Of a DNA stretch of 64,000 nt, positions 1 to 64,000 are shown piece by piece. Each line of letters opens with the position of its first letter. The first letter of the stretch is position 1. This DNA is from Neptunicoccus cionae (GTDB lineage: Bacteria > Pseudomonadota > Alphaproteobacteria > Rhodobacterales > Rhodobacteraceae), in assembly GCF_002860325.1 (NCBI RefSeq), contig NZ_PKOJ01000006.1, forward strand, positions 186,001 through 250,000, in the 5' to 3' direction. The notes under the pieces are model-generated. The model had not been told where the DNA came from. It was given only the letters and a program-made list of their open reading frames with translations, and made no database searches. The translations under genes were made by a program, and so were the position numbers.

Positions 1-100
1 CGGTGCCGATGCGTTTCTGGGTGCGCTGGTCCAGCGTGCTGTTGCAGGCCGACAGACCGAATACCGCGGCGAGCGCCGCAAAAACTGTGAGGTTACGCAT
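1..100 (-). CDS. Small lipoprotein, C-terminus beyond the window edge
   Basis: Only the first 33 residues are inside the window. They begin MRNLTVFAALAAVFGLSACN: a short positive start, a hydrophobic core and a lipobox (LSAC) with the lipid-attachment Cys at residue 19, so this is a predicted lipoprotein. The ATG is preceded by an AAAGGG ribosome binding site. The mature start (NSTLDQRTQKRIGT) resembles small glycine-zipper outer-membrane lipoproteins, but the decisive part is cut off, so the family is only a guess. It lies on the same strand as pccB and the small genes between, possibly in the same transcription unit. Confidence 0.75.
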   Translation of the reverse strand, partial: MRNLTVFAALAAVFGLSACNSTLDQRTQKRIGT

Positions 101-251
101 GTTATTACCCTTTTTATCTGCGTCCCGAGCCTGCTCGAAAGGTCTCGTGCAGAACTTTGGTAACGCGACGACCGGGCAAAACAAACCAGTGTTTTCGCAG
201 TGGTCAGTTTTTCGGCACAAAGGTGCCAAATTACGGATTTCATAGGCAAAT

Positions 252-617
252 TCATGCCGAATCCCCGTAATCGTCCTCGAATATGTCAGGGAAGTTGGCC
301 ATGGCCTTGCCCTTGTCGATCCGCAAAAGTGCTTCGTAGCTTTCAGGATCAAACGGATCTTCAGCGGCCACAACCTCGCGGCCGAACAGCCAGTTGATCC
401 GGCCGGCATCCAGATTGCCCCGCTCGAAAGGTTCTTCGCCAAAGGCATACCAAAGCGCTTCAAGAAAGGCCTCATCCGCACGGCGATCCGCAAAGCGGCG
501 GTCCGCATAGCGTTCGCGCGCCTTGATTGGCGTGGCCCCTTTCTTGTTGGGACGGCGAATGGTGAACTGGAATTCGGACCCTGGCAAACGGCTTGGGAAG
601 CCACGATGCTTAATCAT
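252..617 (-). CDS. Conserved-looking hypothetical protein, 121 aa
   Basis: I do not recognise this protein. It is charged and soluble, with no signal peptide or membrane segment, a basic first half (RRPNKKG, RERYADRRFADRR) and an acidic C-terminus (FEDDYGDSA). I chose the ATG at 617 because GGGGGA lies 4 bases upstream; an in-frame GTG four codons earlier is possible but would overlap that ribosome binding site. It lies between two small lipoprotein genes downstream of pccB, all on the minus strand, so co-transcription is plausible. Codon use looks like its neighbours. No function is proposed. Confidence 0.7.
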   Translation of the reverse strand: MIKHRGFPSRLPGSEFQFTIRRPNKKGATPIKARERYADRRFADRRADEAFLEALWYAFGEEPFERGNLDAGRINWLFGREVVAAEDPFDPESYEALLRIDKGKAMANFPDIFEDDYGDSA

Positions 618-656
618 ACTGTCCCCCACTGGTCCGAGTTCGGGGGAGTCAGTGCG

Positions 657-680
657 CGGGCGGCGGCAGACCGCCGCCCG
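657..680 (-). terminator. GC-only hairpin after the 40-aa lipoprotein gene
   Basis: A perfect 10-bp stem (CGGGCGGCGG pairing with CCGCCGCCCG) with a 4-base loop lies 10 bases past the stop codon of the small lipoprotein. It is very stable but lacks a T-rich tail, so it could be a terminator, an attenuator or an RNA-stabilising hairpin. Confidence 0.5.
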
Positions 681-689
681 GCGAGTGGT

Positions 690-812
690 TTAGTACTTAG
701 AAGAAACCGGCTCTGGCTGTACGTCCAGTACAACAACAGGCTCTTCTTGTTGTGCGCAGGCAGCAACGCCCATAGCAACGACAACCAATGCGATTTTAAG
801 TTTTGTGGACAT
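690..812 (-). CDS. 40-residue lipoprotein
   Basis: A very short gene: MSTKLKIALVVVAMGVAACA, followed by a 20-residue tail rich in Val, Pro and acidic residues and ending SSKY. The N-terminus is a textbook lipoprotein signal with lipobox VAAC (Cys19), leaving a mature peptide of about 22 residues. A strong AGGAGG ribosome binding site lies 5 bases before the ATG and a GC hairpin follows the stop, which together argue that this is a real gene. It lies downstream of pccB and the 143-residue secreted protein on the same strand. The role is unknown; mature lipopeptides this small sometimes resemble entericidin-like peptides, but no such motif is seen. Confidence 0.7.
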   Translation of the reverse strand: MSTKLKIALVVVAMGVAACAQQEEPVVVLDVQPEPVSSKY

Positions 813-1005
813 TGTGTCCTCCTGTGACAGTCATAGTCTATTCGAAACCGGCCACGACAGGCGACCGCAGCCACGAAAACGTAGCCTGTCAGCACGCTAG
901 CAAAGATTCGCAGCCGCGCATACCAAATATGTGAATTTATGCAGAAAAACTGCAATTTTCTGCCATTTTGTGACGCAATAGCCGCGCTGTTCCTTATCGG
1001 GGCTG

Positions 1006-1437
1006 TCAAAACCATTCGCATGTTCCACCACTTATATCGTAAGCGTTCAAAAATTGGGCGGCGGTTTCGTCTACCGCGCCATAGTCGATGGGCCGTTCCA
1101 TAAGGCGCACCACGATTTCGTCTATCCGGGTCCCCTCCGAGATCAGCTTGCCTGCCAGAGGGATTCCGACTTTTTCACAGACCGTGTCCATGTCGATACT
1201 GGCACGATCAAATGTGACCCCGTATTCGCCTCCAAGTGCTTCGGCCAGAAAGCCGAGGTAGAGGATCTTGTTTTCCGGCGCCACAACCCGTTTTTCATAA
1301 AGAGAAAGCGGCTGCCCCGATGGCACAGAGATTTCCGTCTGTTCCTGTTGCGAAGCAGCTGCACTTAGCAGTGTTACCAGCAACAACCCCGTCGCCAGCG
1401 CGCCCGCGCTAAACCGGGTGATACGGGGATCGGCCAC
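1006..1437 (-). CDS. Secreted DUF6497-like protein, 143 aa
   Basis: A small exported protein with an N-terminal hydrophobic segment (about residues 9-29, ATGLLLVTLLSAAAS) that reads as a signal peptide, then about 110 residues containing two cysteines (near residues 87 and 140) that could pair in the periplasm. From memory it resembles the Rhodobacteraceae family DUF6497, whose members end in a similar GTCxW pattern; the function of that family is not known. The start is GTG, with GCGGGAA just upstream. It begins 12 bases after the pccB stop, so it is almost certainly co-transcribed with pccB. Confidence 0.75.
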   Translation of the reverse strand: MADPRITRFSAGALATGLLLVTLLSAAASQQEQTEISVPSGQPLSLYEKRVVAPENKILYLGFLAEALGGEYGVTFDRASIDMDTVCEKVGIPLAGKLISEGTRIDEIVVRLMERPIDYGAVDETAAQFLNAYDISGGTCEWF

Positions 1438-1449
1438 TGTTCCCGCCCC

Positions 1450-2982
1450 TTACAACGGAATGTTGTCGTGTTTCTTCCACGGGTTCTCCAGCTTTTTGCC
1501 CCGCAGGGAAGCAAATGCGCGGCAGACCCGTTTGCGGGTGTTGTGGGGTTTGATCACCTCGTCGATGAAGCCTTTTTCAGCCGCCACAAACGGATTGGCG
1601 AATCTGTCTTCGTAATCGGCAACCCGTGCTGCAATCTTTTCGGGATCATCCAGTTCGGAGCGATAGAGAATTTCCACAGCACCCTTGGCCCCCATAACGG
1701 CGATTTCCGCTGTCGGCCACGCATAGTTGTAATCGCCCCGCAGGTGCTTGGACGCCATCACGTCATAGGCCCCGCCATAGGCTTTGCGCGTAATCACAGT
1801 CACTTTCGGCACGGTTGCTTCACCATAGGCAAACAGCAGTTTCGCACCGTGTTTGATCACGCCGCCGTATTCCTGTCCCGTACCGGGCAAGAAGCCGGGC
1901 ACGTCTACCAGCGTCAGAATCGGGATCTCGAAGGCATCGCAGAAGCGTACGAAACGGGCAGCTTTGCGGGAGCTGTCAATATCCAGACAACCTGCCAGAA
2001 CCATCGGCTGGTTCGCCACAACGCCAACGGTCTGGCCTTCCATGCGGACAAAACCGGTCAGAATGTTTTTGGCGAAATCTTCCTGAATTTCGTAGAAATC
2101 CCCCTCGTCCGCGATCTTGGTGATCAGCTCTTTCATATCGTAAGGCTTGTTCGGATTGTCAGGGATCAGCGTATCAAGGGAAACCTCATCCCGCGCCACA
2201 TCATCAAAGAAGGGACGCACGGGGGCTTTCTCGCGGTTGTTAAGCGGCAGGAAATCAAACAGGCGGCGCACTTCCATGAGCGCTTCCATGTCATCCTCAA
2301 AAGAACCGTCTGCCACAGAAGATTTGGAGGTGTGGGTTTTCGCCCCGCCCAGCTCTTCCGCAGTCACCACCTCGTTCGTAACGGTTTTCACCACATCAGG
2401 GCCGGTGACGAACATGTAGGAACTGTCACGTACCATAAAGATAAAGTCGGTCATCGCAGGCGAATAGACCGCCCCGCCCGCGCATGGCCCCATGATAACG
2501 CTGATCTGGGGCACCACACCGGAGGCCAGCACGTTGTTCTGGAACACATCAGCATAACCCGCGAGGGAGGCAACGCCTTCCTGAATCCGCGCACCGCCGG
2601 AATCATTCAGACCGATGATCGGCGCACCATTGCGCACTGCCATTTCCTGAATTTTACAAATTTTTTCAGCGTGGGTTTCCGACAGCGACCCGCCAAAGAC
2701 GGTGAAATCCTGCGAGAAGACATAGACCATACGGCCATTGATAGTACCCCAACCGGTAACAACGCCGTCTCCGGGAATTGTGGTTTCCTGCATCCCGAAC
2801 TCTGTGCAGCGGTGAGCCTTGAACATATCGAATTCCTCGAAAGAACCCTCATCCAGCAGCACTTCGATCCGTTCGCGTGCGGTCAGCTTGCCTTTGGCAT
2901 GTTGTGCATCAATGCGGCGCTGGCCTCCGCCCAGTCGGGCTTCTTCGCGGCGGTCTTCTAGTTGTTGCAGGATCGTATTCAC
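1450..2982 (-). CDS. pccB: Propionyl-CoA carboxylase, beta (carboxyltransferase) subunit
   Basis: This subunit transfers the carboxyl group from carboxybiotin on PccA to propionyl-CoA, giving methylmalonyl-CoA for entry into the TCA cycle. At 510 residues it has the usual family length. The two crotonase-like carboxyltransferase halves are visible: GGARIQEG (129-136) and [12 protein letters not shown] (165-176) in the first, and [13 protein letters not shown] plus [10 protein letters not shown] in the second. I chose the GTG at 2982 because it has GGAGGA upstream and gives the family N-terminus ([14 protein letters not shown]); longer starts run into the operator region. The alpha subunit gene is not in the window and may lie beyond the left edge. 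Regulation by the nearby pccR product is inferred from the TTTGCAAA sites upstream. Confidence 0.96.
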
Positions 2983-3050
2983 GGCGGTTCCTCCGAATGG
3001 TGCGCAATTTGTACCGGAATACGCTAAGTTCGATCGCGCTGGAAGGAAAA

Positions 3051-3107
3051 CCTCGCATATTTGCAAAGATATTTGCGAGGTAGATTATCAAATTGCAAAT
3101 TAGCAAA
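3051..3107. promoter_or_regulatory. Probable PccR operators in front of pccB
   Basis: A perfect palindrome TTTGCAAA (3060-3067) is followed after 4 bases by TTTGCGAG (3072-3079). Two more near matches, ATTGCAAA (3092-3099) and TTAGCAAA (3100-3107), follow. The first pair lies inside a larger dyad with outer arms CCTCGCA (3051-3057) and TGCGAGG (3074-3080). The same 8-bp core occurs just upstream of pccR. ScfR-family regulators such as PccR of Rhodobacter sphaeroides control propionyl-CoA carboxylase genes; assigning these sites to PccR is inference from position and the shared core. Confidence 0.7.
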
Positions 3108-3183
3108 CCACTAAAAGCAACAGGCAAAGCCCCGCCCAAACCTGCACTGTAGAATTTATTTAATCACCCTGTGAAAAACCCGC

Positions 3184-3189
3184 TATAAT
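3184..3189 (+). promoter_or_regulatory. -10 element of the RTX protease promoter
   Basis: A perfect TATAAT lies 29 bases before the ATG at 3219. A weak -35 (TAATCA, 3161-3166) sits 17 bases upstream. An AGGA ribosome binding site (about 3210) precedes the start codon. Confidence 0.5.
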
Positions 3190-3218
3190 AGGGCAACCCC
3201 ATAACAGACAGGACTCTC

Positions 3219-4484
3219 ATGGTTACAAGAACCGAAATCATCGACGGATTGCAGTTCGCCTTCCTGAACGGCAAAGACCCGATCAACACGACGGATGCAG
3301 CGGCCTACACAATGACTTATCAGTTTGCAGGCACATCCGCGCCCGCAGATTTGCCAACATCTGCGACATATGAAGGCTGGACAGAATTCAGCGCCACAGC
3401 CGAAGCCAGCTTCCGCGAGGCACTTGATCACGTAGAAACACTAATCAACGTTGAATTTGTCGAGGTCACGGGATCGGATGACCCTGACATGAACGTCGGA
3501 TCTGTAACCATTCCGGGCACGACCGCGGGTGTCGGGGGATATTCCGCGGCAAGCTCGGGGGACAGTATCACCCGCTACGACAGTTATGTTGTCTATGACA
3601 ACACGATCGAAATCAGCACGACGATGGATCTGATCCTGCATGAGATCGGCCATGCAATGGGATTGAAACACTCTTTCTCTTCCCCGACGGTGCCAGAGGG
3701 TTTTGACAGCAACAAATACACTTTGATGTCTTACACCGCCAACCCCGACAACGGGTTGGACAGTGATGCGATGATGCTGTTTGACATCCTCGCCCTTCAG
3801 GATCTCTGGGGCGCAAATGACGAAACCGCCCTCGGGGATACAACCTATATCGGTTCGCGCACCGATACGATTGATGCGGTCTGGGATGCTGGCGGGACGG
3901 ACACATTTGACGGCTCTGCCCTGTCAGGTGGCGTAACACTCGACCTGCGGGAAGGACGTTTTTCCAGCTTTGAAACCACGGATGATGTGGTCATTGCTTA
4001 TGACACAGTTATCGAAAACGCCATTGGCGGCGCGGGTCTGGACAAGCTGATCGGCAACGGCGCTGAAAACATGCTCTCGGGCGGCGCCAGCAAGGACAAA
4101 CTCAAAGGCGGCGGCGGCGGTGACAGCATCGACGGTGGTGCCGGACGGGACAAGATCAGCGGTGGCCGCGGACGGGACGAGCTGTCAGGCGGCACGGGCA
4201 ACGACCGGATTTCCGGTGACAAGGGCAAGGACAAGCTGACGGGCAACGGCGGAGCCGATACCTTTGTCTTTGCAAACAATGGTGGCAAGGACCGAGTTCT
4301 TGATTTCAAGGATGATGTGGACAAACTGAAATTCGACCATACCGATGTATCCAGCGTTGATGACGTTCTCGCCCTTGGAACCGACAAGAATGGCAATGCG
4401 GTGTTCACCTTCTCTGACGGGTTGGTCGTTACCGTGAATGACATCACTGTCGCGGGTCTGAGCAACGATATACTGATCGCCTGA
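3219..4484 (+). CDS. Serralysin-like RTX metalloprotease (M10 family)
   Basis: A secreted zinc endopeptidase of 421 residues. The metzincin zinc site HEIGHAMGLKH is at 141-151, and the Met-turn (LMSY) follows at about 169-172. The next segment (MMLFDILALQDLWGAN) matches the region after the Met-turn in serralysins. Calcium-binding nonapeptide repeats (GGxGxDxLxGG type) occupy about 270-345, followed by the usual end module (ADTFVF, then DRVLDF) and a hydrophobic C-terminus (NDILIA), as in type I secretion substrates. There is no Sec signal peptide, as expected. No type I transporter is in the window. It stands alone with its own promoter. The substrate is unknown. Confidence 0.9.
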   Translation: MVTRTEIIDGLQFAFLNGKDPINTTDAAAYTMTYQFAGTSAPADLPTSATYEGWTEFSATAEASFREALDHVETLINVEFVEVTGSDDPDMNVGSVTIPGTTAGVGGYSAASSGDSITRYDSYVVYDNTIEISTTMDLILHEIGHAMGLKHSFSSPTVPEGFDSNKYTLMSYTANPDNGLDSDAMMLFDILALQDLWGANDETALGDTTYIGSRTDTIDAVWDAGGTDTFDGSALSGGVTLDLREGRFSSFETTDDVVIAYDTVIENAIGGAGLDKLIGNGAENMLSGGASKDKLKGGGGGDSIDGGAGRDKISGGRGRDELSGGTGNDRISGDKGKDKLTGNGGADTFVFANNGGKDRVLDFKDDVDKLKFDHTDVSSVDDVLALGTDKNGNAVFTFSDGLVVTVNDITVAGLSNDILIA

Positions 4485-4497
4485 TCGCGCGATCCCG

Positions 4498-4525
4498 CCC
4501 CTGCGCACGGGATAATGCGCGGGGG
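4498..4525 (+). terminator. Hairpin after the RTX protease gene
   Basis: A 10-bp stem (CCCCTGCGCA with TGCGCGGGGG, one G-T wobble) and an 8-base loop start 13 bases after the stop codon, followed within about 10 bases by CCCTTTTCC. Reasonable terminator candidate. Confidence 0.55.
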
Positions 4526-4699
4526 CCACTACCCTTTTCCCAGACAAACCGAACTGACGCGCCGTAGCGGAAGCGAGCGGGGCGTTTGGCATGGACAGTT
4601 CCATTTCAGGGGAATAGTCAGGAATCAACCGCCGGTTTCGGGCCTATTTTCATCCCCGCAATACGGTGCTTTCCCGTTTCCAAAGGATACCCCCTTTGC

Positions 4700-5920
4700 A
4701 TGTCTGTATTGCCTAAGTCCCGTTTTTTTGACCCGAAAACCCCGCCGACAATGGTTACACTGGTTATCTTCGCCTCTCTTGGCGCGATTTCCATGAACAT
4801 CTTTCTACCTTCCATGCCAGCCATCGCGCAGCATTTTGACGCCAGCTATCTGGCTGTGCAATTCATGCTGTCGGGCTTTCTTTTAATGAACGGCATTCTG
4901 CAACTGTTCATCGGCCCCATATCGGACCGCTTTGGCCGTCGCCCGGTGGCGCTCTGGACTTTGGGAGCTTTTGTGATTGCCTCTCTGGTGTGCGCAAATG
5001 CGCCGAACACTACAATCCTGCTGACCGCGCGCACCTTTCAGGCGCTGGTGGTAAGCAGTTTTGTGCTCTCCCGCGCTGCCGCACGTGACATTGCGGGTAG
5101 CAAGGACGCGGTTTCCCTGCTCGGCTATATCGCGATGGGAATGTCGGTTGCACCTATGTTAGGGCCAACAATCGGCGGCTTCCTACAAGAGGCCTTCGGC
5201 TGGCGTGCGCCCTTCTGGACCCTGACGTTTCTGGGTCTGGCCGTGCTGGGGCTTGTCTGGCGGGATATGGGGGAAACCAACCTTTCGCCTTCGACCAGTA
5301 TGGCCGCGCAGGTCCGCACCTATCCCGAATTGCTGACCTCGCGCCGGTTCTGGGGTTATTCCCTGTCCACCACATTTGCTTCCGGCTGCTTTTTCTCGTT
5401 GCTAGGGGGCGCCCCGTTCGTTGGCACCGTCGTTTACGGTCTCAGCCCGGGCGAACTGGGCCTCTACTTCATCTTTGCGCCTGCGGGTTACTTCACCGGC
5501 AGCCTGATCTCGGGCCGGTTTGCAAGCATTGTCGGCCTCTACCGCATGATCACTATTGGTGCCGGTGTCACCGTATTGGGCATGCTGCTGGCGCTGGTTT
5601 TGGTGAATGTCGGCTTTGACCATCCGGTGGCGTTCTTTGGCTGCACCATCTTCATCGGCCTTGGCAACGGAATGGTGCTGCCCAGTGCGTCTGCGGGGAT
5701 GATGTCGGTCAACCCGCGTCTGGCAGGCACAGCGGCAGGACTTGGCGGCGCGATGATGACGCTGGGGGGCGGAGCGCTTTCTGCGATCGTTGTCCCATTC
5801 CTGAGCAAGGAAGCGGGCGCAACGCCGTTGATCCTGTTTACGCTCGGCTCTGCCACATTGGCGCTCATAGCGGCGCTCTATTCGATCCGCGTGGAATATC
5901 AGGTGCGCAACGCCGGTTGA
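4700..5920 (+). CDS. MFS drug exporter, Bcr/CflA family
   Basis: A 406-residue inner-membrane proton-driven exporter of the major facilitator superfamily. About 12 hydrophobic segments are visible. The first helix has the Bcr/CflA pattern (SMNIFLPSMPAIAQHF) and the loop between helices 2 and 3 carries the MFS signature GPISDRFGRRPV. Motif C-like LGPTIGGF lies in helix 5. I chose ATG 4700 over an upstream ATG at 4586 because the extra 38 residues do not look like the family; AAAGGA lies upstream, though somewhat distant. It lies between the RTX protease and pccR on the same strand. Family members export bicyclomycin, chloramphenicol or sulfonamides; the substrate here cannot be told. Confidence 0.9.
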   Translation: MSVLPKSRFFDPKTPPTMVTLVIFASLGAISMNIFLPSMPAIAQHFDASYLAVQFMLSGFLLMNGILQLFIGPISDRFGRRPVALWTLGAFVIASLVCANAPNTTILLTARTFQALVVSSFVLSRAAARDIAGSKDAVSLLGYIAMGMSVAPMLGPTIGGFLQEAFGWRAPFWTLTFLGLAVLGLVWRDMGETNLSPSTSMAAQVRTYPELLTSRRFWGYSLSTTFASGCFFSLLGGAPFVGTVVYGLSPGELGLYFIFAPAGYFTGSLISGRFASIVGLYRMITIGAGVTVLGMLLALVLVNVGFDHPVAFFGCTIFIGLGNGMVLPSASAGMMSVNPRLAGTAAGLGGAMMTLGGGALSAIVVPFLSKEAGATPLILFTLGSATLALIAALYSIRVEYQVRNAG

Positions 5921-5937
5921 TCCGGCTTGCGCGAAAA

Positions 5938-5976
5938 CTTTGCAAAGCATATCGTGAGCCTCAGCTAATTCGCAAA
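5938..5976. promoter_or_regulatory. Probable autoregulatory operators upstream of pccR
   Basis: A perfect 10-bp palindrome CTTTGCAAAG (5938-5947) and a second near copy TTCGCAAA (5969-5976) lie 13-52 bases before the pccR start codon. The core is the same as upstream of pccB, which suggests that PccR binds its own promoter. Confidence 0.65.
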
Positions 5977-5989
5977 GTTAGGGGCCGAG

Positions 5990-7402
5990 ATGCGCGCGCA
6001 AAAACTCTATGCAGGTGTGACCCTGCGCGAGACCCGTCAGAAACAGGGGCTGACCCAAAAGGATTTTGCCGCCAAGCTCGGGGTGTCCCTGCCCTATCTC
6101 AACCAGATGGAGAACAACCACCGCCCTGTCAGCACCACCGTTGTACTGGCACTGGCGCAGGAGTTCGGCTTTGACGTAACACAACTGTCTGTCGGGGAAT
6201 CCGAACGGATCGTGGCCGACATGCGCGAGGCGCTGGCCGATCCGGTGTTCAGCACCACGCAACCGCCCTTGGCCGATATGCAATTGACAGCCTCCAATGC
6301 GCCAGCCCTTGCGCGGGCCTTTCTGGACCTGCATCGCGCCTACCGGCAGGGACAGGAGCGGCTTGCCTCATTGGATGAGGCTTTGGGCCGCGAAGACAGC
6401 GCGATCTCCCCTTCCCCGTGGGAACAGGTTCGCGACTTCTTCCATTATTGCGACAACTATATCGACAGCATCGACCGTGTAGCAGAGAATTACGCGACGC
6501 AGGCGAAACTCTCGGGCCCGAACGCCCTTGGCGCGGCCCACGACTGGCTGGCGGAAAAGCACAATATCCATCTGCGCACCCATAACACCGATGTGTTGCG
6601 CCACTACGATCCCGCAAGCCGCACCTTAACCCTGTCCGCGCAAGCGGCAACCTCGTCCAAACTGTTCCAGATTGCCCATCAGATCGCACTTCTGGAACAC
6701 GACGACCTGTTGGAAGCCACGCTCGACTTTGCAAATTTCAACACGCCCGAGGCCCGCTCCATCTGCAAGATCGGTCTTGCGAATTACTTTGCTGGTGCGG
6801 CCACCCTGCCCTATGGACGTTTTCTGCAGGTCGCACAGGAAACGCGGCACGATCTGGAGCTGCTGGCCAACCATTTTGATGCAAGTATCGAACAGGTGGC
6901 CCATCGTTTGTCCACCATGCAACGCCCCGGACTGAAGGGTATCCCCTTTTACTTTGTGCGCGTCGATCAAGCCGGAACCATTACAAAGCGCCACTCCGCC
7001 ACACGGTTGCAATTCGCCCGTTTCGGTGGGGCCTGTCCTTTGTGGAATGTGCACCGTGCTTTTGAAACACCCGGCCAGTTCCTGCGCCAGCTTGCGGAAA
7101 CACCGGACGGGTTGCAATACCTCAGCCTGGCGCGGGATGTGTCAAAAACCGGCGGCAGCTATCGCGCACCGATCCGGCGTTATGCCATCAGTCTCGGGTG
7201 TGAAATCCGGCACGCCGGTGCGATGGTTTACGCAGATGATCTGGACATCACCAACCGGCAGGCCTTTGAACCCATCGGCATTTCCTGCCGGATTTGCGAG
7301 AGGCACAACTGCCACCAACGTTCAGTTCCACCGCTGGAGCGCCACTTGAAGGTGGACCCCAACAGCCGCGCCACACTGCCCTACAGCATCGGAGAAGCCT
7401 AG
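5990..7402 (+). CDS. pccR: Short-chain fatty acyl-CoA regulator (ScfR family, PccR-like)
   Basis: A 470-residue transcription regulator. Residues about 10-65 form an XRE-type helix-turn-helix (LTQKDFAAKLGVSLPYLNQME). The middle and C-terminal parts match the IrrE-like/DUF2083 architecture of ScfR proteins, ending with a cysteine-rich motif (CRICERHNC). In Rhodobacter sphaeroides the homologue PccR senses a short-chain acyl-CoA and controls propionyl-CoA carboxylase; that role is assigned here from family, the neighbouring pccB and shared TTTGCAAA sites. The stop codon lies in a CTAG tetranucleotide that also gives the stop of the convergent channel gene. Related regulators (RamB, MccR) act on other acyl-CoA pathways, so the ligand is inferred. 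Confidence 0.88.
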   Translation: MRAQKLYAGVTLRETRQKQGLTQKDFAAKLGVSLPYLNQMENNHRPVSTTVVLALAQEFGFDVTQLSVGESERIVADMREALADPVFSTTQPPLADMQLTASNAPALARAFLDLHRAYRQGQERLASLDEALGREDSAISPSPWEQVRDFFHYCDNYIDSIDRVAENYATQAKLSGPNALGAAHDWLAEKHNIHLRTHNTDVLRHYDPASRTLTLSAQAATSSKLFQIAHQIALLEHDDLLEATLDFANFNTPEARSICKIGLANYFAGAATLPYGRFLQVAQETRHDLELLANHFDASIEQVAHRLSTMQRPGLKGIPFYFVRVDQAGTITKRHSATRLQFARFGGACPLWNVHRAFETPGQFLRQLAETPDGLQYLSLARDVSKTGGSYRAPIRRYAISLGCEIRHAGAMVYADDLDITNRQAFEPIGISCRICERHNCHQRSVPPLERHLKVDPNSRATLPYSIGEA

Positions 7403-9891
7403 ACCTTACCCGGCGCATCCCCGCCGTCGTCGCTAACGGTGTCATCCTCATTGTCTTTCGCAGCCGCGGAATGCTCCCGCTGCCCGTCAATGCCTGCATC
7501 CTCGGATGTGGTTGATGCGCCCTCTTCCTTTTCCGAACTGTCCTTGTCTGAGCTGTCCGAAAACTTCTTCAGATCATCGAGGTTCTTAATAAAGACATCC
7601 CGCTGTGCGAACGGAATTTCGATGCCTTCTTCGCTGAAGCGTTTGAAGATCTCGAAGTTCATGTCAGATTTTGCCGAAAGCATCCAGTTCACATCCCGCA
7701 GGATCGCGCGGATTTCAAAATCCAGACTGTCCGCCCCGAACCCCATGAACATGATCGCCGGACCCGGATCAAGCAGCACCATCGGATGGGCTTTTGCCAC
7801 TTCCAGCAGAACTTTCTCTACATGTCGCGGATCGCTGCCATAGGACACACCAACGGGCACGCGCACGCGACCGGCCATACTGGAATGGGTCCAGTTCGTT
7901 ACAGTACCGGAAATCAGATCGGCGTTCGGAATGACCACAGAGGCGCGATCGAATGTTTCCACCTCGGTCGAGCGGACCGAGATTTTACGCACGTAACCCG
8001 AATAGGTGCCGACTTCGATCCAGTCCCCTGCCTTGATTGGACGTTCGATCAGCAGGATGATACCGGAGACAAAGTTCGATACGATGGTTTGCAGGCCAAA
8101 ACCGATACCAACCGACAGGGCACCAGCCACAATCGCAAGATTGGACAGGTCCAGCCCTGTTGCCGTAATCGCCGCCAGTGCTGCAAAGAAGATACCCACA
8201 TAACCGGTGCCGGTGACAATGGCATTCTGCCCGCCGCTATCAAGCCGCGTGTTAGGCAGTACCGTGGTGCGCAGTGCCGATTGCAGGATACGGGTGATGG
8301 TGTAACCGATGGAAAACACCAGCACAAAGGTCAGGAAATCCGTCAGTGAAATCCGGTTTTCCCCGAACGATATCCCGTCCCGCGCCATCAGCCAGACCTC
8401 TTGCAGGTCCACCAGACGGGCCCCCCAGATCAACGCGAGGATCGGAAGGGCAATACAGATCATGATAAAACCGACGGCCACACGGAAGAGCGCACCGTAA
8501 CGCTGGGATTCATCTTCATCCCCTGCGGAGGTTGCAGTGTTGCCGGTATAGCCGGTCAGCGAGCCAATAAGCCGGAAGAAGATATAAAATCCGGTGATCA
8601 GCAACAGGGAGGCGGCTGTAGAAAACACCAGACGGTTGCCGGCACTGTCGAAGCCGAGCGCCGCAAGAACCGGCCCCGCGATTCCGGCAGCCACACAAAT
8701 ATTGCCCATAATGGTTGCGACGCGTCCAAGGAACGGATTGCCGTTTTCCTGCTTCCCTGCAACCTGAGCCTCATTCGCGAGCACCCGTCCGATCCGGAAA
8801 AGTGCGATCCCCCCCACAACAATTAGCGGGAACGTCAGCGTTGGAATTGCGGCAAGGAATGCGGGGCTCTGCCCCGAGCCAACCGCAGCAGCATCCAGCA
8901 TAGCCCGCAGCGCGAACATAAGACCAAGCGCAAGGAAAGATCTTTTCATCGGTCCGGTCAGAGACTCGTCGATCTCTATCAACGGCCCCTGATTGGAGGT
9001 GGCAACGAAAAGGGATCGGGCCAGCCAACTGGCAAAATAGAGCGAGAAACCGGCAATCCCGAGGCTGCGCAAAATAAAGTAACCGCGCAGATCGAACAGG
9101 TCGAGCAAGAGCAACGCCTGCACCAATACAAACAGTCCGAACGCTGGCAGAACCAGTTGTGAAAGCGATCCGATGAACCCGTAGAGCGCAGCGGTCCGCG
9201 CCGAAGCGTTGCGGCTGAAAAACGCCTGCACACGGCGCGACCACACCCGCGAACGCAGCAACAGGAGCAATGCAATTGCCAGCAAAACAGTAACCAGCAT
9301 CAAGTTACCGATGCGCATGGAGGCACGGTTCTCGTTCGACAGGTTTGTTGTGACTTCGGCCCAGAGTTCCGCGTTGAACGTCACCAGCGCCGACAGCGCG
9401 GCGGTGATCTGGCGCGGATCAAGGGGGGACTCATTCTGAGCAACGAGACGGGCCGTACTGCGATGGCGCATCAGCTCGTCGATCTGGGTAATCAACCCGT
9501 CCGCCTGTTTGTAAAGATCTTCTGCGGCTTTTACCGGCGCTTTGGCCTTATCCAGTTGCTTGTTCAACTGGTCCCGCAATGCGGCGACATCTTCGGCCTC
9601 GCTTTCACCTTCGGCGGGTGGGGCGCCAAGGGCATCAAGCCGGTCCTGTACCGGTTCGGTTTTGGTCAGCGCCTGTTCTTTCAGCTCTGCTGCACTGCTG
9701 CGGAAACTGACGAGCTGCTTGCGCAACTGCTCCAGCGCCTCGTCCGAAGCTGTAGCGGATTCCAGCACTTCGTTAGCGCGTTCCACCGTGCTTTCGAAGG
9801 CAGGTTTGTCAAACGTCGTTTCAACAGTTTGTGCGAAAGCTGCCAGTGGCAAAACCACCAGCAGCACCAGAGTCAGAAATAGTCGCTTCAT
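7399..9891 (-). CDS. Large MscS-family mechanosensitive channel with DUF3772-like N-domain
   Basis: An 830-residue membrane protein. It has a cleavable signal peptide (about 1-21, ending AFA), a periplasmic coiled-coil-rich domain (about 25-190; DUF3772 type), roughly ten transmembrane segments and a C-terminal MscS core. The core shows the pore helix pattern (GALSVGIGFGLQTIVSNFVSG) followed by the beta domain (ERPIKAGDWIEVG, VVIPNADLISGTVTNW). The last 70 residues are acidic and Ser-rich, likely disordered. It starts 7 bases after the cysK stop, so it is co-transcribed. The start is set by the signal peptide; a longer frame would only overlap cysK. It should release solutes during osmotic downshock. 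Confidence 0.9.
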   Translation of the reverse strand: MKRLFLTLVLLVVLPLAAFAQTVETTFDKPAFESTVERANEVLESATASDEALEQLRKQLVSFRSSAAELKEQALTKTEPVQDRLDALGAPPAEGESEAEDVAALRDQLNKQLDKAKAPVKAAEDLYKQADGLITQIDELMRHRSTARLVAQNESPLDPRQITAALSALVTFNAELWAEVTTNLSNENRASMRIGNLMLVTVLLAIALLLLLRSRVWSRRVQAFFSRNASARTAALYGFIGSLSQLVLPAFGLFVLVQALLLLDLFDLRGYFILRSLGIAGFSLYFASWLARSLFVATSNQGPLIEIDESLTGPMKRSFLALGLMFALRAMLDAAAVGSGQSPAFLAAIPTLTFPLIVVGGIALFRIGRVLANEAQVAGKQENGNPFLGRVATIMGNICVAAGIAGPVLAALGFDSAGNRLVFSTAASLLLITGFYIFFRLIGSLTGYTGNTATSAGDEDESQRYGALFRVAVGFIMICIALPILALIWGARLVDLQEVWLMARDGISFGENRISLTDFLTFVLVFSIGYTITRILQSALRTTVLPNTRLDSGGQNAIVTGTGYVGIFFAALAAITATGLDLSNLAIVAGALSVGIGFGLQTIVSNFVSGIILLIERPIKAGDWIEVGTYSGYVRKISVRSTEVETFDRASVVIPNADLISGTVTNWTHSSMAGRVRVPVGVSYGSDPRHVEKVLLEVAKAHPMVLLDPGPAIMFMGFGADSLDFEIRAILRDVNWMLSAKSDMNFEIFKRFSEEGIEIPFAQRDVFIKNLDDLKKFSDSSDKDSSEKEEGASTTSEDAGIDGQREHSAAAKDNEDDTVSDDGGDAPGKV

Positions 9892-9898
9892 TGTGGTC

Positions 9899-10933
9899 CT
9901 ATTCGAATACCGTCGGTATATCGGTACGTTTCTTTTCCAGCCAATGGGGGATTGGCAGACCTTTTTCGCGCAGGAAGGAAGGATTGAACAGTTTGGCCTG
10001 ATACCGTGTGCCGTAATCACACAGGATCGTCACGATCGTGTGGCCCGGCCCCATATCCTTGGCCATACGGATGGCACCTGCGATATTGATGCCCGTGGAA
10101 AGGCCCATGCAAAGCCCTTCTTCCTGCAGCAGATCAAAGACGATATCAATGCCTTCCGCATCCGGAATGTTGTAGGCGTGATCCACCTTCAACCCCTCAA
10201 GGTTTTTGGTAATACGCACCTGCCCGATGCCTTCGGCAATGGAACCGCCTTCGGCCTTGAGTTCGCCGTGCACAAAATAGTTGTAAAGCGAAGCACCGTC
10301 CGGATCGGCAATGCCGATCTTTACGTCCTTGTTTCTGGCCCGCAGGCCATCGGCCATTCCGGCCAGCGTCCCACCCGAACCGCAGGCACAAATAAATCCG
10401 TCAACCTTACCATTGGTCTGCTCCCAGATTTCAGGTGCGGTCGTGTCGATATGGGCCTGTTTATTGGCCACATTGTCAAACTGGTTTGCCCAGATCGCAC
10501 CGTTTGGTTCGGTCTTTGCAAGCTCGGCCGCCAGTCGGGCAGAGTATTTCACAAAGTTGTTGGGGTCACGGTAGGGTTTTGCCGGAACCTGCACCAGTTC
10601 GGCCCCTGCCAGACGGATCATGTCCTTCTTTTCCTGACTTTGGGTTTCAGGGATCACGATCACCGTCTTGAACCCGAGCGCCGAACCCACCAGCGCAAGC
10701 CCGATGCCTGTATTGCCGGCAGTGCCTTCGACAATGGTTCCGCCCGGACGCAACTCACCCCGCGCCATGGCGTCCTTGATGATACTGAGCGCGGCGCGAT
10801 CCTTCACCGACTGGCCCGGATTCATAAACTCCGCTTTGCCCAGAATCTCACAGCCCGTTAGTTCCGACGCTTTGTTCAGGCGGATCAAAGGGGTGTTGCC
10901 AACGGCATGGGGAAGGTCTTGGTAAATTGTCAT
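9899..10933 (-). CDS. cysK: Cysteine synthase A (O-acetylserine sulfhydrylase family)
   Basis: A PLP enzyme (344 aa) that makes cysteine from O-acetylserine and sulfide. The PLP lysine is K44 in NPGQSVKDRAA; the Asn loop EGTAGNTGIGLA is at 69-80, and the phosphate-binding CGSGGT at 184-189. The start ATG 10933 gives the family N-terminus (MTIYQDLPHAVGNTPLIRL). It follows trgB and precedes the channel gene on the same strand. In R. sphaeroides a cysK downstream of trgAB contributes to high-level tellurite resistance, presumably through thiol supply; the same order here supports a shared stress role. The C-terminal extension beyond a minimal CysK is common in this clade. Confidence 0.9.
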   Translation of the reverse strand: MTIYQDLPHAVGNTPLIRLNKASELTGCEILGKAEFMNPGQSVKDRAALSIIKDAMARGELRPGGTIVEGTAGNTGIGLALVGSALGFKTVIVIPETQSQEKKDMIRLAGAELVQVPAKPYRDPNNFVKYSARLAAELAKTEPNGAIWANQFDNVANKQAHIDTTAPEIWEQTNGKVDGFICACGSGGTLAGMADGLRARNKDVKIGIADPDGASLYNYFVHGELKAEGGSIAEGIGQVRITKNLEGLKVDHAYNIPDAEGIDIVFDLLQEEGLCMGLSTGINIAGAIRMAKDMGPGHTIVTILCDYGTRYQAKLFNPSFLREKGLPIPHWLEKKRTDIPTVFE

Positions 10934-10987
10934 CAGAGGTATCCTTAAGACTGCTTCGTTCCTTGATACGCGCCGCCCCAAGCGGTT

Positions 10988-12052
10988 TCAAGCGGCGCTT
11001 GCCTCTCTGCGCAATCGTTCGCGATTGGCCCCGAGCCAATACAGGGAAAGCAACAAGGGTCCATTATCCGCCTCTCCACTGGCCACCAGAGCCATCGCTT
11101 CGTCAAAGCTCAGGATGTGGGTCTGTATATCCTCATCCTCGCTCGCCACACCATGTACGCCGCTTTGCGCATCTGACAAATCCACAAGCCCTAAAAAAGT
11201 AAAAAGATATTCTGTCAGGCAGCCGGGCGACGGATAGTAATTGGCAATTTTTTCCAGCCCCAGAAGGGTTAAACCCGCCTCCTCGATCATCTCGCGGCGG
11301 GCGACTTCCTCAACAGGTTCATCCCCGTCACAGCGCCCAGCGACCGGTTCCAGCACCCAAGGGTGGCAATCCCCGCGTACATAGGCAGCGGGGCGGAATT
11401 GTTCGACAACCACCACCTGATCGCGGATCGGATCGTATGGCAGCACCGTCACCGCATCAGCAGCACGCAGCACTGTGCGTTCAATTACCGGCGACATACC
11501 GCCGTCAAAACGGGGATGGCGCAAGTGGACATCCTCGACATCAAAGTAACGGGCATAGGGCAAGGCCCTGCTTTCCTGTTGCACTGCCCCGCGACGGAAG
11601 CCGCGCCTTACGGATACTGGAACTCTTTCATCTGATTTTTCGGCCCGCACGAACGAGCGCGCCCGCATCAGCAGACCCGCACGGTTTACGGGCGTGTTAA
11701 AAGCTGTCGGTCGGGAAAGAATCCGAGCCGTATCACGGGCGACGCAGGCCTCTACTGCACGGGCGTGAACGGTAAATTCTGCCGGTTCCGAACTATCAGA
11801 CACAGGTGCGAAAACCGGACCAAAGGCGCCCGGAAATGATTTCACCTCTCCTGACAGACCATTGAAATAGCTGGAAAAAGGTTCGTCGACCGGATCATCG
11901 CACGGGATGGAGACACCTTCGCACTGCCCGCCCGCCACAGCAACCAATGCGCCATTGGCGTCAGGGCTGAAACCGGTAACGCGATCGGGTTGCCAGTCCG
12001 CATCAAGGCATAACGCCAGGGCGACATCACGGTCGGAAAGAAATACACGCAT
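10988..12052 (-). CDS. trgB: TrgB-like NUDIX hydrolase (tellurite resistance)
   Basis: A 354-residue protein. The C-terminal half is a NUDIX pyrophosphatase domain of the ADP-ribose type; the NUDIX box starts at G239 and ends REMIEEAGL (253-261). The N-terminal half (about 1-140) is a gamma-glutamylcyclotransferase-like or TrgB-specific domain that I cannot assign firmly. trgB was described with trgA in tellurite resistance of R. sphaeroides. It starts 21 bases after the trgA stop, and cysK follows. The actual substrate is unknown; ADP-ribose is the usual one for this NUDIX subtype. Confidence 0.85.
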   Translation of the reverse strand: MRVFLSDRDVALALCLDADWQPDRVTGFSPDANGALVAVAGGQCEGVSIPCDDPVDEPFSSYFNGLSGEVKSFPGAFGPVFAPVSDSSEPAEFTVHARAVEACVARDTARILSRPTAFNTPVNRAGLLMRARSFVRAEKSDERVPVSVRRGFRRGAVQQESRALPYARYFDVEDVHLRHPRFDGGMSPVIERTVLRAADAVTVLPYDPIRDQVVVVEQFRPAAYVRGDCHPWVLEPVAGRCDGDEPVEEVARREMIEEAGLTLLGLEKIANYYPSPGCLTEYLFTFLGLVDLSDAQSGVHGVASEDEDIQTHILSFDEAMALVASGEADNGPLLLSLYWLGANRERLRREASAA

Positions 12053-12073
12053 TCTGATTATTTTCGCTTTAAA

Positions 12074-12514
12074 TTAGCGCCAGTGCTGGCTGGCCTGATA
12101 GGTGGCAATGCCGGATAACAGCCCGCCGATCAACAGTGTCAATCCGACACTGGGCGTGAGGGCGAGCACGACATACTCGAAAGTCGTCTCGATCCACAAA
12201 AGGGGAATTTCTACCGGATCCCGGGACCGGAACTGCCCGAGATTCGAGAACACAAACCGCCCCCCGAAAACGATCCCCGCCCCTATCAGCAACATCACCA
12301 AAGAGCGCAACCCGCTCATCGCGCCTGTCATATTGCTGTGCCCGGGACTGCGCCCAAGTGCGTACCAGCCAGCAAAAAAGCCGACGAGCGCGTTACCCAG
12401 AACAAACCGCAGGCCGATCGGCATTTCAGGATGTTCCTGTATGAAAACATAGGCGGCCACCACTGCGGTGAGCGCCAAAGCCAATCCCGCAATCAATTTT
12501 GCTGCTGTCGGCAT
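12074..12514 (-). CDS. trgA: TrgA family membrane protein
   Basis: A 146-residue inner-membrane protein with four hydrophobic segments (about 7-25, 37-55, 68-87 and 110-138). The arrangement matches the TrgA family known from R. sphaeroides tellurite resistance. It is tightly packed between cfa (16 bases upstream) and trgB (21 bases downstream), so it is part of the same transcript. The molecular function is not established; family knowledge gives only the resistance phenotype together with trgB. Confidence 0.85.
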   Translation of the reverse strand: MPTAAKLIAGLALALTAVVAAYVFIQEHPEMPIGLRFVLGNALVGFFAGWYALGRSPGHSNMTGAMSGLRSLVMLLIGAGIVFGGRFVFSNLGQFRSRDPVEIPLLWIETTFEYVVLALTPSVGLTLLIGGLLSGIATYQASQHWR

Positions 12515-12530
12515 TGCTGTCCCTTTTTTA

Positions 12531-13742
12531 TTACTTCGGCCGTTGAATGGTCACTTGAGTCACGTCCGTTGTGCCATAGTGAAAGCCGGATGCACAGCTT
12601 GTCAGGTAGAAATCCCACATATTCTTGAACCGCTGATCAAAGCCCATCTGCATGATCTCCGGCCACGCGGCGTTAAAGGTCTCATACCAGCGGCGCAGGG
12701 TGATGGAATAACTTTCACCGAACTCGATTGATTTCAGATAGGACAACCCTGCCCGCTCCACCTCTGTGCGCAGCGCATTCGGGCTGGGCAGCATACCGCC
12801 CGGAAACACATGCTTCTGAATGAAATCAACGGTTTTCCGGTATTTCGGGAACAGTTCGTTGGCGATGGTAATGATTTGCAGGCTGGCATTTGCGCCCGGC
12901 TTCAGCCGATCATGTACCGCGTTAAAATACGTCGGCCAGTATTTTTCGCCGACCGCCTCGAACATCTCGATAGAAGCGATCCCGTCATAGCTGCCGGTTT
13001 CGTCACGGTAATCGCGCATGACCACATCGACCCGATCCGCCAGACCGGCCTCAAACATGCGTTTTTTGGCGAAATCATGTTGCTCCTGAGAGATCGTCAG
13101 ACAGGTCATCCGCGCCCCGCGGGTTCCGGCGGCATATTCGGCAAATCCGCCCCAGCCGCAGCCGATTTCCAGAAGGTGATCACCTTCCTTCATGCCCATT
13201 TCATCACAAAGCGAGGCATATTTTTGAATTTGCGCCTTTGCCATATCTTCCTGGCCCGTCAGAAACAGGGCCGAGGAATAGGTCATGGTTTCATCCAGCC
13301 ATTTGGAGTAGAAATCATTCCCGAGATCATAGTGGTAAGAGATATTCTTACGGGCCTGAGTTTTGGAATTGCCGCGCAGCCAATGGCGCAAACGTTCGTA
13401 ATACTGGACCAGAAAACCACCCGGAAAGCCGTGGCCTACTTCTTCATTATTGGCAAAGACCAGATCCAGAAACGCCTGCAAATCCGGAGAGGACCACCAG
13501 CCTTCAAGATAAGCGTCGCTGAAGCCCATATCCCCTTCCCGTGCCAGACGGGTAAACACTTCATCGTTGTGGATTTCCACACGCGCAACGGGGCCCGGAT
13601 CGGGAGCATTGACCTGAAACAGACGCCCGTCCGGCAACACAATCTCCAAAGTGCCGTTACGGATCTTCTTTAATTGGGAAAACGCCGCACCAAAATAGCG
13701 CGGCAAATCCTTTTGACCGTCTGTGGATGTAAATCCCTGCAT
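12531..13742 (-). CDS. cfa: Cyclopropane-fatty-acyl-phospholipid synthase
   Basis: A SAM-dependent enzyme of 403 residues that methylenates unsaturated acyl chains in membrane phospholipids, typically under acid or oxidative stress or in stationary phase. The SAM-binding glycine motif LEIGCGWGG is at 191-199, and the family signature YHYDLGNDFY at 136-145 provides active-site residues. The Cys of the conserved IIxxGCISL-type region is not obvious, so a related mycolic-acid-synthase-like chemistry is not excluded. It sits between the photolyase gene and trgA, all minus strand. Confidence 0.92.
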   Translation of the reverse strand: MQGFTSTDGQKDLPRYFGAAFSQLKKIRNGTLEIVLPDGRLFQVNAPDPGPVARVEIHNDEVFTRLAREGDMGFSDAYLEGWWSSPDLQAFLDLVFANNEEVGHGFPGGFLVQYYERLRHWLRGNSKTQARKNISYHYDLGNDFYSKWLDETMTYSSALFLTGQEDMAKAQIQKYASLCDEMGMKEGDHLLEIGCGWGGFAEYAAGTRGARMTCLTISQEQHDFAKKRMFEAGLADRVDVVMRDYRDETGSYDGIASIEMFEAVGEKYWPTYFNAVHDRLKPGANASLQIITIANELFPKYRKTVDFIQKHVFPGGMLPSPNALRTEVERAGLSYLKSIEFGESYSITLRRWYETFNAAWPEIMQMGFDQRFKNMWDFYLTSCASGFHYGTTDVTQVTIQRPK

Positions 13743-13815
13743 CCAACTCTCCCTGTTATGAGACAGAGCCTAAACCAAGGTTTTTTGTCTGCCAAGCCTC
13801 TTGTTAACCAAGGGT

Positions 13816-15240
13816 TTACCCCTGTTCTCTGGCGCCTTTGTAGGCAGACAACGCGCGGTCCCGTCCTTCTTTCAAGGAGATCATTCGCTCCGGTCTGGGG
13901 GTGTCAGCCGTGATGTTCCAAGACCGTGGGATTGCGTTGTAAAAGTCCTTCGCTGGGCTGCGGCCCAGTTCATCCTCCCCCCCGTTTAGGTAGAGATCAC
14001 GATAGTTCTGATTGCCGTCAAATTTCTCGCCTTGGGTTTCGGGATTGAACACCCGAAAGAACGGAGAGGCATCCGGCCCGCTGCCTGCCACCCACTGCCA
14101 GCCCATCGCATTCGATGCGGGATCCCAGTCGATCAGGGTTTCTTCGAACCACGCCTGCCCCACACGCCAGTCTGTCAGCAGGTGTTTGGTCAGATAGGAC
14201 CCCGCGATCATGCGCAGGCGGTTGTGCATTGTGCCGGTGGCGTAAAGCTCGCGCATGGCGGCATCCACCATCGGTTCGCCTGTCATGCCACGGCGCCATT
14301 TTTCGGCATCATCATTGTCACCGCGCCAGTTGAAATCGTCCCATTCCTCGCGCCAGTTGCGGGTCAGCATGCGCGGCGTGTGATAGGCCAGATGATAGGC
14401 AAACTCGCGCCAGACCACTTCCTTCAGGAAATGCTCGGCTCCGGCTGCCCCCCGCTCCAGCGCCTGCTGTCCGCCGTGCCACAACCGGCGCGGCGCAATT
14501 TCCCCGTAAGTGAGGTTTTCCGACAGGCCGGACGTCACTTTGCGGTCGGGATAATCCCGCCCCTCCTTGTAGTCCTCTACCGGACCATCCAGAAAATCAG
14601 CCAGACGTTGCATGGCTGCATCCTCTCCGACACAGGCGTAGGCCCGCACCACATCCGCGCCGCGGTTCATGGCGGCCCCCATCCGCCAGTCTGCAAGATC
14701 TTCACTGCGGGGCCAGCTATCCGGCGCTGCGATTTCTTCGGGGGCTGGCAGGCAGGCGGCCACAGGCTCGTCTCGCACGGCACGCCAGAACGGACTGTAA
14801 ACCTTGTAATAGCCGCCTGCTTTGGTTTCGACCTGCCAAGGCTCGAACAGCAGATGACCGGCGCAACTCTCCGCCGTGATCCCCTGATCTTTCAGGGCGG
14901 ATTTCACTGCGGTGTCCCGCGCAATCGCATCCGGATCATAGGCGCGGGACCAGACCACCGCCGTGGCGCCGGTTTCTTCGATCAGCTCTTGCAGCACCTC
15001 CAGCGCATCGCCGCGACGCAGGATCAGGCGGCTGCCTGCTCCTTCCAGCGTTTTGCCGAATGACTCCAGACCGAGGCCCAGCCGCCATTTCGGCGCTGCG
15101 CCAAGGCTGGATACGCTGTCATCATGGATAAACACAGGGATGACCGGCCCGCCCGATGCAATCGCATGGGCCAGCGCGGGGTTGTCGGCCAGGCGCAGAT
15201 CGCGCCGGACCCACCAAAGAACAGGAGCAGGTTTCGTCAT
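13816..15240 (-). CDS. phrB: Deoxyribodipyrimidine photolyase
   Basis: A 474-residue flavoprotein that repairs UV-induced cyclobutane pyrimidine dimers with light energy. The N-terminal antenna domain starts WWVRRDLRLADNPAL; the C-terminal FAD-binding domain carries the expected signature (NRLRMIAGSYLTKHLL and later WDPASNAMGWQWVAGSG). Length and motif order are typical of class I CPD photolyases. It lies 34 bases downstream of the class V aminotransferase gene and 73 bases upstream of cfa. Linkage with cfa and trg genes suggests a light and oxidative-stress unit suited to surface water. Confidence 0.95.
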   Translation of the reverse strand: MTKPAPVLWWVRRDLRLADNPALAHAIASGGPVIPVFIHDDSVSSLGAAPKWRLGLGLESFGKTLEGAGSRLILRRGDALEVLQELIEETGATAVVWSRAYDPDAIARDTAVKSALKDQGITAESCAGHLLFEPWQVETKAGGYYKVYSPFWRAVRDEPVAACLPAPEEIAAPDSWPRSEDLADWRMGAAMNRGADVVRAYACVGEDAAMQRLADFLDGPVEDYKEGRDYPDRKVTSGLSENLTYGEIAPRRLWHGGQQALERGAAGAEHFLKEVVWREFAYHLAYHTPRMLTRNWREEWDDFNWRGDNDDAEKWRRGMTGEPMVDAAMRELYATGTMHNRLRMIAGSYLTKHLLTDWRVGQAWFEETLIDWDPASNAMGWQWVAGSGPDASPFFRVFNPETQGEKFDGNQNYRDLYLNGGEDELGRSPAKDFYNAIPRSWNITADTPRPERMISLKEGRDRALSAYKGAREQG

Positions 15241-15274
15241 AGTCTGAACTATACGCCAATCCCTGCCCTGCGGA

Positions 15275-16498
15275 TCACAAAACCTGTTCTAAAGCCTCGA
15301 TTAATTTGTCCACTTCGCCCTTGGAAGTGTAATGGACAAAACTGACGCGCAAGACGCCGTGATCGGGATCAATTCCCAGACCTTTCAGACAACGCACGCC
15401 GTAAAAATCCCCGCCGCCTGCGTTTACCCCCAATGGGGCGAGCTCGGTTGCCAGTTGCAGCCCCGGCTTTTGTGAAAGCACGGCCACGGTGGGAGCCTTG
15501 GCCGACGCCTTGCGCGGACCGATCAGACGTACCGAATTCTTGTCGCCCAGATAGTCCAACAGCGGTTGCAGCAGTTCGGTTTCATAAGAGCGCATCAAAT
15601 CATGCACCGCTTCGCCCCGCGTCGCGGCACGGGCATCCACCCCGCCGTGATGGGTGTACACCGCGTCGATATAGTCCGCGATACCGGCACAGGCCGCGAC
15701 CTGTGCGTGGTCAGGCCCTGCGGGCGTAAAGCGTTTGTAAAGTGTATCTGCGTTAAAGTAATGGGCCTGATTGGGCAGCTCCATGCCCAACCCTTCGCGC
15801 ATCACCATAATCCCCTGATGCGGACCGTAGGTTTTATAACTGGAGAACAGGTAAACATCCGGCCCGAGCGCACCTACATTGGGCAACCCGTGGGGCGCAT
15901 AGCTGACCCCGTCCACGCATGTATAAACCCCCGCATCCCGCGCAATGGCGCAGATTTCGCGCACGGGATTGATCTCACCGACCACGTTTGAACAATGGGG
16001 GAAGCACAGCAGCTTGACCTTGTCATCCAGAAGCGCGCCGAGATCGTCCAGCGACAAAGAACCGGTTTCACTGTCTAGGTACCATTCCCGCACCTCAATG
16101 CCGCGATCCGCCAGACGCCGCCACGGACCGGTATTGGCCTCGTGGTCCTGATTGGTCACAATGATCGCATCGCCTTCATTCAGCCACTGCCCGAACGCCT
16201 GCGCCAGCACATAGGTGTTTTGCGTTGTGGAAGGCCCAAAGGAAAGTTCGTGCGTGGCCACCCCAAGGATACCTGCTAGGCGTTTCCGGGCCTCGTCCAT
16301 CTCGGCACCGCCAAGTTCGGATGCCTCGAACGGACCATAGGGCTGGACCTTGCGCTCTGTGTAAAAACGGGTCAGCCGGTCGATGACCTGTTTACAGGTG
16401 TAAGACCCGCCTGCGTTTTCAAAGAATGCCTGTCCTTGCAGGGCTTGCGCCGAAAACGCCGGAAACTGGCTGCGGATAAATTCATTGTCCAAGGTCAT
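15275..16498 (-). CDS. Aminotransferase class V, cysteine desulfurase-like
   Basis: A 407-residue PLP enzyme of fold type I. The Schiff-base lysine is K222 in SSYKTYGPHQG, the Asp contacting the pyridine is D196 (CVDGVS) and the conserved His is H119 (NQDHEAN). The overall pattern is that of the cysteine desulfurase-like (SufS/CsdA-related) subfamily. The short active-site loop with a conserved reactive Cys typical of IscS is not evident, so desulfurase activity is uncertain; the substrate may be another amino acid. I chose ATG 16498 because it has GGGAG upstream and matches the family start. It heads the photolyase-to-channel gene run. Confidence 0.8.
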   Translation of the reverse strand: MTLDNEFIRSQFPAFSAQALQGQAFFENAGGSYTCKQVIDRLTRFYTERKVQPYGPFEASELGGAEMDEARKRLAGILGVATHELSFGPSTTQNTYVLAQAFGQWLNEGDAIIVTNQDHEANTGPWRRLADRGIEVREWYLDSETGSLSLDDLGALLDDKVKLLCFPHCSNVVGEINPVREICAIARDAGVYTCVDGVSYAPHGLPNVGALGPDVYLFSSYKTYGPHQGIMVMREGLGMELPNQAHYFNADTLYKRFTPAGPDHAQVAACAGIADYIDAVYTHHGGVDARAATRGEAVHDLMRSYETELLQPLLDYLGDKNSVRLIGPRKASAKAPTVAVLSQKPGLQLATELAPLGVNAGGGDFYGVRCLKGLGIDPDHGVLRVSFVHYTSKGEVDKLIEALEQVL

Positions 16499-16642
16499 CG
16501 TCTTGCTCCCAAATTTCTTTGGCATAGCAGTGCAGTAGTCCTCCTGAAGGGTCAAGCCGCATCCGCCCCAAAGCTGGTGCCGCTTTTTGTCAGCAGCCCC
16601 TGATTACGTTGAAACCTGCAATCAAACACAGGAGAAGTTGCC

Positions 16643-17020
16643 ATGGCTTCCACGGCAGAAAACGCGCTCGTCTGGGCGGAAATTCCCACCACCGATATGG
16701 ATCGCGCGATGAAATTTTACAGCGCAGTGACGGGGGCCGAACTGAAACTGGATGTGTCCGGCCCGAACCCCATTGCTGCTATTCCGGTCGATGGCGCCGG
16801 GCGCGCTGCAAGCGGGCATATTTATCCGGGCACGCCTGCTCCGCGCGGTGCAGGTCCGACCATCCATCTCGCCGTGAAGGGCGGATTGGAACAAACGCTG
16901 GGCCGCGTGGCTGCGGCTGGCGGTCAGGTCCTGTCAGAGCCGATTACCATCCCCGCAGGCCGCTTCGCCTACACACTCGATCCTGACGGCAATTCCATCG
17001 GGTTCTTCGAGCGTCTCTGA
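16643..17020 (+). CDS. VOC family protein (glyoxalase/bleomycin-resistance fold)
   Basis: A 125-residue protein with the paired beta-alpha-beta-beta-beta modules of the vicinal-oxygen-chelate fold (ALVWAEIPTTDMDRAMKFYSAV ... DPDGNSIGFFE, abridged). The last motif is the usual metal-side strand, although the expected N-terminal metal His is absent, so it may be a non-enzymatic binding protein. It is transcribed alone, divergent from the aminotransferase gene and ended by a strong hairpin. The substrate is unknown. Confidence 0.85.
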   Translation: MASTAENALVWAEIPTTDMDRAMKFYSAVTGAELKLDVSGPNPIAAIPVDGAGRAASGHIYPGTPAPRGAGPTIHLAVKGGLEQTLGRVAAAGGQVLSEPITIPAGRFAYTLDPDGNSIGFFERL

Positions 17021-17026
17021 AACGTA

Positions 17027-17056
17027 AAAGGCCCCGCCATTGCTTGCGGGGCCTTT
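17027..17056. terminator. Bidirectional terminator
   Basis: An 11-bp perfect stem (AAAGGCCCCGC with GCGGGGCCTTT) and an 8-base loop lie between the convergent VOC gene and acuI. The A/T-rich ends suit termination in both directions. Confidence 0.85.
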
Positions 17057-17087
17057 GTGAACTTTAGTGTCATGACTCCTTAGGGAT

Positions 17088-18077
17088 TCAGGCGTTTACG
17101 TCCACCAGAACGCGGCCCTTTACCTGACCCTTCAGGATGTCCGCACCCAATTGGGGCAGATCGGACAGGGTTGCTGGCTGGATCATCGCTTCAAGCTTGT
17201 CCATCGGCAGGTCTTTGGCCACCCGTTCCCATGCACGCAGGCGGTTGTCATAGGGCTGCATTACACTGTCGATGCCCAGCAGATTGACGCCGCGCAGCAA
17301 GAAAGGGATCACAGTGGCAGGCAGTTTCGCACCGCCAGCCAGACCAACAGCCGCAACAGAGGCGCCGTATTTCATCTGACCCAGCACACGGGCCAGCATC
17401 TCGCCGCCAACCGCGTCAACACAACCGGACCATGTTTCCCCTTCAAGCGGACGTTTGGTGGTCTCGTTCAACTCGCCCCGCGGAACGATTTGCGTAGCAC
17501 CAAGGGATTTCAGGTAGTCTTCGGTTTCAGGCCGCCCCGTCACGGCAGCAACCTCATAGCCGAGATTGGCGAGGATCGCCGTTGCAACAGAGCCCACACC
17601 ACCGGCAGCGCCCGTTACCAGCACCGGACCGTTGCCCGGCTTCAGACCGTGATCTTCCAGCGCCATAACAGACAGCATCGCCGTGAAGCCTGCGGTGCCG
17701 ACCGCCATCGCCTGTTTTGCGTCCAGACCCTGTGGCAATGGCACCAGCCAGTCCGCCTTGACGCGGGCTTTTTGAGAATAGCCGCCCCAATGGGCCTCAC
17801 CCACGCGCCAGCCGGTCAGAACAACCTTGTCGCCGGCCTTGTAGCGCGGATCATCCGAGGATTCCACGGTACCGGCGAAGTCAATGCCCGGCACATGGGG
17901 GTAATTGCGCACAAGCCCACCGCCCGGCCCGATGCACAATCCGTCCTTGTAGTTCACAGTGGAATATTCCACCGCAACGGTAACTTCACCTTCGGGCAGA
18001 CGGTCTTCGCCAATCTGCTGTACAGAGGCAGAGGTTTTACCCTCGTCGTCTTTTTCCACGATCAGTGCGTTAAACAT
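17088..18077 (-). CDS. acuI: Acrylyl-CoA reductase (NADPH), AcuI type
   Basis: A 329-residue medium-chain dehydrogenase/reductase of the YhdH/AcuI group that reduces acryloyl-CoA to propionyl-CoA, a step of DMSP breakdown and acrylate detoxification. The NADPH-binding glycine motif GAAGGVGS is at 156-163, with VNYKDGL (41-47) and the family stretch HVPGIDFAGTVE (61-72). No zinc ligands are present, as expected. It starts 13 bases after dmdA. In Ruegeria pomeroyi acuI also follows dmdA. Its product, propionyl-CoA, feeds the carboxylase encoded by pccB in this same window. The ATG 18077 has GGAGAG upstream. Confidence 0.92.
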   Translation of the reverse strand: MFNALIVEKDDEGKTSASVQQIGEDRLPEGEVTVAVEYSTVNYKDGLCIGPGGGLVRNYPHVPGIDFAGTVESSDDPRYKAGDKVVLTGWRVGEAHWGGYSQKARVKADWLVPLPQGLDAKQAMAVGTAGFTAMLSVMALEDHGLKPGNGPVLVTGAAGGVGSVATAILANLGYEVAAVTGRPETEDYLKSLGATQIVPRGELNETTKRPLEGETWSGCVDAVGGEMLARVLGQMKYGASVAAVGLAGGAKLPATVIPFLLRGVNLLGIDSVMQPYDNRLRAWERVAKDLPMDKLEAMIQPATLSDLPQLGADILKGQVKGRVLVDVNA

Positions 18078-18090
18078 ATTATTCTCTCCT

Positions 18091-19194
18091 CTAATTCCAG
18101 AAACTTTCCAGAACGGTTGCATCACGCATCCCGTCCGGTGTCTGAACGCGCAGCGCAGTGCCCGCGTCCCAATGGGTCATGCGCACCATTGCGATGGCCA
18201 CGTTCGTATCAAAATCGGGCGACCATGCCGCAGAGGACACCCGCCCGACCCTTTTCTCTCCGGCCAGCAGCGGCCACCAGCGGTCACACCCCGGCACCGC
18301 AGCGCCCTCAATCGCTACGGGGCGGATCTGTTGCACAGGCCCCTCTTTGGCCACGCGCAGCAGCGCATCACGACCAATACAGCCGATGGCATCATGGGTA
18401 TCGCAGAAACGCCCCAACCCGCATTCATGGGGGGTGTTGTCATCCGTCATGTCATTGCCATAGGACAGCAGACCGCTCTCGATCCGCTCTATCAGATTGG
18501 GGCATCCGGCGTGCACGTCCAGATCGCGCCCCGCCTCCATCAGCGCATTCCAGAGAGGCATACCGATGTCACTACCTTCGACGTAAATTTCATAGCCGCC
18601 CTGTTTGGAATATCCCGACCGCGCCACGACCAGCTTGCGACCCTGAAATTCGAACAAGCCATAACGGAAGAAGCGCACATCCTTGACGCTGTCCCCGAAC
18701 ACCCGCGCCATCAACTCGTCGGATTTCGGCCCCTGAATCGCCAGTGGCGATACATCCGGCTCGTCCACGAGCACGTCAAGCCGCCAGCCGTTGGCAATGC
18801 CTTTAACCCAATACAAAAGATCGCTGTCGGCGATGGAGATCCACCAGCGGTCCTCGGCCAGTTTCACCGCCACCGGATCATTCAGCATGCCGCCGGTTTC
18901 ATCCACGATCGGCACATAAAAACACTGGCCTTCTTTCATGGTGCGCAGGTCGCGGGGCGTCAGCATCTGCATCAGGCGCGCCGCATCCGGCCCGCGCAGT
19001 TCCACCTGCCGTTCACAAGCAACATCCCAGACTTGAACCGCGGATTTCAAGTGGTGGTAATCCTCTGTGACCGAGCGGAACACCGTAGGCAACAACATGT
19101 GGTTGTAGATCGTATAGGCTTTGACGCCGGCAGCTTCGACACCTTCGGAAAACGGTGTACGGCGCAGGCGACGGGATTGGGACAACAGGGCCAT
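18091..19194 (-). CDS. dmdA: Dimethylsulfoniopropionate demethylase
   Basis: A tetrahydrofolate-dependent enzyme (367 aa) that removes a methyl group from DMSP, giving methylmercaptopropionate. It is a GcvT-fold protein. Where true GcvT (also in this window) has FDVSHMG, this one has VWDVACERQV (55-64), diagnostic of DmdA. The stretches RRTPFSEGVEAAGVKAYT, SYGNDM and WSPDFDTNVAIAMV also match R. pomeroyi DmdA from memory. The ATG overlaps the stop of the upstream DinB gene (TGATG), so translation is probably coupled. It is the fourth gene of the operon that ends with acuI. Confidence 0.95.
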   Translation of the reverse strand: MALLSQSRRLRRTPFSEGVEAAGVKAYTIYNHMLLPTVFRSVTEDYHHLKSAVQVWDVACERQVELRGPDAARLMQMLTPRDLRTMKEGQCFYVPIVDETGGMLNDPVAVKLAEDRWWISIADSDLLYWVKGIANGWRLDVLVDEPDVSPLAIQGPKSDELMARVFGDSVKDVRFFRYGLFEFQGRKLVVARSGYSKQGGYEIYVEGSDIGMPLWNALMEAGRDLDVHAGCPNLIERIESGLLSYGNDMTDDNTPHECGLGRFCDTHDAIGCIGRDALLRVAKEGPVQQIRPVAIEGAAVPGCDRWWPLLAGEKRVGRVSSAAWSPDFDTNVAIAMVRMTHWDAGTALRVQTPDGMRDATVLESFWN

Positions 19195-19700
19195 CAGACA
19201 GACTCCATAAAGACCAGATCCGTATCGGCAGTTTTCACACCGGCTTGGGTCAGCATGGCATGAACCTGACCCCGATGGTGGGTCTGGTGGTTGAACACAT
19301 GGGTATAGATTAGGGATTTGGGTTGCGAGATATCCGATTGTTTCAAACCGGAGAACCACGTGATGTCGCCGGACAAATCGCTGTCAGACAGGCCCTCAGC
19401 CCAATCCACAATACGCTGGTCCGTCAGATTGCGCTGCTCGCAAAAGCTGTCCCACTCCTTGTGGAACTCGGTGCTTTGCGCACCCGGCACAGTGGGGGCC
19501 GCCCCGCCGTCAAAGCGGGACATCCAGAGCATGTCTGCCCAGAGAATATGACACAGCGTGGCGCTGATAGATCCGAAGAACGCACCGCGTTCCTGCTGCC
19601 GTACGGCATCCGTCAAACCGGCAGCGGCCGGGATCATCCAACCGTTCTGCCATTTGTTATAGCGCGCCATCATGCGCAGCCAGTCCGCTGACCCTGTCAT
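19194..19700 (-). CDS. DinB family protein upstream of dmdA
   Basis: A 168-residue four-helix-bundle protein of the DinB/YfiT superfamily. The metal ligands are recognisable: a His in the second helix (SATLCHILWADMLWMSRF) and the C-terminal cluster FNHQTHHRGQVH. Some members are thiol-dependent S-transferases (bacillithiol, mycothiol) and many are unassigned. Its stop codon overlaps the dmdA start by one base, which ties it closely to DMSP demethylation. A role in handling methylated sulfur compounds is attractive but purely inferred. Confidence 0.88.
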   Translation of the reverse strand: MTGSADWLRMMARYNKWQNGWMIPAAAGLTDAVRQQERGAFFGSISATLCHILWADMLWMSRFDGGAAPTVPGAQSTEFHKEWDSFCEQRNLTDQRIVDWAEGLSDSDLSGDITWFSGLKQSDISQPKSLIYTHVFNHQTHHRGQVHAMLTQAGVKTADTDLVFMESV

Positions 19701-19746
19701 ATCGCTCTCCCGTGCAGGCTTGTCGTTAATAAAGCCCGGTTACAGC

Positions 19747-20418
19747 TTACGGGCCGGACCATTCGATCGGGCAGATTTCAGCGGATTTGCCGCCAAAGTC
19801 CCACGCCCGACCGTGATCTCGCACGCGCGAGCGCAGGCCCACTGCAGCGATGATGTCCGGTCCCATCCAGTATTTGGAGTTCTTGATCACAACGCCCTCA
19901 TCAGGGTTGGCCCCGCCGAGCTGTTCGATCTCGCCGTTGATCTTCTTGCCAATGTTGATCCGGCGACGACGGCCATCGGTTTCAATTTCAACCTTGGTGC
20001 GTTCGGCATGGATTATGGTGCTGACAAGCATGGTGAACAGGCCGGTTGTGCCCCCCGCAGTGCCAGAGAAAATCTTCAGCAAACCTTCATAGGCTTTGTC
20101 TGTGGCGCGGTCGTCCACATAGGCAGCGACCTTCCAGTCGCCTTCCGCCATACGGCCCGGAATATCTGCCAGCAGACCCACGTTCAGCCCGCCGATGTCT
20201 TCGCCCTCAAAGTGGCCTTCATCGATGCGAATGGCCATCCACGCATGGCAGTAGCCTTCGGTCGGCTTGTATTTGCCAAGCGAGACAACACAGGGGCAGA
20301 ATACATCGCAAGAGCAGTTCAGAAACAGCTCTCCTTTGATTTTCCAGTCTGTCGGAACCCGCGTGCGCCGTGTGGGCGGAGCAGGTTGTTCCGCGGCAGT
20401 CGTTGTTTCAGTCGCCAT
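19747..20418 (-). CDS. DUF1326 family protein
   Basis: A 223-residue soluble protein of the DUF1326 family. It carries the characteristic Cys motif CSCDVFCPC (35-43) shortly after the start of the domain, preceded by a Thr/Pro-rich N-terminal tail. The spacing of the three or four cysteines suggests metal or redox chemistry. It starts 14 bases after the DUF2182 stop; the pairing of DUF1326 with DUF2182 is seen in other genomes, so they probably act together. The ATG 20418 has GGGAGG upstream. No biochemical function is known to me. Confidence 0.88.
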   Translation of the reverse strand: MATETTTAAEQPAPPTRRTRVPTDWKIKGELFLNCSCDVFCPCVVSLGKYKPTEGYCHAWMAIRIDEGHFEGEDIGGLNVGLLADIPGRMAEGDWKVAAYVDDRATDKAYEGLLKIFSGTAGGTTGLFTMLVSTIIHAERTKVEIETDGRRRRINIGKKINGEIEQLGGANPDEGVVIKNSKYWMGPDIIAAVGLRSRVRDHGRAWDFGGKSAEICPIEWSGP

Positions 20419-20432
20419 TGTCTGGCCTCCCT

Positions 20433-21206
20433 TTAGTAAAATCCGGCAGCACGACCGGCCAGCGCCAGCCCTGCTACAATCAACAATGCACCGGCAGGGC
20501 GCATCACGTAATGCGCAACCTGCGGTAATTTCTCCAGAACCATCAGAAGGGTCGCAAGCCCCATCCACAACAGGTTCATCGCGCCCCCCGCAAAACCAAG
20601 AGCCATATACCCCCAGCAGCACACCACGCAGTACGCCCCGAGCCCCAGCCCCATGCGCAAGCCGCCTACCCCGCCCGGACGCCAGTTGCCCAGAAAATAC
20701 TGCATCGGTGCGTGGCAGACGCCGTGGCAAACTTCTTTCAGCCATGTGAACTGGAACCAGCCAACTACGACAAGCAATGCAGAAGTCGCCCAGAGCATGG
20801 TGGACTGGCCGAACATATCAAGCCATCCCAACCGCATCAGCCCCGCCTGCAACAAGGCAATACCAAGCGCAAAAGCCACCCAAACAACGAAGTAACCGGT
20901 GATAACACCAAGCCATCCGGCCCAGCTGCCGTTGGCGGATTTTATAAGAGCTTCGTATGTGGTTAACGTGTGAACAAAGGTCGGCCCCATCATGGCCACC
21001 ATCATCACCGCCCACATCGGGACCAGCGCACGCAAGCTGTTCATCGGCGGCATTCCCGCCATATCCATCATCCCCACACGTGCGCCGTACCAGTTCAGCC
21101 CCATTTGCATCGCCATGGAATACATCATCCACCAGGCCAGCAGAATCGCCGCAAAGAATGACAGCCAGAGCGCGGAGCGGATCAGATGATGGGGAAGATT
21201 AAGCAC
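20433..21206 (-). CDS. DUF2182 family predicted metal-binding membrane protein
   Basis: An integral membrane protein of about 257 residues with six or so hydrophobic segments. It is very rich in Met in the first loops (GMMDMAGMPPMN, WAVMMVAMMGP) and has Cys/His in WLKEVCHGVCHAPMQYF and VVCCWGY, which fits its annotation as a predicted metal-binding protein. The start is uncertain: GTG 21206 with AGG upstream gives a compact N-terminus (LNLPHHLIRSALWL); a longer frame up to 21299 would cover the operator. It is the first gene of the operon leading to dmdA. Copper or similar metal handling is suggested by composition only. Confidence 0.82.
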   Translation of the reverse strand: MLNLPHHLIRSALWLSFFAAILLAWWMMYSMAMQMGLNWYGARVGMMDMAGMPPMNSLRALVPMWAVMMVAMMGPTFVHTLTTYEALIKSANGSWAGWLGVITGYFVVWVAFALGIALLQAGLMRLGWLDMFGQSTMLWATSALLVVVGWFQFTWLKEVCHGVCHAPMQYFLGNWRPGGVGGLRMGLGLGAYCVVCCWGYMALGFAGGAMNLLWMGLATLLMVLEKLPQVAHYVMRPAGALLIVAGLALAGRAAGFY

Positions 21207-21286
21207 ATCACACCTGTTGTCGGGATTTGGCCGTCCCACGCTTGTGCAACCGCCGTATTCGGGTACATTGGGTCTACGGGAAAACC

Positions 21287-21332
21287 AAATGTCTGACAAT
21301 TAATTTTTACAAATGTCTGACAATTAATTTTT
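21287..21332. promoter_or_regulatory. Two tandem GntR/FadR-type operators
   Basis: A 22-bp sequence occurs twice without mismatch at 21287-21308 and 21311-21332 (period 24). Each copy contains the 9-bp palindrome TGTCTGACA (21290-21298 and 21314-21322), close to the TNGTNNNACNA consensus of FadR-subfamily GntR regulators. The sites lie between the divergent GntR gene and DUF2182. This supports autoregulation plus control of the dmdA operon. Confidence 0.8.
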
Positions 21333-21364
21333 CCGGAAGGATCACAGCGGATAGCAGGTAGAAT

Positions 21365-22096
21365 ATGAAGTACGAACTGGATCAGGCACAGGAACTTTCT
21401 GCGCAGATTGCACAGGCCATTCGGGATGGCATAATGGAAGGCAGGCTGATCGTAGACCAGCGCCTGCCCTCGGAAAGTGACCTGTGCGAACAGTTTCAGG
21501 TCTCGCGCCCGACAGTGCGTGAAGCCCTGAAACGGCTGGCCGCACAGAACCTGATCCGAACACAGCGCGGCGCATCCGGCGGGGCCTTTGTGAACCGGCT
21601 CAGCTTTGAGGATGCCTACGGGCAGCAGATAACGACCTCTACCCTGCTGTTATCCATGAACGCAGTCAGCTTCGAAACGGCTTGCGAAGCCCGTTTTGCG
21701 CTGGAACGGGCCTGTGTTGCGCTCGCCGCCCAGCGCCGGACACCGGACCAGCTGGCCGCCATGCGGGCCGAGATTCACCGCCAGTCCCAGCCCGGCCTCA
21801 GTGACGAGAGTTTTTGCGCCTCTGATGTAGCGTTCCACCGCGCGCTTGTGGATGCGGCGGGCAATCCGGTGATGTCCTATCAACTTGCAGGCGCGGTCGA
21901 AGCAATTGAACCACTGATGAACATGATCACTTTCACAGCCCGAAAGCGCGAGAAAATTGTCGAACTCCACACTCTGATCGCCGATGCGCTGGAGGCGCGT
22001 GACGCTGCCACAACCGAAGCCGTTCTCGGGCAGTTGGCAGAACATACGCTTGAACTGGCCCGTGAAGTGGCGCGGATGCGCAGTAAGAGCGCGTAA
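21365..22096 (+). CDS. GntR-family regulator, FadR/FCD subfamily
   Basis: A 243-residue repressor-type regulator. Residues about 8-75 are the winged helix-turn-helix (RLPSESDLCEQFQVSRPTVR). Residues about 100-230 form the all-helical FCD ligand domain, with likely metal-binding residues in DVAFHRALVDAAGN and late His residues (LHTLIADAL, AEHTLEL). It is divergent from the DUF2182-DUF1326-DinB-dmdA-acuI operon and has two perfect TGTCTGACA operators in the shared promoter, which makes it the probable local regulator. A GntR gene also adjoins dmdA in R. pomeroyi, as I recall. The ligand (DMSP, acrylate or an acyl-CoA) is unknown. Confidence 0.9.
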   Translation: MKYELDQAQELSAQIAQAIRDGIMEGRLIVDQRLPSESDLCEQFQVSRPTVREALKRLAAQNLIRTQRGASGGAFVNRLSFEDAYGQQITTSTLLLSMNAVSFETACEARFALERACVALAAQRRTPDQLAAMRAEIHRQSQPGLSDESFCASDVAFHRALVDAAGNPVMSYQLAGAVEAIEPLMNMITFTARKREKIVELHTLIADALEARDAATTEAVLGQLAEHTLELAREVARMRSKSA

Positions 22097-22155
22097 CACG
22101 ATCAGAACCGCAGGAAATCTCCGGAACGGTTCATCACGTTTTCTGCTACTTGAAC

Positions 22156-22186
22156 GGGCACTCCTTCAACTGGGATGCGAGTGCCC
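22156..22186. terminator. Inverted repeat between convergent genes
   Basis: Arms GGGCACTC (22156-22163) and GAGTGCCC (22179-22186) with a 15-base loop separate the GntR gene from the convergent large RTX gene. There is no T-rich tail, so it is a weak terminator candidate. Confidence 0.4.
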
Positions 22187-22193
22187 TTCGCTC

Positions 22194-25100
22194 TCAAAGG
22201 ATAAAGTCTCCGCTGTTCAATCCGGAGAAACCGGCGAGAACGAACTTCATATCCGCCACCCCATCCGCGTCCGCATCGATCTGGACAATAGTATCTCCGC
22301 CGACCTTCAGAAAATTCACCTCTTTCGCGGTTCCGGTAAAACCGGATTTTCCCAAGAAGGCAAAACTGCCATCCAGACCGGAGAGGTCAATCAAATCGCG
22401 GCCGGTTCCGAAATCGGTAATCTTGTCCAGCTTGGAATTTGTCGTGTCGGTTGTACTGTTAAAGGCAAACACATCGGCGCCTTTCCCACCCACCATCACA
22501 TCGCGGCCTTGCCCGCCTGTCAGGATGTCATTGCCGGTACCTCCGTGCAGCTTGTCATCCCCTTTCCCGCCGGCCAGCATGTCGGCACCGCCCTTCCCTG
22601 CAAGCACGTCGCGACCTTTGTCTCCCCGCAGCAGGTCCGAACCTTTGGCGCCGACCATGTCATCCCGGCCACCCCCGCCCCGCAGCAGATCGTTACCGTT
22701 GCCGCCGTTCAAACTGTCATCTCCTCCATTCCCGAGGAGCGCATCCTTACCACCACGTCCCAGCAGAACATCCGGGCCACCTTTGCCAAAGATTTCATTC
22801 CCCCTGAAATCGCCGGTATAGCGATCGGCAAAGCGACTGCCGATGATATCGTCTATTCCGGTCAGCATATCCCCTTCCAGATACGTGCTGTCCGTGTCAC
22901 CGTTACGCATGTCATAGAACACCCCGGTCTCGAAAGCCGTGAAATCAAGCGTATCCTTGCGTCCTGCACTGCCATCATAGGACTGAACCCCTTCTGCGAG
23001 CCACAGGTCCAGAACGGCATTGCCGGTGCCTCCGATTACTTTCTCTATATCTTCAAACACGCCGCGCACCTCTGCGCCGAGCGTGTTTTGCAGCCTGATC
23101 TGGAAGGCGCCGGATTCCGGATCGTCCAGATCCGGCAGAACCCGTGTCAGATCGGCAGCTTCATTTGCAAAGGAGTGGCCGGTTTCCAGAATATCCTGCG
23201 GCGTCAGGGAGACCCCTTCATAAATCCGCGCCTCGCTGGTGCCGGTATCCTGCCACACCGGAACATCGGCACGTAGGACCGCTTGATAGGATTGTGTTGC
23301 AAAGGTCAGCCAGACCGTGCCGGAATTTGCCCCCAGTTCGAGACTGTCTTCACCGGCCCCACCATAAAGAATGTTGTTCCCCCCATCGAGACTGAAGATG
23401 TCGTCGCCGTTTCCGCCATAGGCGGTATCATTGCCAAGACCGACATTCAGGATGTCATCGCCGCCTGCTCCATAAAGCAGATCATCCCCTGCGCCGCCGT
23501 TTAGTCCGTTGCTTTCCGCCGAACCTGTAATCGTGTCGCCGAGATTGGTGCCAGTCACGTTTTCAATCTCAAAAAGCCGGTCTGTGCCATGGGCGCCGGT
23601 GACAGTCCCATCTGCCAGATTGGCGACGATTGCACCGAAGTTGGCAGCCATGACAGCACCGGATTCAGTGTCAGGTACGGCCGTATCATAAGAGGCCGTA
23701 TCCCGCCCTGTCCCGCCATAGAGCGTATCATTTCCACCGCCGCCGTGCAGCAGGTCCTCTCCCGCGCCCCCGTAAAGAAGGTCCTGACCCGCGCCACCGA
23801 ACAATTCGTCGTTCCCACCACGCCCGTCGAGAAGGTCCGCCCCGTTCAGCCCGACAAAGCGTTCTGAACCTTCGGTCCCAAAGAACCTGTCGCTACGGCT
23901 GGCGTAGTCGTTGCCGATCAGTTCCTCGAATCCGGATACAGTGGCTGTGATTTCATTGCTGCCGCCTTCTGCCGAAACTGTTCCGGCCTCCAGATCGACA
24001 TTCACGGTCCGCGGTGCTGTGGAATGACTGCTGAGATCGAATTGCAGACGGTCATATCCTGTGCCTCCCGCAAGTTCGCCGCGAAAGCGCTGAACCTGAA
24101 GCAGATCATCATCCGCGCCACCGTCGACCGTCATATCATTGCCGCTCCCGCCGGACCCGACAATCATGGTGTCCTTACCTGCGCCCCCGAACAGAAAGCC
24201 GAAATCCCGCAAGCGCATGTAGTCGTCACCAGTACCTCCATAGAGTTCACCGAAGGTTGACCCGTCAGTCGAAGGATCACGGATCAGGATATCATTCCCG
24301 CCACCGCCATAGATCGTCATCCGGTCGTCACCAAGTAATTGTACTTCATCAGCAAGATCCCCGAGATAAAGTCGTTCGATCCCGTCTAATGTGCCGCTAA
24401 ACAGTTGGGACGCGTAGGTTTCTGCCAAATCGTCCTCGACCCCCAACTCGCTGCTTTCCGAAGCATCAAAACCGCGGAAACTGGACCCGATGGCACCAAC
24501 TTTACGCAGATAAAACCGGACCTCATCCAACGTTCGGGTATCCAGCGTGTCATAACCACCGCCGCCGTCAAAATTGGTGCTGTTGTAAATGGCATCCGGC
24601 AAGGTCAGTTGAATCAGGTCATCCCCGTCGCCACCAGCGACCAGTGGCGCGCCGTTGGAGAACAAAACGTCGTCCCCCGCGCCGCCGTCGATCTGGACGC
24701 TCATATTATCCGGGTTGGAGGCTCCGTAAAGCGTGTCGGACTCTGACCCGCCGGTCACTTTTGATATATTCACAAATATATCGGTTGCCAGAACACTGCC
24801 ATCTTCGTCCAGACGTTCTACACGTCCTTCGCCCCCGTAAATCCGAAGGCTCCCGGTATCCGGCTGCGGATCGACCCGCTCGAACGAGCCGAACCGCAAG
24901 TCTTCCGGCGAATAGGTCAGCCAGTCGCTGCCCTCTCCTCCGTCGAAGAAATCGCCAAGCCCGTCTTCAGGCGTGCCACCCCCAACCAGTTGGTCAAAAT
25001 GGGCCCCTCCGAACAGGCTGTCCTGCCCCAGGCCGCCAACCAGAACGTCCTTGCCATCGCCGCCGAATATCTGGTCGTTGCCGTTTCGACCGTCAATGTA

Positions 25101-26885
25101 ATCGCCGCCATCGTTGCCAACCAACCGGTTGGCGCGTTCATCGCCGCGCAACCGGACCGCACGGGAATCCCGCATGATAATATTCTCAATCCCATCCAGC
25201 GCGTCATGGTCGCGACCGTCCCAAGCCGTCCCTTCGACCAGATCCACGACAACCGTGGAACTGCCATCGGGATCAACCGGAAACAGCCAGGTGTCGTTGC
25301 CAGCGCCGCCAAAGACCTCATCCGCCCCGCCGCTTGCAATAATGACGTCATCCCCGTCTCCGCCGTAGATTGTGTCTACAAAGTCAGACCCTGTGATGCG
25401 GTCGTCGCCCCCGAATCCGGAGATCGTTGTCGAGAATGTGCCCCCGTACAGGAAATCGTTCTTTTCAGTCCCCTCCAGCACAGCGCTTTCAGCAACTTTT
25501 ACGTTTTCAATCAATTCCTTGTAAGTGAAATGGTCGAACCCGAAGTAAAAATCCTCTACCCCGTAAACGGTTTCATATCCCTGAGTGAAATAAGCGTTCA
25601 CAGGATTTTGGTGGAAAAAGACGATGCCATCGCCGTCTTCCGTGCTGAAAAAGGAATACTCCGACAGACCACCGGAAAAGCGCAGGCTGTCCTTGTCTCC
25701 TGCGCCCCCATAAATTGTGTCGTTCCCCTGTGTTGCAAAAACGAGATCATTGCCCGCCCCCGCAGTTACGGTGTCATTGCCTGCGCGCGCGTTGATAACA
25801 TCGGAAAATTCGGTGCCTTGTAATTCATCCGCATTCTCGGTCCCGAGGATCAGGCGATCCGAGGGCTCATCCCCGAACTCGTCGAAAATCTTGCTAACAA
25901 AGTCATCAAGAAACCCGTCCAAATCGTAATCCCAGCCTTCCACAGCAAAAAGATCACCCAATTCGCCGAATTTTGCGAAGATCTCATCCAATTTTGCTTC
26001 CAGCCCGTTCAGGGCATCCACGTCTGGAAGGGCGGAAGAAATTTTGTCCGTCAGCTTGTCCAAAAGCTTGTTGATACCTGTTTTCTCCATGATCCAATCG
26101 AGCACCGGCTCCACCGTCACCCTGAAAACAAACCCAATCGCATCCAGCAGCGGCTCAATCGGTTTCAGCTTGGAATAGACAATCTCCAGCGGTTTCTTGA
26201 GAAAAGACAGGCTTTCGGCAACCGCCTGAAACTTGCCCGCAACAGTCACCAGAGCGTTCAGACCACCCACTTTGAAGGCATCGGTAAAGGCGTCCAGTTC
26301 ATCTTTCAGAGTGTCATAAGTTCCGTTCAGCGTTTCAAGCACATCGTTCAGCGGATCTGTGAAGACTTCAGCGGTATCTGAAAGCGGTTTTAACGTATCA
26401 TGTTCCGGTCCGTCGATTTCATCCACTGTATCGAATGTATCGACCATTTCTTCGGTGTAACTCTCCACCTCATAGACTTTAATTGCGACGTTGAGCATTT
26501 TCGCCTCAAGCGCAGAAAGCTTCTTTTCTGCATTCTTGAGTTTCTCGATGTACTTGCCTTCTTCTATCTTGATCCGAAGATCATGGGCTTTTTCTTCAAG
26601 CTTATCGGCAACCGACTTTACCTTTTCCAGAACAACCTTAGCGACCTTGGCGACAGACTTTAGCGGACCGGCATTGCTCATAATCTTGACAGTCAGCAAC
26701 ATGGCATCCACCTGCTTGCCAAAATCGTCAGCCTGTTTCTCAATTTTAGTTGCGTATTCAAGCGCTTGTCGTGCGAACTTCACATCCTGTCGGATCTCGC
26801 GAACCTCTGAGCGCGCTTCGATCACATTTCTTCGGGTCTCCCCCAGATTTTCGTCAAAAGCTTTTAACTCTGCGCCGGCTCCCAT
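22194..26885 (-). CDS. Large RTX protein with helical N-terminal domain, 1563 aa
   Basis: A probable type I secretion substrate. Residues about 1-340 are non-repetitive and largely helical, with Lys/Glu heptad-like stretches (EKVKSVADKLEEKAHD) that suggest coiled coils. From about 345 to 1460 there are many blocks of calcium-binding nonapeptides (GGxGxDxLxGG) separated by beta-rich linkers. The last 100 residues are the standard end module (ADVFAFNS, ITDFGTGRDLIDLSG) and finish GDFIL. There is no Sec signal. GGGAGA precedes the ATG. No protease, lipase or adhesin domain is recognised. It is transcribed alone. Adhesion, biofilm or surface-layer roles are typical guesses for such proteins; none is proven here. 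Confidence 0.88.
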   Translation of the reverse strand: MGAGAELKAFDENLGETRRNVIEARSEVREIRQDVKFARQALEYATKIEKQADDFGKQVDAMLLTVKIMSNAGPLKSVAKVAKVVLEKVKSVADKLEEKAHDLRIKIEEGKYIEKLKNAEKKLSALEAKMLNVAIKVYEVESYTEEMVDTFDTVDEIDGPEHDTLKPLSDTAEVFTDPLNDVLETLNGTYDTLKDELDAFTDAFKVGGLNALVTVAGKFQAVAESLSFLKKPLEIVYSKLKPIEPLLDAIGFVFRVTVEPVLDWIMEKTGINKLLDKLTDKISSALPDVDALNGLEAKLDEIFAKFGELGDLFAVEGWDYDLDGFLDDFVSKIFDEFGDEPSDRLILGTENADELQGTEFSDVINARAGNDTVTAGAGNDLVFATQGNDTIYGGAGDKDSLRFSGGLSEYSFFSTEDGDGIVFFHQNPVNAYFTQGYETVYGVEDFYFGFDHFTYKELIENVKVAESAVLEGTEKNDFLYGGTFSTTISGFGGDDRITGSDFVDTIYGGDGDDVIIASGGADEVFGGAGNDTWLFPVDPDGSSTVVVDLVEGTAWDGRDHDALDGIENIIMRDSRAVRLRGDERANRLVGNDGGDYIDGRNGNDQIFGGDGKDVLVGGLGQDSLFGGAHFDQLVGGGTPEDGLGDFFDGGEGSDWLTYSPEDLRFGSFERVDPQPDTGSLRIYGGEGRVERLDEDGSVLATDIFVNISKVTGGSESDTLYGASNPDNMSVQIDGGAGDDVLFSNGAPLVAGGDGDDLIQLTLPDAIYNSTNFDGGGGYDTLDTRTLDEVRFYLRKVGAIGSSFRGFDASESSELGVEDDLAETYASQLFSGTLDGIERLYLGDLADEVQLLGDDRMTIYGGGGNDILIRDPSTDGSTFGELYGGTGDDYMRLRDFGFLFGGAGKDTMIVGSGGSGNDMTVDGGADDDLLQVQRFRGELAGGTGYDRLQFDLSSHSTAPRTVNVDLEAGTVSAEGGSNEITATVSGFEELIGNDYASRSDRFFGTEGSERFVGLNGADLLDGRGGNDELFGGAGQDLLYGGAGEDLLHGGGGNDTLYGGTGRDTASYDTAVPDTESGAVMAANFGAIVANLADGTVTGAHGTDRLFEIENVTGTNLGDTITGSAESNGLNGGAGDDLLYGAGGDDILNVGLGNDTAYGGNGDDIFSLDGGNNILYGGAGEDSLELGANSGTVWLTFATQSYQAVLRADVPVWQDTGTSEARIYEGVSLTPQDILETGHSFANEAADLTRVLPDLDDPESGAFQIRLQNTLGAEVRGVFEDIEKVIGGTGNAVLDLWLAEGVQSYDGSAGRKDTLDFTAFETGVFYDMRNGDTDSTYLEGDMLTGIDDIIGSRFADRYTGDFRGNEIFGKGGPDVLLGRGGKDALLGNGGDDSLNGGNGNDLLRGGGGRDDMVGAKGSDLLRGDKGRDVLAGKGGADMLAGGKGDDKLHGGTGNDILTGGQGRDVMVGGKGADVFAFNSTTDTTNSKLDKITDFGTGRDLIDLSGLDGSFAFLGKSGFTGTAKEVNFLKVGGDTIVQIDADADGVADMKFVLAGFSGLNSGDFIL

Positions 26886-27024
26886 CGGTTATCTCCCAAT
26901 ATCTTTCGGACAAATGCCCTGTGTAAATGAATAAAATCCGGCACAGAAATGACGTACCTTCCCCTAGGTTAACCAGAAACACCCGTATCGGGTATCAGGT
27001 GATCACCCCATTTTTGAGAGAGAG

Positions 27025-29019
27025 TTAGCGATTTGATGGGTCGAGCAGGACGGAAACGCAGCTACCGCCGCTGTGCAGCAAGCGTGAATTCAGCCGTAAA
27101 CCGTGCGTTTCAACAAGCGATTGCACGATGGACAACCCCAATCCGTGGCCATCGGTATCGCCTGTCATTTCTCCGCGAACGGCCCGCCTTTGCAACTGCT
27201 CCAGCAACTCCGGCGATAGGCCTTCTCCTGTGTCATACACTTCAAGCCACAAGGCTCCCTCACGGTGGCGCACGCCGAAAAGAACCTTGCCCTCATTTGT
27301 ATATTTGATGCCGTTAGACACGAGATTGGTTACGATACGCATCACATCAAGGGGCGGCAGCTCCACCACGGCACTGCTGGACACATAGCGCAAGGAAATC
27401 CCTTTCGCGGCCGCTTCCGGCGCAAACATTTCCTTCACCGTGCGCAGCACCTCTTCCATGACGACCGTGTCAGCTACCCCTTCAGGCGCGTCGCCGCCAA
27501 ACTCTTCCACTTCAAGGTCCAGTTTCCGAGACACCAGCTCTTCCAGATAGGTGAAAGTCTCTTCTATCTGGCCGGCCCTGTCCCCATGCCCGCCAGCAAC
27601 CTGACCATCGACCATCTGTTGGATATTCAATCGAAGCGCGTAAAGCGGTTGCCTCAGATCATGCACCGTATCTGCGATGCGCTGATTAGAGTTTTCGGCG
27701 AACTTCAGGGCCAGTGCATATTTTGCTTCAAGATCCCGTAAACGGCGGGACATCTTCAGATTTCGTTCCGCTTCATTCAGGCTAACCTCCAGAGCGTGTG
27801 CGCGCGCCTGGCGCATCTGGTTGAACCGGTCAAGGATCGCTGCCCCCATCAAAGCTGCATCCATAACGAAGACAATACGCATGCTGTCGAATTGCACCTC
27901 TTCCGAAATCTCGATCCCGAACCAGTGGCGGGAAGTCATGATTGCGCTTGAAATAACGGCGCCGAACCACGCAATTGCAAAAAACCGCACTTCCTTGAAC
28001 CGTTTCCGCGCCGCGATCACCCCTGACGTTGTGAACAAGACTGCTGCGCAGAGTGCGAGCAACACCAGAATTTTTTTGACCGCCTGAGTATCCACGGCAA
28101 CAGTTGAAACCACCAGAGCGAACACACCGAAAATCAGCGCGAGCAATACCTTGTCCAGCCAGGGATGGTATTCCCGCGTAGAGAGAAACAGCCGTGTAAA
28201 ATTTGCGCCCGAAGCAATCAGACCCGTCCCGAGCAAAACAGAAGAATACCCGTTAAACAGGGGCAGACCCGGCCAGAGATATTGGAAAGCATTGCCATCT
28301 CCGTGCATGATAAAAAGCAGCCCGAAGCCAGCAAATGCACTATAGGCTGCAAAAATCACCTGTCGGGTCGCAACGAACGCGGCAAACGCGATCAGGACCA
28401 GCAACAGCAACATCCCGTAATAGATAAAATTCTTGGCAGTTTTACGCGCTGCGAGGGCGTTGAACTCCTGCGCGGAGCGAAGCGCAAACGACAACTGGCT
28501 TGATCCGCCGGAGCGATACTTCAGCAGAAACTGGTGGGTCTCTTCCTTCGGGAGAGTAAATGCGACCACCAGTTCGGGATAGCGAACGGAGCGGTCCGAG
28601 AACGGCGAATCCGGTTGATGCTGTTCCAAAAGAACAGGCGTCCCATCCGGCGGAACCTGATACAGTTCCAGTGCCTGTAGGAAATTCTCTCGGAAATGCA
28701 GCCGCCAGTCCGTGGGCGCATCCGGTCGGGATTTCACCGCAAACCGCAACCAGATAGAGGCTTTGGTATACCCGAATTCCGCAGTTTTGGTTTCCAGAGG
28801 CTTGAAATTGCTACGGATCGGATCGCTTGTAATTTCGGCGATACCGAGCGATCCGTCATGATCCAGATAGTATTCGACATGCCCCCGCATCTCTGCCTGT
28901 GAAGGGGCTTTAGAAAGCAGATAAGGCTTGATAGACTGGGCTGTAACAACAGAACCTGCACTTAGACAGATTAAAAACAAATATAAACTAATTAAAATTC
29001 GGCATGTTTTTCTGGCCAT
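27025..29019 (-). CDS. Membrane sensor histidine kinase with 7TMR-DISM sensor
   Basis: A 664-residue kinase. It has a signal peptide (about 1-27), a periplasmic 7TMR-DISMED2-like domain (about 35-185), seven transmembrane helices (about 197-400), a coiled coil, a His-box TVHDLRQPL with phospho-acceptor H453, and an HATPase domain (N-box NLVSNGIKYT 565-574, G1 DTGEG 596-600, G2 GHGLGLS 624-630). The sensor type binds carbohydrates or other small ligands in related proteins. The H-box HDLRQPL is the variant found in kinases that pair with LuxR-type regulators. It is divergent from the response regulator, with at most 28 bases between the two starts. Confidence 0.92.
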   Translation of the reverse strand: MARKTCRILISLYLFLICLSAGSVVTAQSIKPYLLSKAPSQAEMRGHVEYYLDHDGSLGIAEITSDPIRSNFKPLETKTAEFGYTKASIWLRFAVKSRPDAPTDWRLHFRENFLQALELYQVPPDGTPVLLEQHQPDSPFSDRSVRYPELVVAFTLPKEETHQFLLKYRSGGSSQLSFALRSAQEFNALAARKTAKNFIYYGMLLLLVLIAFAAFVATRQVIFAAYSAFAGFGLLFIMHGDGNAFQYLWPGLPLFNGYSSVLLGTGLIASGANFTRLFLSTREYHPWLDKVLLALIFGVFALVVSTVAVDTQAVKKILVLLALCAAVLFTTSGVIAARKRFKEVRFFAIAWFGAVISSAIMTSRHWFGIEISEEVQFDSMRIVFVMDAALMGAAILDRFNQMRQARAHALEVSLNEAERNLKMSRRLRDLEAKYALALKFAENSNQRIADTVHDLRQPLYALRLNIQQMVDGQVAGGHGDRAGQIEETFTYLEELVSRKLDLEVEEFGGDAPEGVADTVVMEEVLRTVKEMFAPEAAAKGISLRYVSSSAVVELPPLDVMRIVTNLVSNGIKYTNEGKVLFGVRHREGALWLEVYDTGEGLSPELLEQLQRRAVRGEMTGDTDGHGLGLSIVQSLVETHGLRLNSRLLHSGGSCVSVLLDPSNR

Positions 29020-29026
29020 AATGGCC
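29014..29026. promoter_or_regulatory. Palindrome over the kinase start codon
   Basis: GGCCAT (29014-29019) and ATGGCC (29021-29026) form a perfect dyad around one base. It covers the kinase start codon and lies in the very short divergent spacer. It could be an operator for the partner response regulator or a translational element; this is position-based inference only. Confidence 0.3.
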
Positions 29027-29047
29027 CCAGATTAGGGAAACGTTGAA

Positions 29048-29674
29048 ATTATAGCTAGTAGAGTTCTTATCGTAGACGATCATGCGATCACCGTGGGTGG
29101 TCTGGAACAGGTTTTGCGCGATCATGCCCGCTTTGAAGTTGTTGGTACCAGCACCAGCGGGCTGGAGGCTATCGGGCTGGCACGAAAGCTATCCCCGGAT
29201 CTTATGGTCCTTGATTACGCCATGCCCGATGTAAACGGACTCGACGTTTTTCTTGAAGTGTCACGGTGGTCGCCAGATACGAAGACAGCGCTCGTCACCG
29301 GTACATCGAACACGAAACTCTTGCACCGGTTGCGTGATGCCGGCGTGCACGGATTATTCCAGAAGAGCAGCGACCCCACGCTGCTTTGTGCCGGTTTCCT
29401 GCGCATTCTTGCCGGAGAGTCCGTCACCTGTCCGGCAACGGCAGCGCAGATGCGCGAGCCCCATGCCTCTGCGAACCTGTCCCACCGGGAAATAGAGGTC
29501 CTGAATTGTATTGCCGACGGGCTAACCAACGCGAAATCAGCCGATAAACTGAATATCAGTCCCAAAACAGTAGACAGCCACCGCACCGCTCTGATGCGCA
29601 AACTGGGTGTCAATTCCACAGCAAGCCTGTTGATCCGTGCCGTTCGTGAAGGTCTGATCGACATCGGAAAGTAG
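29048..29674 (+). CDS. LuxR/NarL-family response regulator, apparent ATT start
   Basis: A receiver plus LuxR DNA-binding regulator of about 208 residues. The receiver needs the acidic pair D10-D11 (VLIVDDH), the phospho-acceptor D56 (VLDYAMPD) and K106; the C-terminal HTH is SHREIEVLNCIADGLTNAKS and onward. The first ordinary start codon in frame is a GTG at 29093, which would delete the acidic pair. Upstream to the in-frame stop at 29033-29035 there is no ATG, GTG or TTG. An AGGGAA ribosome binding site (29034-29039) is well placed for ATT at 29048, so I annotate that. A sequencing error is the alternative. It pairs with the divergent histidine kinase. Confidence 0.8.
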   Translation: MIASRVLIVDDHAITVGGLEQVLRDHARFEVVGTSTSGLEAIGLARKLSPDLMVLDYAMPDVNGLDVFLEVSRWSPDTKTALVTGTSNTKLLHRLRDAGVHGLFQKSSDPTLLCAGFLRILAGESVTCPATAAQMREPHASANLSHREIEVLNCIADGLTNAKSADKLNISPKTVDSHRTALMRKLGVNSTASLLIRAVREGLIDIGK

Positions 29675-29741
29675 CGTTACAACGGAAAACGCCTGCTGCA
29701 ATGCCAACAAGAAAAAAACCGGCAAACCTCTAAAAACCCAA

Positions 29742-29770
29742 TTGAACCTGCGCTCAGAACCCCCTATACC
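29742..29770 (+). promoter_or_regulatory. Promoter of tRNA-Arg
   Basis: A -35 box TTGAAC (29742-29747) and a -10 box TATACC (29765-29770) are separated by 17 bases. The predicted start would be only a few bases before the mature tRNA at 29781. Confidence 0.65.
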
Positions 29771-29780
29771 CCCGTCTCAG

Positions 29781-29857
<77 letters not shown>

Positions 29858-30089
29858 ATCATTTCAATGACTTAGCATGCTACGGGTGAGCGGCGGCCTT
29901 GGCCGGTTAACCACCAGTGCGGCGTCAGGCATTCAGACCTTAGCGTCTACGCTCGAATTAATCACTTTCTTCAGATTGGCGATGTAGCAAAAATTGCTTT
30001 GTCTGCCACACCACACATAAATCGCAGCCCAATATCGGTCCCAGCCATTTGCGAACCAACGCCGGATTGTCTGAAACAAACTTCTGCGA

Positions 30090-30821
30090 TCAAAGCCGGT
30101 AACTCGGCAGCAGCTGGAACGCGTCGCGCAAGGCATCCCCCCAACCTGACGAAATTGCCTGATACACTTCGTCGTCTGCATTGATCCGCTTGGTACGACC
30201 ATTGGAAAACGAGTCATTCTCATAGATTTGCAGATCAAAAGGCAAACCAACGGAAAGGTTTGATTTTACGGTTGAATCAAAGGAAACGAGCAGCAGTTTT
30301 ATCGCATCGGCAAAATCCATCTTTCGCTCGTATGCCCGCACAAGGATCGGCTTTCCGTACTTCGTTTCACCGATCTGGAAAAAAGGTGTGTCGTCAGTAA
30401 TCTCTATGAAGTTACCTTCAGGGTAGATCATAAATATTGTCGGCTTGCCGCCTTTGATCTGGCCTCCCAAAATGATCGAAGCGCCAAACTGATCTTCGGA
30501 AGTTTGCCCTGTAAGGGAGGATTCGGCGATCACCTCGCGCAATGTGGCCCCAACCAGCCTTGCGACCTGAAACATGGTCGGCAGGTGCAAGATGCTTGGA
30601 TCACGGTCCCCCTCCGAAACAGATCGTTCGGACAGCAAACTGATGAGCGATTGTGTCGTCGCAAGATTGCCCGCTGTCATAATGGTGATTGCGCGCTCGT
30701 CCGGCACTTGCCAATGGAACATTTTCTTACTGACAGCAAAATTATCAACACCCGCGCTGGTGCGTGTATCGGACATAAAGACCAACCCGTGATCCAGCCG
30801 CATTCCGATGCAATACGTCAT
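30090..30821 (-). CDS. Anbu, proteasome-like peptidase
   Basis: A 243-residue protein of the Ntn-hydrolase fold, belonging to Anbu (ancestral beta subunit), a bacterial relative of proteasome beta subunits and HslV. The N-terminus MTYCIGMRLDHGLVFMSDTR is characteristic; removal of Met would expose Thr2 as the nucleophile. SAGVDNF and a late GLPFDLQIY segment also fit. It is the last gene of a four-gene minus-strand operon with an ATP-grasp protein, an alpha-E protein and a transglutaminase-like protein, the standard Anbu neighbourhood. The substrates and physiological role of Anbu are still poorly defined; a link to peptide tags or peptide synthesis by the ATP-grasp partner has been proposed. 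Confidence 0.93.
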   Translation of the reverse strand: MTYCIGMRLDHGLVFMSDTRTSAGVDNFAVSKKMFHWQVPDERAITIMTAGNLATTQSLISLLSERSVSEGDRDPSILHLPTMFQVARLVGATLREVIAESSLTGQTSEDQFGASIILGGQIKGGKPTIFMIYPEGNFIEITDDTPFFQIGETKYGKPILVRAYERKMDFADAIKLLLVSFDSTVKSNLSVGLPFDLQIYENDSFSNGRTKRINADDEVYQAISSGWGDALRDAFQLLPSYRL

Positions 30822-30855
30822 TTCATTCTATCCCAGACCAAACTTCAGCATCTCT

Positions 30856-31653
30856 TTACTGCTGTACTTGCAAAGATACCAATAAAGTTTCATCTGCACT
30901 GCCCATACGCAGACCTTCAACAGGGGCCGCATCGCGTGCATCCCGACCGATGGCGATACGGACGTATTTTTCATCCGGTGAAACGCCGTTTGATACGTCA
31001 AAGCCCACCCATCCAAGCCCCTGAATAAAGACTTCGGCCCACGCATGGGTTGCTTCCTGCTGCACCTGTTCATTGATCCTGAGATACCCGCTGACATAGC
31101 GGGCGGGAAGGCCCGACAGGCGGACGGCTGAGATAAATATCTGCGCATGGTCCTGACAGACACCGGCATCCCCTTGCAGCGCTTCCTCCGCGGGTGTGTC
31201 GACAGCGGTTCCGCCCGTTTTATAGGGGAGTGTCTGGAGAATGGTATTTGAAAGAGTGTGCAAATCTGAAAGTTGCGCACTGGCGTCCGATGTAATTTTT
31301 GGCAGAGCCCTGATCGCTTCGCCGGGCATCGTCAATGCGGTGGGCTGGAGAAAATGCCACAGTGGCGCGCGGCCAAATACCTGTCCGAGAACACCGGTTT
31401 CACTAAGCGTTCTCACAAGGCCTGCGGCCTGAATGCTTAAAGCAGTGGCGCCCGGCGCAATGCTTACCAGATCCACATGATTGCCGTAGTGATCGGTATA
31501 GCTTGCCTCGATCTTGCCCCCTGCAATCTCAACGGACCAGTTTTCAACCTGTTGCATGACAGAGGTTAACGGGCGCAGACGCACCTTTTGCAACGCGTAA
31601 TCCACGGGCGCGTTATACAGGTATTCGGTGGTGTGGCTAATGTTGAGTTCCAT
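30856..31653 (-). CDS. Transglutaminase-like cysteine peptidase of the Anbu operon
   Basis: A 265-residue cytoplasmic protein with the N-terminal beta domain of bacterial transglutaminase-like proteins (about 1-90) and a papain-like catalytic core. The triad is visible: C166 (GDAGVCQDHA), H203 (THAWAEVF) and D219 (GWVGFDVSNG). Its ATG overlaps the stop of the alpha-E gene (TAATG), indicating coupled translation. Such proteins usually cleave or form isopeptide or amide bonds. Its partner set suggests action on a peptide or peptide-like product of the ATP-grasp enzyme; this is inference from the conserved cluster. Confidence 0.92.
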   Translation of the reverse strand: MELNISHTTEYLYNAPVDYALQKVRLRPLTSVMQQVENWSVEIAGGKIEASYTDHYGNHVDLVSIAPGATALSIQAAGLVRTLSETGVLGQVFGRAPLWHFLQPTALTMPGEAIRALPKITSDASAQLSDLHTLSNTILQTLPYKTGGTAVDTPAEEALQGDAGVCQDHAQIFISAVRLSGLPARYVSGYLRINEQVQQEATHAWAEVFIQGLGWVGFDVSNGVSPDEKYVRIAIGRDARDAAPVEGLRMGSADETLLVSLQVQQ

Positions 31654-32594
31654 TACCCTGTGAACCTGTAATCTATTTCGATCTGCTGTGCGAGACTGGC
31701 GGTGCTGTCAATCACTTCGTTAACAAACTGGTGCAGCCCCTCGTCGAAGATGGAATGGATATCCGGCTTTAACAACAGCGTCCTAAGCGCGTCGGCCATC
31801 TCATGCGAGGCGTATCTGGTGCCATACTCCTCTGCCATATGTGAAAGGCTTTTTACGATCTGGCCCGCGCTAAATGCCAACGAACGCGGCATACGCCGGT
31901 CGAGGATCAGAAACTCCGCGATGGCAGGTGCGGTAAAGTCTTCCTCAACAGCCCATCGAAAGGAGCGATGCGCCGATACCGAGCGCAAAATCGTTTCCCA
32001 TTGGACATTGTCCAGATGGCTGCCCACAAAAGACGGCGCTGGCAGCAGCGAATAGTATTTCACATCAACAATCCGCGCCGTGTTGTCCATCCGCTCGACA
32101 AACGTACCAAGGCGGCAAAAATCGTAGATGTCGTTGCGCAGCATGGTCCCGTGCAATGCGCCGCGCACAAGACCGGACTGCTGGCGGATGGTGGCAAGTA
32201 CAGCAGGCAGTTCTGTTTGCGGCACCTCATCCTTCAACAGGTCCGTAAACAGCATCCAGGTTTCGTTGACAGCGCACCAGACTTCGGTCGTCAATGCGGT
32301 TCGAACAAGACGCGCGTTATCACGGGCGGATTTGATGATCGACAGAACCGAACTCGGGTTCGTGCGTTCTCGCAAAAGGAAGTTGACCACCTGCGAACTG
32401 TCATAGCTGTCGTAGATCGCTTCGTAGGCCTGTTGTGCAGCAAGCGTGGAAATCACGGATTGCCATTCTGCCTCTGCTGTGGTGGATCGCGTCAGGGCAA
32501 TGCGGAAGCCCGCTTCGATCAGACGCGCGGTATTCTCGGCCCTCTCAAGGGACCGGAACATCCAGTAGAGCCCACCAGCGGTTTTTCCCAACAT
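31653..32594 (-). CDS. Alpha-E domain protein
   Basis: A 313-residue all-alpha protein of the alpha-E family (start MLGKTAGGLYWMFRSLERAENTAR, abridged), named for its helical content and conserved Glu/Arg residues such as RAENTARLIEAGF and FVERMDNTARIVD. The family is nearly always adjacent to circularly permuted ATP-grasp and transglutaminase-like genes, as here. It starts 1 base after the ATP-grasp stop and overlaps the next start. No enzymatic activity is established; it is thought to be an accessory to the ATP-grasp enzyme. Confidence 0.92.
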   Translation of the reverse strand: MLGKTAGGLYWMFRSLERAENTARLIEAGFRIALTRSTTAEAEWQSVISTLAAQQAYEAIYDSYDSSQVVNFLLRERTNPSSVLSIIKSARDNARLVRTALTTEVWCAVNETWMLFTDLLKDEVPQTELPAVLATIRQQSGLVRGALHGTMLRNDIYDFCRLGTFVERMDNTARIVDVKYYSLLPAPSFVGSHLDNVQWETILRSVSAHRSFRWAVEEDFTAPAIAEFLILDRRMPRSLAFSAGQIVKSLSHMAEEYGTRYASHEMADALRTLLLKPDIHSIFDEGLHQFVNEVIDSTASLAQQIEIDYRFTG

Positions 32595-32595
32595 A

Positions 32596-34023
32596 TCAGT
32601 CTTCCAATACCCAAGTGTCTTTTGTGCCGCCGCCCTGGCTTGAATTCACCACAAGCGAGCCCTCTTTCAACGCAACACGGGTGAGCCCGCCCGGTGTGAT
32701 ATTCACCCCGTTCGGGGATACCAGCGCAAAGGGGCGCAGATCGACATGGCGGGGCGCAAGGCCGCTATCGGTAAAAATAGGAACGGTAGAGAGCGACAAT
32801 GTCGGCTGAGCGATGTAGTTGTTCGGGCGCGCACGCAGTTTTTCGGCGAATTCCGACAGCTCCTTTTTGGATGCCGCGGGGCCGACGAGCATTCCGTAAC
32901 CGCCCGAACCGTGAACCTCTTTAACCACCAGATCAGCCAGATTATCCAAAACATATTTCAGTTGTTGCGGGTCAGAGCACCGCCGCGTTTCAACATTTTT
33001 GAGGATCGCCGGTTCACCGGTATAAAATTTGATAATCTCGGGGATATAGCTGTAAACCGCCTTATCATCTGCCACACCGGTTCCGGGGGCATTGGCTATC
33101 GTAATATTTCCCGCGCGATAGACATCCATGACCCCCGGCACCCCCAGCATGGATTCCGGATTAAATGTCAGTGGGTCGAGGTATTCATCATCTACACGAC
33201 GATACAGCACATCAATGGTTCTGTACCCTTTCGTGGTGCGCATGGCGATATGTCCGTCAACGACCCGCAGATCGTGCCCTTCCACCAGCTCGACGCCCAT
33301 CTGGTCTGCTAAAAAGCTGTGTTCGTAATAGGCGGAGTTGTGAATCCCCGGCGTGAGAATGGCAACACAAGGACGCCCCTTACACCCGCGCGGGGCAGAA
33401 GCCTCCAACGACCGGCGGAGGTTCTTGGGATAGTCGCTTACCGGCTGCACAGGTATTGCGCTGAACAGTTCCGGAAACATCTGCAACATCGTCTCGCGGT
33501 TCTCGAGCATGTAGCTGACACCTGACGGTGTTCGCGCATTATCTTCGAGCACGAAAAAATCATCTTCGCCCGTGCGCACGATGTCTGTGCCAACGATATG
33601 GGTGTAGATATTTCCAGGCGGGCTGAAATCCATCATCTGCGGCAGAAACGCATCGTTCTGTGCGATCAGATCGATTGGAATTACACCGGCTCTCAGGATT
33701 TCCTGCCGATTGTAAATATCATGCAAAAACGCATTCAGGGCACGGATACGCTGCTCGATACCTTTGGACAGCTTAGTCCATTCCCGTGAAGAAATGATGC
33801 GGGGAACCAGATCGAAGGGGATCAACCGCTCCTCAGCGTCCTGCTGTCCGTAAACGTTAAAAGTAATACCAGTGCGCCGAAAGAATGCTTCGGCTTCCTG
33901 AGATTTCTTGGCAAAGCGCTCGTTGTTCTGCTTATCGAACCAATCGTCATAATGCACGTAGGGGCCCCGTGGTTTCCCGTTGGAATCATGCATTTCACTA
34001 AAATGGGCAATATCTTTGATCAT
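32596..34023 (-). CDS. Circularly permuted ATP-grasp protein
   Basis: A 475-residue enzyme of the circularly permuted ATP-grasp type 2 family, predicted to join a carboxylate to an amine with ATP. Features include FFVLEDNARTPSGVSYMLENR (abridged; conserved ED-N motif about 155-175) and VVKEVHGSGGYGMLVGP in the C-terminal part, which supplies the glycine-rich ATP loop. It is the first gene of the Anbu operon. The upstream 400 bases should hold the operon promoter. Its product is unknown; glutathione- or peptide-ligase chemistry is the general expectation. Confidence 0.92.
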   Translation of the reverse strand: MIKDIAHFSEMHDSNGKPRGPYVHYDDWFDKQNNERFAKKSQEAEAFFRRTGITFNVYGQQDAEERLIPFDLVPRIISSREWTKLSKGIEQRIRALNAFLHDIYNRQEILRAGVIPIDLIAQNDAFLPQMMDFSPPGNIYTHIVGTDIVRTGEDDFFVLEDNARTPSGVSYMLENRETMLQMFPELFSAIPVQPVSDYPKNLRRSLEASAPRGCKGRPCVAILTPGIHNSAYYEHSFLADQMGVELVEGHDLRVVDGHIAMRTTKGYRTIDVLYRRVDDEYLDPLTFNPESMLGVPGVMDVYRAGNITIANAPGTGVADDKAVYSYIPEIIKFYTGEPAILKNVETRRCSDPQQLKYVLDNLADLVVKEVHGSGGYGMLVGPAASKKELSEFAEKLRARPNNYIAQPTLSLSTVPIFTDSGLAPRHVDLRPFALVSPNGVNITPGGLTRVALKEGSLVVNSSQGGGTKDTWVLED

Positions 34024-34399
34024 GATTCCACGTTAGATTTCGCCCGCGCCGGAGCAACAAAATGTAAGGGAAAACGGGCCTCAAACAGCCAAGTGGTTAA
34101 ATTATAATCACATCCACAGATTTGCAGCGCTCTCTTTGAGCAATTGAAATAATATCGACCGAAATTTAAGTCGGAACACAGAGAATTTCGCGCAGGACAA
34201 GCTCCTCTTTGGCCTACGGAGATGATGGTTAACTATCCTTTGCCTGCGCAAGGCTGAGGCCCCTCTTTCCTCAACACAAACAAGCACATGCCCTATCTGC
34301 CATCAGCCTTATGAGGCCCGGCGTCGCATGGTGAAACTCACCCTGTTTGGGACATCTTTCAAAACGAGTAACAATGCGAACGCTTTTTACATACGGTAG
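34024..34399. other. Intergenic region upstream of the Anbu operon
   Basis: No convincing coding sequence. A small dyad CCGA/TCGG (around 34159-34174) and spaced arms GCGCAGG (34190-34196) and CCTGCGC (34243-34249) are visible. The Anbu operon promoter, reading leftward, should be here. Confidence 0.4.
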
Positions 34400-34419
34400 A
34401 GGCTGGTCAGTCCCAGCCT
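34400..34419 (-). terminator. Hairpin after the 481-aa RTX gene
   Basis: A 7-bp stem AGGCTGG/CCAGCCT with a 6-base loop lies 28 bases beyond the RTX stop. No strong T-run follows immediately, so termination is plausible rather than certain. Confidence 0.5.
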
Positions 34420-34447
34420 CCCGAACTTCAAAGCCCTCGAACACGTG

Positions 34448-35893
34448 TCAGATAAACGAGAAGTCGTCTTCGGTTATGTCCGCTTTACCCAACCCCAGCA
34501 ATTTGATCGTGCCGCCGTCATGCTCGATCACTTTATGGCGGCCCACTTTCGTGATGGTCAGGGAGTCAAAACCACCTTCATGATCATGAACCAACATCAG
34601 GTCGTCCCCCTGTTTGAAAGCGCGCAGCTTGTCGTTGCCGCTATCTTGCGAAAACAGGAAAATGTCGTCTCCACCGCCGCCTTTCATCAGGTCGTTGCCG
34701 GACCCGCCCACAACGAAATCATCTCCGCTGCCGCCAAAGAACTTGTCATTTCCCCCGCCAAGCCGGATGGTTCCGGCTTCGCCGTTCAAGGTGACCTTGT
34801 CGCGCCCCTCACCTGTGTGGATCACACCGAAATAGCCGCTGCCGGTGACAACCACGTCATTGCCGTCGCGGGTATTCAGGAAATCTACATTACCATTGCC
34901 CCCGTTTACTTTGTCACCGCCTTTACCGGTCCGCAATGTGCCCGCTCCCCCGTCGCCAAGGGCCAGTTTCACGGTATCCTCTCCAAAGACGGTCAGGCTG
35001 TCGATAGACCCCTCTGCCGAGATCACATGAGACATCCCAGAGCCGGAGCCGATCTGTATCGCCCCGATCCCGCCAGTACCGATATTGATCTGCGAGACAG
35101 AGTCGTAGGCCACCAGACTTTGAACATACCGTTCGTCTGTGGTCATGTTTAATGTACCCTCAAAGGCTTCGATAGTTCGGATGCGGCCGGACCCTTCCAT
35201 GGTGATTTCCACATCACCACCATTGGACGTAAGAACCCGCATATCGCCGCCGTCTTTGATATCGAACTTGGACAGGCCGGTCTCGGTATACGTGCGTGCC
35301 GCAGCAATATCCGTGTCTGCTTCGACAACCACGGTATTGTTATTACCACCAAGGTCAAGAAACTTGACCTGCCCTGACTTCAAGCGAATGGAATGATCGC
35401 CGTCACTGATGCGCAGGGCCTCCACCCTACCATCGATAACAACAGTGGCATCCGCATTGATGCCGATGGTTTCAACGCCACCCGACCCGACCTTGAGCTT
35501 AACGTTGTCCCCGCCAAGACGGACGGTTTCAGTGTGATGGGAACCAAGGGTAATGTCATGCACCCCGCCCCAGCCTTCGATGTAGTTAACCTGCGTCCCG
35601 TCCAGCACAATGTCGGAATTTTCGCCCAGCGCCAGAACGCCGATATTGGTGTTAGTCCCGCTGTCGAAAATCGTCGCCTTGCTGCCCCCTTTGGCATGAA
35701 ACGCCATATAGGCAACGGTCCAGTTCGAGCCAGTAAAACTGGCGTTAACGTTATAGAACCGGCTGTCAGTATCATCGTAGACAGAATAAAACGGCAGATA
35801 GCCGGACCAAGTCAGATCCGCGTTGTCGTCTTCGCCAACCGGCTCGTTTTCAATATCGCTGCTGCCGTCGAAAAGAGAGTGAATATTAACCAT
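34448..35893 (-). CDS. RTX protein with an unrecognised solenoid-like domain, 481 aa
   Basis: A predicted type I secretion substrate. After about 75 non-repetitive residues, residues about 85-330 run as short alternating strands of the type VETIGINADATVVIDG and VEALRISDGDHSIRLKSG, each roughly 18-22 residues, suggesting a beta-solenoid. Classical calcium-binding repeats are confined to about 335-420 (GGGNDKFFGGSGDD), followed by the end module DDIFLFSQDSGNDKL and a C-terminus DDFSFI. There is no Sec signal. I chose the second ATG (35893) because GGGAAA lies just upstream; the first ATG, four codons earlier, is possible. The central domain is not one I can name. Function unknown. Confidence 0.8.
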   Translation of the reverse strand: MVNIHSLFDGSSDIENEPVGEDDNADLTWSGYLPFYSVYDDTDSRFYNVNASFTGSNWTVAYMAFHAKGGSKATIFDSGTNTNIGVLALGENSDIVLDGTQVNYIEGWGGVHDITLGSHHTETVRLGGDNVKLKVGSGGVETIGINADATVVIDGRVEALRISDGDHSIRLKSGQVKFLDLGGNNNTVVVEADTDIAAARTYTETGLSKFDIKDGGDMRVLTSNGGDVEITMEGSGRIRTIEAFEGTLNMTTDERYVQSLVAYDSVSQINIGTGGIGAIQIGSGSGMSHVISAEGSIDSLTVFGEDTVKLALGDGGAGTLRTGKGGDKVNGGNGNVDFLNTRDGNDVVVTGSGYFGVIHTGEGRDKVTLNGEAGTIRLGGGNDKFFGGSGDDFVVGGSGNDLMKGGGGDDIFLFSQDSGNDKLRAFKQGDDLMLVHDHEGGFDSLTITKVGRHKVIEHDGGTIKLLGLGKADITEDDFSFI

Positions 35894-35988
35894 AGACTTT
35901 CCCATCTAAAAAAATGTGCTGAAAAAATATTAGGAATTGCCTTGGGGTAAATCTTACTCCGTTCTGCCGTTATTTCAAGGAGGTTGCC

Positions 35989-36013
35989 GTGCGGGGATAT
36001 CTCTGCCCCGCAC
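35989..36013 (-). terminator. Hairpin after catalase
   Basis: An 8-bp perfect stem GTGCGGGG/CCCCGCAC with a 9-base loop lies 15 bases beyond the catalase stop. Confidence 0.6.
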
Positions 36014-36028
36014 AGCTGTCAGGCCAAA

Positions 36029-37543
36029 TCAGCCGCCGATGCTTTTGGCGGAGGCCATGCCGGGGGCTTTGGATTTGCCGCCCAGCTTGTCGCGAACACC
36101 CTTTTCGATCTTGTCGCCGGTGTCCCCGTCGATGTTGCGCCAGTATTCAAATGCGCGCACGAGTACTTTTTCACTGACACCGTCTGTCAAATGACCAACA
36201 ACGTTTTGTACCAGACGCTCTCTTGCGTCTGCATCCATTACGTCGCGCACAAGGGTGCCCGCCTGTGACCAGTCGTCATCATCCTTGCGAAGGGTATAAG
36301 CAGAACGCACCATTTCGCCGTCAGCGTGCCAGATACCCGCTTCCTCACCTGCTTCGGGCTGCGCGGAAGGTCCACCGTAGGAATTGGGCGCATAAACCGG
36401 ATCCTGCACTTTTACCGTGCGCCCTGCCCCGTCCTTGGAGTAGCTATGGACCGGTGCCTTGGGTGCGTTTACCGGAATATGCTTATAATTCACGCCGAGC
36501 CGTGCACGATGCGCATCGGCATAGGAAAAGCCACGGGCCAGCAGCATTTTGTCCGGAGACAGCCCAATACCGGGCACCATGTTGTTCGGCTCGAATGCAG
36601 CCTGTTCGATTTCTGTGTGGAAGTCGGTCGGGTTCCGGTTCAGGGTCAGCTTGCCCACCTCCATCAGCGGATAATCTGCATGTGGCCAGACTTTGGTCAG
36701 GTCAAAGGGGTTGATCCGGTAGGTTTTAGCATCCTCGAAGGGCATCACCTGCCACTTCAGGGTCCAGCTCGGGAATTCTCCGTCGGCTATATGGTTAAAC
36801 AGGTCGCGGCGGTGGTAATCCCCGTCCATACCAGCCATCTTATCCGCTTCCTCCTGACTAAGATAAGCGTTTCCGTCCCCCTGATCCGTATGGAAGTGGA
36901 ATTTAACCCAGAATTTTTCGCCATCAGCGTTGACCAGCGAATAGGTATGGCTGGAGTAGCCGTTCATCTCGCGCCATGTACGCGGGATACCACGGTCCCC
37001 CATAAGATAGGTCACCTGATGGGCGCTTTCGGGCGACAGGGTCCAGAAATCCCACTGCATGTCGTGATCGCGCAGGTTATTGTCTGCACGACGTTTCTGG
37101 CTGCGGATGAAATGCTGGAATTTCAGCGGATCGCGAATAAAGAAGATCGGCGTGTTGTTTCCGACCATATCAAAGTTGCCATCCTCCGTATACATTTTCA
37201 CCGAAAAGCCACGCGGATCGCGCCATGTGTCAGGGCTGCCTCTTTCGCCTGCAACCGTAGAAAACCGCATCACCACATCGCAACTGGCACCGGGCTGGAA
37301 GATTTTTGCCTTGGTGAACTTGGACACATCCTGTGTGGTTTCAAACGTCCCGAATGCGCCGGAACCTTTGGCGTGGGGCTGGCGTTCGGGGATGCGCTCA
37401 CGGTTGAAATTCGCCATCTGCTCAAGGAGATAGTGATCGTTCAGAACGATCGGGCCATCCGGTCCGACGGTCAGGGAATGCTCGTCGCTGCGAACGCGAA
37501 TGCCGGCATCTGTTGTCGTAGGGGGGGACTTTTTATCGGTCAT
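36029..37543 (-). CDS. katA: Monofunctional haem catalase
   Basis: A 504-residue clade III-like small-subunit catalase that breaks down hydrogen peroxide in the cytoplasm. The distal His is H57 in [16 protein letters not shown] (QP replaces the usual VV or TV before His, a mild oddity); the conserved [10 protein letters not shown] supplies the distal Asn, and the proximal haem Tyr lies in [16 protein letters not shown] chose ATG 37543 ([15 protein letters not shown]) with GGAAGGG upstream. It lies downstream of an alpha/beta hydrolase gene, 78 bases apart, and probably has its own promoter; no oxyR is in the window. Confidence 0.95.
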
Positions 37544-37621
37544 AATGGACCCTTCCATGTTGGTTACTGCGCAATTTCTTACGGTACCCAACGTTCCGGA
37601 GCGGCAAAGGTTCCAGTGACT

Positions 37622-38362
37622 CTAGGTTGATTGTGTCGGACCGGCTGCCAACAGGGTGGCTTGGGTCCGTGCTTTCATTAACAACAACAGCTTGCGTGCC
37701 CGCCCTTCAATAGCCAGAGAAGTAATCTCCGGCAAACAGCCCAGCGCCTTGAGCCGTTGTGGCACGTTATGGTTTGTGCGCGGCATTACGTAGTGGCGCA
37801 GGTTCTTCGGGCGCGGGAAACGGTCCCGCTGAGGGGCTTCCCGTCCGTGACGCCCGTGGATCACGCAATAAGCGGTTTCGCCATTCAGATGGTCGGCGGC
37901 GGACCTGATTGCAAAGGCGTCAATCCGCGCACGCCAGTTGGCCCAGCGGTGATCATCCGGCACCACTTCGGGATGAACCGAAAGTTGCGGCGCAAAGGCC
38001 AGAACCTGCTGCACTTTCGTAAAGGAGGGTGCGACCAGCGCACTGAACCCGCCCATCGAATGCCCCATCGCTACAGTACGGGTTACACCGCAGGTCTGGC
38101 GGAAGCTCTCGATCTCTTCCTGCATCAGCGCAATCAGTCCCGGCGCATTCAACCAGCTTCGCTGCGGATCGGCGAGGAAGAGAACGTTGTGAATACCACC
38201 GCATGTGGCGCTGCGGATAAATTCCGGCGGCGGGCAGTCCTGATCTACGTTGCCAATCCCGGAAAAACTCAAAACCAGCGTGTCCGACGTTCCCCGATGG
38301 GCCCATGTGCGTAGCAGCCCGCTGTCATGGCGCAGCCTGATATCCAGTTGATCTGATGCCAC
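37622..38362 (-). CDS. Alpha/beta-hydrolase-fold protein
   Basis: A 246-residue cytoplasmic protein. The nucleophile elbow GHSMGG (100-105, Ser102) is clear; a C-terminal His (PRTNHNVP) would complete the triad. The N-terminal strand LVLSFSGIGN could provide the oxyanion hole. There is no signal peptide. It is on the same strand as catalase, upstream of it. The substrate is unknown; the lack of a lid-like insertion makes an esterase or a Sau/YdeN-like hydrolase possible. Confidence 0.75.
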   Translation of the reverse strand: MASDQLDIRLRHDSGLLRTWAHRGTSDTLVLSFSGIGNVDQDCPPPEFIRSATCGGIHNVLFLADPQRSWLNAPGLIALMQEEIESFRQTCGVTRTVAMGHSMGGFSALVAPSFTKVQQVLAFAPQLSVHPEVVPDDHRWANWRARIDAFAIRSAADHLNGETAYCVIHGRHGREAPQRDRFPRPKNLRHYVMPRTNHNVPQRLKALGCLPEITSLAIEGRARKLLLLMKARTQATLLAAGPTQST

Positions 38363-38551
38363 TCTGCCTCCGACCGTTTCCTGTTATCAGAGTGCAACCA
38401 AGCAAGAACCATGTCCAGCCGCGCCGCACGAACGAAACCGGTCGGGCGGGCGAATGTTATTCCTGCAACACGTTCTGCGACCTTTAGGCCGCTCAAAGTC
38501 AGTCCGCCCTGCCCGCTGGCCAATGCCGCTGTCAATCTGGAACCAGACCAC

Positions 38552-38588
38552 GATTGCTCCCCGTCCGGTGGTGCCGGACGGGGCAATC
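38552..38588 (-). terminator. Long hairpin after gloA
   Basis: CCCCGTCCGG (38559-38568) pairs with CCGGACGGGG (38574-38583) around a 5-base loop. GATTG and CAATC extend the stem after a 2-base bulge. It lies 12 bases beyond the gloA stop. Confidence 0.6.
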
Positions 38589-38599
38589 TTCTCAGAAAC

Positions 38600-39043
38600 T
38601 CACCACTCGCCGGTGTTTTCCATGCTGGCCCAAGGCTCTGCCGGCGCAAGGGAGTCGCCTTCTTGCAGCAATTCGATGGACACATTGTCAGGGGATTTCA
38701 CAAAGGCCATGCGTCCGTCCCGTGGCGGGCGGTTGATCACAACGCCTTTGTCCATCAGCGCCTGACAGGTTTCGTAAATGTTATCCACCTTGTATGCCAG
38801 ATGACCCCAGCTGCGGCCTGTTTCAAGCTTTTCGTCACTGTCCCAGTTGTAGGTCAGTTCCAGTTCAGGGGCGTTTTGTGCGCGGGAGCTGGCCTCGTCC
38901 TTGGGGGCGGCAAGAAAAATCAGGGTAAACTTGCCTTCGGGCACCTCGGTGCGGCGGGTCTCGATCAGACCCATCTTGTTGCACCAGAAGTCCAAGGATT
39001 CATCCAGATCGGCCACGCGGACCATTGTGTGAAGATAGCGCAT
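38600..39043 (-). CDS. gloA: Lactoylglutathione lyase (glyoxalase I)
   Basis: A 147-residue metalloenzyme that converts the methylglyoxal-glutathione hemithioacetal to lactoylglutathione. It has the start [20 protein letters not shown] with metal ligand H5, the central ELELTYNWD segment, [18 protein letters not shown] with the second-half His, and VSIELLQ with the last Glu. The order matches GloA. The ATG 39043 has GGAGA upstream. It is divergent from the glycine-cleavage operon. Confidence 0.92.
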
Positions 39044-39164
39044 TATCGTTCTCCGTATCGGTGTTAATTGCCAGCAACCTATAGTGAAACAGACTGAATT
39101 CCACCGCAAAATTGGGGCCGCGATACCTTGAACAGGTTAGAATTGCATACTATGGTGCACAGCA

Positions 39165-39325
39165 GATCGAGTCGGGAGAAGCCAGCCCAGCTGGTGCCGA
39201 AGGAGCAACCGCCCCGGAAACTCTCAGGCAAAAGGACCGCCGATCTTACACACTCTGGAGAGAGGCACATATGTGTCCGCCGAAGGGATAGCGATCTCAG
39301 GCAATAAGAACAGAGGGGGCATCGC
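39165..39325 (+). promoter_or_regulatory. Tandem glycine riboswitch
   Basis: Two glycine aptamers lie in series in the leader of gcvT. Aptamer 1 (about 39168-39243) has GGGAGA, then GCCGAAGGAGCAA and CTCTCAGGCAAAAGGACCG. Aptamer 2 (about 39253-39320) has TGGAGAGAGGC, then GCCGAAGGGATAG and ATCTCAGGCAATAAGAACAG. These are the conserved cores of the family. It should activate gcv expression when glycine is abundant. The gcvT start follows about 70 bases later. Confidence 0.95.
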
Positions 39326-39392
39326 GGTTGCGCATTTGCGCTGCCAGACCGATGCCGGAAATCCGACCGGCTGATACACACAGGAGGCCGGA

Positions 39393-40523
39393 TTGTCCGA
39401 TCTGAAACAGACACCGCTGTATGATCTTCACCTAGAACTTGACGCCAAAATGGTGCCTTTTGCCGGCTATGAAATGCCTGTGCAGTTTCCTCTTGGAGTG
39501 ATGAAGGAACACAACCACACCCGCGATGCTGCCGGCCTGTTTGATGTCAGTCACATGGGTCAGGTGATCATCCGCCCCAAATCCGGCAATATCGAAGATG
39601 CGGCACTTGCACTCGAAAGTCTGATTCCGATGGATGTGCTTGCACTGAAAGAAGGCCGTCAACGTTACGGGATGCTGACCAACGATCAGGGCGGCATCCG
39701 CGACGACCTGATGTTCGCCAATCGGGGCGACCATTTGTATGTCGTGGTGAACGGTGCCTGTAAGGATGACGATTTCGCCCATATGCAGGCGCATATCTCT
39801 GACAGTTGCGAATTGCACATGCATGACGACCGCGCCCTTCTGGCCCTTCAGGGACCGCAGGCGGAAACGGCCCTTACGCGCCTGATCCCCGAAGTAGCAG
39901 ACATGGCCTTTATGGACGTGAGAACCATGCCCTACAAAGGTGTCGACCTTTGGATTTCCCGTTCCGGCTACACAGGAGAGGACGGCTATGAAATCTCTGT
40001 GCCTGCGGATCAGGCTACAGGACTCGCACGGGACCTGCTGGCAATGGACGAGGTAGAGATGATCGGGCTTGGCGCGCGGGACAGCCTGCGGCTTGAGGGC
40101 GGCTTGTGTCTTTACGGCAATGACATCGACACGCAAACCACCCCGATCGAGGCAGCGCTGACCTGGGCAATCCAGAAAGCACGGCGCAGTGGCGGAGACC
40201 GTGAAGGCGGCTTTCCGGGCGCAGACATAATCCTGTCCCAGATGGCAGATGGTGTATCCCGCAAACGGGTCGGTATTGCCCCCGAAGGCCGCGCCCCGAT
40301 GCGCGGCGGCACCCCGCTGTATGCCGATAGCGACAGTGACACACAAATCGGCACCATTACCTCGGGCGGTTTCGGCCCGACTGTCGGGCGGCCCGTAGCC
40401 ATGGGATACGTCGCCACCGATCTGTCCGCCAAGGACACCACCCTATTTGCAGAGTTGCGCGGGAAACGTCTTCCTGTTCGTATAGCAGCACTGCCTTTCA
40501 CACCCGCAAACTTCAAACGATAA
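39393..40523 (+). CDS. gcvT: Glycine cleavage system T protein (aminomethyltransferase)
   Basis: A 376-residue T protein that moves the methylene group from the lipoyl arm of GcvH to tetrahydrofolate, releasing ammonia. The GcvT signature FDVSHMG is at 50-56; the THF-binding segments (SRSGYTGEDGYE, LGARDSLRLEGG) are present. The start codon is TTG, set by AGGAGG five bases upstream and by the family N-terminus. It is the first gene of gcvT-gcvH-VOC-gcvP, under the tandem glycine riboswitch. Confidence 0.95.
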   Translation: MSDLKQTPLYDLHLELDAKMVPFAGYEMPVQFPLGVMKEHNHTRDAAGLFDVSHMGQVIIRPKSGNIEDAALALESLIPMDVLALKEGRQRYGMLTNDQGGIRDDLMFANRGDHLYVVVNGACKDDDFAHMQAHISDSCELHMHDDRALLALQGPQAETALTRLIPEVADMAFMDVRTMPYKGVDLWISRSGYTGEDGYEISVPADQATGLARDLLAMDEVEMIGLGARDSLRLEGGLCLYGNDIDTQTTPIEAALTWAIQKARRSGGDREGGFPGADIILSQMADGVSRKRVGIAPEGRAPMRGGTPLYADSDSDTQIGTITSGGFGPTVGRPVAMGYVATDLSAKDTTLFAELRGKRLPVRIAALPFTPANFKR

Positions 40524-40549
40524 CCCAACCAGACGCAGGGAACAGACCT

Positions 40550-40909
40550 ATGAAATTTACCGAAGAACACGAATGGCTGCTGGCCGAAGACGACATCGTG
40601 ATCGTAGGCATCACGAAACACGCCGCAGACGCGCTTGGCGAACTGGTGTTTGTGGAACTGCCCGAAGTCGGCGCAGAAGTGACAAAAGACGAAGATATCG
40701 TTGTCATCGAGAGCGTTAAAGCGGCCTCCGACATTATGGCTCCGATCGACGGTGAAATCGTTGAAGTGAACGAGGAACTGCTGGAAAACCCGACTCTGGT
40801 TAACGAAGACCCGCTGGGCAAGGCCTGGTTCTTCAAGATGAAGCCCGACAACATGGCGGATCTGGATGATCTGATGGACGAAGCTGCTTACAATGCGCTG
40901 ATCGCCTGA
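40550..40909 (+). CDS. gcvH: Glycine cleavage system H protein
   Basis: A 119-residue lipoyl carrier that shuttles the aminomethyl group between GcvP, GcvT and the L protein. The lipoylated lysine is K57 in the motif IESVKAASD; the flanking beta-hairpins (LGELVFVELPEVG, MAPIDGEIVEVN) are normal. It starts 26 bases after gcvT and ends 4 bases before the VOC gene. Confidence 0.96.
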   Translation: MKFTEEHEWLLAEDDIVIVGITKHAADALGELVFVELPEVGAEVTKDEDIVVIESVKAASDIMAPIDGEIVEVNEELLENPTLVNEDPLGKAWFFKMKPDNMADLDDLMDEAAYNALIA

Positions 40910-40913
40910 TCTG

Positions 40914-41273
40914 ATGGCGGTACTGCGGATCATGCCTGATATTGCCTGCGACGACCCGGCCAAAGCAGAGGCGTTTTATGGCGACATCATCGGCATGGAG
41001 GTCCTGATGGATATGAAGTGGATCAAAACGCTGGGAGGCGGCACAGCCGCCAAACCGCAGATCAGCTTTATGACCCAAGGGGGCAATGACACGCCTGTGC
41101 CGGATATTTCCATCGAGGTGGACAATCTGGACGAGGTGCTGGAACGCTGCACCGCCGCCGGACACCAGCCCGTTTACGGGCCTGCCAAAGAAGACTGGGG
41201 CGTGCGCCGCTTTTTCGTGCACGACCCGTTTGGAACGCTCCTCAACGTTCTGCAACACATTCCGCCGGACTAA
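40914..41273 (+). CDS. VOC family protein inside the glycine-cleavage operon
   Basis: A 119-residue glyoxalase-fold protein with two VOC modules: ACDDPAKAEAFYGDIIGMEV and the C-terminal DPFGTLLNVLQHI. The metal His/Glu positions are only partly conserved (no clear N-terminal His), so catalysis is uncertain. It begins 4 bases after the gcvH stop, implying coupled translation, and gcvP follows after 96 bases. A gene of this family is not a standard component of the glycine cleavage system. It might bind or detoxify a side product such as a methylglyoxal adduct, but this is speculation. Confidence 0.85.
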   Translation: MAVLRIMPDIACDDPAKAEAFYGDIIGMEVLMDMKWIKTLGGGTAAKPQISFMTQGGNDTPVPDISIEVDNLDEVLERCTAAGHQPVYGPAKEDWGVRRFFVHDPFGTLLNVLQHIPPD

Positions 41274-41369
41274 CGCCCCTTTCTCTTCCGGCCCTAAGTA
41301 CCAATCCTGCGTCCGCTACCCAAAACCGGATGCGCCCGCCTGTCTGAACACTGCTGCAAGGAGTTCCCT

Positions 41370-44222
<2,853 letters not shown>

Positions 44223-44241
44223 ACCCGATTACAAAAAAGGA

Positions 44242-44268
44242 CAGGCGCGGCAATCCGCGCCTGTTTTA
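44242..44268. terminator. Terminator of the gcv operon
   Basis: A 10-bp stem ACAGGCGCGG/CCGCGCCTGT with a 4-base loop, followed by TTT and preceded by AAAAAA, so it can serve both the gcv operon and the convergent RTX gene. Confidence 0.85.
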
Positions 44269-44271
44269 CAG

Positions 44272-45747
44272 TCAGAAGATGAAGTTCGAGGCATCAAAAG
44301 TCTCCACTTCAAAGGTCACACCGGAATAATCCCGCACCAGAATTATGTCCGCGTTAACCACGATCATCACCCCATCGCACCAGTCCATTACCTCAATGTC
44401 TGAAAAACGGTTGATACCCGCATAATTGGACAGGTCGATCAGATCGTTATTGGGGCGCAAATCCCCCAGCTCGTCCGGCGTATTGTCCTCTACAAAGCGG
44501 AACACATCAGCGCCGCCACCACCCAACAGCGTATCCCGCCCTTTACCGTCGATAATCACATCTGCGCCGCTGTTCCCTTCAATCAGGTCATCGCCGTCCT
44601 TACCGTCGATGTAATCCGCTTCCCGCGTTCCCCTCATCCAGTCGGCGCCTGCACTGCCACGCATCACCGCCTCCAGCGCGCTCATATCGATGGTGATCTG
44701 GGTAAATCCGTGATCCGTGTCGGAACTGACCAGCAGAACCACCTCTCCGTCGATAACGTCCACCGACAGACCTGACACATTATCAAGTGTCGTCTCATAA
44801 GTATCTGCCAACGATCCCATATGGTTAAGCGTACCGGACGCAGAAAGCTCCAGCACCGAAATCCCGTCATCCGAACCCGCCACCACCAGAAAGCTGCGGC
44901 TGTCATATTCGAAGCTCTCGATATGGCTGGCGTTCTGGAAACGGGTGTCGAGCGTGTCGAGAAGATGCTCCACCTCTCGCAATGTCCCGTCATTTGACAC
45001 AGAAAACACCGTCAGGCTCGACGTTCCGGCAGAGGCCATCACCAGATAATCCGAGCTTTCGACCGTCACCGCCGCCAGCGCCTGCGGTTTGTAAAAACCT
45101 GACCCGTCAGAGGGCGCCACATCCCCGATAAACTGCAAAGTTCCGTTGCTTTTGATGCGAAAACTGCTCAGCCCTGCATCAAACGCCGAAGCCGCAAACA
45201 GATAATCCGTGCCCGCAACCGACAGATGCGCCAATGCGCTGACATCGCCCAGAAACCGCTTTGCCGTATCTGCGAAATATCCGCTCTGATCCATCGTGAA
45301 CCCGTCCCCAAGCTGATAGCTGGTGATCCCGTCCCCGCCGCTAAAGACATAATCGCCGCCCGCGGTTGTCACCGCTAATGTCAGCCCGAACCCCGCAAGA
45401 GCGCCCGCGCCGGTTGCAGGCGCGAAATCACCGCCACCGGTGACATTATAGATCACCGCCTGATCTTCGTAGCGGGTAGCAGGGATCAGTCCGACAGAAC
45501 CGCCGATGGTCGCAAAGGTCATGTTCCACACCGTCCGCGTTCCGGAGCTGTCGGTAAATTTTTGCGAGTCGACCACTTCCCCGATACGACCGTCAGAGAA
45601 ATCAAAACTGGTAAGCGCACTATCCGCAGCGCTGGCCGCGATCACGGTCCAGCCGTGATCAAGCCCGACCAGTTCGATATCCGACACACCCTGCAAAAGC
45701 AGCTTCTTGGTATCTGTCACTGTCGCTTCAACTTGAAATGTTAACAT
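44272..45747 (-). CDS. RTX protein with propeller-like N-terminal domain, 491 aa
   Basis: A predicted type I secretion substrate. Residues about 10-360 consist of repeated units of roughly 45-50 residues (pattern V..TDYLFAAS..GLSSFRI and V.SSDYLVMASAGTSSLTVF), resembling a lactonase-like beta-propeller. RTX repeats follow at about 370-410 (DGKDGDDLIEGNSGAD), then the end module ADVFRF and a C-terminus DASNFIF. No Sec signal is present. It ends next to the gcv terminator. Ligand or enzymatic activity unknown. Confidence 0.85.
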   Translation of the reverse strand: MLTFQVEATVTDTKKLLLQGVSDIELVGLDHGWTVIAASAADSALTSFDFSDGRIGEVVDSQKFTDSSGTRTVWNMTFATIGGSVGLIPATRYEDQAVIYNVTGGGDFAPATGAGALAGFGLTLAVTTAGGDYVFSGGDGITSYQLGDGFTMDQSGYFADTAKRFLGDVSALAHLSVAGTDYLFAASAFDAGLSSFRIKSNGTLQFIGDVAPSDGSGFYKPQALAAVTVESSDYLVMASAGTSSLTVFSVSNDGTLREVEHLLDTLDTRFQNASHIESFEYDSRSFLVVAGSDDGISVLELSASGTLNHMGSLADTYETTLDNVSGLSVDVIDGEVVLLVSSDTDHGFTQITIDMSALEAVMRGSAGADWMRGTREADYIDGKDGDDLIEGNSGADVIIDGKGRDTLLGGGGADVFRFVEDNTPDELGDLRPNNDLIDLSNYAGINRFSDIEVMDWCDGVMIVVNADIILVRDYSGVTFEVETFDASNFIF

Positions 45748-46088
45748 ACCGGCACCGTGGCAATGGCGCTGGGTTCCCCGGTTTGACGGGTTGAACTGTG
45801 GCGCGTTTCATCTGGTGTCCGAAGTGCGCGACAGTTTTTAACAGAATCTTACTAGATCAATTTGTAGCTTCTACAACTCTTCGAAAACCTAAAGTTAACG
45901 CGGCTTCACTGGAGCGAAAATTCATATTACCTAATGATACTAGTGCTTTAACAAATTGGCGAAATTAAAAATCTATTAAACTTTGCGGTATAGCAAACCG
46001 GCAAACCGCAGGCATTCCAGATCGAACGGGCACCTGTTATCCACAAATTTGATCTGATCGCCGCCTTCATCAGCCTGCACAGAACTAG
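45748..46088. other. AT-rich intergenic region
   Basis: No coding sequence seen. It is clearly more AT-rich than its surroundings and should hold the promoter for the leftward RTX gene. A TTAA-N7-TTAC element (45838-45852) is one base off the CtrA consensus of alphaproteobacteria; this is weak evidence. Confidence 0.35.
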
Positions 46089-46129
46089 AAAACCCCCGCC
46101 GCCTTTGGCATTCGGGCAACGGGGGTTCT
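46089..46129 (-). terminator. Terminator after ychF
   Basis: AACCCCCG (46091-46098) pairs with CGGGGGTT (46120-46127). Read on the minus strand, the stem is followed by TTTTCT, as in an intrinsic terminator, 33 bases after the ychF stop. Confidence 0.75.
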
Positions 46130-46159
46130 GAAACTGTTCTAAACGTTTGGGACTATGTG

Positions 46160-47257
46160 TCAGGTATTGAAGAGGAAGTGCAGCACATCCCCGTCAGACA
46201 CGATATAGGCCTTGCCCTCGGCTCGCATCTTACCTTTTTCCTTGGCACCCTGCTCCCCGCCATTGGCAACAAAATCGTCATAAGCGATGGTTTCGGCGCG
46301 AATGAACCCGCGTTCGAAGTCCCCGTGAATGACACCCGCCGCCTGCGGTGCGGCTGTGCCGACCGGAATGGTCCAAGCGCGGGCCTCTTTCGGGCCAACA
46401 GTGAAATAGGTTTGCAGGTCCAGCAATCCGTAACCCGCCTTGATCAACCGCGCGAGCCCTGCTTCTTCCAGACCCATTTCCTCAAGGAACATATCAGCCT
46501 CTTCGCCCTCAAGCTGGCTGATTTCCTCTTCGATCGCGGCTGAAATCACAACGCTGGCCGCGCCTTCAGCTTTGGCCATTTCCGCCACAGCCGCAGAATA
46601 GGCGTTTCCTTCGGCTGCGTTTTCTTCTTCAACGTTACACACGTACAAAACCGGCTTGCTGGTCAGCAGTTGCAGCATATCCCAGGCCTTGCGCTCGTCC
46701 TCGGCCACGTCAACCGTGCGGGCCGGACGGCCCTCTTCCAGTGCTTCTTTGGCGCGGCGCAGCAGCGTATCTGCCAGAACCGCATCCTTGTCGCCACCTT
46801 TCAGCTTGCGGACCAGTCCGGTCAGACGCTTCTCAATGCTTTCAAGATCAGCGAGCATCAGTTCTGTTTCGATGGTCTGCGCATCCTCAACAGGGTTCAC
46901 ACGGCCATCCACATGGGTGATGTCGTCATTCTCAAAACAACGCAGTACATGGGCAATTGCATCGCATTCACGGATGTTGGCAAGGAACTGGTTGCCAAGC
47001 CCCTCCCCTTTGCTCGCCCCTTTCACAAGGCCGGCAATATCCACAAAGGTCATCCGAGCCGGAATGATCTGTTTGGACTTGGCGATCTCTGCCAGCGTGT
47101 CCAGCCGTTTGTCCGGTACAGAAACCTCGCCCACGTTGGGTTCGATTGTGCAGAACGGGAAATTCGCCGCCTGCGCTGCTGCCGTCTTGGTGAGCGCGTT
47201 GAACAATGTGGATTTCCCCACATTCGGCATACCCACGATCCCAGTCTTAAAGCCCAT
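46160..47257 (-). CDS. ychF: Redox-regulated ATPase YchF
   Basis: A 365-residue Obg-family P-loop NTPase that prefers ATP and associates with ribosomes. The P-loop GMPNVGKST is at 8-16, the G3 region [19 protein letters not shown] follows, and a C-terminal TGS domain carries the end [20 protein letters not shown]. The start at 47257 is fixed by GGAGG and the universal family N-terminus MGFKTGIVG. It lies 97 bases downstream of phzF on the same strand and ends at a good terminator. Confidence 0.95.
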
Positions 47258-47354
47258 TCCAGCCTCCGAAATTTGATGTCGCCTTCTAGGCTGCAACGGG
47301 GCGTTTCGCAACCCAGAAGACGCAATCACCACCGGGCGGAACCGGCGTGCAGGG

Positions 47355-48182
47355 TCAGATGATCTGTCGGGTCTCGCCTTCAACGCGAACAGGGGCACCT
47401 TTGCCTGTTTCAGGTGTAACCACCAGCCGCGACGGCATATCCATATCCTGCCCCTGATAGATCGTGAACGGCGTCTCCCCGCGTCCGCTATCCCGCAGGT
47501 ATCCCGCCAGCGCTGCACCGGCTGCTCCGGTTGCGGGATCTTCGTACACACCATGGCCGGCAAAGGCATTACGGCTAAAGAATGTTTCCGCATCCTGACG
47601 ATAAACCAGATTGATCGTGACAAGCGAATGGGCCTGCATCAGGGCCGCGCCCTCGTCAAAATCATAAGACATGTCGCGCAGCAGGCCGTGATTCCGCAAC
47701 GGCACCAGCAAATGGCGCGCTCCGCCTTCAACCAGCTTGATCTCCAACGCGCTGTCCAGATCCTGCTCGGTCCAGCCAAACAGGGCCAGCACATCGGCTT
47801 TCAGGGTGTCCAGGGCGGGTTCCTGCCGTGTCGGCGGCGAACTCAGACGGGCCGCCCAACTGGTTCCGGACTGAAATGCCTCTACACTGATGTCCGCATC
47901 ATTAAGGGCTAGCTGATAGGTCCCGGCCCCGTGAGCCGCCCCGAGTGCGGCCCCAAGCGCTATCGTCGCATGCCCGCAAAACGCCACTTCTGCTTGGGGT
48001 GCGAAATAACGCACGCGGTAGCCGCCCCCTTGCGGCGCGGCAAATACGGTTTCCGAATAGCCGACCTCGGCAGCAATCTTTTGCATCTCGTCAGCAGACG
48101 GCAGCGCGTCAGTGACAACCACGCCCGCTGGGTTCCCACCGGCACCATCAAGGGAAAACGCGGCGATTCTTTGAATTTGCAT
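47355..48182 (-). CDS. PhzF family isomerase-like protein
   Basis: A 275-residue protein of the diaminopimelate-epimerase fold, PhzF group. It starts [22 protein letters not shown] with the conserved NPAG motif; the catalytic Glu is E44 (GYSETVF), and the second half has [21 protein letters not shown]. Most genomic PhzF proteins have unknown substrates; there are no phenazine genes nearby. It is divergent from trpA across a spacer with two palindromes. The ATG 48182 has AAAGGAA upstream. Confidence 0.9.
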
Positions 48183-48235
48183 TGCAAGTTCCTTTCGTTC
48201 GTTTTCTGCCCATCTAAGCCTCGGACCCATCCGGT

Positions 48236-48291
48236 ACAAATGCCCATTTGTGGCCCTGAAGTTCACAAAAAATGATTGAACAGGCCTGTTC
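48236..48291. promoter_or_regulatory. Two palindromes in the phzF-trpA divergent spacer
   Basis: ACAAATG-CC-CATTTGT (48236-48251) and the 14-bp perfect palindrome GAACAGGCCTGTTC (48278-48291) lie between the divergent starts. They may be operators for one or two regulators. No regulator gene is adjacent. Confidence 0.5.
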
Positions 48292-48360
48292 CTCACTTTG
48301 CCCCATTGAATTTAGCGGCAGTCACGGGCATTCATCGCTGAACTGGAAAGAGGGCCACAC

Positions 48361-49152
48361 ATGTCACGTATCGATGCAAAATTCGCTGAACTGAAAGCCG
48401 CGGGCAAATCCGCGTTTGTTTCCTACATCATGGCCGGAGACCCGAACGTCGAAGCCTCGCTCGAAGTGATGAAAGGCTTGCCCGCCGCGGGTGTGGACAT
48501 CATCGAACTGGGGGTCCCTTTCACTGATCCGATGGCAGATGGCGCAACGATCCAGCTTGCGGGCCAGCGCGCCCTTGATGGCAAGATGACCCTGAAGAAG
48601 ACGCTCGCTATGGCGACAGAGTTCCGCAAGGAAGACAACACAACCCCGATTGTGCTCATGGGCTATTACAACCCGATCTATCACCACGGCGTTGACCAAT
48701 TTGTCAAAGATGCCAAAGCCGCCGGTATCGACGGTCTGATCGTCGTAGACCTGCCGCCAGAAGAAGATGATGAACTCTGCCTGCCCGCCAATGCCGCCGG
48801 TCTGAACTTCATCCGTCTGGCGACTCCCACAACGGATGCCAAACGCCTGCCTAAAGTGCTGCAAAATACATCCGGCTTTATCTACTACGTCGCGATCAAT
48901 GGCATCACCGGCTCCGGCTCTGCCAATGCGCAGACTGTGGGTGCCGAAGTGGCCCGCATCAAGGAAAGCACGGATATTCCGGTCTGCATCGGCTTCGGGA
49001 TCAAAACCCCGCAGGATGCACAGGAAATGGCCGCCGTTGCAGACGGCGCGGTGGTCGGTTCTGCCATTGTCGAAAAGCTCGGCGCGGGCGAACCCGCAGC
49101 GGATGTTCTGGCCTTTGTTAAAACACTGGCAGATGGTGTCCACGCCGCCTGA
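48361..49152 (+). CDS. trpA: Tryptophan synthase alpha chain
   Basis: A 263-residue TIM-barrel subunit that cleaves indole-3-glycerol phosphate to indole for TrpB. The catalytic acids are E49 (IIELGVPF) and D60 ([10 protein letters not shown]); the phosphate site near the C-terminus ([17 protein letters not shown]) is intact. It is not next to trpB here; separation of trpA from other trp genes is plausible in this group. An upstream leader of about 70 bases after the palindromes shows no obvious Trp leader peptide. Confidence 0.96.
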
Positions 49153-49181
49153 TTTCCATTTTCGGCCAATATCCGGGGGTT

Positions 49182-49200
49182 AAAGGGGCAGCGCCCCTTT
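49182..49200 (+). terminator. Hairpin after trpA
   Basis: An 8-bp stem AAAGGGGC/GCCCCTTT with a 3-base loop, embedded in a larger GGGG...CCCC dyad (about 49176-49207). It lies 30 bases beyond the trpA stop. Confidence 0.6.
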
Positions 49201-49281
49201 GATTCCCCTCTGGCTTGGCGGTAAGTCTTCCGCTAAACCACGCAGCACGCTCCCACGCATAATAATCCAAGGCACGTATCC

Positions 49282-50994
49282 ATGGCCCGTATTCTGATCA
49301 CCTCCGCCATTCCCTATATCAACGGGATCAAACACCTCGGCAATCTTGTAGGCTCGCAACTGCCTGCTGACTTATATGCCCGCTACAACCGTGCGCGGGG
49401 CAATGAGGTGATGTTCATTTGCGCCACCGATGAACACGGCACGCCGGCAGAACTGGCCGCTGCCAAGGCTGGCAAACCGGTTGAAGAATACTGCCGCGAA
49501 ATGCACGCCACGCAATCCGAACTGGCCGAAGGGTTCCGCCTGTCTTTCGATCACTACGGCCGCTCTTCTTCCGAACGGAACCATAAGCTGACCCAGCATT
49601 TTGCCGGCAAACTGGCGGATGCGGGGCTGATCGAAGAAGTGCTTGAAACACAGGTCTATTCCAACGCCGACGGACGCTTCCTGCCGGACCGCTATATTGA
49701 GGGCACCTGCCCGAACTGCGGCTCAGAAGATGCACGCGGTGACCAGTGTGAGGTCTGCACCAAGCAGCTTGATCCGACCGATCTGATCAATCCGCGCTCT
49801 GCGATTTCCGGCTCGACCGATCTGGAAGTGCGTGAAACCAAACACCTCTACCTGCGCCAGTCGACCATGCGCGACAAACTGGACCAGTGGATCGACAGCA
49901 AGACCGACTGGCCGGTTCTTACCACCTCAATCGCCAAGAAATGGCTGCATGACGGGGACGGTCTGCGGGATCGCGGCATCACGCGGGATCTCGACTGGGG
50001 CATTCCGGTCAAACGGGGAACCGAGGACTGGCCCGGCATGGAAGGCAAGGTTTTTTACGTTTGGTTCGACGCGCCCATCGAATACATTGCAGGCACTGCC
50101 GAATGGGCCGATGCCAACGGCAAGACGGATGCCGATTGGGAACGCTGGTGGCGCACCGACAAAGGTGCAGACGATGTGAAATACGTCCAGTTCATGGGCA
50201 AGGACAATGTGCCCTTCCACACCCTCTCCTTCCCGGCCACGATCATGGGATCGGGGGAGCCGTGGAAGCTGGTGGATTACATCAAATCCTTCAACTACCT
50301 GAATTATGACGGCGGCCAGTTCTCTACTTCCAAAGGGCGCGGCGTCTTCATGGATCAGGCGCTCGATATTTTGCCGAGCGACTACTGGCGCTGGTGGCTC
50401 TTGTCCCATGTTCCCGAATCCTCGGACTCAGAATTTACATGGGAAAACTTCCAGTCCTCTGTGAACAAGGATCTGGCGGATGTTTTGGGCAACTTCGTTT
50501 CCCGCGTGACAAAATTCTGCCGCTCCAAATTCGGTGAGGTTGTTCCCGAAGGCCCCGCCTACGGCGCTGCCGAGCAGGCAGTGATCGAGGCATTGCAGGC
50601 CCGTCTGACAACCTATCAGACCCATATGGAAGCAATGGAAATCCGCAAGGCCGCGAACGAGTTGCGGGCAATCTGGACCTTGGGCAACGAATACCTGCAA
50701 GAGGCCGCCCCCTGGTCCAAGTTCAAGGAAGACCCCGAGGCCGCTGCAACCTCTGTACGTTTCGCCCTCAATCTGATCCCGTTCTACGCCATACTGTCCG
50801 AACCCTTCATTCCGGACGCGTCAAAAACCATGCTGGACGCAATGAATACGGCGCCGGGTTGGCCTGACAGCGTGGTCGATGCTTTGAACGCCCTGCCAGC
50901 CGGACACGCTTTTACTGTGCCAGAAGTGATGTTCGCCAAAATTACGGACGATGCACGGGACGAAATGCAAACCCGCTTTGCCGGAAAATCCTGA
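49282..50994 (+). CDS. metG: Methionyl-tRNA synthetase
   Basis: A 570-residue class Ia enzyme that charges tRNA-Met. The HIGH-like signature is IKHLGN (16-21); the KMSKS-like loop is [11 protein letters not shown] zinc-knuckle insertion [17 protein letters not shown] (about 145-162) has four cysteines. The C-terminal helical anticodon domain is complete; there is no C-terminal EMAP-like dimerisation domain. It is transcribed alone, with a strong bidirectional terminator after it. Confidence 0.97.
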
Positions 50995-51014
50995 CGCCCC
51001 GACTAATGCCGCAA

Positions 51015-51040
51015 TGGCTTCAATGTTCCAAACATACTCA
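51015..51040 (+). repeat. Dispersed 3'-flank repeat, copy A
   Basis: A 25-base stretch (starting TGGCTTCAATGTTCC) 20 bases beyond the metG stop matches 21 of 25 bases of a stretch 13 bases beyond the DMT transporter stop at 62361. It looks like a dispersed element linked to gene ends. Confidence 0.5.
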
Positions 51041-51043
51041 TAA

Positions 51044-51067
51044 AAAAGGGGGCCGCGGCCCCCTTTT
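51044..51067. terminator. Bidirectional terminator between metG and the acyl-CoA synthetase
   Basis: AAAAGGGGGCC pairs with GGCCCCCTTTT as a near-perfect palindrome. Both flanks have A/T runs suited to termination in both directions. Confidence 0.85.
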
Positions 51068-51094
51068 CCATTACCGCTCCAACGGAAACAGGGG

Positions 51095-52990
51095 CTAGGC
51101 CCATTCCCAAGGATTAATAAAGCCGCCAAGAACATCAGATACTTGCGCGTCCGTCACCGACGGGTCGGTTTTCTTAAGCTGTGCAACCAGCCCGCGTTTC
51201 TTGTCTTCGATTACCTCGGCCACAGAGGCGCCAACACCTGCATTCGCAAGCGCTGCGTCATAGATCCGCGTGATGGCCTTGCGCCGCAGGTCCGGTTTAA
51301 AGATCTTGCCCACGGCCGTTTTCGGCAGTTCGTCCAGAATTTCGATGTACTTCGGATGGGCCGCCCGTTCCGGAACGTGATCCTTGGCAAATTCCATCAG
51401 TTCGTCGACAGAGGTGTTCGCACCTTCCACGAGTTCTACATAGGCGCAAGGCAGCTCCCCTGCATGTATATCCGGCTGGCCGATAGCACCCGCAAAGGCC
51501 ACATCCTTGTGTCCGGCCAGCGCCTCTTCGATCAGGGCCGGATCGATATTGTGACCGCCACGGATAATCAGGTCTTTCGCACGACCGGTGATCCAGAGAT
51601 AGCCGTCACTGTCGAACCGCCCCAGATCGCCCGTGCGCAGATGGGTGCCACCCGCATAAAGACCAACGTTTTTGGAGGCATCTGTGTAAGTCTCTCCGAC
51701 CATCACGCCCGGGTTGTTGACGCAGATTTCGCCAACCTCATCCACTTCACACTCTTTGGTGATAGAGCCGTCCTCGGCGCAATGCAGGATTTTAACGTCC
51801 GTATAGGGATAGCGCAGACCAACAGACCCGATTTTCTTCTCCCCGTATTTCGGGTTGCCGGACACCAGACAAGTGGCCTCCGTCATGCCGTAACCTTCAA
51901 GGATTTCAACACCTGTCACATCCTGAAAGCGGCGGAACAATTCCACTGGCAGCGGCGAAGACCCGCACATCGCGCCTTCCAGCGTGGAAATATCCGCATC
52001 CACAGGACGTTGCATAAGTGCTGCCGCCGCCGTGGGAACAGTGACCATATAAGTCGCCTTGTAGCGTTCTACCAGCTTCCAGAAGTTGTCAAACACCCCG
52101 TCCCCGCGATAACCAGCAGGGGTCGGGAAAACGATATGCGCGCCCGATGTGATCATCGCCGCCCAGAACACATGAGCCGCCATGACGTGGAACATGGGCA
52201 GCGGACAGATCACAATATCCGTTTCCTTCAGCAGCATAAGGCTGCCCAGCATCCCGTTATAAAGGATACCGGAATGGCGGTGCTGCGCGATTTTCGGCAT
52301 GCCTGTGGTGCCACCGGTGTGGAAATAGGCGCAGAACGGATCGTTCAGATCCTCTTCAAAATTCAGTTTGTCACCGGATTGCGCCGCCAGCGCCTTGTTA
52401 AAGTCGAGCACTTTGGCATTGTGTTTCGCTTCCACTTTCGGGCGTACCAGCGGCACGATGAACTTTTTCAAACCCGTCAGATGGGTCAGCAAATCCACCT
52501 CAACGATGGTTTCCACATTGGGAGCTTGTGCCACGGCTTCTGCAGCCAGTTGAGCCACTTCGGTTTTCGGGAAGGCTTTAAGGGTTACCAGCACTTTGGC
52601 ACCGGTTTCGCGCAGAAGTGCTGCGATCTGGTCGGGCTTCAAAGTCGGGTTGATCGGCGCCACGATGCCCGCTGTCATACCGCCCATCATGGTAATCGCC
52701 GTTTCATGGGTGGTAGGCAGGAGGTACGCCACAACATCCTTTGGGCCAACCCCAAGAGAACGGAACAGATTGGCCGCCTGAGTAACCTTGTGTTTGGTCT
52801 CGTTCCAGGTCAGCGTGATGTTCGGGTCTGTGGGACCGGACAGCAACTGAAAGCTGACCGCTGCACGGTTGCCGTTGGCCTCGCAGGTCTGTTCCAAGCG
52901 TTCATAAACAGTACGCGCAGTCCAGCGGTCTTCGACCGGCATTTCGGATTCGATTTCAACAACGGATGCCAGATCACGTAAGATGGCCAT
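51095..52990 (-). CDS. Acyl-CoA synthetase (AMP-forming)
   Basis: A 631-residue ANL-family enzyme that activates a carboxylic acid with ATP and CoA. The AMP-binding signature HTGGTTGMPK, the A5 motif EGYGMTEAT, the hinge motif GRAKDLIIRGGHNIDP and the catalytic Lys in KTAVGKIFKP are all present. It is longer than typical acetyl-CoA-type enzymes because of an N-terminal extension. Substrate length cannot be told; medium or long-chain acids are likely. DmdB (methylmercaptopropionate-CoA ligase) is related, but length and motifs do not favour it. It has a 350-base upstream region with several dyads. Confidence 0.9.
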   Translation of the reverse strand: MAILRDLASVVEIESEMPVEDRWTARTVYERLEQTCEANGNRAAVSFQLLSGPTDPNITLTWNETKHKVTQAANLFRSLGVGPKDVVAYLLPTTHETAITMMGGMTAGIVAPINPTLKPDQIAALLRETGAKVLVTLKAFPKTEVAQLAAEAVAQAPNVETIVEVDLLTHLTGLKKFIVPLVRPKVEAKHNAKVLDFNKALAAQSGDKLNFEEDLNDPFCAYFHTGGTTGMPKIAQHRHSGILYNGMLGSLMLLKETDIVICPLPMFHVMAAHVFWAAMITSGAHIVFPTPAGYRGDGVFDNFWKLVERYKATYMVTVPTAAAALMQRPVDADISTLEGAMCGSSPLPVELFRRFQDVTGVEILEGYGMTEATCLVSGNPKYGEKKIGSVGLRYPYTDVKILHCAEDGSITKECEVDEVGEICVNNPGVMVGETYTDASKNVGLYAGGTHLRTGDLGRFDSDGYLWITGRAKDLIIRGGHNIDPALIEEALAGHKDVAFAGAIGQPDIHAGELPCAYVELVEGANTSVDELMEFAKDHVPERAAHPKYIEILDELPKTAVGKIFKPDLRRKAITRIYDAALANAGVGASVAEVIEDKKRGLVAQLKKTDPSVTDAQVSDVLGGFINPWEWA

Positions 52991-53344
52991 GAATTTATCC
53001 TCCCAGAAAGGCGTTCGGGCGCCTGTATTTATGGGGACAGAATGGGGGTAAAAAACCGTTAGGGCAAGGTTTACGCTGGGGAAAAAACAAAGTTTGACCC
53101 GAGTGAGTTTTCAGCGGGGACTTTGCACACAAAACGATCAGTGCAAACCGGGAACAAGCACACCTTAAAGACACCGCACTTCTGGCGGCAGAATGGCAGT
53201 TTCCCGCAACCCTGTGCGCCTAATAACTGTATCGTCCATCCTTCACATAGGAAGCGTCAATTAAGTCGCTTCAGTGTGACGGGAGCTTAAATCAAATTTT
53301 CATCAATTTGACCGTGACAGATCTGCTCTAAATCCATTGCACAA
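52991..53344. other. Upstream region of the acyl-CoA synthetase gene, with dyads
   Basis: No coding sequence. TTTGCAC (53122-53128) and GTGCAAA (53141-53147) form a spaced dyad. A longer hairpin has GAAGCG (53251-53256) pairing with CGCTTC (53267-53272), extended by TCACA (53243-53247) with TGTGA (53275-53279). CAAATT/AATTTG (53293-53310) is a weaker one. These may be operators or part of an untranslated leader or a small RNA. Confidence 0.45.
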
Positions 53345-53372
53345 AAAACAACCCCGCCAGTTCAGGCGGGGT
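53345..53372 (-). terminator. Terminator after the LysM gene
   Basis: ACCCCGCC/GGCGGGGT with a 6-base loop; read on the minus strand it is followed by TGTTTTTTG. A convincing intrinsic terminator. Confidence 0.85.
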
Positions 53373-53430
53373 GTCCTAATTCTATATACATGTGACACAA
53401 ACCTGCGCATCACAATTTGGGGGTGCAAAA

Positions 53431-53856
53431 TTACGCGACAGGGATACGCAGAACCTGCCCCGGATAAATCTTGTCGGGATGGGACAACATCGGTTTGTTG
53501 GCCTCGAAAATCTCGTTGTAGCGGTTGCCATCTCCCAGCGCTTTCTGCGAAATCGCCCAGAGCGTGTCGCCCTTCTCTACCGTGTGGAACACCGGATCGT
53601 CGCCCCCTGCACTGTCGTCGACAGCGGCCACACCTTCTACGTTGCCAACTGCAAGAATGACCTTTTCTTTCATTTCCTGACTAACAGCAGTACCGCCAAC
53701 CGACACAGTGTCGCCATCTACTTTGATGTCCAGCCCTGTCGCATCCAGACCAAGATCCGCGATCTCTTTCTTCAGCGCGTCTTCTGCAGGAGCCGCTTCC
53801 GCAGCACCACCAAATACCGATTTACCGGCATCCTTAACAAAACTCCAAAGTCCCAT
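53431..53856 (-). CDS. BON-LysM protein (Kbp/YgaU-like)
   Basis: A 141-residue protein with a short N-terminal segment (MGLWSFVKDAGKSVFGG), a BON domain (about 28-78) and a LysM domain (about 92-139; VEKGDTLWAISQKALGDGN). The arrangement and length match E. coli YgaU/Kbp, a cytoplasmic potassium-binding protein. There is no signal peptide, in line with that, despite the peptidoglycan-type LysM. It is transcribed alone with a good terminator. Confidence 0.9.
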   Translation of the reverse strand: MGLWSFVKDAGKSVFGGAAEAAPAEDALKKEIADLGLDATGLDIKVDGDTVSVGGTAVSQEMKEKVILAVGNVEGVAAVDDSAGGDDPVFHTVEKGDTLWAISQKALGDGNRYNEIFEANKPMLSHPDKIYPGQVLRIPVA

Positions 53857-53948
53857 AAATCTCTCCTAAAAAGTTGATTGGCGTGAATGCCTGAGGCCAC
53901 CATTGGCCAGCCTGCGGCGAAGATCAAGTAATCCCCGCAGGCAAATTC

Positions 53949-56492
53949 CTAGTAAAGACCGCCGGACGATAGCGACCCGAAAGAGGCCTTGGGAGGAATT
54001 ACCTTCTGCTGGCCCGTGGAAGTGGTGATGACGGTTTCCGTGTCATCTTCTCCGCGTCCGTAAAGTTGCAAATCCTCACCCATCGCAAAGCCGCCATCAA
54101 TCACGCTGAACATGCCGTATTCCGGCTCTTCGCCCATGCGGAACAGTTCGGCCACCACATTCGGACCGGTGGCATCCGGCGGCAGGCGCGCGCCGGAGTA
54201 GCGGTCAAATTTGATAAACCGCGTATTGGGCGGCACTTCGAAATCAGAGGAGCCATAAAGTTTGATCGCTTTTTTCATAAAGCTGTTGAACACAGGACCG
54301 CACATGCCACCGCCCGATGCACCGCGACCAAGGGCCCGGGGCCGGTCATAGCCGAGGTAACAGCCGGCGACGATGTTGGGGGTAAACCCGACGAACCAAA
54401 CATCTTTTGCATCATTTGTTGTTCCGGTTTTACCAGCAACAGGTACGCCCAGTTTCACTGTTCCGCTTGCGGTGCCCCGCTCTACAACGCCGCGCATCAT
54501 GGAAGTCAGCTGATAGGCCGTGACAGCATCCATAACCCGTTCGCGGTTGGACACAATGCGCGGCGATACACCCGGCTCTAGAGAAGCCAGTTCGCATCCT
54601 TCACATATCCGTTTGTCATGGCGGTAGATCGTTTTGCCCCAGCGATCCTGCACACGGTCAACCAGCGTCGGTTCGACCCTCTCGCCGCCGTTGGCAAACA
54701 TGGCGTAGGCTGCGACCATCTTGAACAGCGTCGTTTCCTGCGAGCCGAGCGCATTGGCAAGGTATTCCCCCATATCGTCGTAGACCCCGAACCGTTCGGC
54801 ATAATCCGCAACAACATTCATCCCGACATCCTGCGCCAGCCGGATGGTCATCAGGTTACGGGACCGTTCAATACCAACCCGCAGCGGGGCCGGCCCGTAG
54901 AATTTATTCGATGCGTTTTTCGGACGCCACAATCCTTGCGGTGTCTGCACTTCGATCGGGGCATCCACCACAATGGTGGATGGGCTGTACCCGCTGTCCA
55001 GTGCGGAAGCATAAACAAACGGCTTGAAAGAAGAACCCGGCTGACGTGTCGCCTGCGTTGCACGGTTGAATACAGAGGCCTGATAGGAAAACCCGCCCTG
55101 CATCGCCAGAACCCGGCCCGTATTGGTATCCATAGCCATGAAACCGCCCTGAATACGCGGAATCTGGCGCAGGCTCCAGCGGACGAAAGATCCGTCGCTG
55201 TCTTTGGTTACAGCGCGCACATAGATCACGTCCCCGACGGACAGCAGGTCAGACGGTTTGCTTGCCCGTTTACCGGCGCGCCCGTTATCCAGCAGAGGCC
55301 GCCAGTTAAATTCGTTCTTGGGCAGGTAGTGGCCGTCTTCGTCCTCATCCACCCCTTCAATCCCGATACGTGCAGAGGAGTCACCCAGTTCCAGAACCAC
55401 GGCCGGATGCCAGCCGTCGATGTCCCGTGGCATATCCACATCGCCCAAGGCTGCGCGCCAGTCCGCTTCGGTGCCGAGTTTGGCCGGATCAACCTTGCCT
55501 GCCGGTCCCCGATAGATGCCCAGATTCCGGTCATATTTTTCCAGACCGGCCCGCAACGCCAGCGCTGCTTCTTTTTGCAGCACAGGATCCATCGTCGCAC
55601 GAATGCTCAGCCCGCCCCCAAAGAACTCGTCCTCACCAAAATCGCTCGAAAGCTGTCGTCTGATTTCATCGGTGAAATAATCCCGTGGCGGACGCTCTGC
55701 GCGGGAGGATTTGAAATCGCCCGACTGCACGGTCAGCAGGTCACTTGCCTCTGCCGCTTCGTAAGTGGTTTTGTCGATGTATCCGTTTTCGTACATCTGC
55801 CCGAGCACGTAGTTGCGCCGTGCAATCGCGCGTTCCTTCTGGCGCACCGGATGATAATCGCTCGGCGCTTTGGGAAGTGCCGCCAGATAGGCCGCTTCTG
55901 CCACAGTTACCTCTTCAAGGTTCTTGCCGAAATACGTGTCAGCCGCAGCCGTCACACCATAAGAGTTCTGGCCGAGGAAAATCTCGTTCAGATACAATTC
56001 GAGAATTTTGTCCTTGTCGAGCGTCTCTTCCAGCCGTGTCGCAAGGATAATCTCTTTAATTTTCCGTTCAAAAGATCGTGACCCGTCAAGCAGGAAGTTT
56101 TTCATCACCTGCTGCGTGATGGTGGATGCCCCGCGCAACCGGCCGCCCTGCGCCGCATCAAGGGCGGCCTTGACGATACCTTGCAGGTCATAGCCTTTGT
56201 GTTCGTAGAAATGTTTGTCTTCGGCGCTGACGAAAGCCTGTTTTACAACATCCGGCACTTCGTCGGCAGGCGTAAACATGCGTCGTTCGTGGGCAAATTC
56301 GTCCATGACCTTGCCCTCGCCGGAATACACACGGCTGATGGTAGCAGGTTCGTAACTCGCCAGTGCCTGATGATCCGGCAGGTCGCGACCGTACATCCAG
56401 AACACCGCGCCCACAGCAACCACCACCATAACAGCACCGATGGTCAAGCCGCTGAAAATCCAGCCGAAAATATTCAGTATAAAACGCAGCAC
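53949..56492 (-). CDS. mrcA: Penicillin-binding protein 1A
   Basis: A bifunctional peptidoglycan glycosyltransferase/transpeptidase of 847 residues. There is a transmembrane anchor (about 3-34), a GT51 domain with catalytic Glu E91 (AEDKHFYEHKG) and a transpeptidase domain with Ser in QPGSSFKPF, SRN in ERSRNLMT and KTGT in VAGKTGTTN. The Gln-Gln signature ASTITQQVMKN is in place. I chose GTG 56492 because GGGGAG lies upstream and the longer frame adds an unlikely Arg-rich start. It follows amiC (195 bases) on the same strand, giving a cell-wall pair. Confidence 0.93.
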   Translation of the reverse strand: MLRFILNIFGWIFSGLTIGAVMVVVAVGAVFWMYGRDLPDHQALASYEPATISRVYSGEGKVMDEFAHERRMFTPADEVPDVVKQAFVSAEDKHFYEHKGYDLQGIVKAALDAAQGGRLRGASTITQQVMKNFLLDGSRSFERKIKEIILATRLEETLDKDKILELYLNEIFLGQNSYGVTAAADTYFGKNLEEVTVAEAAYLAALPKAPSDYHPVRQKERAIARRNYVLGQMYENGYIDKTTYEAAEASDLLTVQSGDFKSSRAERPPRDYFTDEIRRQLSSDFGEDEFFGGGLSIRATMDPVLQKEAALALRAGLEKYDRNLGIYRGPAGKVDPAKLGTEADWRAALGDVDMPRDIDGWHPAVVLELGDSSARIGIEGVDEDEDGHYLPKNEFNWRPLLDNGRAGKRASKPSDLLSVGDVIYVRAVTKDSDGSFVRWSLRQIPRIQGGFMAMDTNTGRVLAMQGGFSYQASVFNRATQATRQPGSSFKPFVYASALDSGYSPSTIVVDAPIEVQTPQGLWRPKNASNKFYGPAPLRVGIERSRNLMTIRLAQDVGMNVVADYAERFGVYDDMGEYLANALGSQETTLFKMVAAYAMFANGGERVEPTLVDRVQDRWGKTIYRHDKRICEGCELASLEPGVSPRIVSNRERVMDAVTAYQLTSMMRGVVERGTASGTVKLGVPVAGKTGTTNDAKDVWFVGFTPNIVAGCYLGYDRPRALGRGASGGGMCGPVFNSFMKKAIKLYGSSDFEVPPNTRFIKFDRYSGARLPPDATGPNVVAELFRMGEEPEYGMFSVIDGGFAMGEDLQLYGRGEDDTETVITTSTGQQKVIPPKASFGSLSSGGLY

Positions 56493-56687
56493 CCGCGCGA
56501 CTCCCCAACTCTTGCAAGGTATCTTACCAATCCGCATGACACGGGTCAAAGCAGCCCAAGGGCCGATTTGGCTCAAACTCGCTCAAATCCGACTTATCAG
56601 GGCTGATTTAGGGGTTTTGAGCGAAAGATAAAGGGATTCTTTTACGTGTCCGTCAATCTCGCCCCTGCGGAAGGCCGGAACAGCCCC

Positions 56688-57938
56688 CTATTGGCGCAAT
56701 AAACGGCCCTGCGCTGCATCCTCCAGCGTCCAGGCATCAAGCGCGTTCAGGATACCGGCAATCACCTGTCCCCGCCAGCGTTTGGTCAGAAGATTGTTCA
56801 GGTCGCTCTTGTTCGACATAAAACCAAGTTCCACCAGAACTGAGGGAATATCAGGCGCCTTCAACACGGTAAAACCGGCGCTCAGGTGAGGCCTTTTACG
56901 GATACGACCAACCGATTTGGCAATGCCGTTGACCAGCATTTCTGCAAGCATGTCACTGCGCACGCCGGTTTCCCGCTGGGCCATATCCATCAGCACCGCC
57001 GCGATCTGGTCATCCTGATTGCTCAGATCCACACCTGCCAGAAGATCAGAGCGGTCGTGCTGCTCTGCCAGTTGCGCCGCCATTGTGGAAGATGCTTTAG
57101 CTGATAGGGTATAAACCGTTGTTCCTGTTGCACTTCCCTCTGCCAGAGCATCGGCATGAATGGAAAGAAACACATCCGCACCCAAGGCACGCGCTACTGA
57201 AATCCGGTCCGGCAAGGACAGAAACACATCTTCAGTGCGGGTCAGTTTAGCCTGAAACCGCCCCGTGCGGATCAGCGCCTCTTGCAGTTCCCGAGCGAAT
57301 TGCAACACGAGGTCTTTTTCCTCGTAGCCGTCTCGCTCTGCTCCGCCATCCACTCCGCCGTGACCTGGATCAATCACTACGACTACAGGTCTGTCGCCCA
57401 ACTGGCGCTGTTTTGGCTTGCCCGCCTCTGTCGGCTTGGGCAAAGCCCATCCGTCCTCTTCCCGTTCGGAGGACTTCAGTGCAAATTCTTCCCGACTGGC
57501 AGAGGCCATAGTGACATCGAGAATCGCAGTTCCGCGCACTTCGTTAACCCGCATTTCAGCCTTTTGCGGCAGAATCGGGTAGGCCAGATCAAGCACCAAA
57601 CGCGACCAGCCGGGCCGGAAGATGCCAAATCGTAACCCCTTTACCACGTCGCTTTGATCGACTTTACCCGGTTCAAAGCCGCTCCAATCCACTTCTTTGA
57701 AATCAAATACGATGCGCGGCGGATCGTTCAGAGCAAAGACACGGTATGGCACGGGCTGGGAGAGATGCAATCGCAGATTGACCGTATCGCCAGAGTTGTC
57801 CTCTATGGTAGATCGCGCCCCGTCAACACGCGCAAGCGCCTGTAAATCCTGCGCCCAAACAGGGTGAACCCCTGCCAGAACCACGCTCGCAAACAAGGCC
57901 GCACCGGCAACCGCCTGTTTGAAAAATCCACTGCTCAT
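56688..57938 (-). CDS. amiC: N-acetylmuramoyl-L-alanine amidase
   Basis: A periplasmic zinc amidase (416 aa) that splits peptidoglycan during cell separation. It has a signal peptide (about 1-29, VWA), an AMIN domain (about 35-145) that targets the septum, a linker, and an Amidase_3 domain (about 185-405). The zinc ligands are visible: H193 (DPGHGG), E207 (EEKDL) and H261 (SIHADA), plus a catalytic Glu (VELGFMSN). It lies upstream of mrcA on the same strand and is divergent from rne. Confidence 0.93.
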   Translation of the reverse strand: MSSGFFKQAVAGAALFASVVLAGVHPVWAQDLQALARVDGARSTIEDNSGDTVNLRLHLSQPVPYRVFALNDPPRIVFDFKEVDWSGFEPGKVDQSDVVKGLRFGIFRPGWSRLVLDLAYPILPQKAEMRVNEVRGTAILDVTMASASREEFALKSSEREEDGWALPKPTEAGKPKQRQLGDRPVVVVIDPGHGGVDGGAERDGYEEKDLVLQFARELQEALIRTGRFQAKLTRTEDVFLSLPDRISVARALGADVFLSIHADALAEGSATGTTVYTLSAKASSTMAAQLAEQHDRSDLLAGVDLSNQDDQIAAVLMDMAQRETGVRSDMLAEMLVNGIAKSVGRIRKRPHLSAGFTVLKAPDIPSVLVELGFMSNKSDLNNLLTKRWRGQVIAGILNALDAWTLEDAAQGRLLRQ

Positions 57939-58439
57939 TTTACTGCCTCGCCTCTTTTCCAGAGATCACTTTAACGGGAGTTTCCCGTGCCCGCACACCA
58001 TAGCGCAGCTAAAAACCGATTGTAATTCCCCAATCCACCCCATAAGACTAATTTGTAACAGCGGTTCAAAGAACCCCTGCTTAAACAGTTTCGCTGATGA
58101 AACGCGATGATGGTCTGGGCCCCGAGCGGCGCCCGCTGTCAGGATCGCCTTCACCGGCAGGGCCAACCGGCCACCCGAATTGCGCAGGCCGCGCCTTTAC
58201 AGCAGAGCCAGCGCCAGAGCTTGGCATCCGACCATAAGGATGCTGGAGATAACCGCGATGAAACGCGTTGACTATGTTGACTACACGCAGGGAGCAGGCC
58301 AACCGCCTGCCCCGTTTTTGCGTCTTGACGACAGCAACGCCATTCAAATCGCCCCAATTTACCACGCAAACTCTACATCGGCTCCCCCTGGAAACAGCGG
58401 GGTCCGCCCCTGTGCGGACGTGCGTGCGAAAGATACACT
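57939..58439 (+). other. Long structured leader of rne
   Basis: A 501-base gap separates amiC and rne. In the last 250 bases several stems can be drawn, among them GCATCC/GGATGC (about 58227-58246) and GTCCGC/GCGGAC (58402-58419), only 21 bases before the start codon. RNase E genes are widely autoregulated through such 5' leaders. No open reading frame here looks real. Confidence 0.5.
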
Positions 58440-61301
58440 ATGGCTAAAAAGATGCTTATTGATGCCACCCACCCGGAAGAGACCCGGGTTGTGGTGGTCG
58501 ATGGAAACAAGGTAGAAGAATTCGACTTTGAATCTGAAAACAAACGCCAGCTGGCTGGCAACATATACCTTGCAAAAGTAACACGGGTCGAACCCTCGCT
58601 TCAGGCAGCATTTGTGGATTACGGTGGAAACCGGCACGGATTCCTCGCATTTTCGGAAATTCACCCCGATTACTATCAAATCCCTGTCGCCGACCGCGAA
58701 AAGCTGCTGGCAGAGGAAGCCGAATACGCCAAGGCAGTTGCCGAAGAAGAAAACCGCGAGAAGCCGAAGCGCTCCCGCCGGACCTCCCGTTCCAAAAAGA
58801 GCGAAGCCGCCAGTGATGGCGCGGCAACCACCAAGGACGAGGTTATCTCTTCGGATGTGATCGATCTGGAGTCTGACGACACCGGTCTGGTCGATGTGCC
58901 CGAAGCGGCTGAAAAGAAGGCCACTCCGCAGGTCGCAGACGAAACCGCACCCGAGTCAAATGAAGACGCGGTAGCCGAGGCTGCACCATCCGATGCCGAA
59001 GCCCCCGCAGAGGCTCCGGCAGAAGCAGACGCCACTGTCGATGCTGAAACAGCCGAAGCGCCCGCGGAAACCGTCGCCCCGAGCGAGGAAACACCTGACG
59101 AAGGCCCCATCGTGGAGTCTCAGGTCGAAGCCGTAGAATCTGATGATGCCACCGAAGAAGTCGAAACCGGTGACGCCGAAGCAGAAGCCGATGATGTGCG
59201 CGCTGAATTCCGCCCGCGCAAACCACGGGCACGGCGTTACAAGATTCAGGAAGTCGTCAAGGTTCGCCAAATCCTGCTGGTTCAGGTCGTAAAAGAGGAG
59301 CGTGGCAACAAAGGCGCTGCGCTCACCACATATCTGTCTCTGGCCGGTCGCTATTGCGTCCTGATGCCAAACACAGCCCGTGGCGGCGGTATTTCCCGCA
59401 AGATCACCAATGCGTCGGACCGCAAGAAGCTGAAAGACATCGCAAACGAGATCGAAGTCCCCGAAGGTGCAGGCCTGATCATCCGCACAGCCGGTGCGAA
59501 ACGCACAAAAACCGAGATCAAACGCGATTACGAATACCTGATGCGCCAGTGGGAGCAGGTCCGCGACCTGACCCTGAAATCTATCGCACCTGCCGGTATC
59601 TACGAAGAAGGCGATCTGATCAAACGGTCGATCCGGGACCTTTACAACCGCGACATCGACGAAATCTTCGTTGAAGGCGATGCGGGTTACCGTGTGGCCA
59701 AGGAATACATGAAGATGCTGATGCCAAGCCACGCCTCCCGCGTGCGGCACTATGCTGAATCCCTGCCCCTGTTTGCACGCTATCAGGTCGAATCCTACCT
59801 CGACGGAATGTTCAACCCGACCGTGCAACTGAAATCCGGCGGCTATATCGTCATCGGCATTACCGAAGCGCTGGTCGCGATTGACGTGAACTCCGGCAAG
59901 TCCACCAAAGAAGGCTCGATCGAGGATACTGCCCTGCGCACGAATCTTGAAGCCGCCGAAGAAGTGGCACGCCAGTTGAAACTGCGCGACCTTGCCGGTC
60001 TGATCGTGATCGATTTTATCGACATGGAAGAACGCCGCAACAACGCTGCTGTTGAAAAGCGCATGAAGGACCGGCTGAAGAACGACCGCGCCCGCATTCA
60101 GGTCGGCCGTATCTCCGGTTTCGGCCTGATGGAAATGTCCCGCCAGCGTCTGCGCCCCGGTATGCTCGAAGCCACGACACAGCCTTGTGCAGCCTGTCAC
60201 GGCACCGGCCTGACCCGCTCGGACGACAGCATGGCTCTCTTGATCCTGCGCGAGCTGGAAGACGAAGGCACACGCAAACGCACCCGCGAGGTTCTGGTCA
60301 CAGCGCCCGTGGCCATTGCCAACTACCTGCTGAACGAAAAGCGCGAACATATTGCTATGATCGAGGCCCGCTATGGCATGGCTGTCCGGATCGAAGCAGA
60401 TGTTCACCTGATCAGCCCGGACCACAAGATCGAAAAATTCAAGACCTCTACACGCCGGATACCGAAGGCGCCGGTCCACGCGGCTGTCACCATCGACAGC
60501 GTAGAACCCTTTGAGGTTGACGAAGACGAACAGGCGCCAGCGGCAAAAGCCAATCCTGTCTCTGACGTGGACACCGAAACTTCGGACGAACAGCCCAAGA
60601 AGAAGCGCCGCCGCCGTCGCCGTCGCGGAGGTAAAGACCGCGCGGATACACAGAACGCGGAAAACGGGGATCAAAACGGGTCCGAAGACGCGAAATCCGA
60701 CGCCAAAGAGGACGCAGCAGCGACCGAACAGGGCGAAGAGACCAAATCCGCCGAGACCGCTGCAGAAACAGCAGAGGCTCCTGCCAAGAAATCGCGTACG
60801 ACGTCCCGTCGCCGCAGCAGTTCCAAAGCCAAAGAAGACACGAGCGCCGGTGAAGCCGAGCAGCCGCAGGACGCTTCCGCTCCGGCAGACGCGCCTAAAG
60901 GCGACAGCTCCGATGCACCAGCCGCGGATACGAAGGCCGAACCGGATGCGGAACAAGCCGCTAAACCGGCAGAAGAGAAACCGGCAAAACCGGCCCGCAA
61001 GCCGCGCACCCGCAAACCCGCAACCCCCAAAGCGGATAAGGCCGAAACAGCCAAAGCGGAAGACGAGGTAGAGGAAACCAAACCCGAACCGGTAACTGCC
61101 GAGCCGGCCGCCGCTTCGGCCCCTGCACCCGCAGCCGCACCGGAGGTGGTTGAAATTCCGATCACCAAATCCCCTGCGCCTGCGCAAGCCGCACCGGAAA
61201 CCGCGGCAGAGCCGGAAGCAAAGGCAGAAGAACCGGCTGCACCTCCGGCCAAACCGAAGCCGAAACGTTCCGGTTGGTGGTCCCGCGCCACAGGCAAATA
61301 G
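58440..61301 (+). CDS. rne: Ribonuclease E
   Basis: A 953-residue endoribonuclease for mRNA turnover and rRNA processing. The S1 domain (start GNIYLAKVTRVEPSLQAAFVDYG) is split by an acidic insertion of about 165 residues (95-262). The catalytic Asps are D482 and D525, spaced 43 residues as in E. coli (D303/D346). The zinc-link cysteines are C583 and C586 (PCAACHG). The last 270 residues are disordered, with Ala/Glu/Pro-rich stretches and a run of Arg (KKKRRRRRRRGG), the RNA- and degradosome-binding scaffold. ATG 58440 is the only sensible start. Confidence 0.95.
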   Translation: MAKKMLIDATHPEETRVVVVDGNKVEEFDFESENKRQLAGNIYLAKVTRVEPSLQAAFVDYGGNRHGFLAFSEIHPDYYQIPVADREKLLAEEAEYAKAVAEEENREKPKRSRRTSRSKKSEAASDGAATTKDEVISSDVIDLESDDTGLVDVPEAAEKKATPQVADETAPESNEDAVAEAAPSDAEAPAEAPAEADATVDAETAEAPAETVAPSEETPDEGPIVESQVEAVESDDATEEVETGDAEAEADDVRAEFRPRKPRARRYKIQEVVKVRQILLVQVVKEERGNKGAALTTYLSLAGRYCVLMPNTARGGGISRKITNASDRKKLKDIANEIEVPEGAGLIIRTAGAKRTKTEIKRDYEYLMRQWEQVRDLTLKSIAPAGIYEEGDLIKRSIRDLYNRDIDEIFVEGDAGYRVAKEYMKMLMPSHASRVRHYAESLPLFARYQVESYLDGMFNPTVQLKSGGYIVIGITEALVAIDVNSGKSTKEGSIEDTALRTNLEAAEEVARQLKLRDLAGLIVIDFIDMEERRNNAAVEKRMKDRLKNDRARIQVGRISGFGLMEMSRQRLRPGMLEATTQPCAACHGTGLTRSDDSMALLILRELEDEGTRKRTREVLVTAPVAIANYLLNEKREHIAMIEARYGMAVRIEADVHLISPDHKIEKFKTSTRRIPKAPVHAAVTIDSVEPFEVDEDEQAPAAKANPVSDVDTETSDEQPKKKRRRRRRRGGKDRADTQNAENGDQNGSEDAKSDAKEDAAATEQGEETKSAETAAETAEAPAKKSRTTSRRRSSSKAKEDTSAGEAEQPQDASAPADAPKGDSSDAPAADTKAEPDAEQAAKPAEEKPAKPARKPRTRKPATPKADKAETAKAEDEVEETKPEPVTAEPAAASAPAPAAAPEVVEIPITKSPAPAQAAPETAAEPEAKAEEPAAPPAKPKPKRSGWWSRATGK

Positions 61302-61324
61302 GCCGATATACAGATGCAATAAAT

Positions 61325-61348
61325 AGGGGCCCCTGTGGCCCCTTTTTT
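61325..61348 (+). terminator. Intrinsic terminator of rne
   Basis: AGGGGCC pairs with GGCCCCT around 5 bases, followed by TTTTT. It lies 23 bases beyond the rne stop. Confidence 0.9.
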
Positions 61349-61447
61349 ACGTTCGGTGGTTTGGGCAAAGAAATATTGTACCCCTCCGGCTTCTCCGTTA
61401 GGCATGTCCCATCAAGATATTGTAGACGCAGAGTTTAATTTTCCCAG

Positions 61448-62347
61448 ATGAGCGACGAGCAATCCCAACCGCTAAAAGCTGCCATGTTCATGACCGGTGC
61501 AATGTTCAGCTTCACGCTGATGGCGGTGTCCGGGCGGGAACTGTCAGACTCGCTCGATACCTTCGAAATCATGACATACCGTTCGGCCATCGGGCTGGTG
61601 GTGGTCCTGTGTCTGGCAGCAATCAACAAACGGATGGGCGAAATCTCGACCAACCGGCTTGGCCTGCACACCGTGCGCAACCTGTTTCATTTTACCGGAC
61701 AGAACCTGTGGCTTTATGCGCTGATCTACATCCCCCTGTCCCAGCTTTTCGCCTTTGAATTTACCAGCCCGCTGTGGATTGCCCTGCTCGCGCCGCTGTT
61801 TCTCGGCGAAAAAATGAGCCGCACACGGATCATATCTTTCATCCTCGGGTTTATCGGCATTCTGATCGTGGCCCGCCCCGAATCCGCACCAATTACGCTG
61901 GCCACCGGCGCTGCCGCCGCCTGCGCCATCATGTTTGCCTTCACCACGATCGCCACCAAAAGCCTCAGCCGCACAGAGCCGACCACCTCCATCATGTTCT
62001 GGTTAACCGCCATTCAGGGTGTTCTCGGACTAGCCTGTGCGGGATACGATATGGATATAGCCCTGCCCGCGCTGAACGATTTGCCTTGGGTGTTCTTTGT
62101 CGGCCTTGGCGGCCTCACCGCCCATTACTGCATTACTACTGCGCTGAAACTGGCCCCTGCAACAATCGTTGCACCACTGGAGTTCCTGCGCCTGCCGCTT
62201 GTGGCTGTGGTTGCCTTCTTCCTCTATGGCGAACCGCTGGTCGCAGCGATTTTCATCGGCGCAGCTCTCGTCTTCGGGGCCAACTACCTCAACATCCGTG
62301 CGGAAAACAAAGCCAACCTCGCCCGCGCCCGCGCGACCGCCCACTAA
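61448..62347 (+). CDS. DMT-family transporter (EamA)
   Basis: A 299-residue membrane protein with about ten transmembrane helices in two EamA repeats (start MFMTGAMFSFTLMAVSGREL; second repeat about 145-285, SIMFWLTAIQGVLG). The family covers exporters and importers of amino acids, nucleotides, purines and other metabolites, so the substrate cannot be named. It is followed by a dispersed repeat and then by the integrase, so it may be the last core gene before an integrated element. Confidence 0.88.
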   Translation: MSDEQSQPLKAAMFMTGAMFSFTLMAVSGRELSDSLDTFEIMTYRSAIGLVVVLCLAAINKRMGEISTNRLGLHTVRNLFHFTGQNLWLYALIYIPLSQLFAFEFTSPLWIALLAPLFLGEKMSRTRIISFILGFIGILIVARPESAPITLATGAAAACAIMFAFTTIATKSLSRTEPTTSIMFWLTAIQGVLGLACAGYDMDIALPALNDLPWVFFVGLGGLTAHYCITTALKLAPATIVAPLEFLRLPLVAVVAFFLYGEPLVAAIFIGAALVFGANYLNIRAENKANLARARATAH

Positions 62348-62360
62348 GCAAGACGCTGTC

Positions 62361-62394
62361 TGGCCTCAATGTTCCCCAAATACTCCCGCCGGAG
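62361..62394 (+). repeat. Dispersed 3'-flank repeat, copy B
   Basis: TGGCCTCAATGTTCC and following bases match copy A after metG at 21 of 25 positions. It continues into CTCCCGCCGGAG, a GC-rich near-palindrome. Such elements are common after genes in Roseobacter genomes, in my recollection. Confidence 0.5.
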
Positions 62395-62537
62395 GGGTAT
62401 ATCCTTCGTATCAAGCGCTTTCACAAACGCTCTGAGATTTAAATCGTGCTTTAATAAGAGTGCGGTAGCGTCTCAGCGCGGTCCGGAATTTCCCGGGCAG
62501 TGCCATCTGCGTTTGTAGATATTTCGGAGGTACACAT

Positions 62538-63701
62538 ATGGCAAAATCCAATTTCTTTACAGTCGCACAGTTAAAGTCCCAGCCACCTGGCAAACATTGC
62601 GACGGAAAGGGGTTATGGTTGTTTAAGAGGAAAGACGGCGGGGCACAATGGACCTTCCGGTTTTCACTGTTCGGTCGGCAGCGCGAAATGGGGCTCGGCT
62701 CCTATCCTCTCCTGTCTCTCGCAGAAGCCCGGAAAGCGGCTCATGATGTGCGGCGGATTGTGGCGAACGGTGATGATCCAATCAAGATCAAGCGGCGGCA
62801 GAGAAACCATGCAAGCGCACAAGTAGGTCGGTTCCATGTTCTGGCCTATGCTGCATTTGAAGCCCATCGCTCCACGCTGAAGCATGAGGGGTCGGACGGG
62901 ATGTGGTTCAGCCCGATCAAGAACCATCTTCTGCCCCATCTGGGAATGATGCCGGTCGTCCGGATTGACCAGCATGACATCAAGCAAGCACTGTCCCGTG
63001 GCTGGGAGACGTCTCCTGTTACAGCAAAGAAGCCTCTTTCCCGCCTGAAGGTGACCCTGAGCTACGCCATCGCAGAAGGCTTTGAAGTGAACCTCGGCAT
63101 CATTGACCAAGCACGCATCCTGCTTGGAGCACCAAGGCACACGGTTACCCATATCGCCGCGCTCGACTGGGCTGAGGCGCCTGCCTTTTACCAATCCCTT
63201 GGAGAGCTCGCCCCCGCAGAACTTGCGCTTCGCATGCTGATGCTGACAGGAGTGCGCTCGGATGCGGCTAACAATATGCGGCTTGAGCAGATCACGGAGG
63301 ACATCTGGACGGTGCCTGTAGAGCATGTCAAAGGCCGCAAGGGCTTTACCAGACCTTTCAGGGTACCTCTGTCCAATGAGGCCCTGCGGGTGGTCGACCT
63401 CGCCCGAGCGATTGAGCGGAACGGCTATCTCTTCCCCAACAGCCGTGGCGGCCCCCTGAATAAGATTTCCATGCGCAACTACATGGTCGAGCGCGGCCTT
63501 GAAGCCCGCCCCCACGGGTTTCGCTCTACACTACGCACATGGCTGTCCGAACGCACAGAATGCGCCCGGGAGGTGGCTGAGGCTTGTCTAGGCCACTTCG
63601 CGGTCAACGATGTGGAGGATGCGTATAACCGTGCGGACTACCCCGAACGGCGGAAGCCATACATGACGGATTGGGCGGGTTACTTTATTAGTGGGGACTG
63701 A
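62538..63701 (+). CDS. Tyrosine recombinase (integrase)
   Basis: A 387-residue phage/island integrase. The N-terminal Arm-binding DUF4102-like domain is at about 1-85 (DGKGLWLFKRKDGGAQWTFRF, abridged), then a SAM-like core, then the catalytic domain with R240, K265, H326-x-x-R329, H353 and the nucleophile Y363 (AYNRADY). All catalytic residues are present, so it should be active. A good ribosome binding site (GGAGG) lies 7 bases upstream. It is at the right window edge, facing outward, so the element probably lies to its right. No tRNA or other att target is seen next to it. Confidence 0.93.
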   Translation: MAKSNFFTVAQLKSQPPGKHCDGKGLWLFKRKDGGAQWTFRFSLFGRQREMGLGSYPLLSLAEARKAAHDVRRIVANGDDPIKIKRRQRNHASAQVGRFHVLAYAAFEAHRSTLKHEGSDGMWFSPIKNHLLPHLGMMPVVRIDQHDIKQALSRGWETSPVTAKKPLSRLKVTLSYAIAEGFEVNLGIIDQARILLGAPRHTVTHIAALDWAEAPAFYQSLGELAPAELALRMLMLTGVRSDAANNMRLEQITEDIWTVPVEHVKGRKGFTRPFRVPLSNEALRVVDLARAIERNGYLFPNSRGGPLNKISMRNYMVERGLEARPHGFRSTLRTWLSERTECAREVAEACLGHFAVNDVEDAYNRADYPERRKPYMTDWAGYFISGD

Positions 63702-64000
63702 AGCTAAGCGTCAGTTCTCAGGAAATCCATATAAGCCTTCCTATCACTGGTATGTGTCGGCGGTGGACATTCACGTCTGACACCAGGCTCACATCATTTC
63801 TAGGTGCAGAAATCCATTCGCTTCGCGGGCATCGAGAAAATTCTGACCTTAGCTTTAATGAACATGAACAGCCCGGAGCCGTCGGTCGTGGGCACTTTGG
63901 GTTGCTGCAATGCGACCCGTCGAAGGAGGCATTCACTGCGCAAGCAACATCACAAGCTGCCTGAATTTACGCATCGCGGACTTTCTTAGCGGAGACGTTG
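63702..64000. other. Region right of the integrase
   Basis: I see no supported gene, tRNA or repeat here; the frames are short and do not look coding. The sequence runs off the window. Confidence 0.3.

Follow-up and report, generated by a model that had tools for sequence, protein, structure and literature searches.

A candidate GntR-FCD repressor and twin predicted operators at a dmdA-acuI locus of Neptunicoccus cionae and its relatives

Demethylation of DMSP, an abundant algal sulfur compound, keeps sulfur in the food web, and its cleavage yields climate-active DMS. How the choice between the two is made is a long-standing question, and the governing factors are described as not fully understood in the available text of PMC9769926. 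A search of openly accessible literature showed, in the text available, no named regulator of the demethylase gene dmdA. A 64,000-nucleotide stretch of Neptunicoccus cionae (hereafter the window) raises the question of whether a divergently encoded GntR protein is such a regulator and, if so, which signal it senses.

The window carries a tandem run DUF2182-DUF1326-DinB-dmdA-acuI with gaps of 14, 46, −1, and 13 bases, and gntR is divergent to it. The first-pass annotation had described a tight five-gene run ending in dmdA and acuI, and the measured gaps agree. The features are as follows.

17027–17056, no strand assigned: probable terminator hairpin after acuI (11 pairs, −22.3 kcal/mol, folding z-score −4.0)
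17088–18077, minus strand: acuI, acrylyl-CoA reductase (NF051456 equivalog, 441.9 bits, cut-off 440; PDB 5gxf AcuI, 623 bits)
18091–19194, minus strand: dmdA, DMSP demethylase (NF009133 equivalog, 698 bits, cut-off 410; PDB 3tfh, 379 bits)
19194–19700, minus strand: DinB-family protein (PF05163, 81.9 bits)
19747–20418, minus strand: DUF1326 protein (PF07040, 168.7 bits)
20433–21206, minus strand: DUF2182/PpoB2-type membrane protein, first gene in the run (PF09948, 169.7 bits)
21288–21300, no strand assigned: predicted operator 1, AATGTCTGACAAT, within the repeat 21286–21308
21312–21324, no strand assigned: predicted operator 2, AATGTCTGACAAT, within the repeat 21310–21332
21365–22096, plus strand: gntR, FadR-type GntR regulator of 243 aa with an FCD ligand domain (Pfam GntR and FCD)

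DmdA clears its equivalog model, with GcvT models remaining under their cut-offs, and AcuI clears the curated NF051456 test narrowly and TIGR02823 at 463.5 bits against a cut-off of 297. The GTG start codon of DUF2182 at 21206 was picked by us, and Pfam names the PF09948 family a copper chaperone. We infer a single transcript from DUF2182 through acuI. Terminator-like and promoter-like matches within the run occur at about the shuffled rate, and the hairpin is absent from the list returned by the consensus terminator scan. Promoter scans gave nothing above shuffles, including no sigma-70-like match in 21150–21450.

The divergent protein combines an N-terminal GntR winged helix (PF00392, 67.5 bits, residues 12–70) with a C-terminal FCD domain (PF07729, 75.1 bits, residues 107–223), both over cut-off, and a fold search concurs with this FadR-type assignment. 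Its sequence is similar to those of the NanR and PdhR structures. The predicted model, a middling one (mean pLDDT 74) in which residues ~68–99 are too uncertain for domain arrangement, lies nearest in the PDB to NanR, VanR, DhdR, and FadR, and structure prediction only confirms the GntR-FCD family. Among the best 25 of 30 NCBIfam matches none reaches its own cut-off, so the protein is none of those named regulators. Orthologues at or above about 53% identity are encoded in 114 of 295 genomes, the window's own genome counted.

Between DUF2182 and gntR lie two identical 23-bp repeats (21286–21308 and 21310–21332). They had been annotated as perfect 22-bp twin copies; they are indeed exact and 24 bp apart from start to start, with a length of 23 rather than 22 bp. 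FadR-type GntR proteins are expected to recognize a palindrome with a GT-N3-AC core. Each repeat is centred on TGTCTGACA, a palindrome about its central base that matches this pattern in sequence, and the FadR-type palindrome previously proposed for each copy is also conserved in relatives. A chance origin of the repeats was rejected: among 300 dinucleotide-preserving shuffles of the intergenic stretch (157 bp), exact repeats reached at most 10 bp, against 23 bp observed. The 4.29-Mb genome as a whole contains WWTGTCWGACAWW three times, and these repeats account for two of the occurrences.

Conservation of the site was followed through 121 loci (1.171 Mb), where WWTGTCWGACAWW occurs 112 times between −400 and +60 of the gntR start against twice elsewhere, and seven scrambled palindromes gave 0 sites in the same scan. 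The strict site is present in 93 of the 112 loci with at least 55% identity, and the TGTCWGACA core in 79 of 80 named loci. By matrix score (background 0.10 per kb), at least two sites are found in 97/121 loci; two exact cores occur in only 19/121, which means that in most loci the second site is the weaker one. The commonest pair spacing is 15 (67 pairs), followed by 33 (11), 14 (7), and 24 (3), and the spacing of 24 seen in the window is kept in its three nearest named relatives, two of which differ from it in the sequence between the sites. The site also persists where the locus is broken up: at L072 an insertion of ~3 kb parts gntR from DUF2182, and each promoter has a site, a strict one directly upstream of DUF2182 and a weak one for gntR; in genome G001 a solitary dmdA on another contig has AATGTCTGACATT ~50 bp upstream. 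With shared ancestry ignored, AATGTCWGACAWW is found in 88/114 GntR genomes against 50/181 others and is missing from 26/114. Genome G053 encodes the regulator and also has a separate dmdA (L273) that lacks the site. Comparison across relatives strongly supports the proposed link between the regulator, the putative twin operator, and the operon.

The most constant neighbour of gntR is AcuI, encoded in 97 of 105 related loci, ahead of DUF1326 (86), DUF2182 (85), DmdA (84), and DinB (53). The full order DUF2182-DUF1326-DinB-DmdA-AcuI is kept in 44 of these loci. Of 72 named loci with sufficient sequence, 43 show it as well, and Roseovarius nubinhibens is one of them. In eight loci (L077, L081, L108, L115, L118, L131, L144, and L145) acuI faces gntR directly with no dmdA, and three of them (L118, L144, and L145) have weaker sites only and no strict one. 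Across the 295 genomes, 90 encode both GntR and DmdA, 24 GntR only, 35 DmdA only, and 146 neither, counts that ignore ancestry. Among the 24 of 114 GntR genomes without a DmdA over cut-off, acuI is divergent to gntR in 19 of the 23 with a fetched locus.

The reading that we consider probable is that the GntR-FCD protein is a dedicated, autoregulated repressor that controls acryloyl-CoA and DMSP genes and leaves its sites in response to acrylate or acryloyl-CoA. Bound at the two TGTCWGACA palindromes between gntR and the five-gene run, in their common promoter region, it would keep expression of gntR and of the run low. A build-up of acrylate or, more likely, acryloyl-CoA would make it let go of the DNA, so that AcuI (acryloyl-CoA reductase) and DmdA would be made together, with DmdA diverting DMSP from acrylate formation. 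DNA binding, repression over activation, autoregulation, and the ligand are thus all predicted properties. As the signal, acrylate or acryloyl-CoA is better supported than DMSP or MMPA, because the most constant partner is acuI, not dmdA, and because, in the available text of PMC3338564, dmdA and acuI of R. pomeroyi are induced ~10–14 fold by acrylate or DMSP and not by MMPA. R. pomeroyi is outside the 80 named loci, and the published induction extends to the window only through relatedness. Also weighing against this reading, the window's genome gave no match to PF16867, the cupin-type DMSP lyase family.

The same regulator and operators could instead answer to DMSP or a demethylation product (MMPA or MMPA-CoA), as a sensor of pathway substrate for dmdA. 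The presence of DmdA in most loci, the site kept by the solitary dmdA of G001, and off-locus sites at steps after demethylation (dmdD at L248; mtoX at L259 and L298) are consistent with such a sensor. The GntR genomes that lack DmdA and mostly retain a divergent acuI, together with the failure of MMPA to induce the R. pomeroyi genes, argue against it, and we regard it as unlikely. A regulator serving mainly the DUF2182-DUF1326 pair in copper handling, with dmdA and acuI as passengers, would fit the promoter-proximal position of DUF2182, the Pfam name of its family, and the occurrence of the pair in 85–86 of 105 loci. However, no pair lies between acuI and gntR in the eight loci where these face each other, in L144 and L145 the pair sits across gntR, and no examined off-locus site precedes such a pair; with acuI directly opposite gntR in eight loci, a copper-only regulator is very unlikely.

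Two further explanations concern the sites themselves. The identity of the 23-mers, spacer included, and the scarcity of loci with two exact cores could reflect a neutral, recent tandem duplication of which one site or none is used. Yet many relatives have two sites whose flanks have diverged (the 97 loci at the looser score), and the 24-bp spacing is found also in L168 and L169 despite a different inter-site sequence; this recurrence of both arrangement and spacing makes neutral duplication highly improbable. Since the pairing of GntR with the site is known from sequence alone, the sites might belong to another transcription factor, with gntR merely a neighbour. This is the least probable account: the site and gntR go together across many genomes, seven dmdA loci picked independently of sites from genomes without a GntR orthologue (L274–L280) have no strict site, and the palindrome has the core expected of this regulator family.

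Sites away from the gntR locus bear on how far a regulon of the proposed repressor would extend. Some stand before mtoX, dmdD, an acyl-CoA ligase, or a crotonyl-CoA reductase. When 29 off-locus sites in GntR genomes were sorted by eye and post hoc, 10 were judged intergenic and 2 ambiguous (L257 and L299), and seven of the intergenic sites face DMSP or acyl-CoA genes. Many genome-wide matches are coincidence, as ATGTCWGACA encodes Met-Ser-Asp at a gene start. Of 27 mtoX loci in GntR genomes, 4 have a TGTCWGACA-like site upstream, strict in two and weaker in the other two. Sites noticed beforehand in G126, G277, and G187 had motivated the follow-up of mtoX and dmdD, and with these excluded a site remains in 2/25 mtoX loci (both weaker) and 0/9 dmdD loci. 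The mtoX set left out the partial locus L328, 42–46% homologues (including L329 and L330), and a second copy in G224; further sets left out 42–45% (L340–L348) and 42–47% (L359–L370) homologues.

A wider regulon is not supported in the window's own genome. The only third strict site (L158) follows closely on one gene and is ~160 bases from the start of the next, which has no apparent relation to DMSP, and TGTCNGACA occurs once in the dmdD locus (70% identity), within the dmdD reading frame. This genome has the DUF2182-DUF1326 pair without any SBP56/MtoX match, so maturation of the copper enzyme MtoX is not supported as a general role of the pair. The acyl-CoA ligase beside off-locus sites passes PRK08162 and was rejected as DmdB (306–316 bits against the 822-bit methylthiopropionyl-CoA ligase cut-off). 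A 390-aa acyl-CoA dehydrogenase at five loci passed no cut-off among 21 matches, the nearest model being acryloyl-CoA reductase (232 against 640).

A broader interpretation, which we offer tentatively and hold somewhat less probable than not, is that throughout the Roseobacter group this GntR acts as the missing master repressor for both DMSP demethylation and the detoxification of acryloyl-CoA, with a genome-scattered regulon that nearly always includes acuI and usually dmdA with the DUF2182-DUF1326 pair, some genomes adding mtoX, dmdD, a PRK08162-type acyl-CoA ligase, or crotonyl-CoA reductase. If so, it would couple the demethylation arm to the toxic compound that the cleavage arm produces, and a copper-handling module would be part of the system. 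The proposed regulator points to further regulon members and would account for the rise in demethylase expression caused by acrylate, a cleavage product. As a candidate switch it would fill a gap relevant to the marine sulfur cycle, and its gene and 13-bp probable operator make the question of demethylation versus cleavage directly testable in culturable strains.

One close described counterpart is dmdA-acuI of R. pomeroyi DSS-3 (PMC3338564), with both enzymes in the same order and co-induced there by acrylate and DMSP; the available text names no regulator or operator and does not mention GntR. In that strain the promoter was contained in a 350-bp fragment that stops within dmdA, so dmdA is not separated from its promoter by the three upstream genes. 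The mtoX operon of R. pomeroyi (PMC5739008) serves a downstream DMSP step and responds to MT, DMSP, and MMPA; there the available text places an IclR-family gene upstream of mtoX. AcuR, as far as the accessible sources describe it, is likewise a repressor adjoining acuI, with an operator that overlaps the promoter and the product acrylate, not DMSP itself, as inducer; acrylate is thus a published co-inducer both for AcuR and for R. pomeroyi dmdA-acuI. AcuR, however, is a TetR-family protein that acts at TAATAGAC-n6-GTCTATTA and controls a lyase, whereas the window encodes a GntR-FCD protein, not a TetR-family regulator of the AcuR type, with TGTCWGACA as probable operator and the demethylase gene dmdA as predicted target. 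With GntR-FCD repressors of the FadR, PdhR, and NanR type the window's protein shares the domain pair, similarity to NanR and PdhR, the predicted fold, and the GT-N3-AC palindrome, and it differs in scoring under every NCBIfam cut-off among the best 25 of 30 matches.

In the window, five tandem minus-strand genes, DUF2182-DUF1326-DinB-dmdA-acuI, diverge from gntR, which encodes a GntR-FCD regulator. Their coordinates bear out the tight run proposed by the first-pass annotation, with intergenic gaps of 14, 46, −1, and 13 bases from DUF2182 to acuI.

Genes and hairpin of the run and its regulator
20433-21206, minus strand: DUF2182/PpoB2, copper-chaperone type, first in transcription order
19747-20418, minus strand: DUF1326, second gene, with a FLNCSCDVFCPC motif
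19194-19700, minus strand: DinB, third gene
18091-19194, minus strand: dmdA, fourth gene (DMSP demethylase model 698 bits, cut-off 410; PDB 3tfh)
17088-18077, minus strand: acuI, last gene (AcuI model 441.9, cut-off 440; PDB 5gxf)
21365-22096, plus strand: gntR, divergent to the run
17027-17056: strong hairpin closing the run, 3′ of acuI

The dmdA product exceeds the cut-off of the curated demethylase model, that of acuI barely passes the curated AcuI model and easily passes the broader YhdH/AcuI model, and the PDB matches are consistent with both profile calls. Alongside its DMSP genes, the run thus includes a PpoB2-type copper chaperone and DUF1326; no mention of DUF1326 or DUF2182 by name was found in the open literature searched. 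Convergent with gntR is a gene for a 1563-aa protein with many GGxGxD-type (RTX-like) repeats by eye (22194-26885, minus strand), and downstream of the run (13816-16555, minus strand) are a gene resembling a photolyase (by eye) and another resembling a cysteine desulfurase; a close relative of the latter lies near the dmdA run in locus L272 (by eye from translations).

Two identical 23-mers, with starts 24 bases apart, occupy part of the intergenic stretch between gntR and the run, and each contains TGTCTGACA; the twin perfect copies and spacing reported earlier thus stand, but their length is 23 bp, not 22 bp. The twin repeat is beyond chance, since the longest exact repeat in 300 shuffles of this stretch never exceeded 10 and WWTGTCWGACAWW occurs at three places in the whole genome, two of them the window repeats. 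The 24-bp spacing is common to three related loci (L167, L168, and L169; regulator identity 99, 86, and 83%), and the inter-site sequence differs in the last two, which makes the pair look maintained, not freshly duplicated. Many relatives (L170-L246) share a GACTCA...CTTGC element, perhaps promoter parts, located between their sites and the run's first gene; no such element is apparent in the window or in its closest relatives.

The idea of a divergent regulator with twin operators is well supported, and extended, by comparison across relatives. The regulator search covered 295 genomes of the same family (294 genera), and 120 loci around regulator matches, nine of them below 55% identity, were combined with the window (1.171 Mb). 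Across these 121 loci, the strict site, an exact form of the probable operator palindrome (core TGTCWGACA), has 112 occurrences close to the start of gntR and two at other positions, and seven scrambled palindromes have none. It is present in 93 of 112 loci at ≥55% identity and in none of the nine below; the core is found in 79/80 named loci. A weight matrix built from these sites detects two or more in 97/121 loci, a result that is circular for the first site and less so for the second. The second site is mostly imperfect (two exact cores in only 19/121 loci), and the commonest spacing in relatives is 15 bp. Genome-wide, AATGTCWGACAWW is present in 88/114 genomes with a regulator orthologue (GntR genomes) vs. 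50/181 others, counts that ignore shared ancestry; each group includes several site matches that fall on Met-Ser-Asp start codons.

Among 105 of the 121 loci, those with ≥53% identity and >4.5 kb of upstream sequence, the neighbours of gntR are AcuI (97), DUF1326 (86), DUF2182 (85), DmdA (84), and DinB (53). The exact gene order of the window recurs in 44 of the 105 (43/72 named loci with enough sequence), and acuI directly faces gntR in eight loci. By genome, GntR and DmdA occur together in 90, GntR only in 24, DmdA only in 35, and neither in 146, again ignoring shared ancestry. A locus was available for 23 of the 24 GntR genomes without DmdA over the cut-off, and acuI is present in 19; three of the four loci without visible acuI have <1.3 kb of upstream sequence. 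The neighbour counts and the DmdA-less genomes together point to acuI as the constant partner of gntR and dmdA as a common addition.

In L072, where gntR and the run are ~3 kb apart, a strict site immediately precedes DUF2182, and a weak site accompanies gntR. Of the 35 genomes with DmdA but no GntR orthologue, nine were inspected, two of which were picked for having the site: G001 carries a solitary dmdA on another contig with AATGTCTGACATT ~50 bp upstream, its regulator (49% identity) lying elsewhere together with DUF1326 and acuI, and G096 (77% complete) has an apparent gntR remnant (by eye) beside a site and a DinB-dmdA-acuI run. The strict site is absent from all seven dmdA loci picked regardless of sites in genomes without a GntR orthologue (L274-L280). 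A counter-example to the regulator reading is G053, which has the regulator but whose separate dmdA (L273) has no site. In L275 and L279, dmdA loci without the regulator, a periplasmic-binding-protein-like gene (by eye) adjoins the run.

Away from the gntR locus, 29 sites in GntR genomes, among the matches listed, were inspected and sorted by eye; ten are intergenic and not start-codon coincidences, and two more are ambiguous.

Off-locus sites and the genes they precede
L248: dmdD (PDB 4izb, 407 bits)
L259, L298: mtoX/SBP56
L288, L290, L300: PRK08162-type acyl-CoA ligase
L291: crotonyl-CoA carboxylase/reductase
L284: another GntR-FCD gene
L266: periplasmic binding protein
L297: FMN/FAD oxidoreductase
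L257 (ambiguous): glucose/sorbosone dehydrogenase
L299 (ambiguous): MscS-like channel

The ligase sites are flanked on the opposite side by an EamA transporter in L290 and (by eye) L300 and by a sulfotransferase-like gene in L288. Full-length members of the same ligase family recur within 8 kb of gntR in L110, L124, L132, L135, L136, L137, and L139, which argues that the off-locus ligase sites are real; five of these seven were placed, one adjoining gntR and the other four lying between DUF1326 and dmdA, and they share 48–57% identity with the off-locus ligases. Upstream sites were found in 4/27 mtoX loci from GntR genomes (60/114 searched), two weaker and two strict, the latter being those that prompted the check, and in 0/9 mtoX loci from non-GntR genomes (64/181 searched). 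For dmdD, 1/10 loci has a site, the one that prompted the check. From these directed checks, the putative wider regulon is patchy at best. Elsewhere, G043 (L314) and G240 (L309) carry mtoX/SBP56 a short distance downstream of gntR, in the same orientation; in G003 (L327) it is ~1.8 kb from gntR, and in G066 it comes directly after dmdA. About 6.1 kb upstream of gntR in L111, a strict site and a weaker neighbour precede a gene whose beginning resembles a GMC oxidoreductase (by eye).

By kind, the window system would be an ordinary divergent GntR switch, of interest because it would fill a gap in DMSP regulation. Most likely, the GntR-FCD protein would repress both the run and its own gene until acrylate or acryloyl-CoA releases it. 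Because FadR-type regulators are also able to act as activators, the sign of regulation is one that we infer. The predicted regulator model (mean pLDDT 74, weak at 68–99; nearest NanR, VanR, DhdR, and FadR) fits the GntR-FCD family and is uninformative on the ligand. The window's genome has a dmdD orthologue and no match to the DMSP lyase family PF16867. The proposed release by acrylate or its CoA ester is suggested by the constancy of acuI, by an acyl-CoA theme among the added genes, and by published data on R. pomeroyi, in which dmdA-acuI is induced by acrylate and DMSP and not by methylmercaptopropionate (PMC3338564). In R. sphaeroides, a similar job is done by AcuR (PMC3017554), a TetR-family protein, whereas the regulator in the window belongs to the GntR-FCD family.
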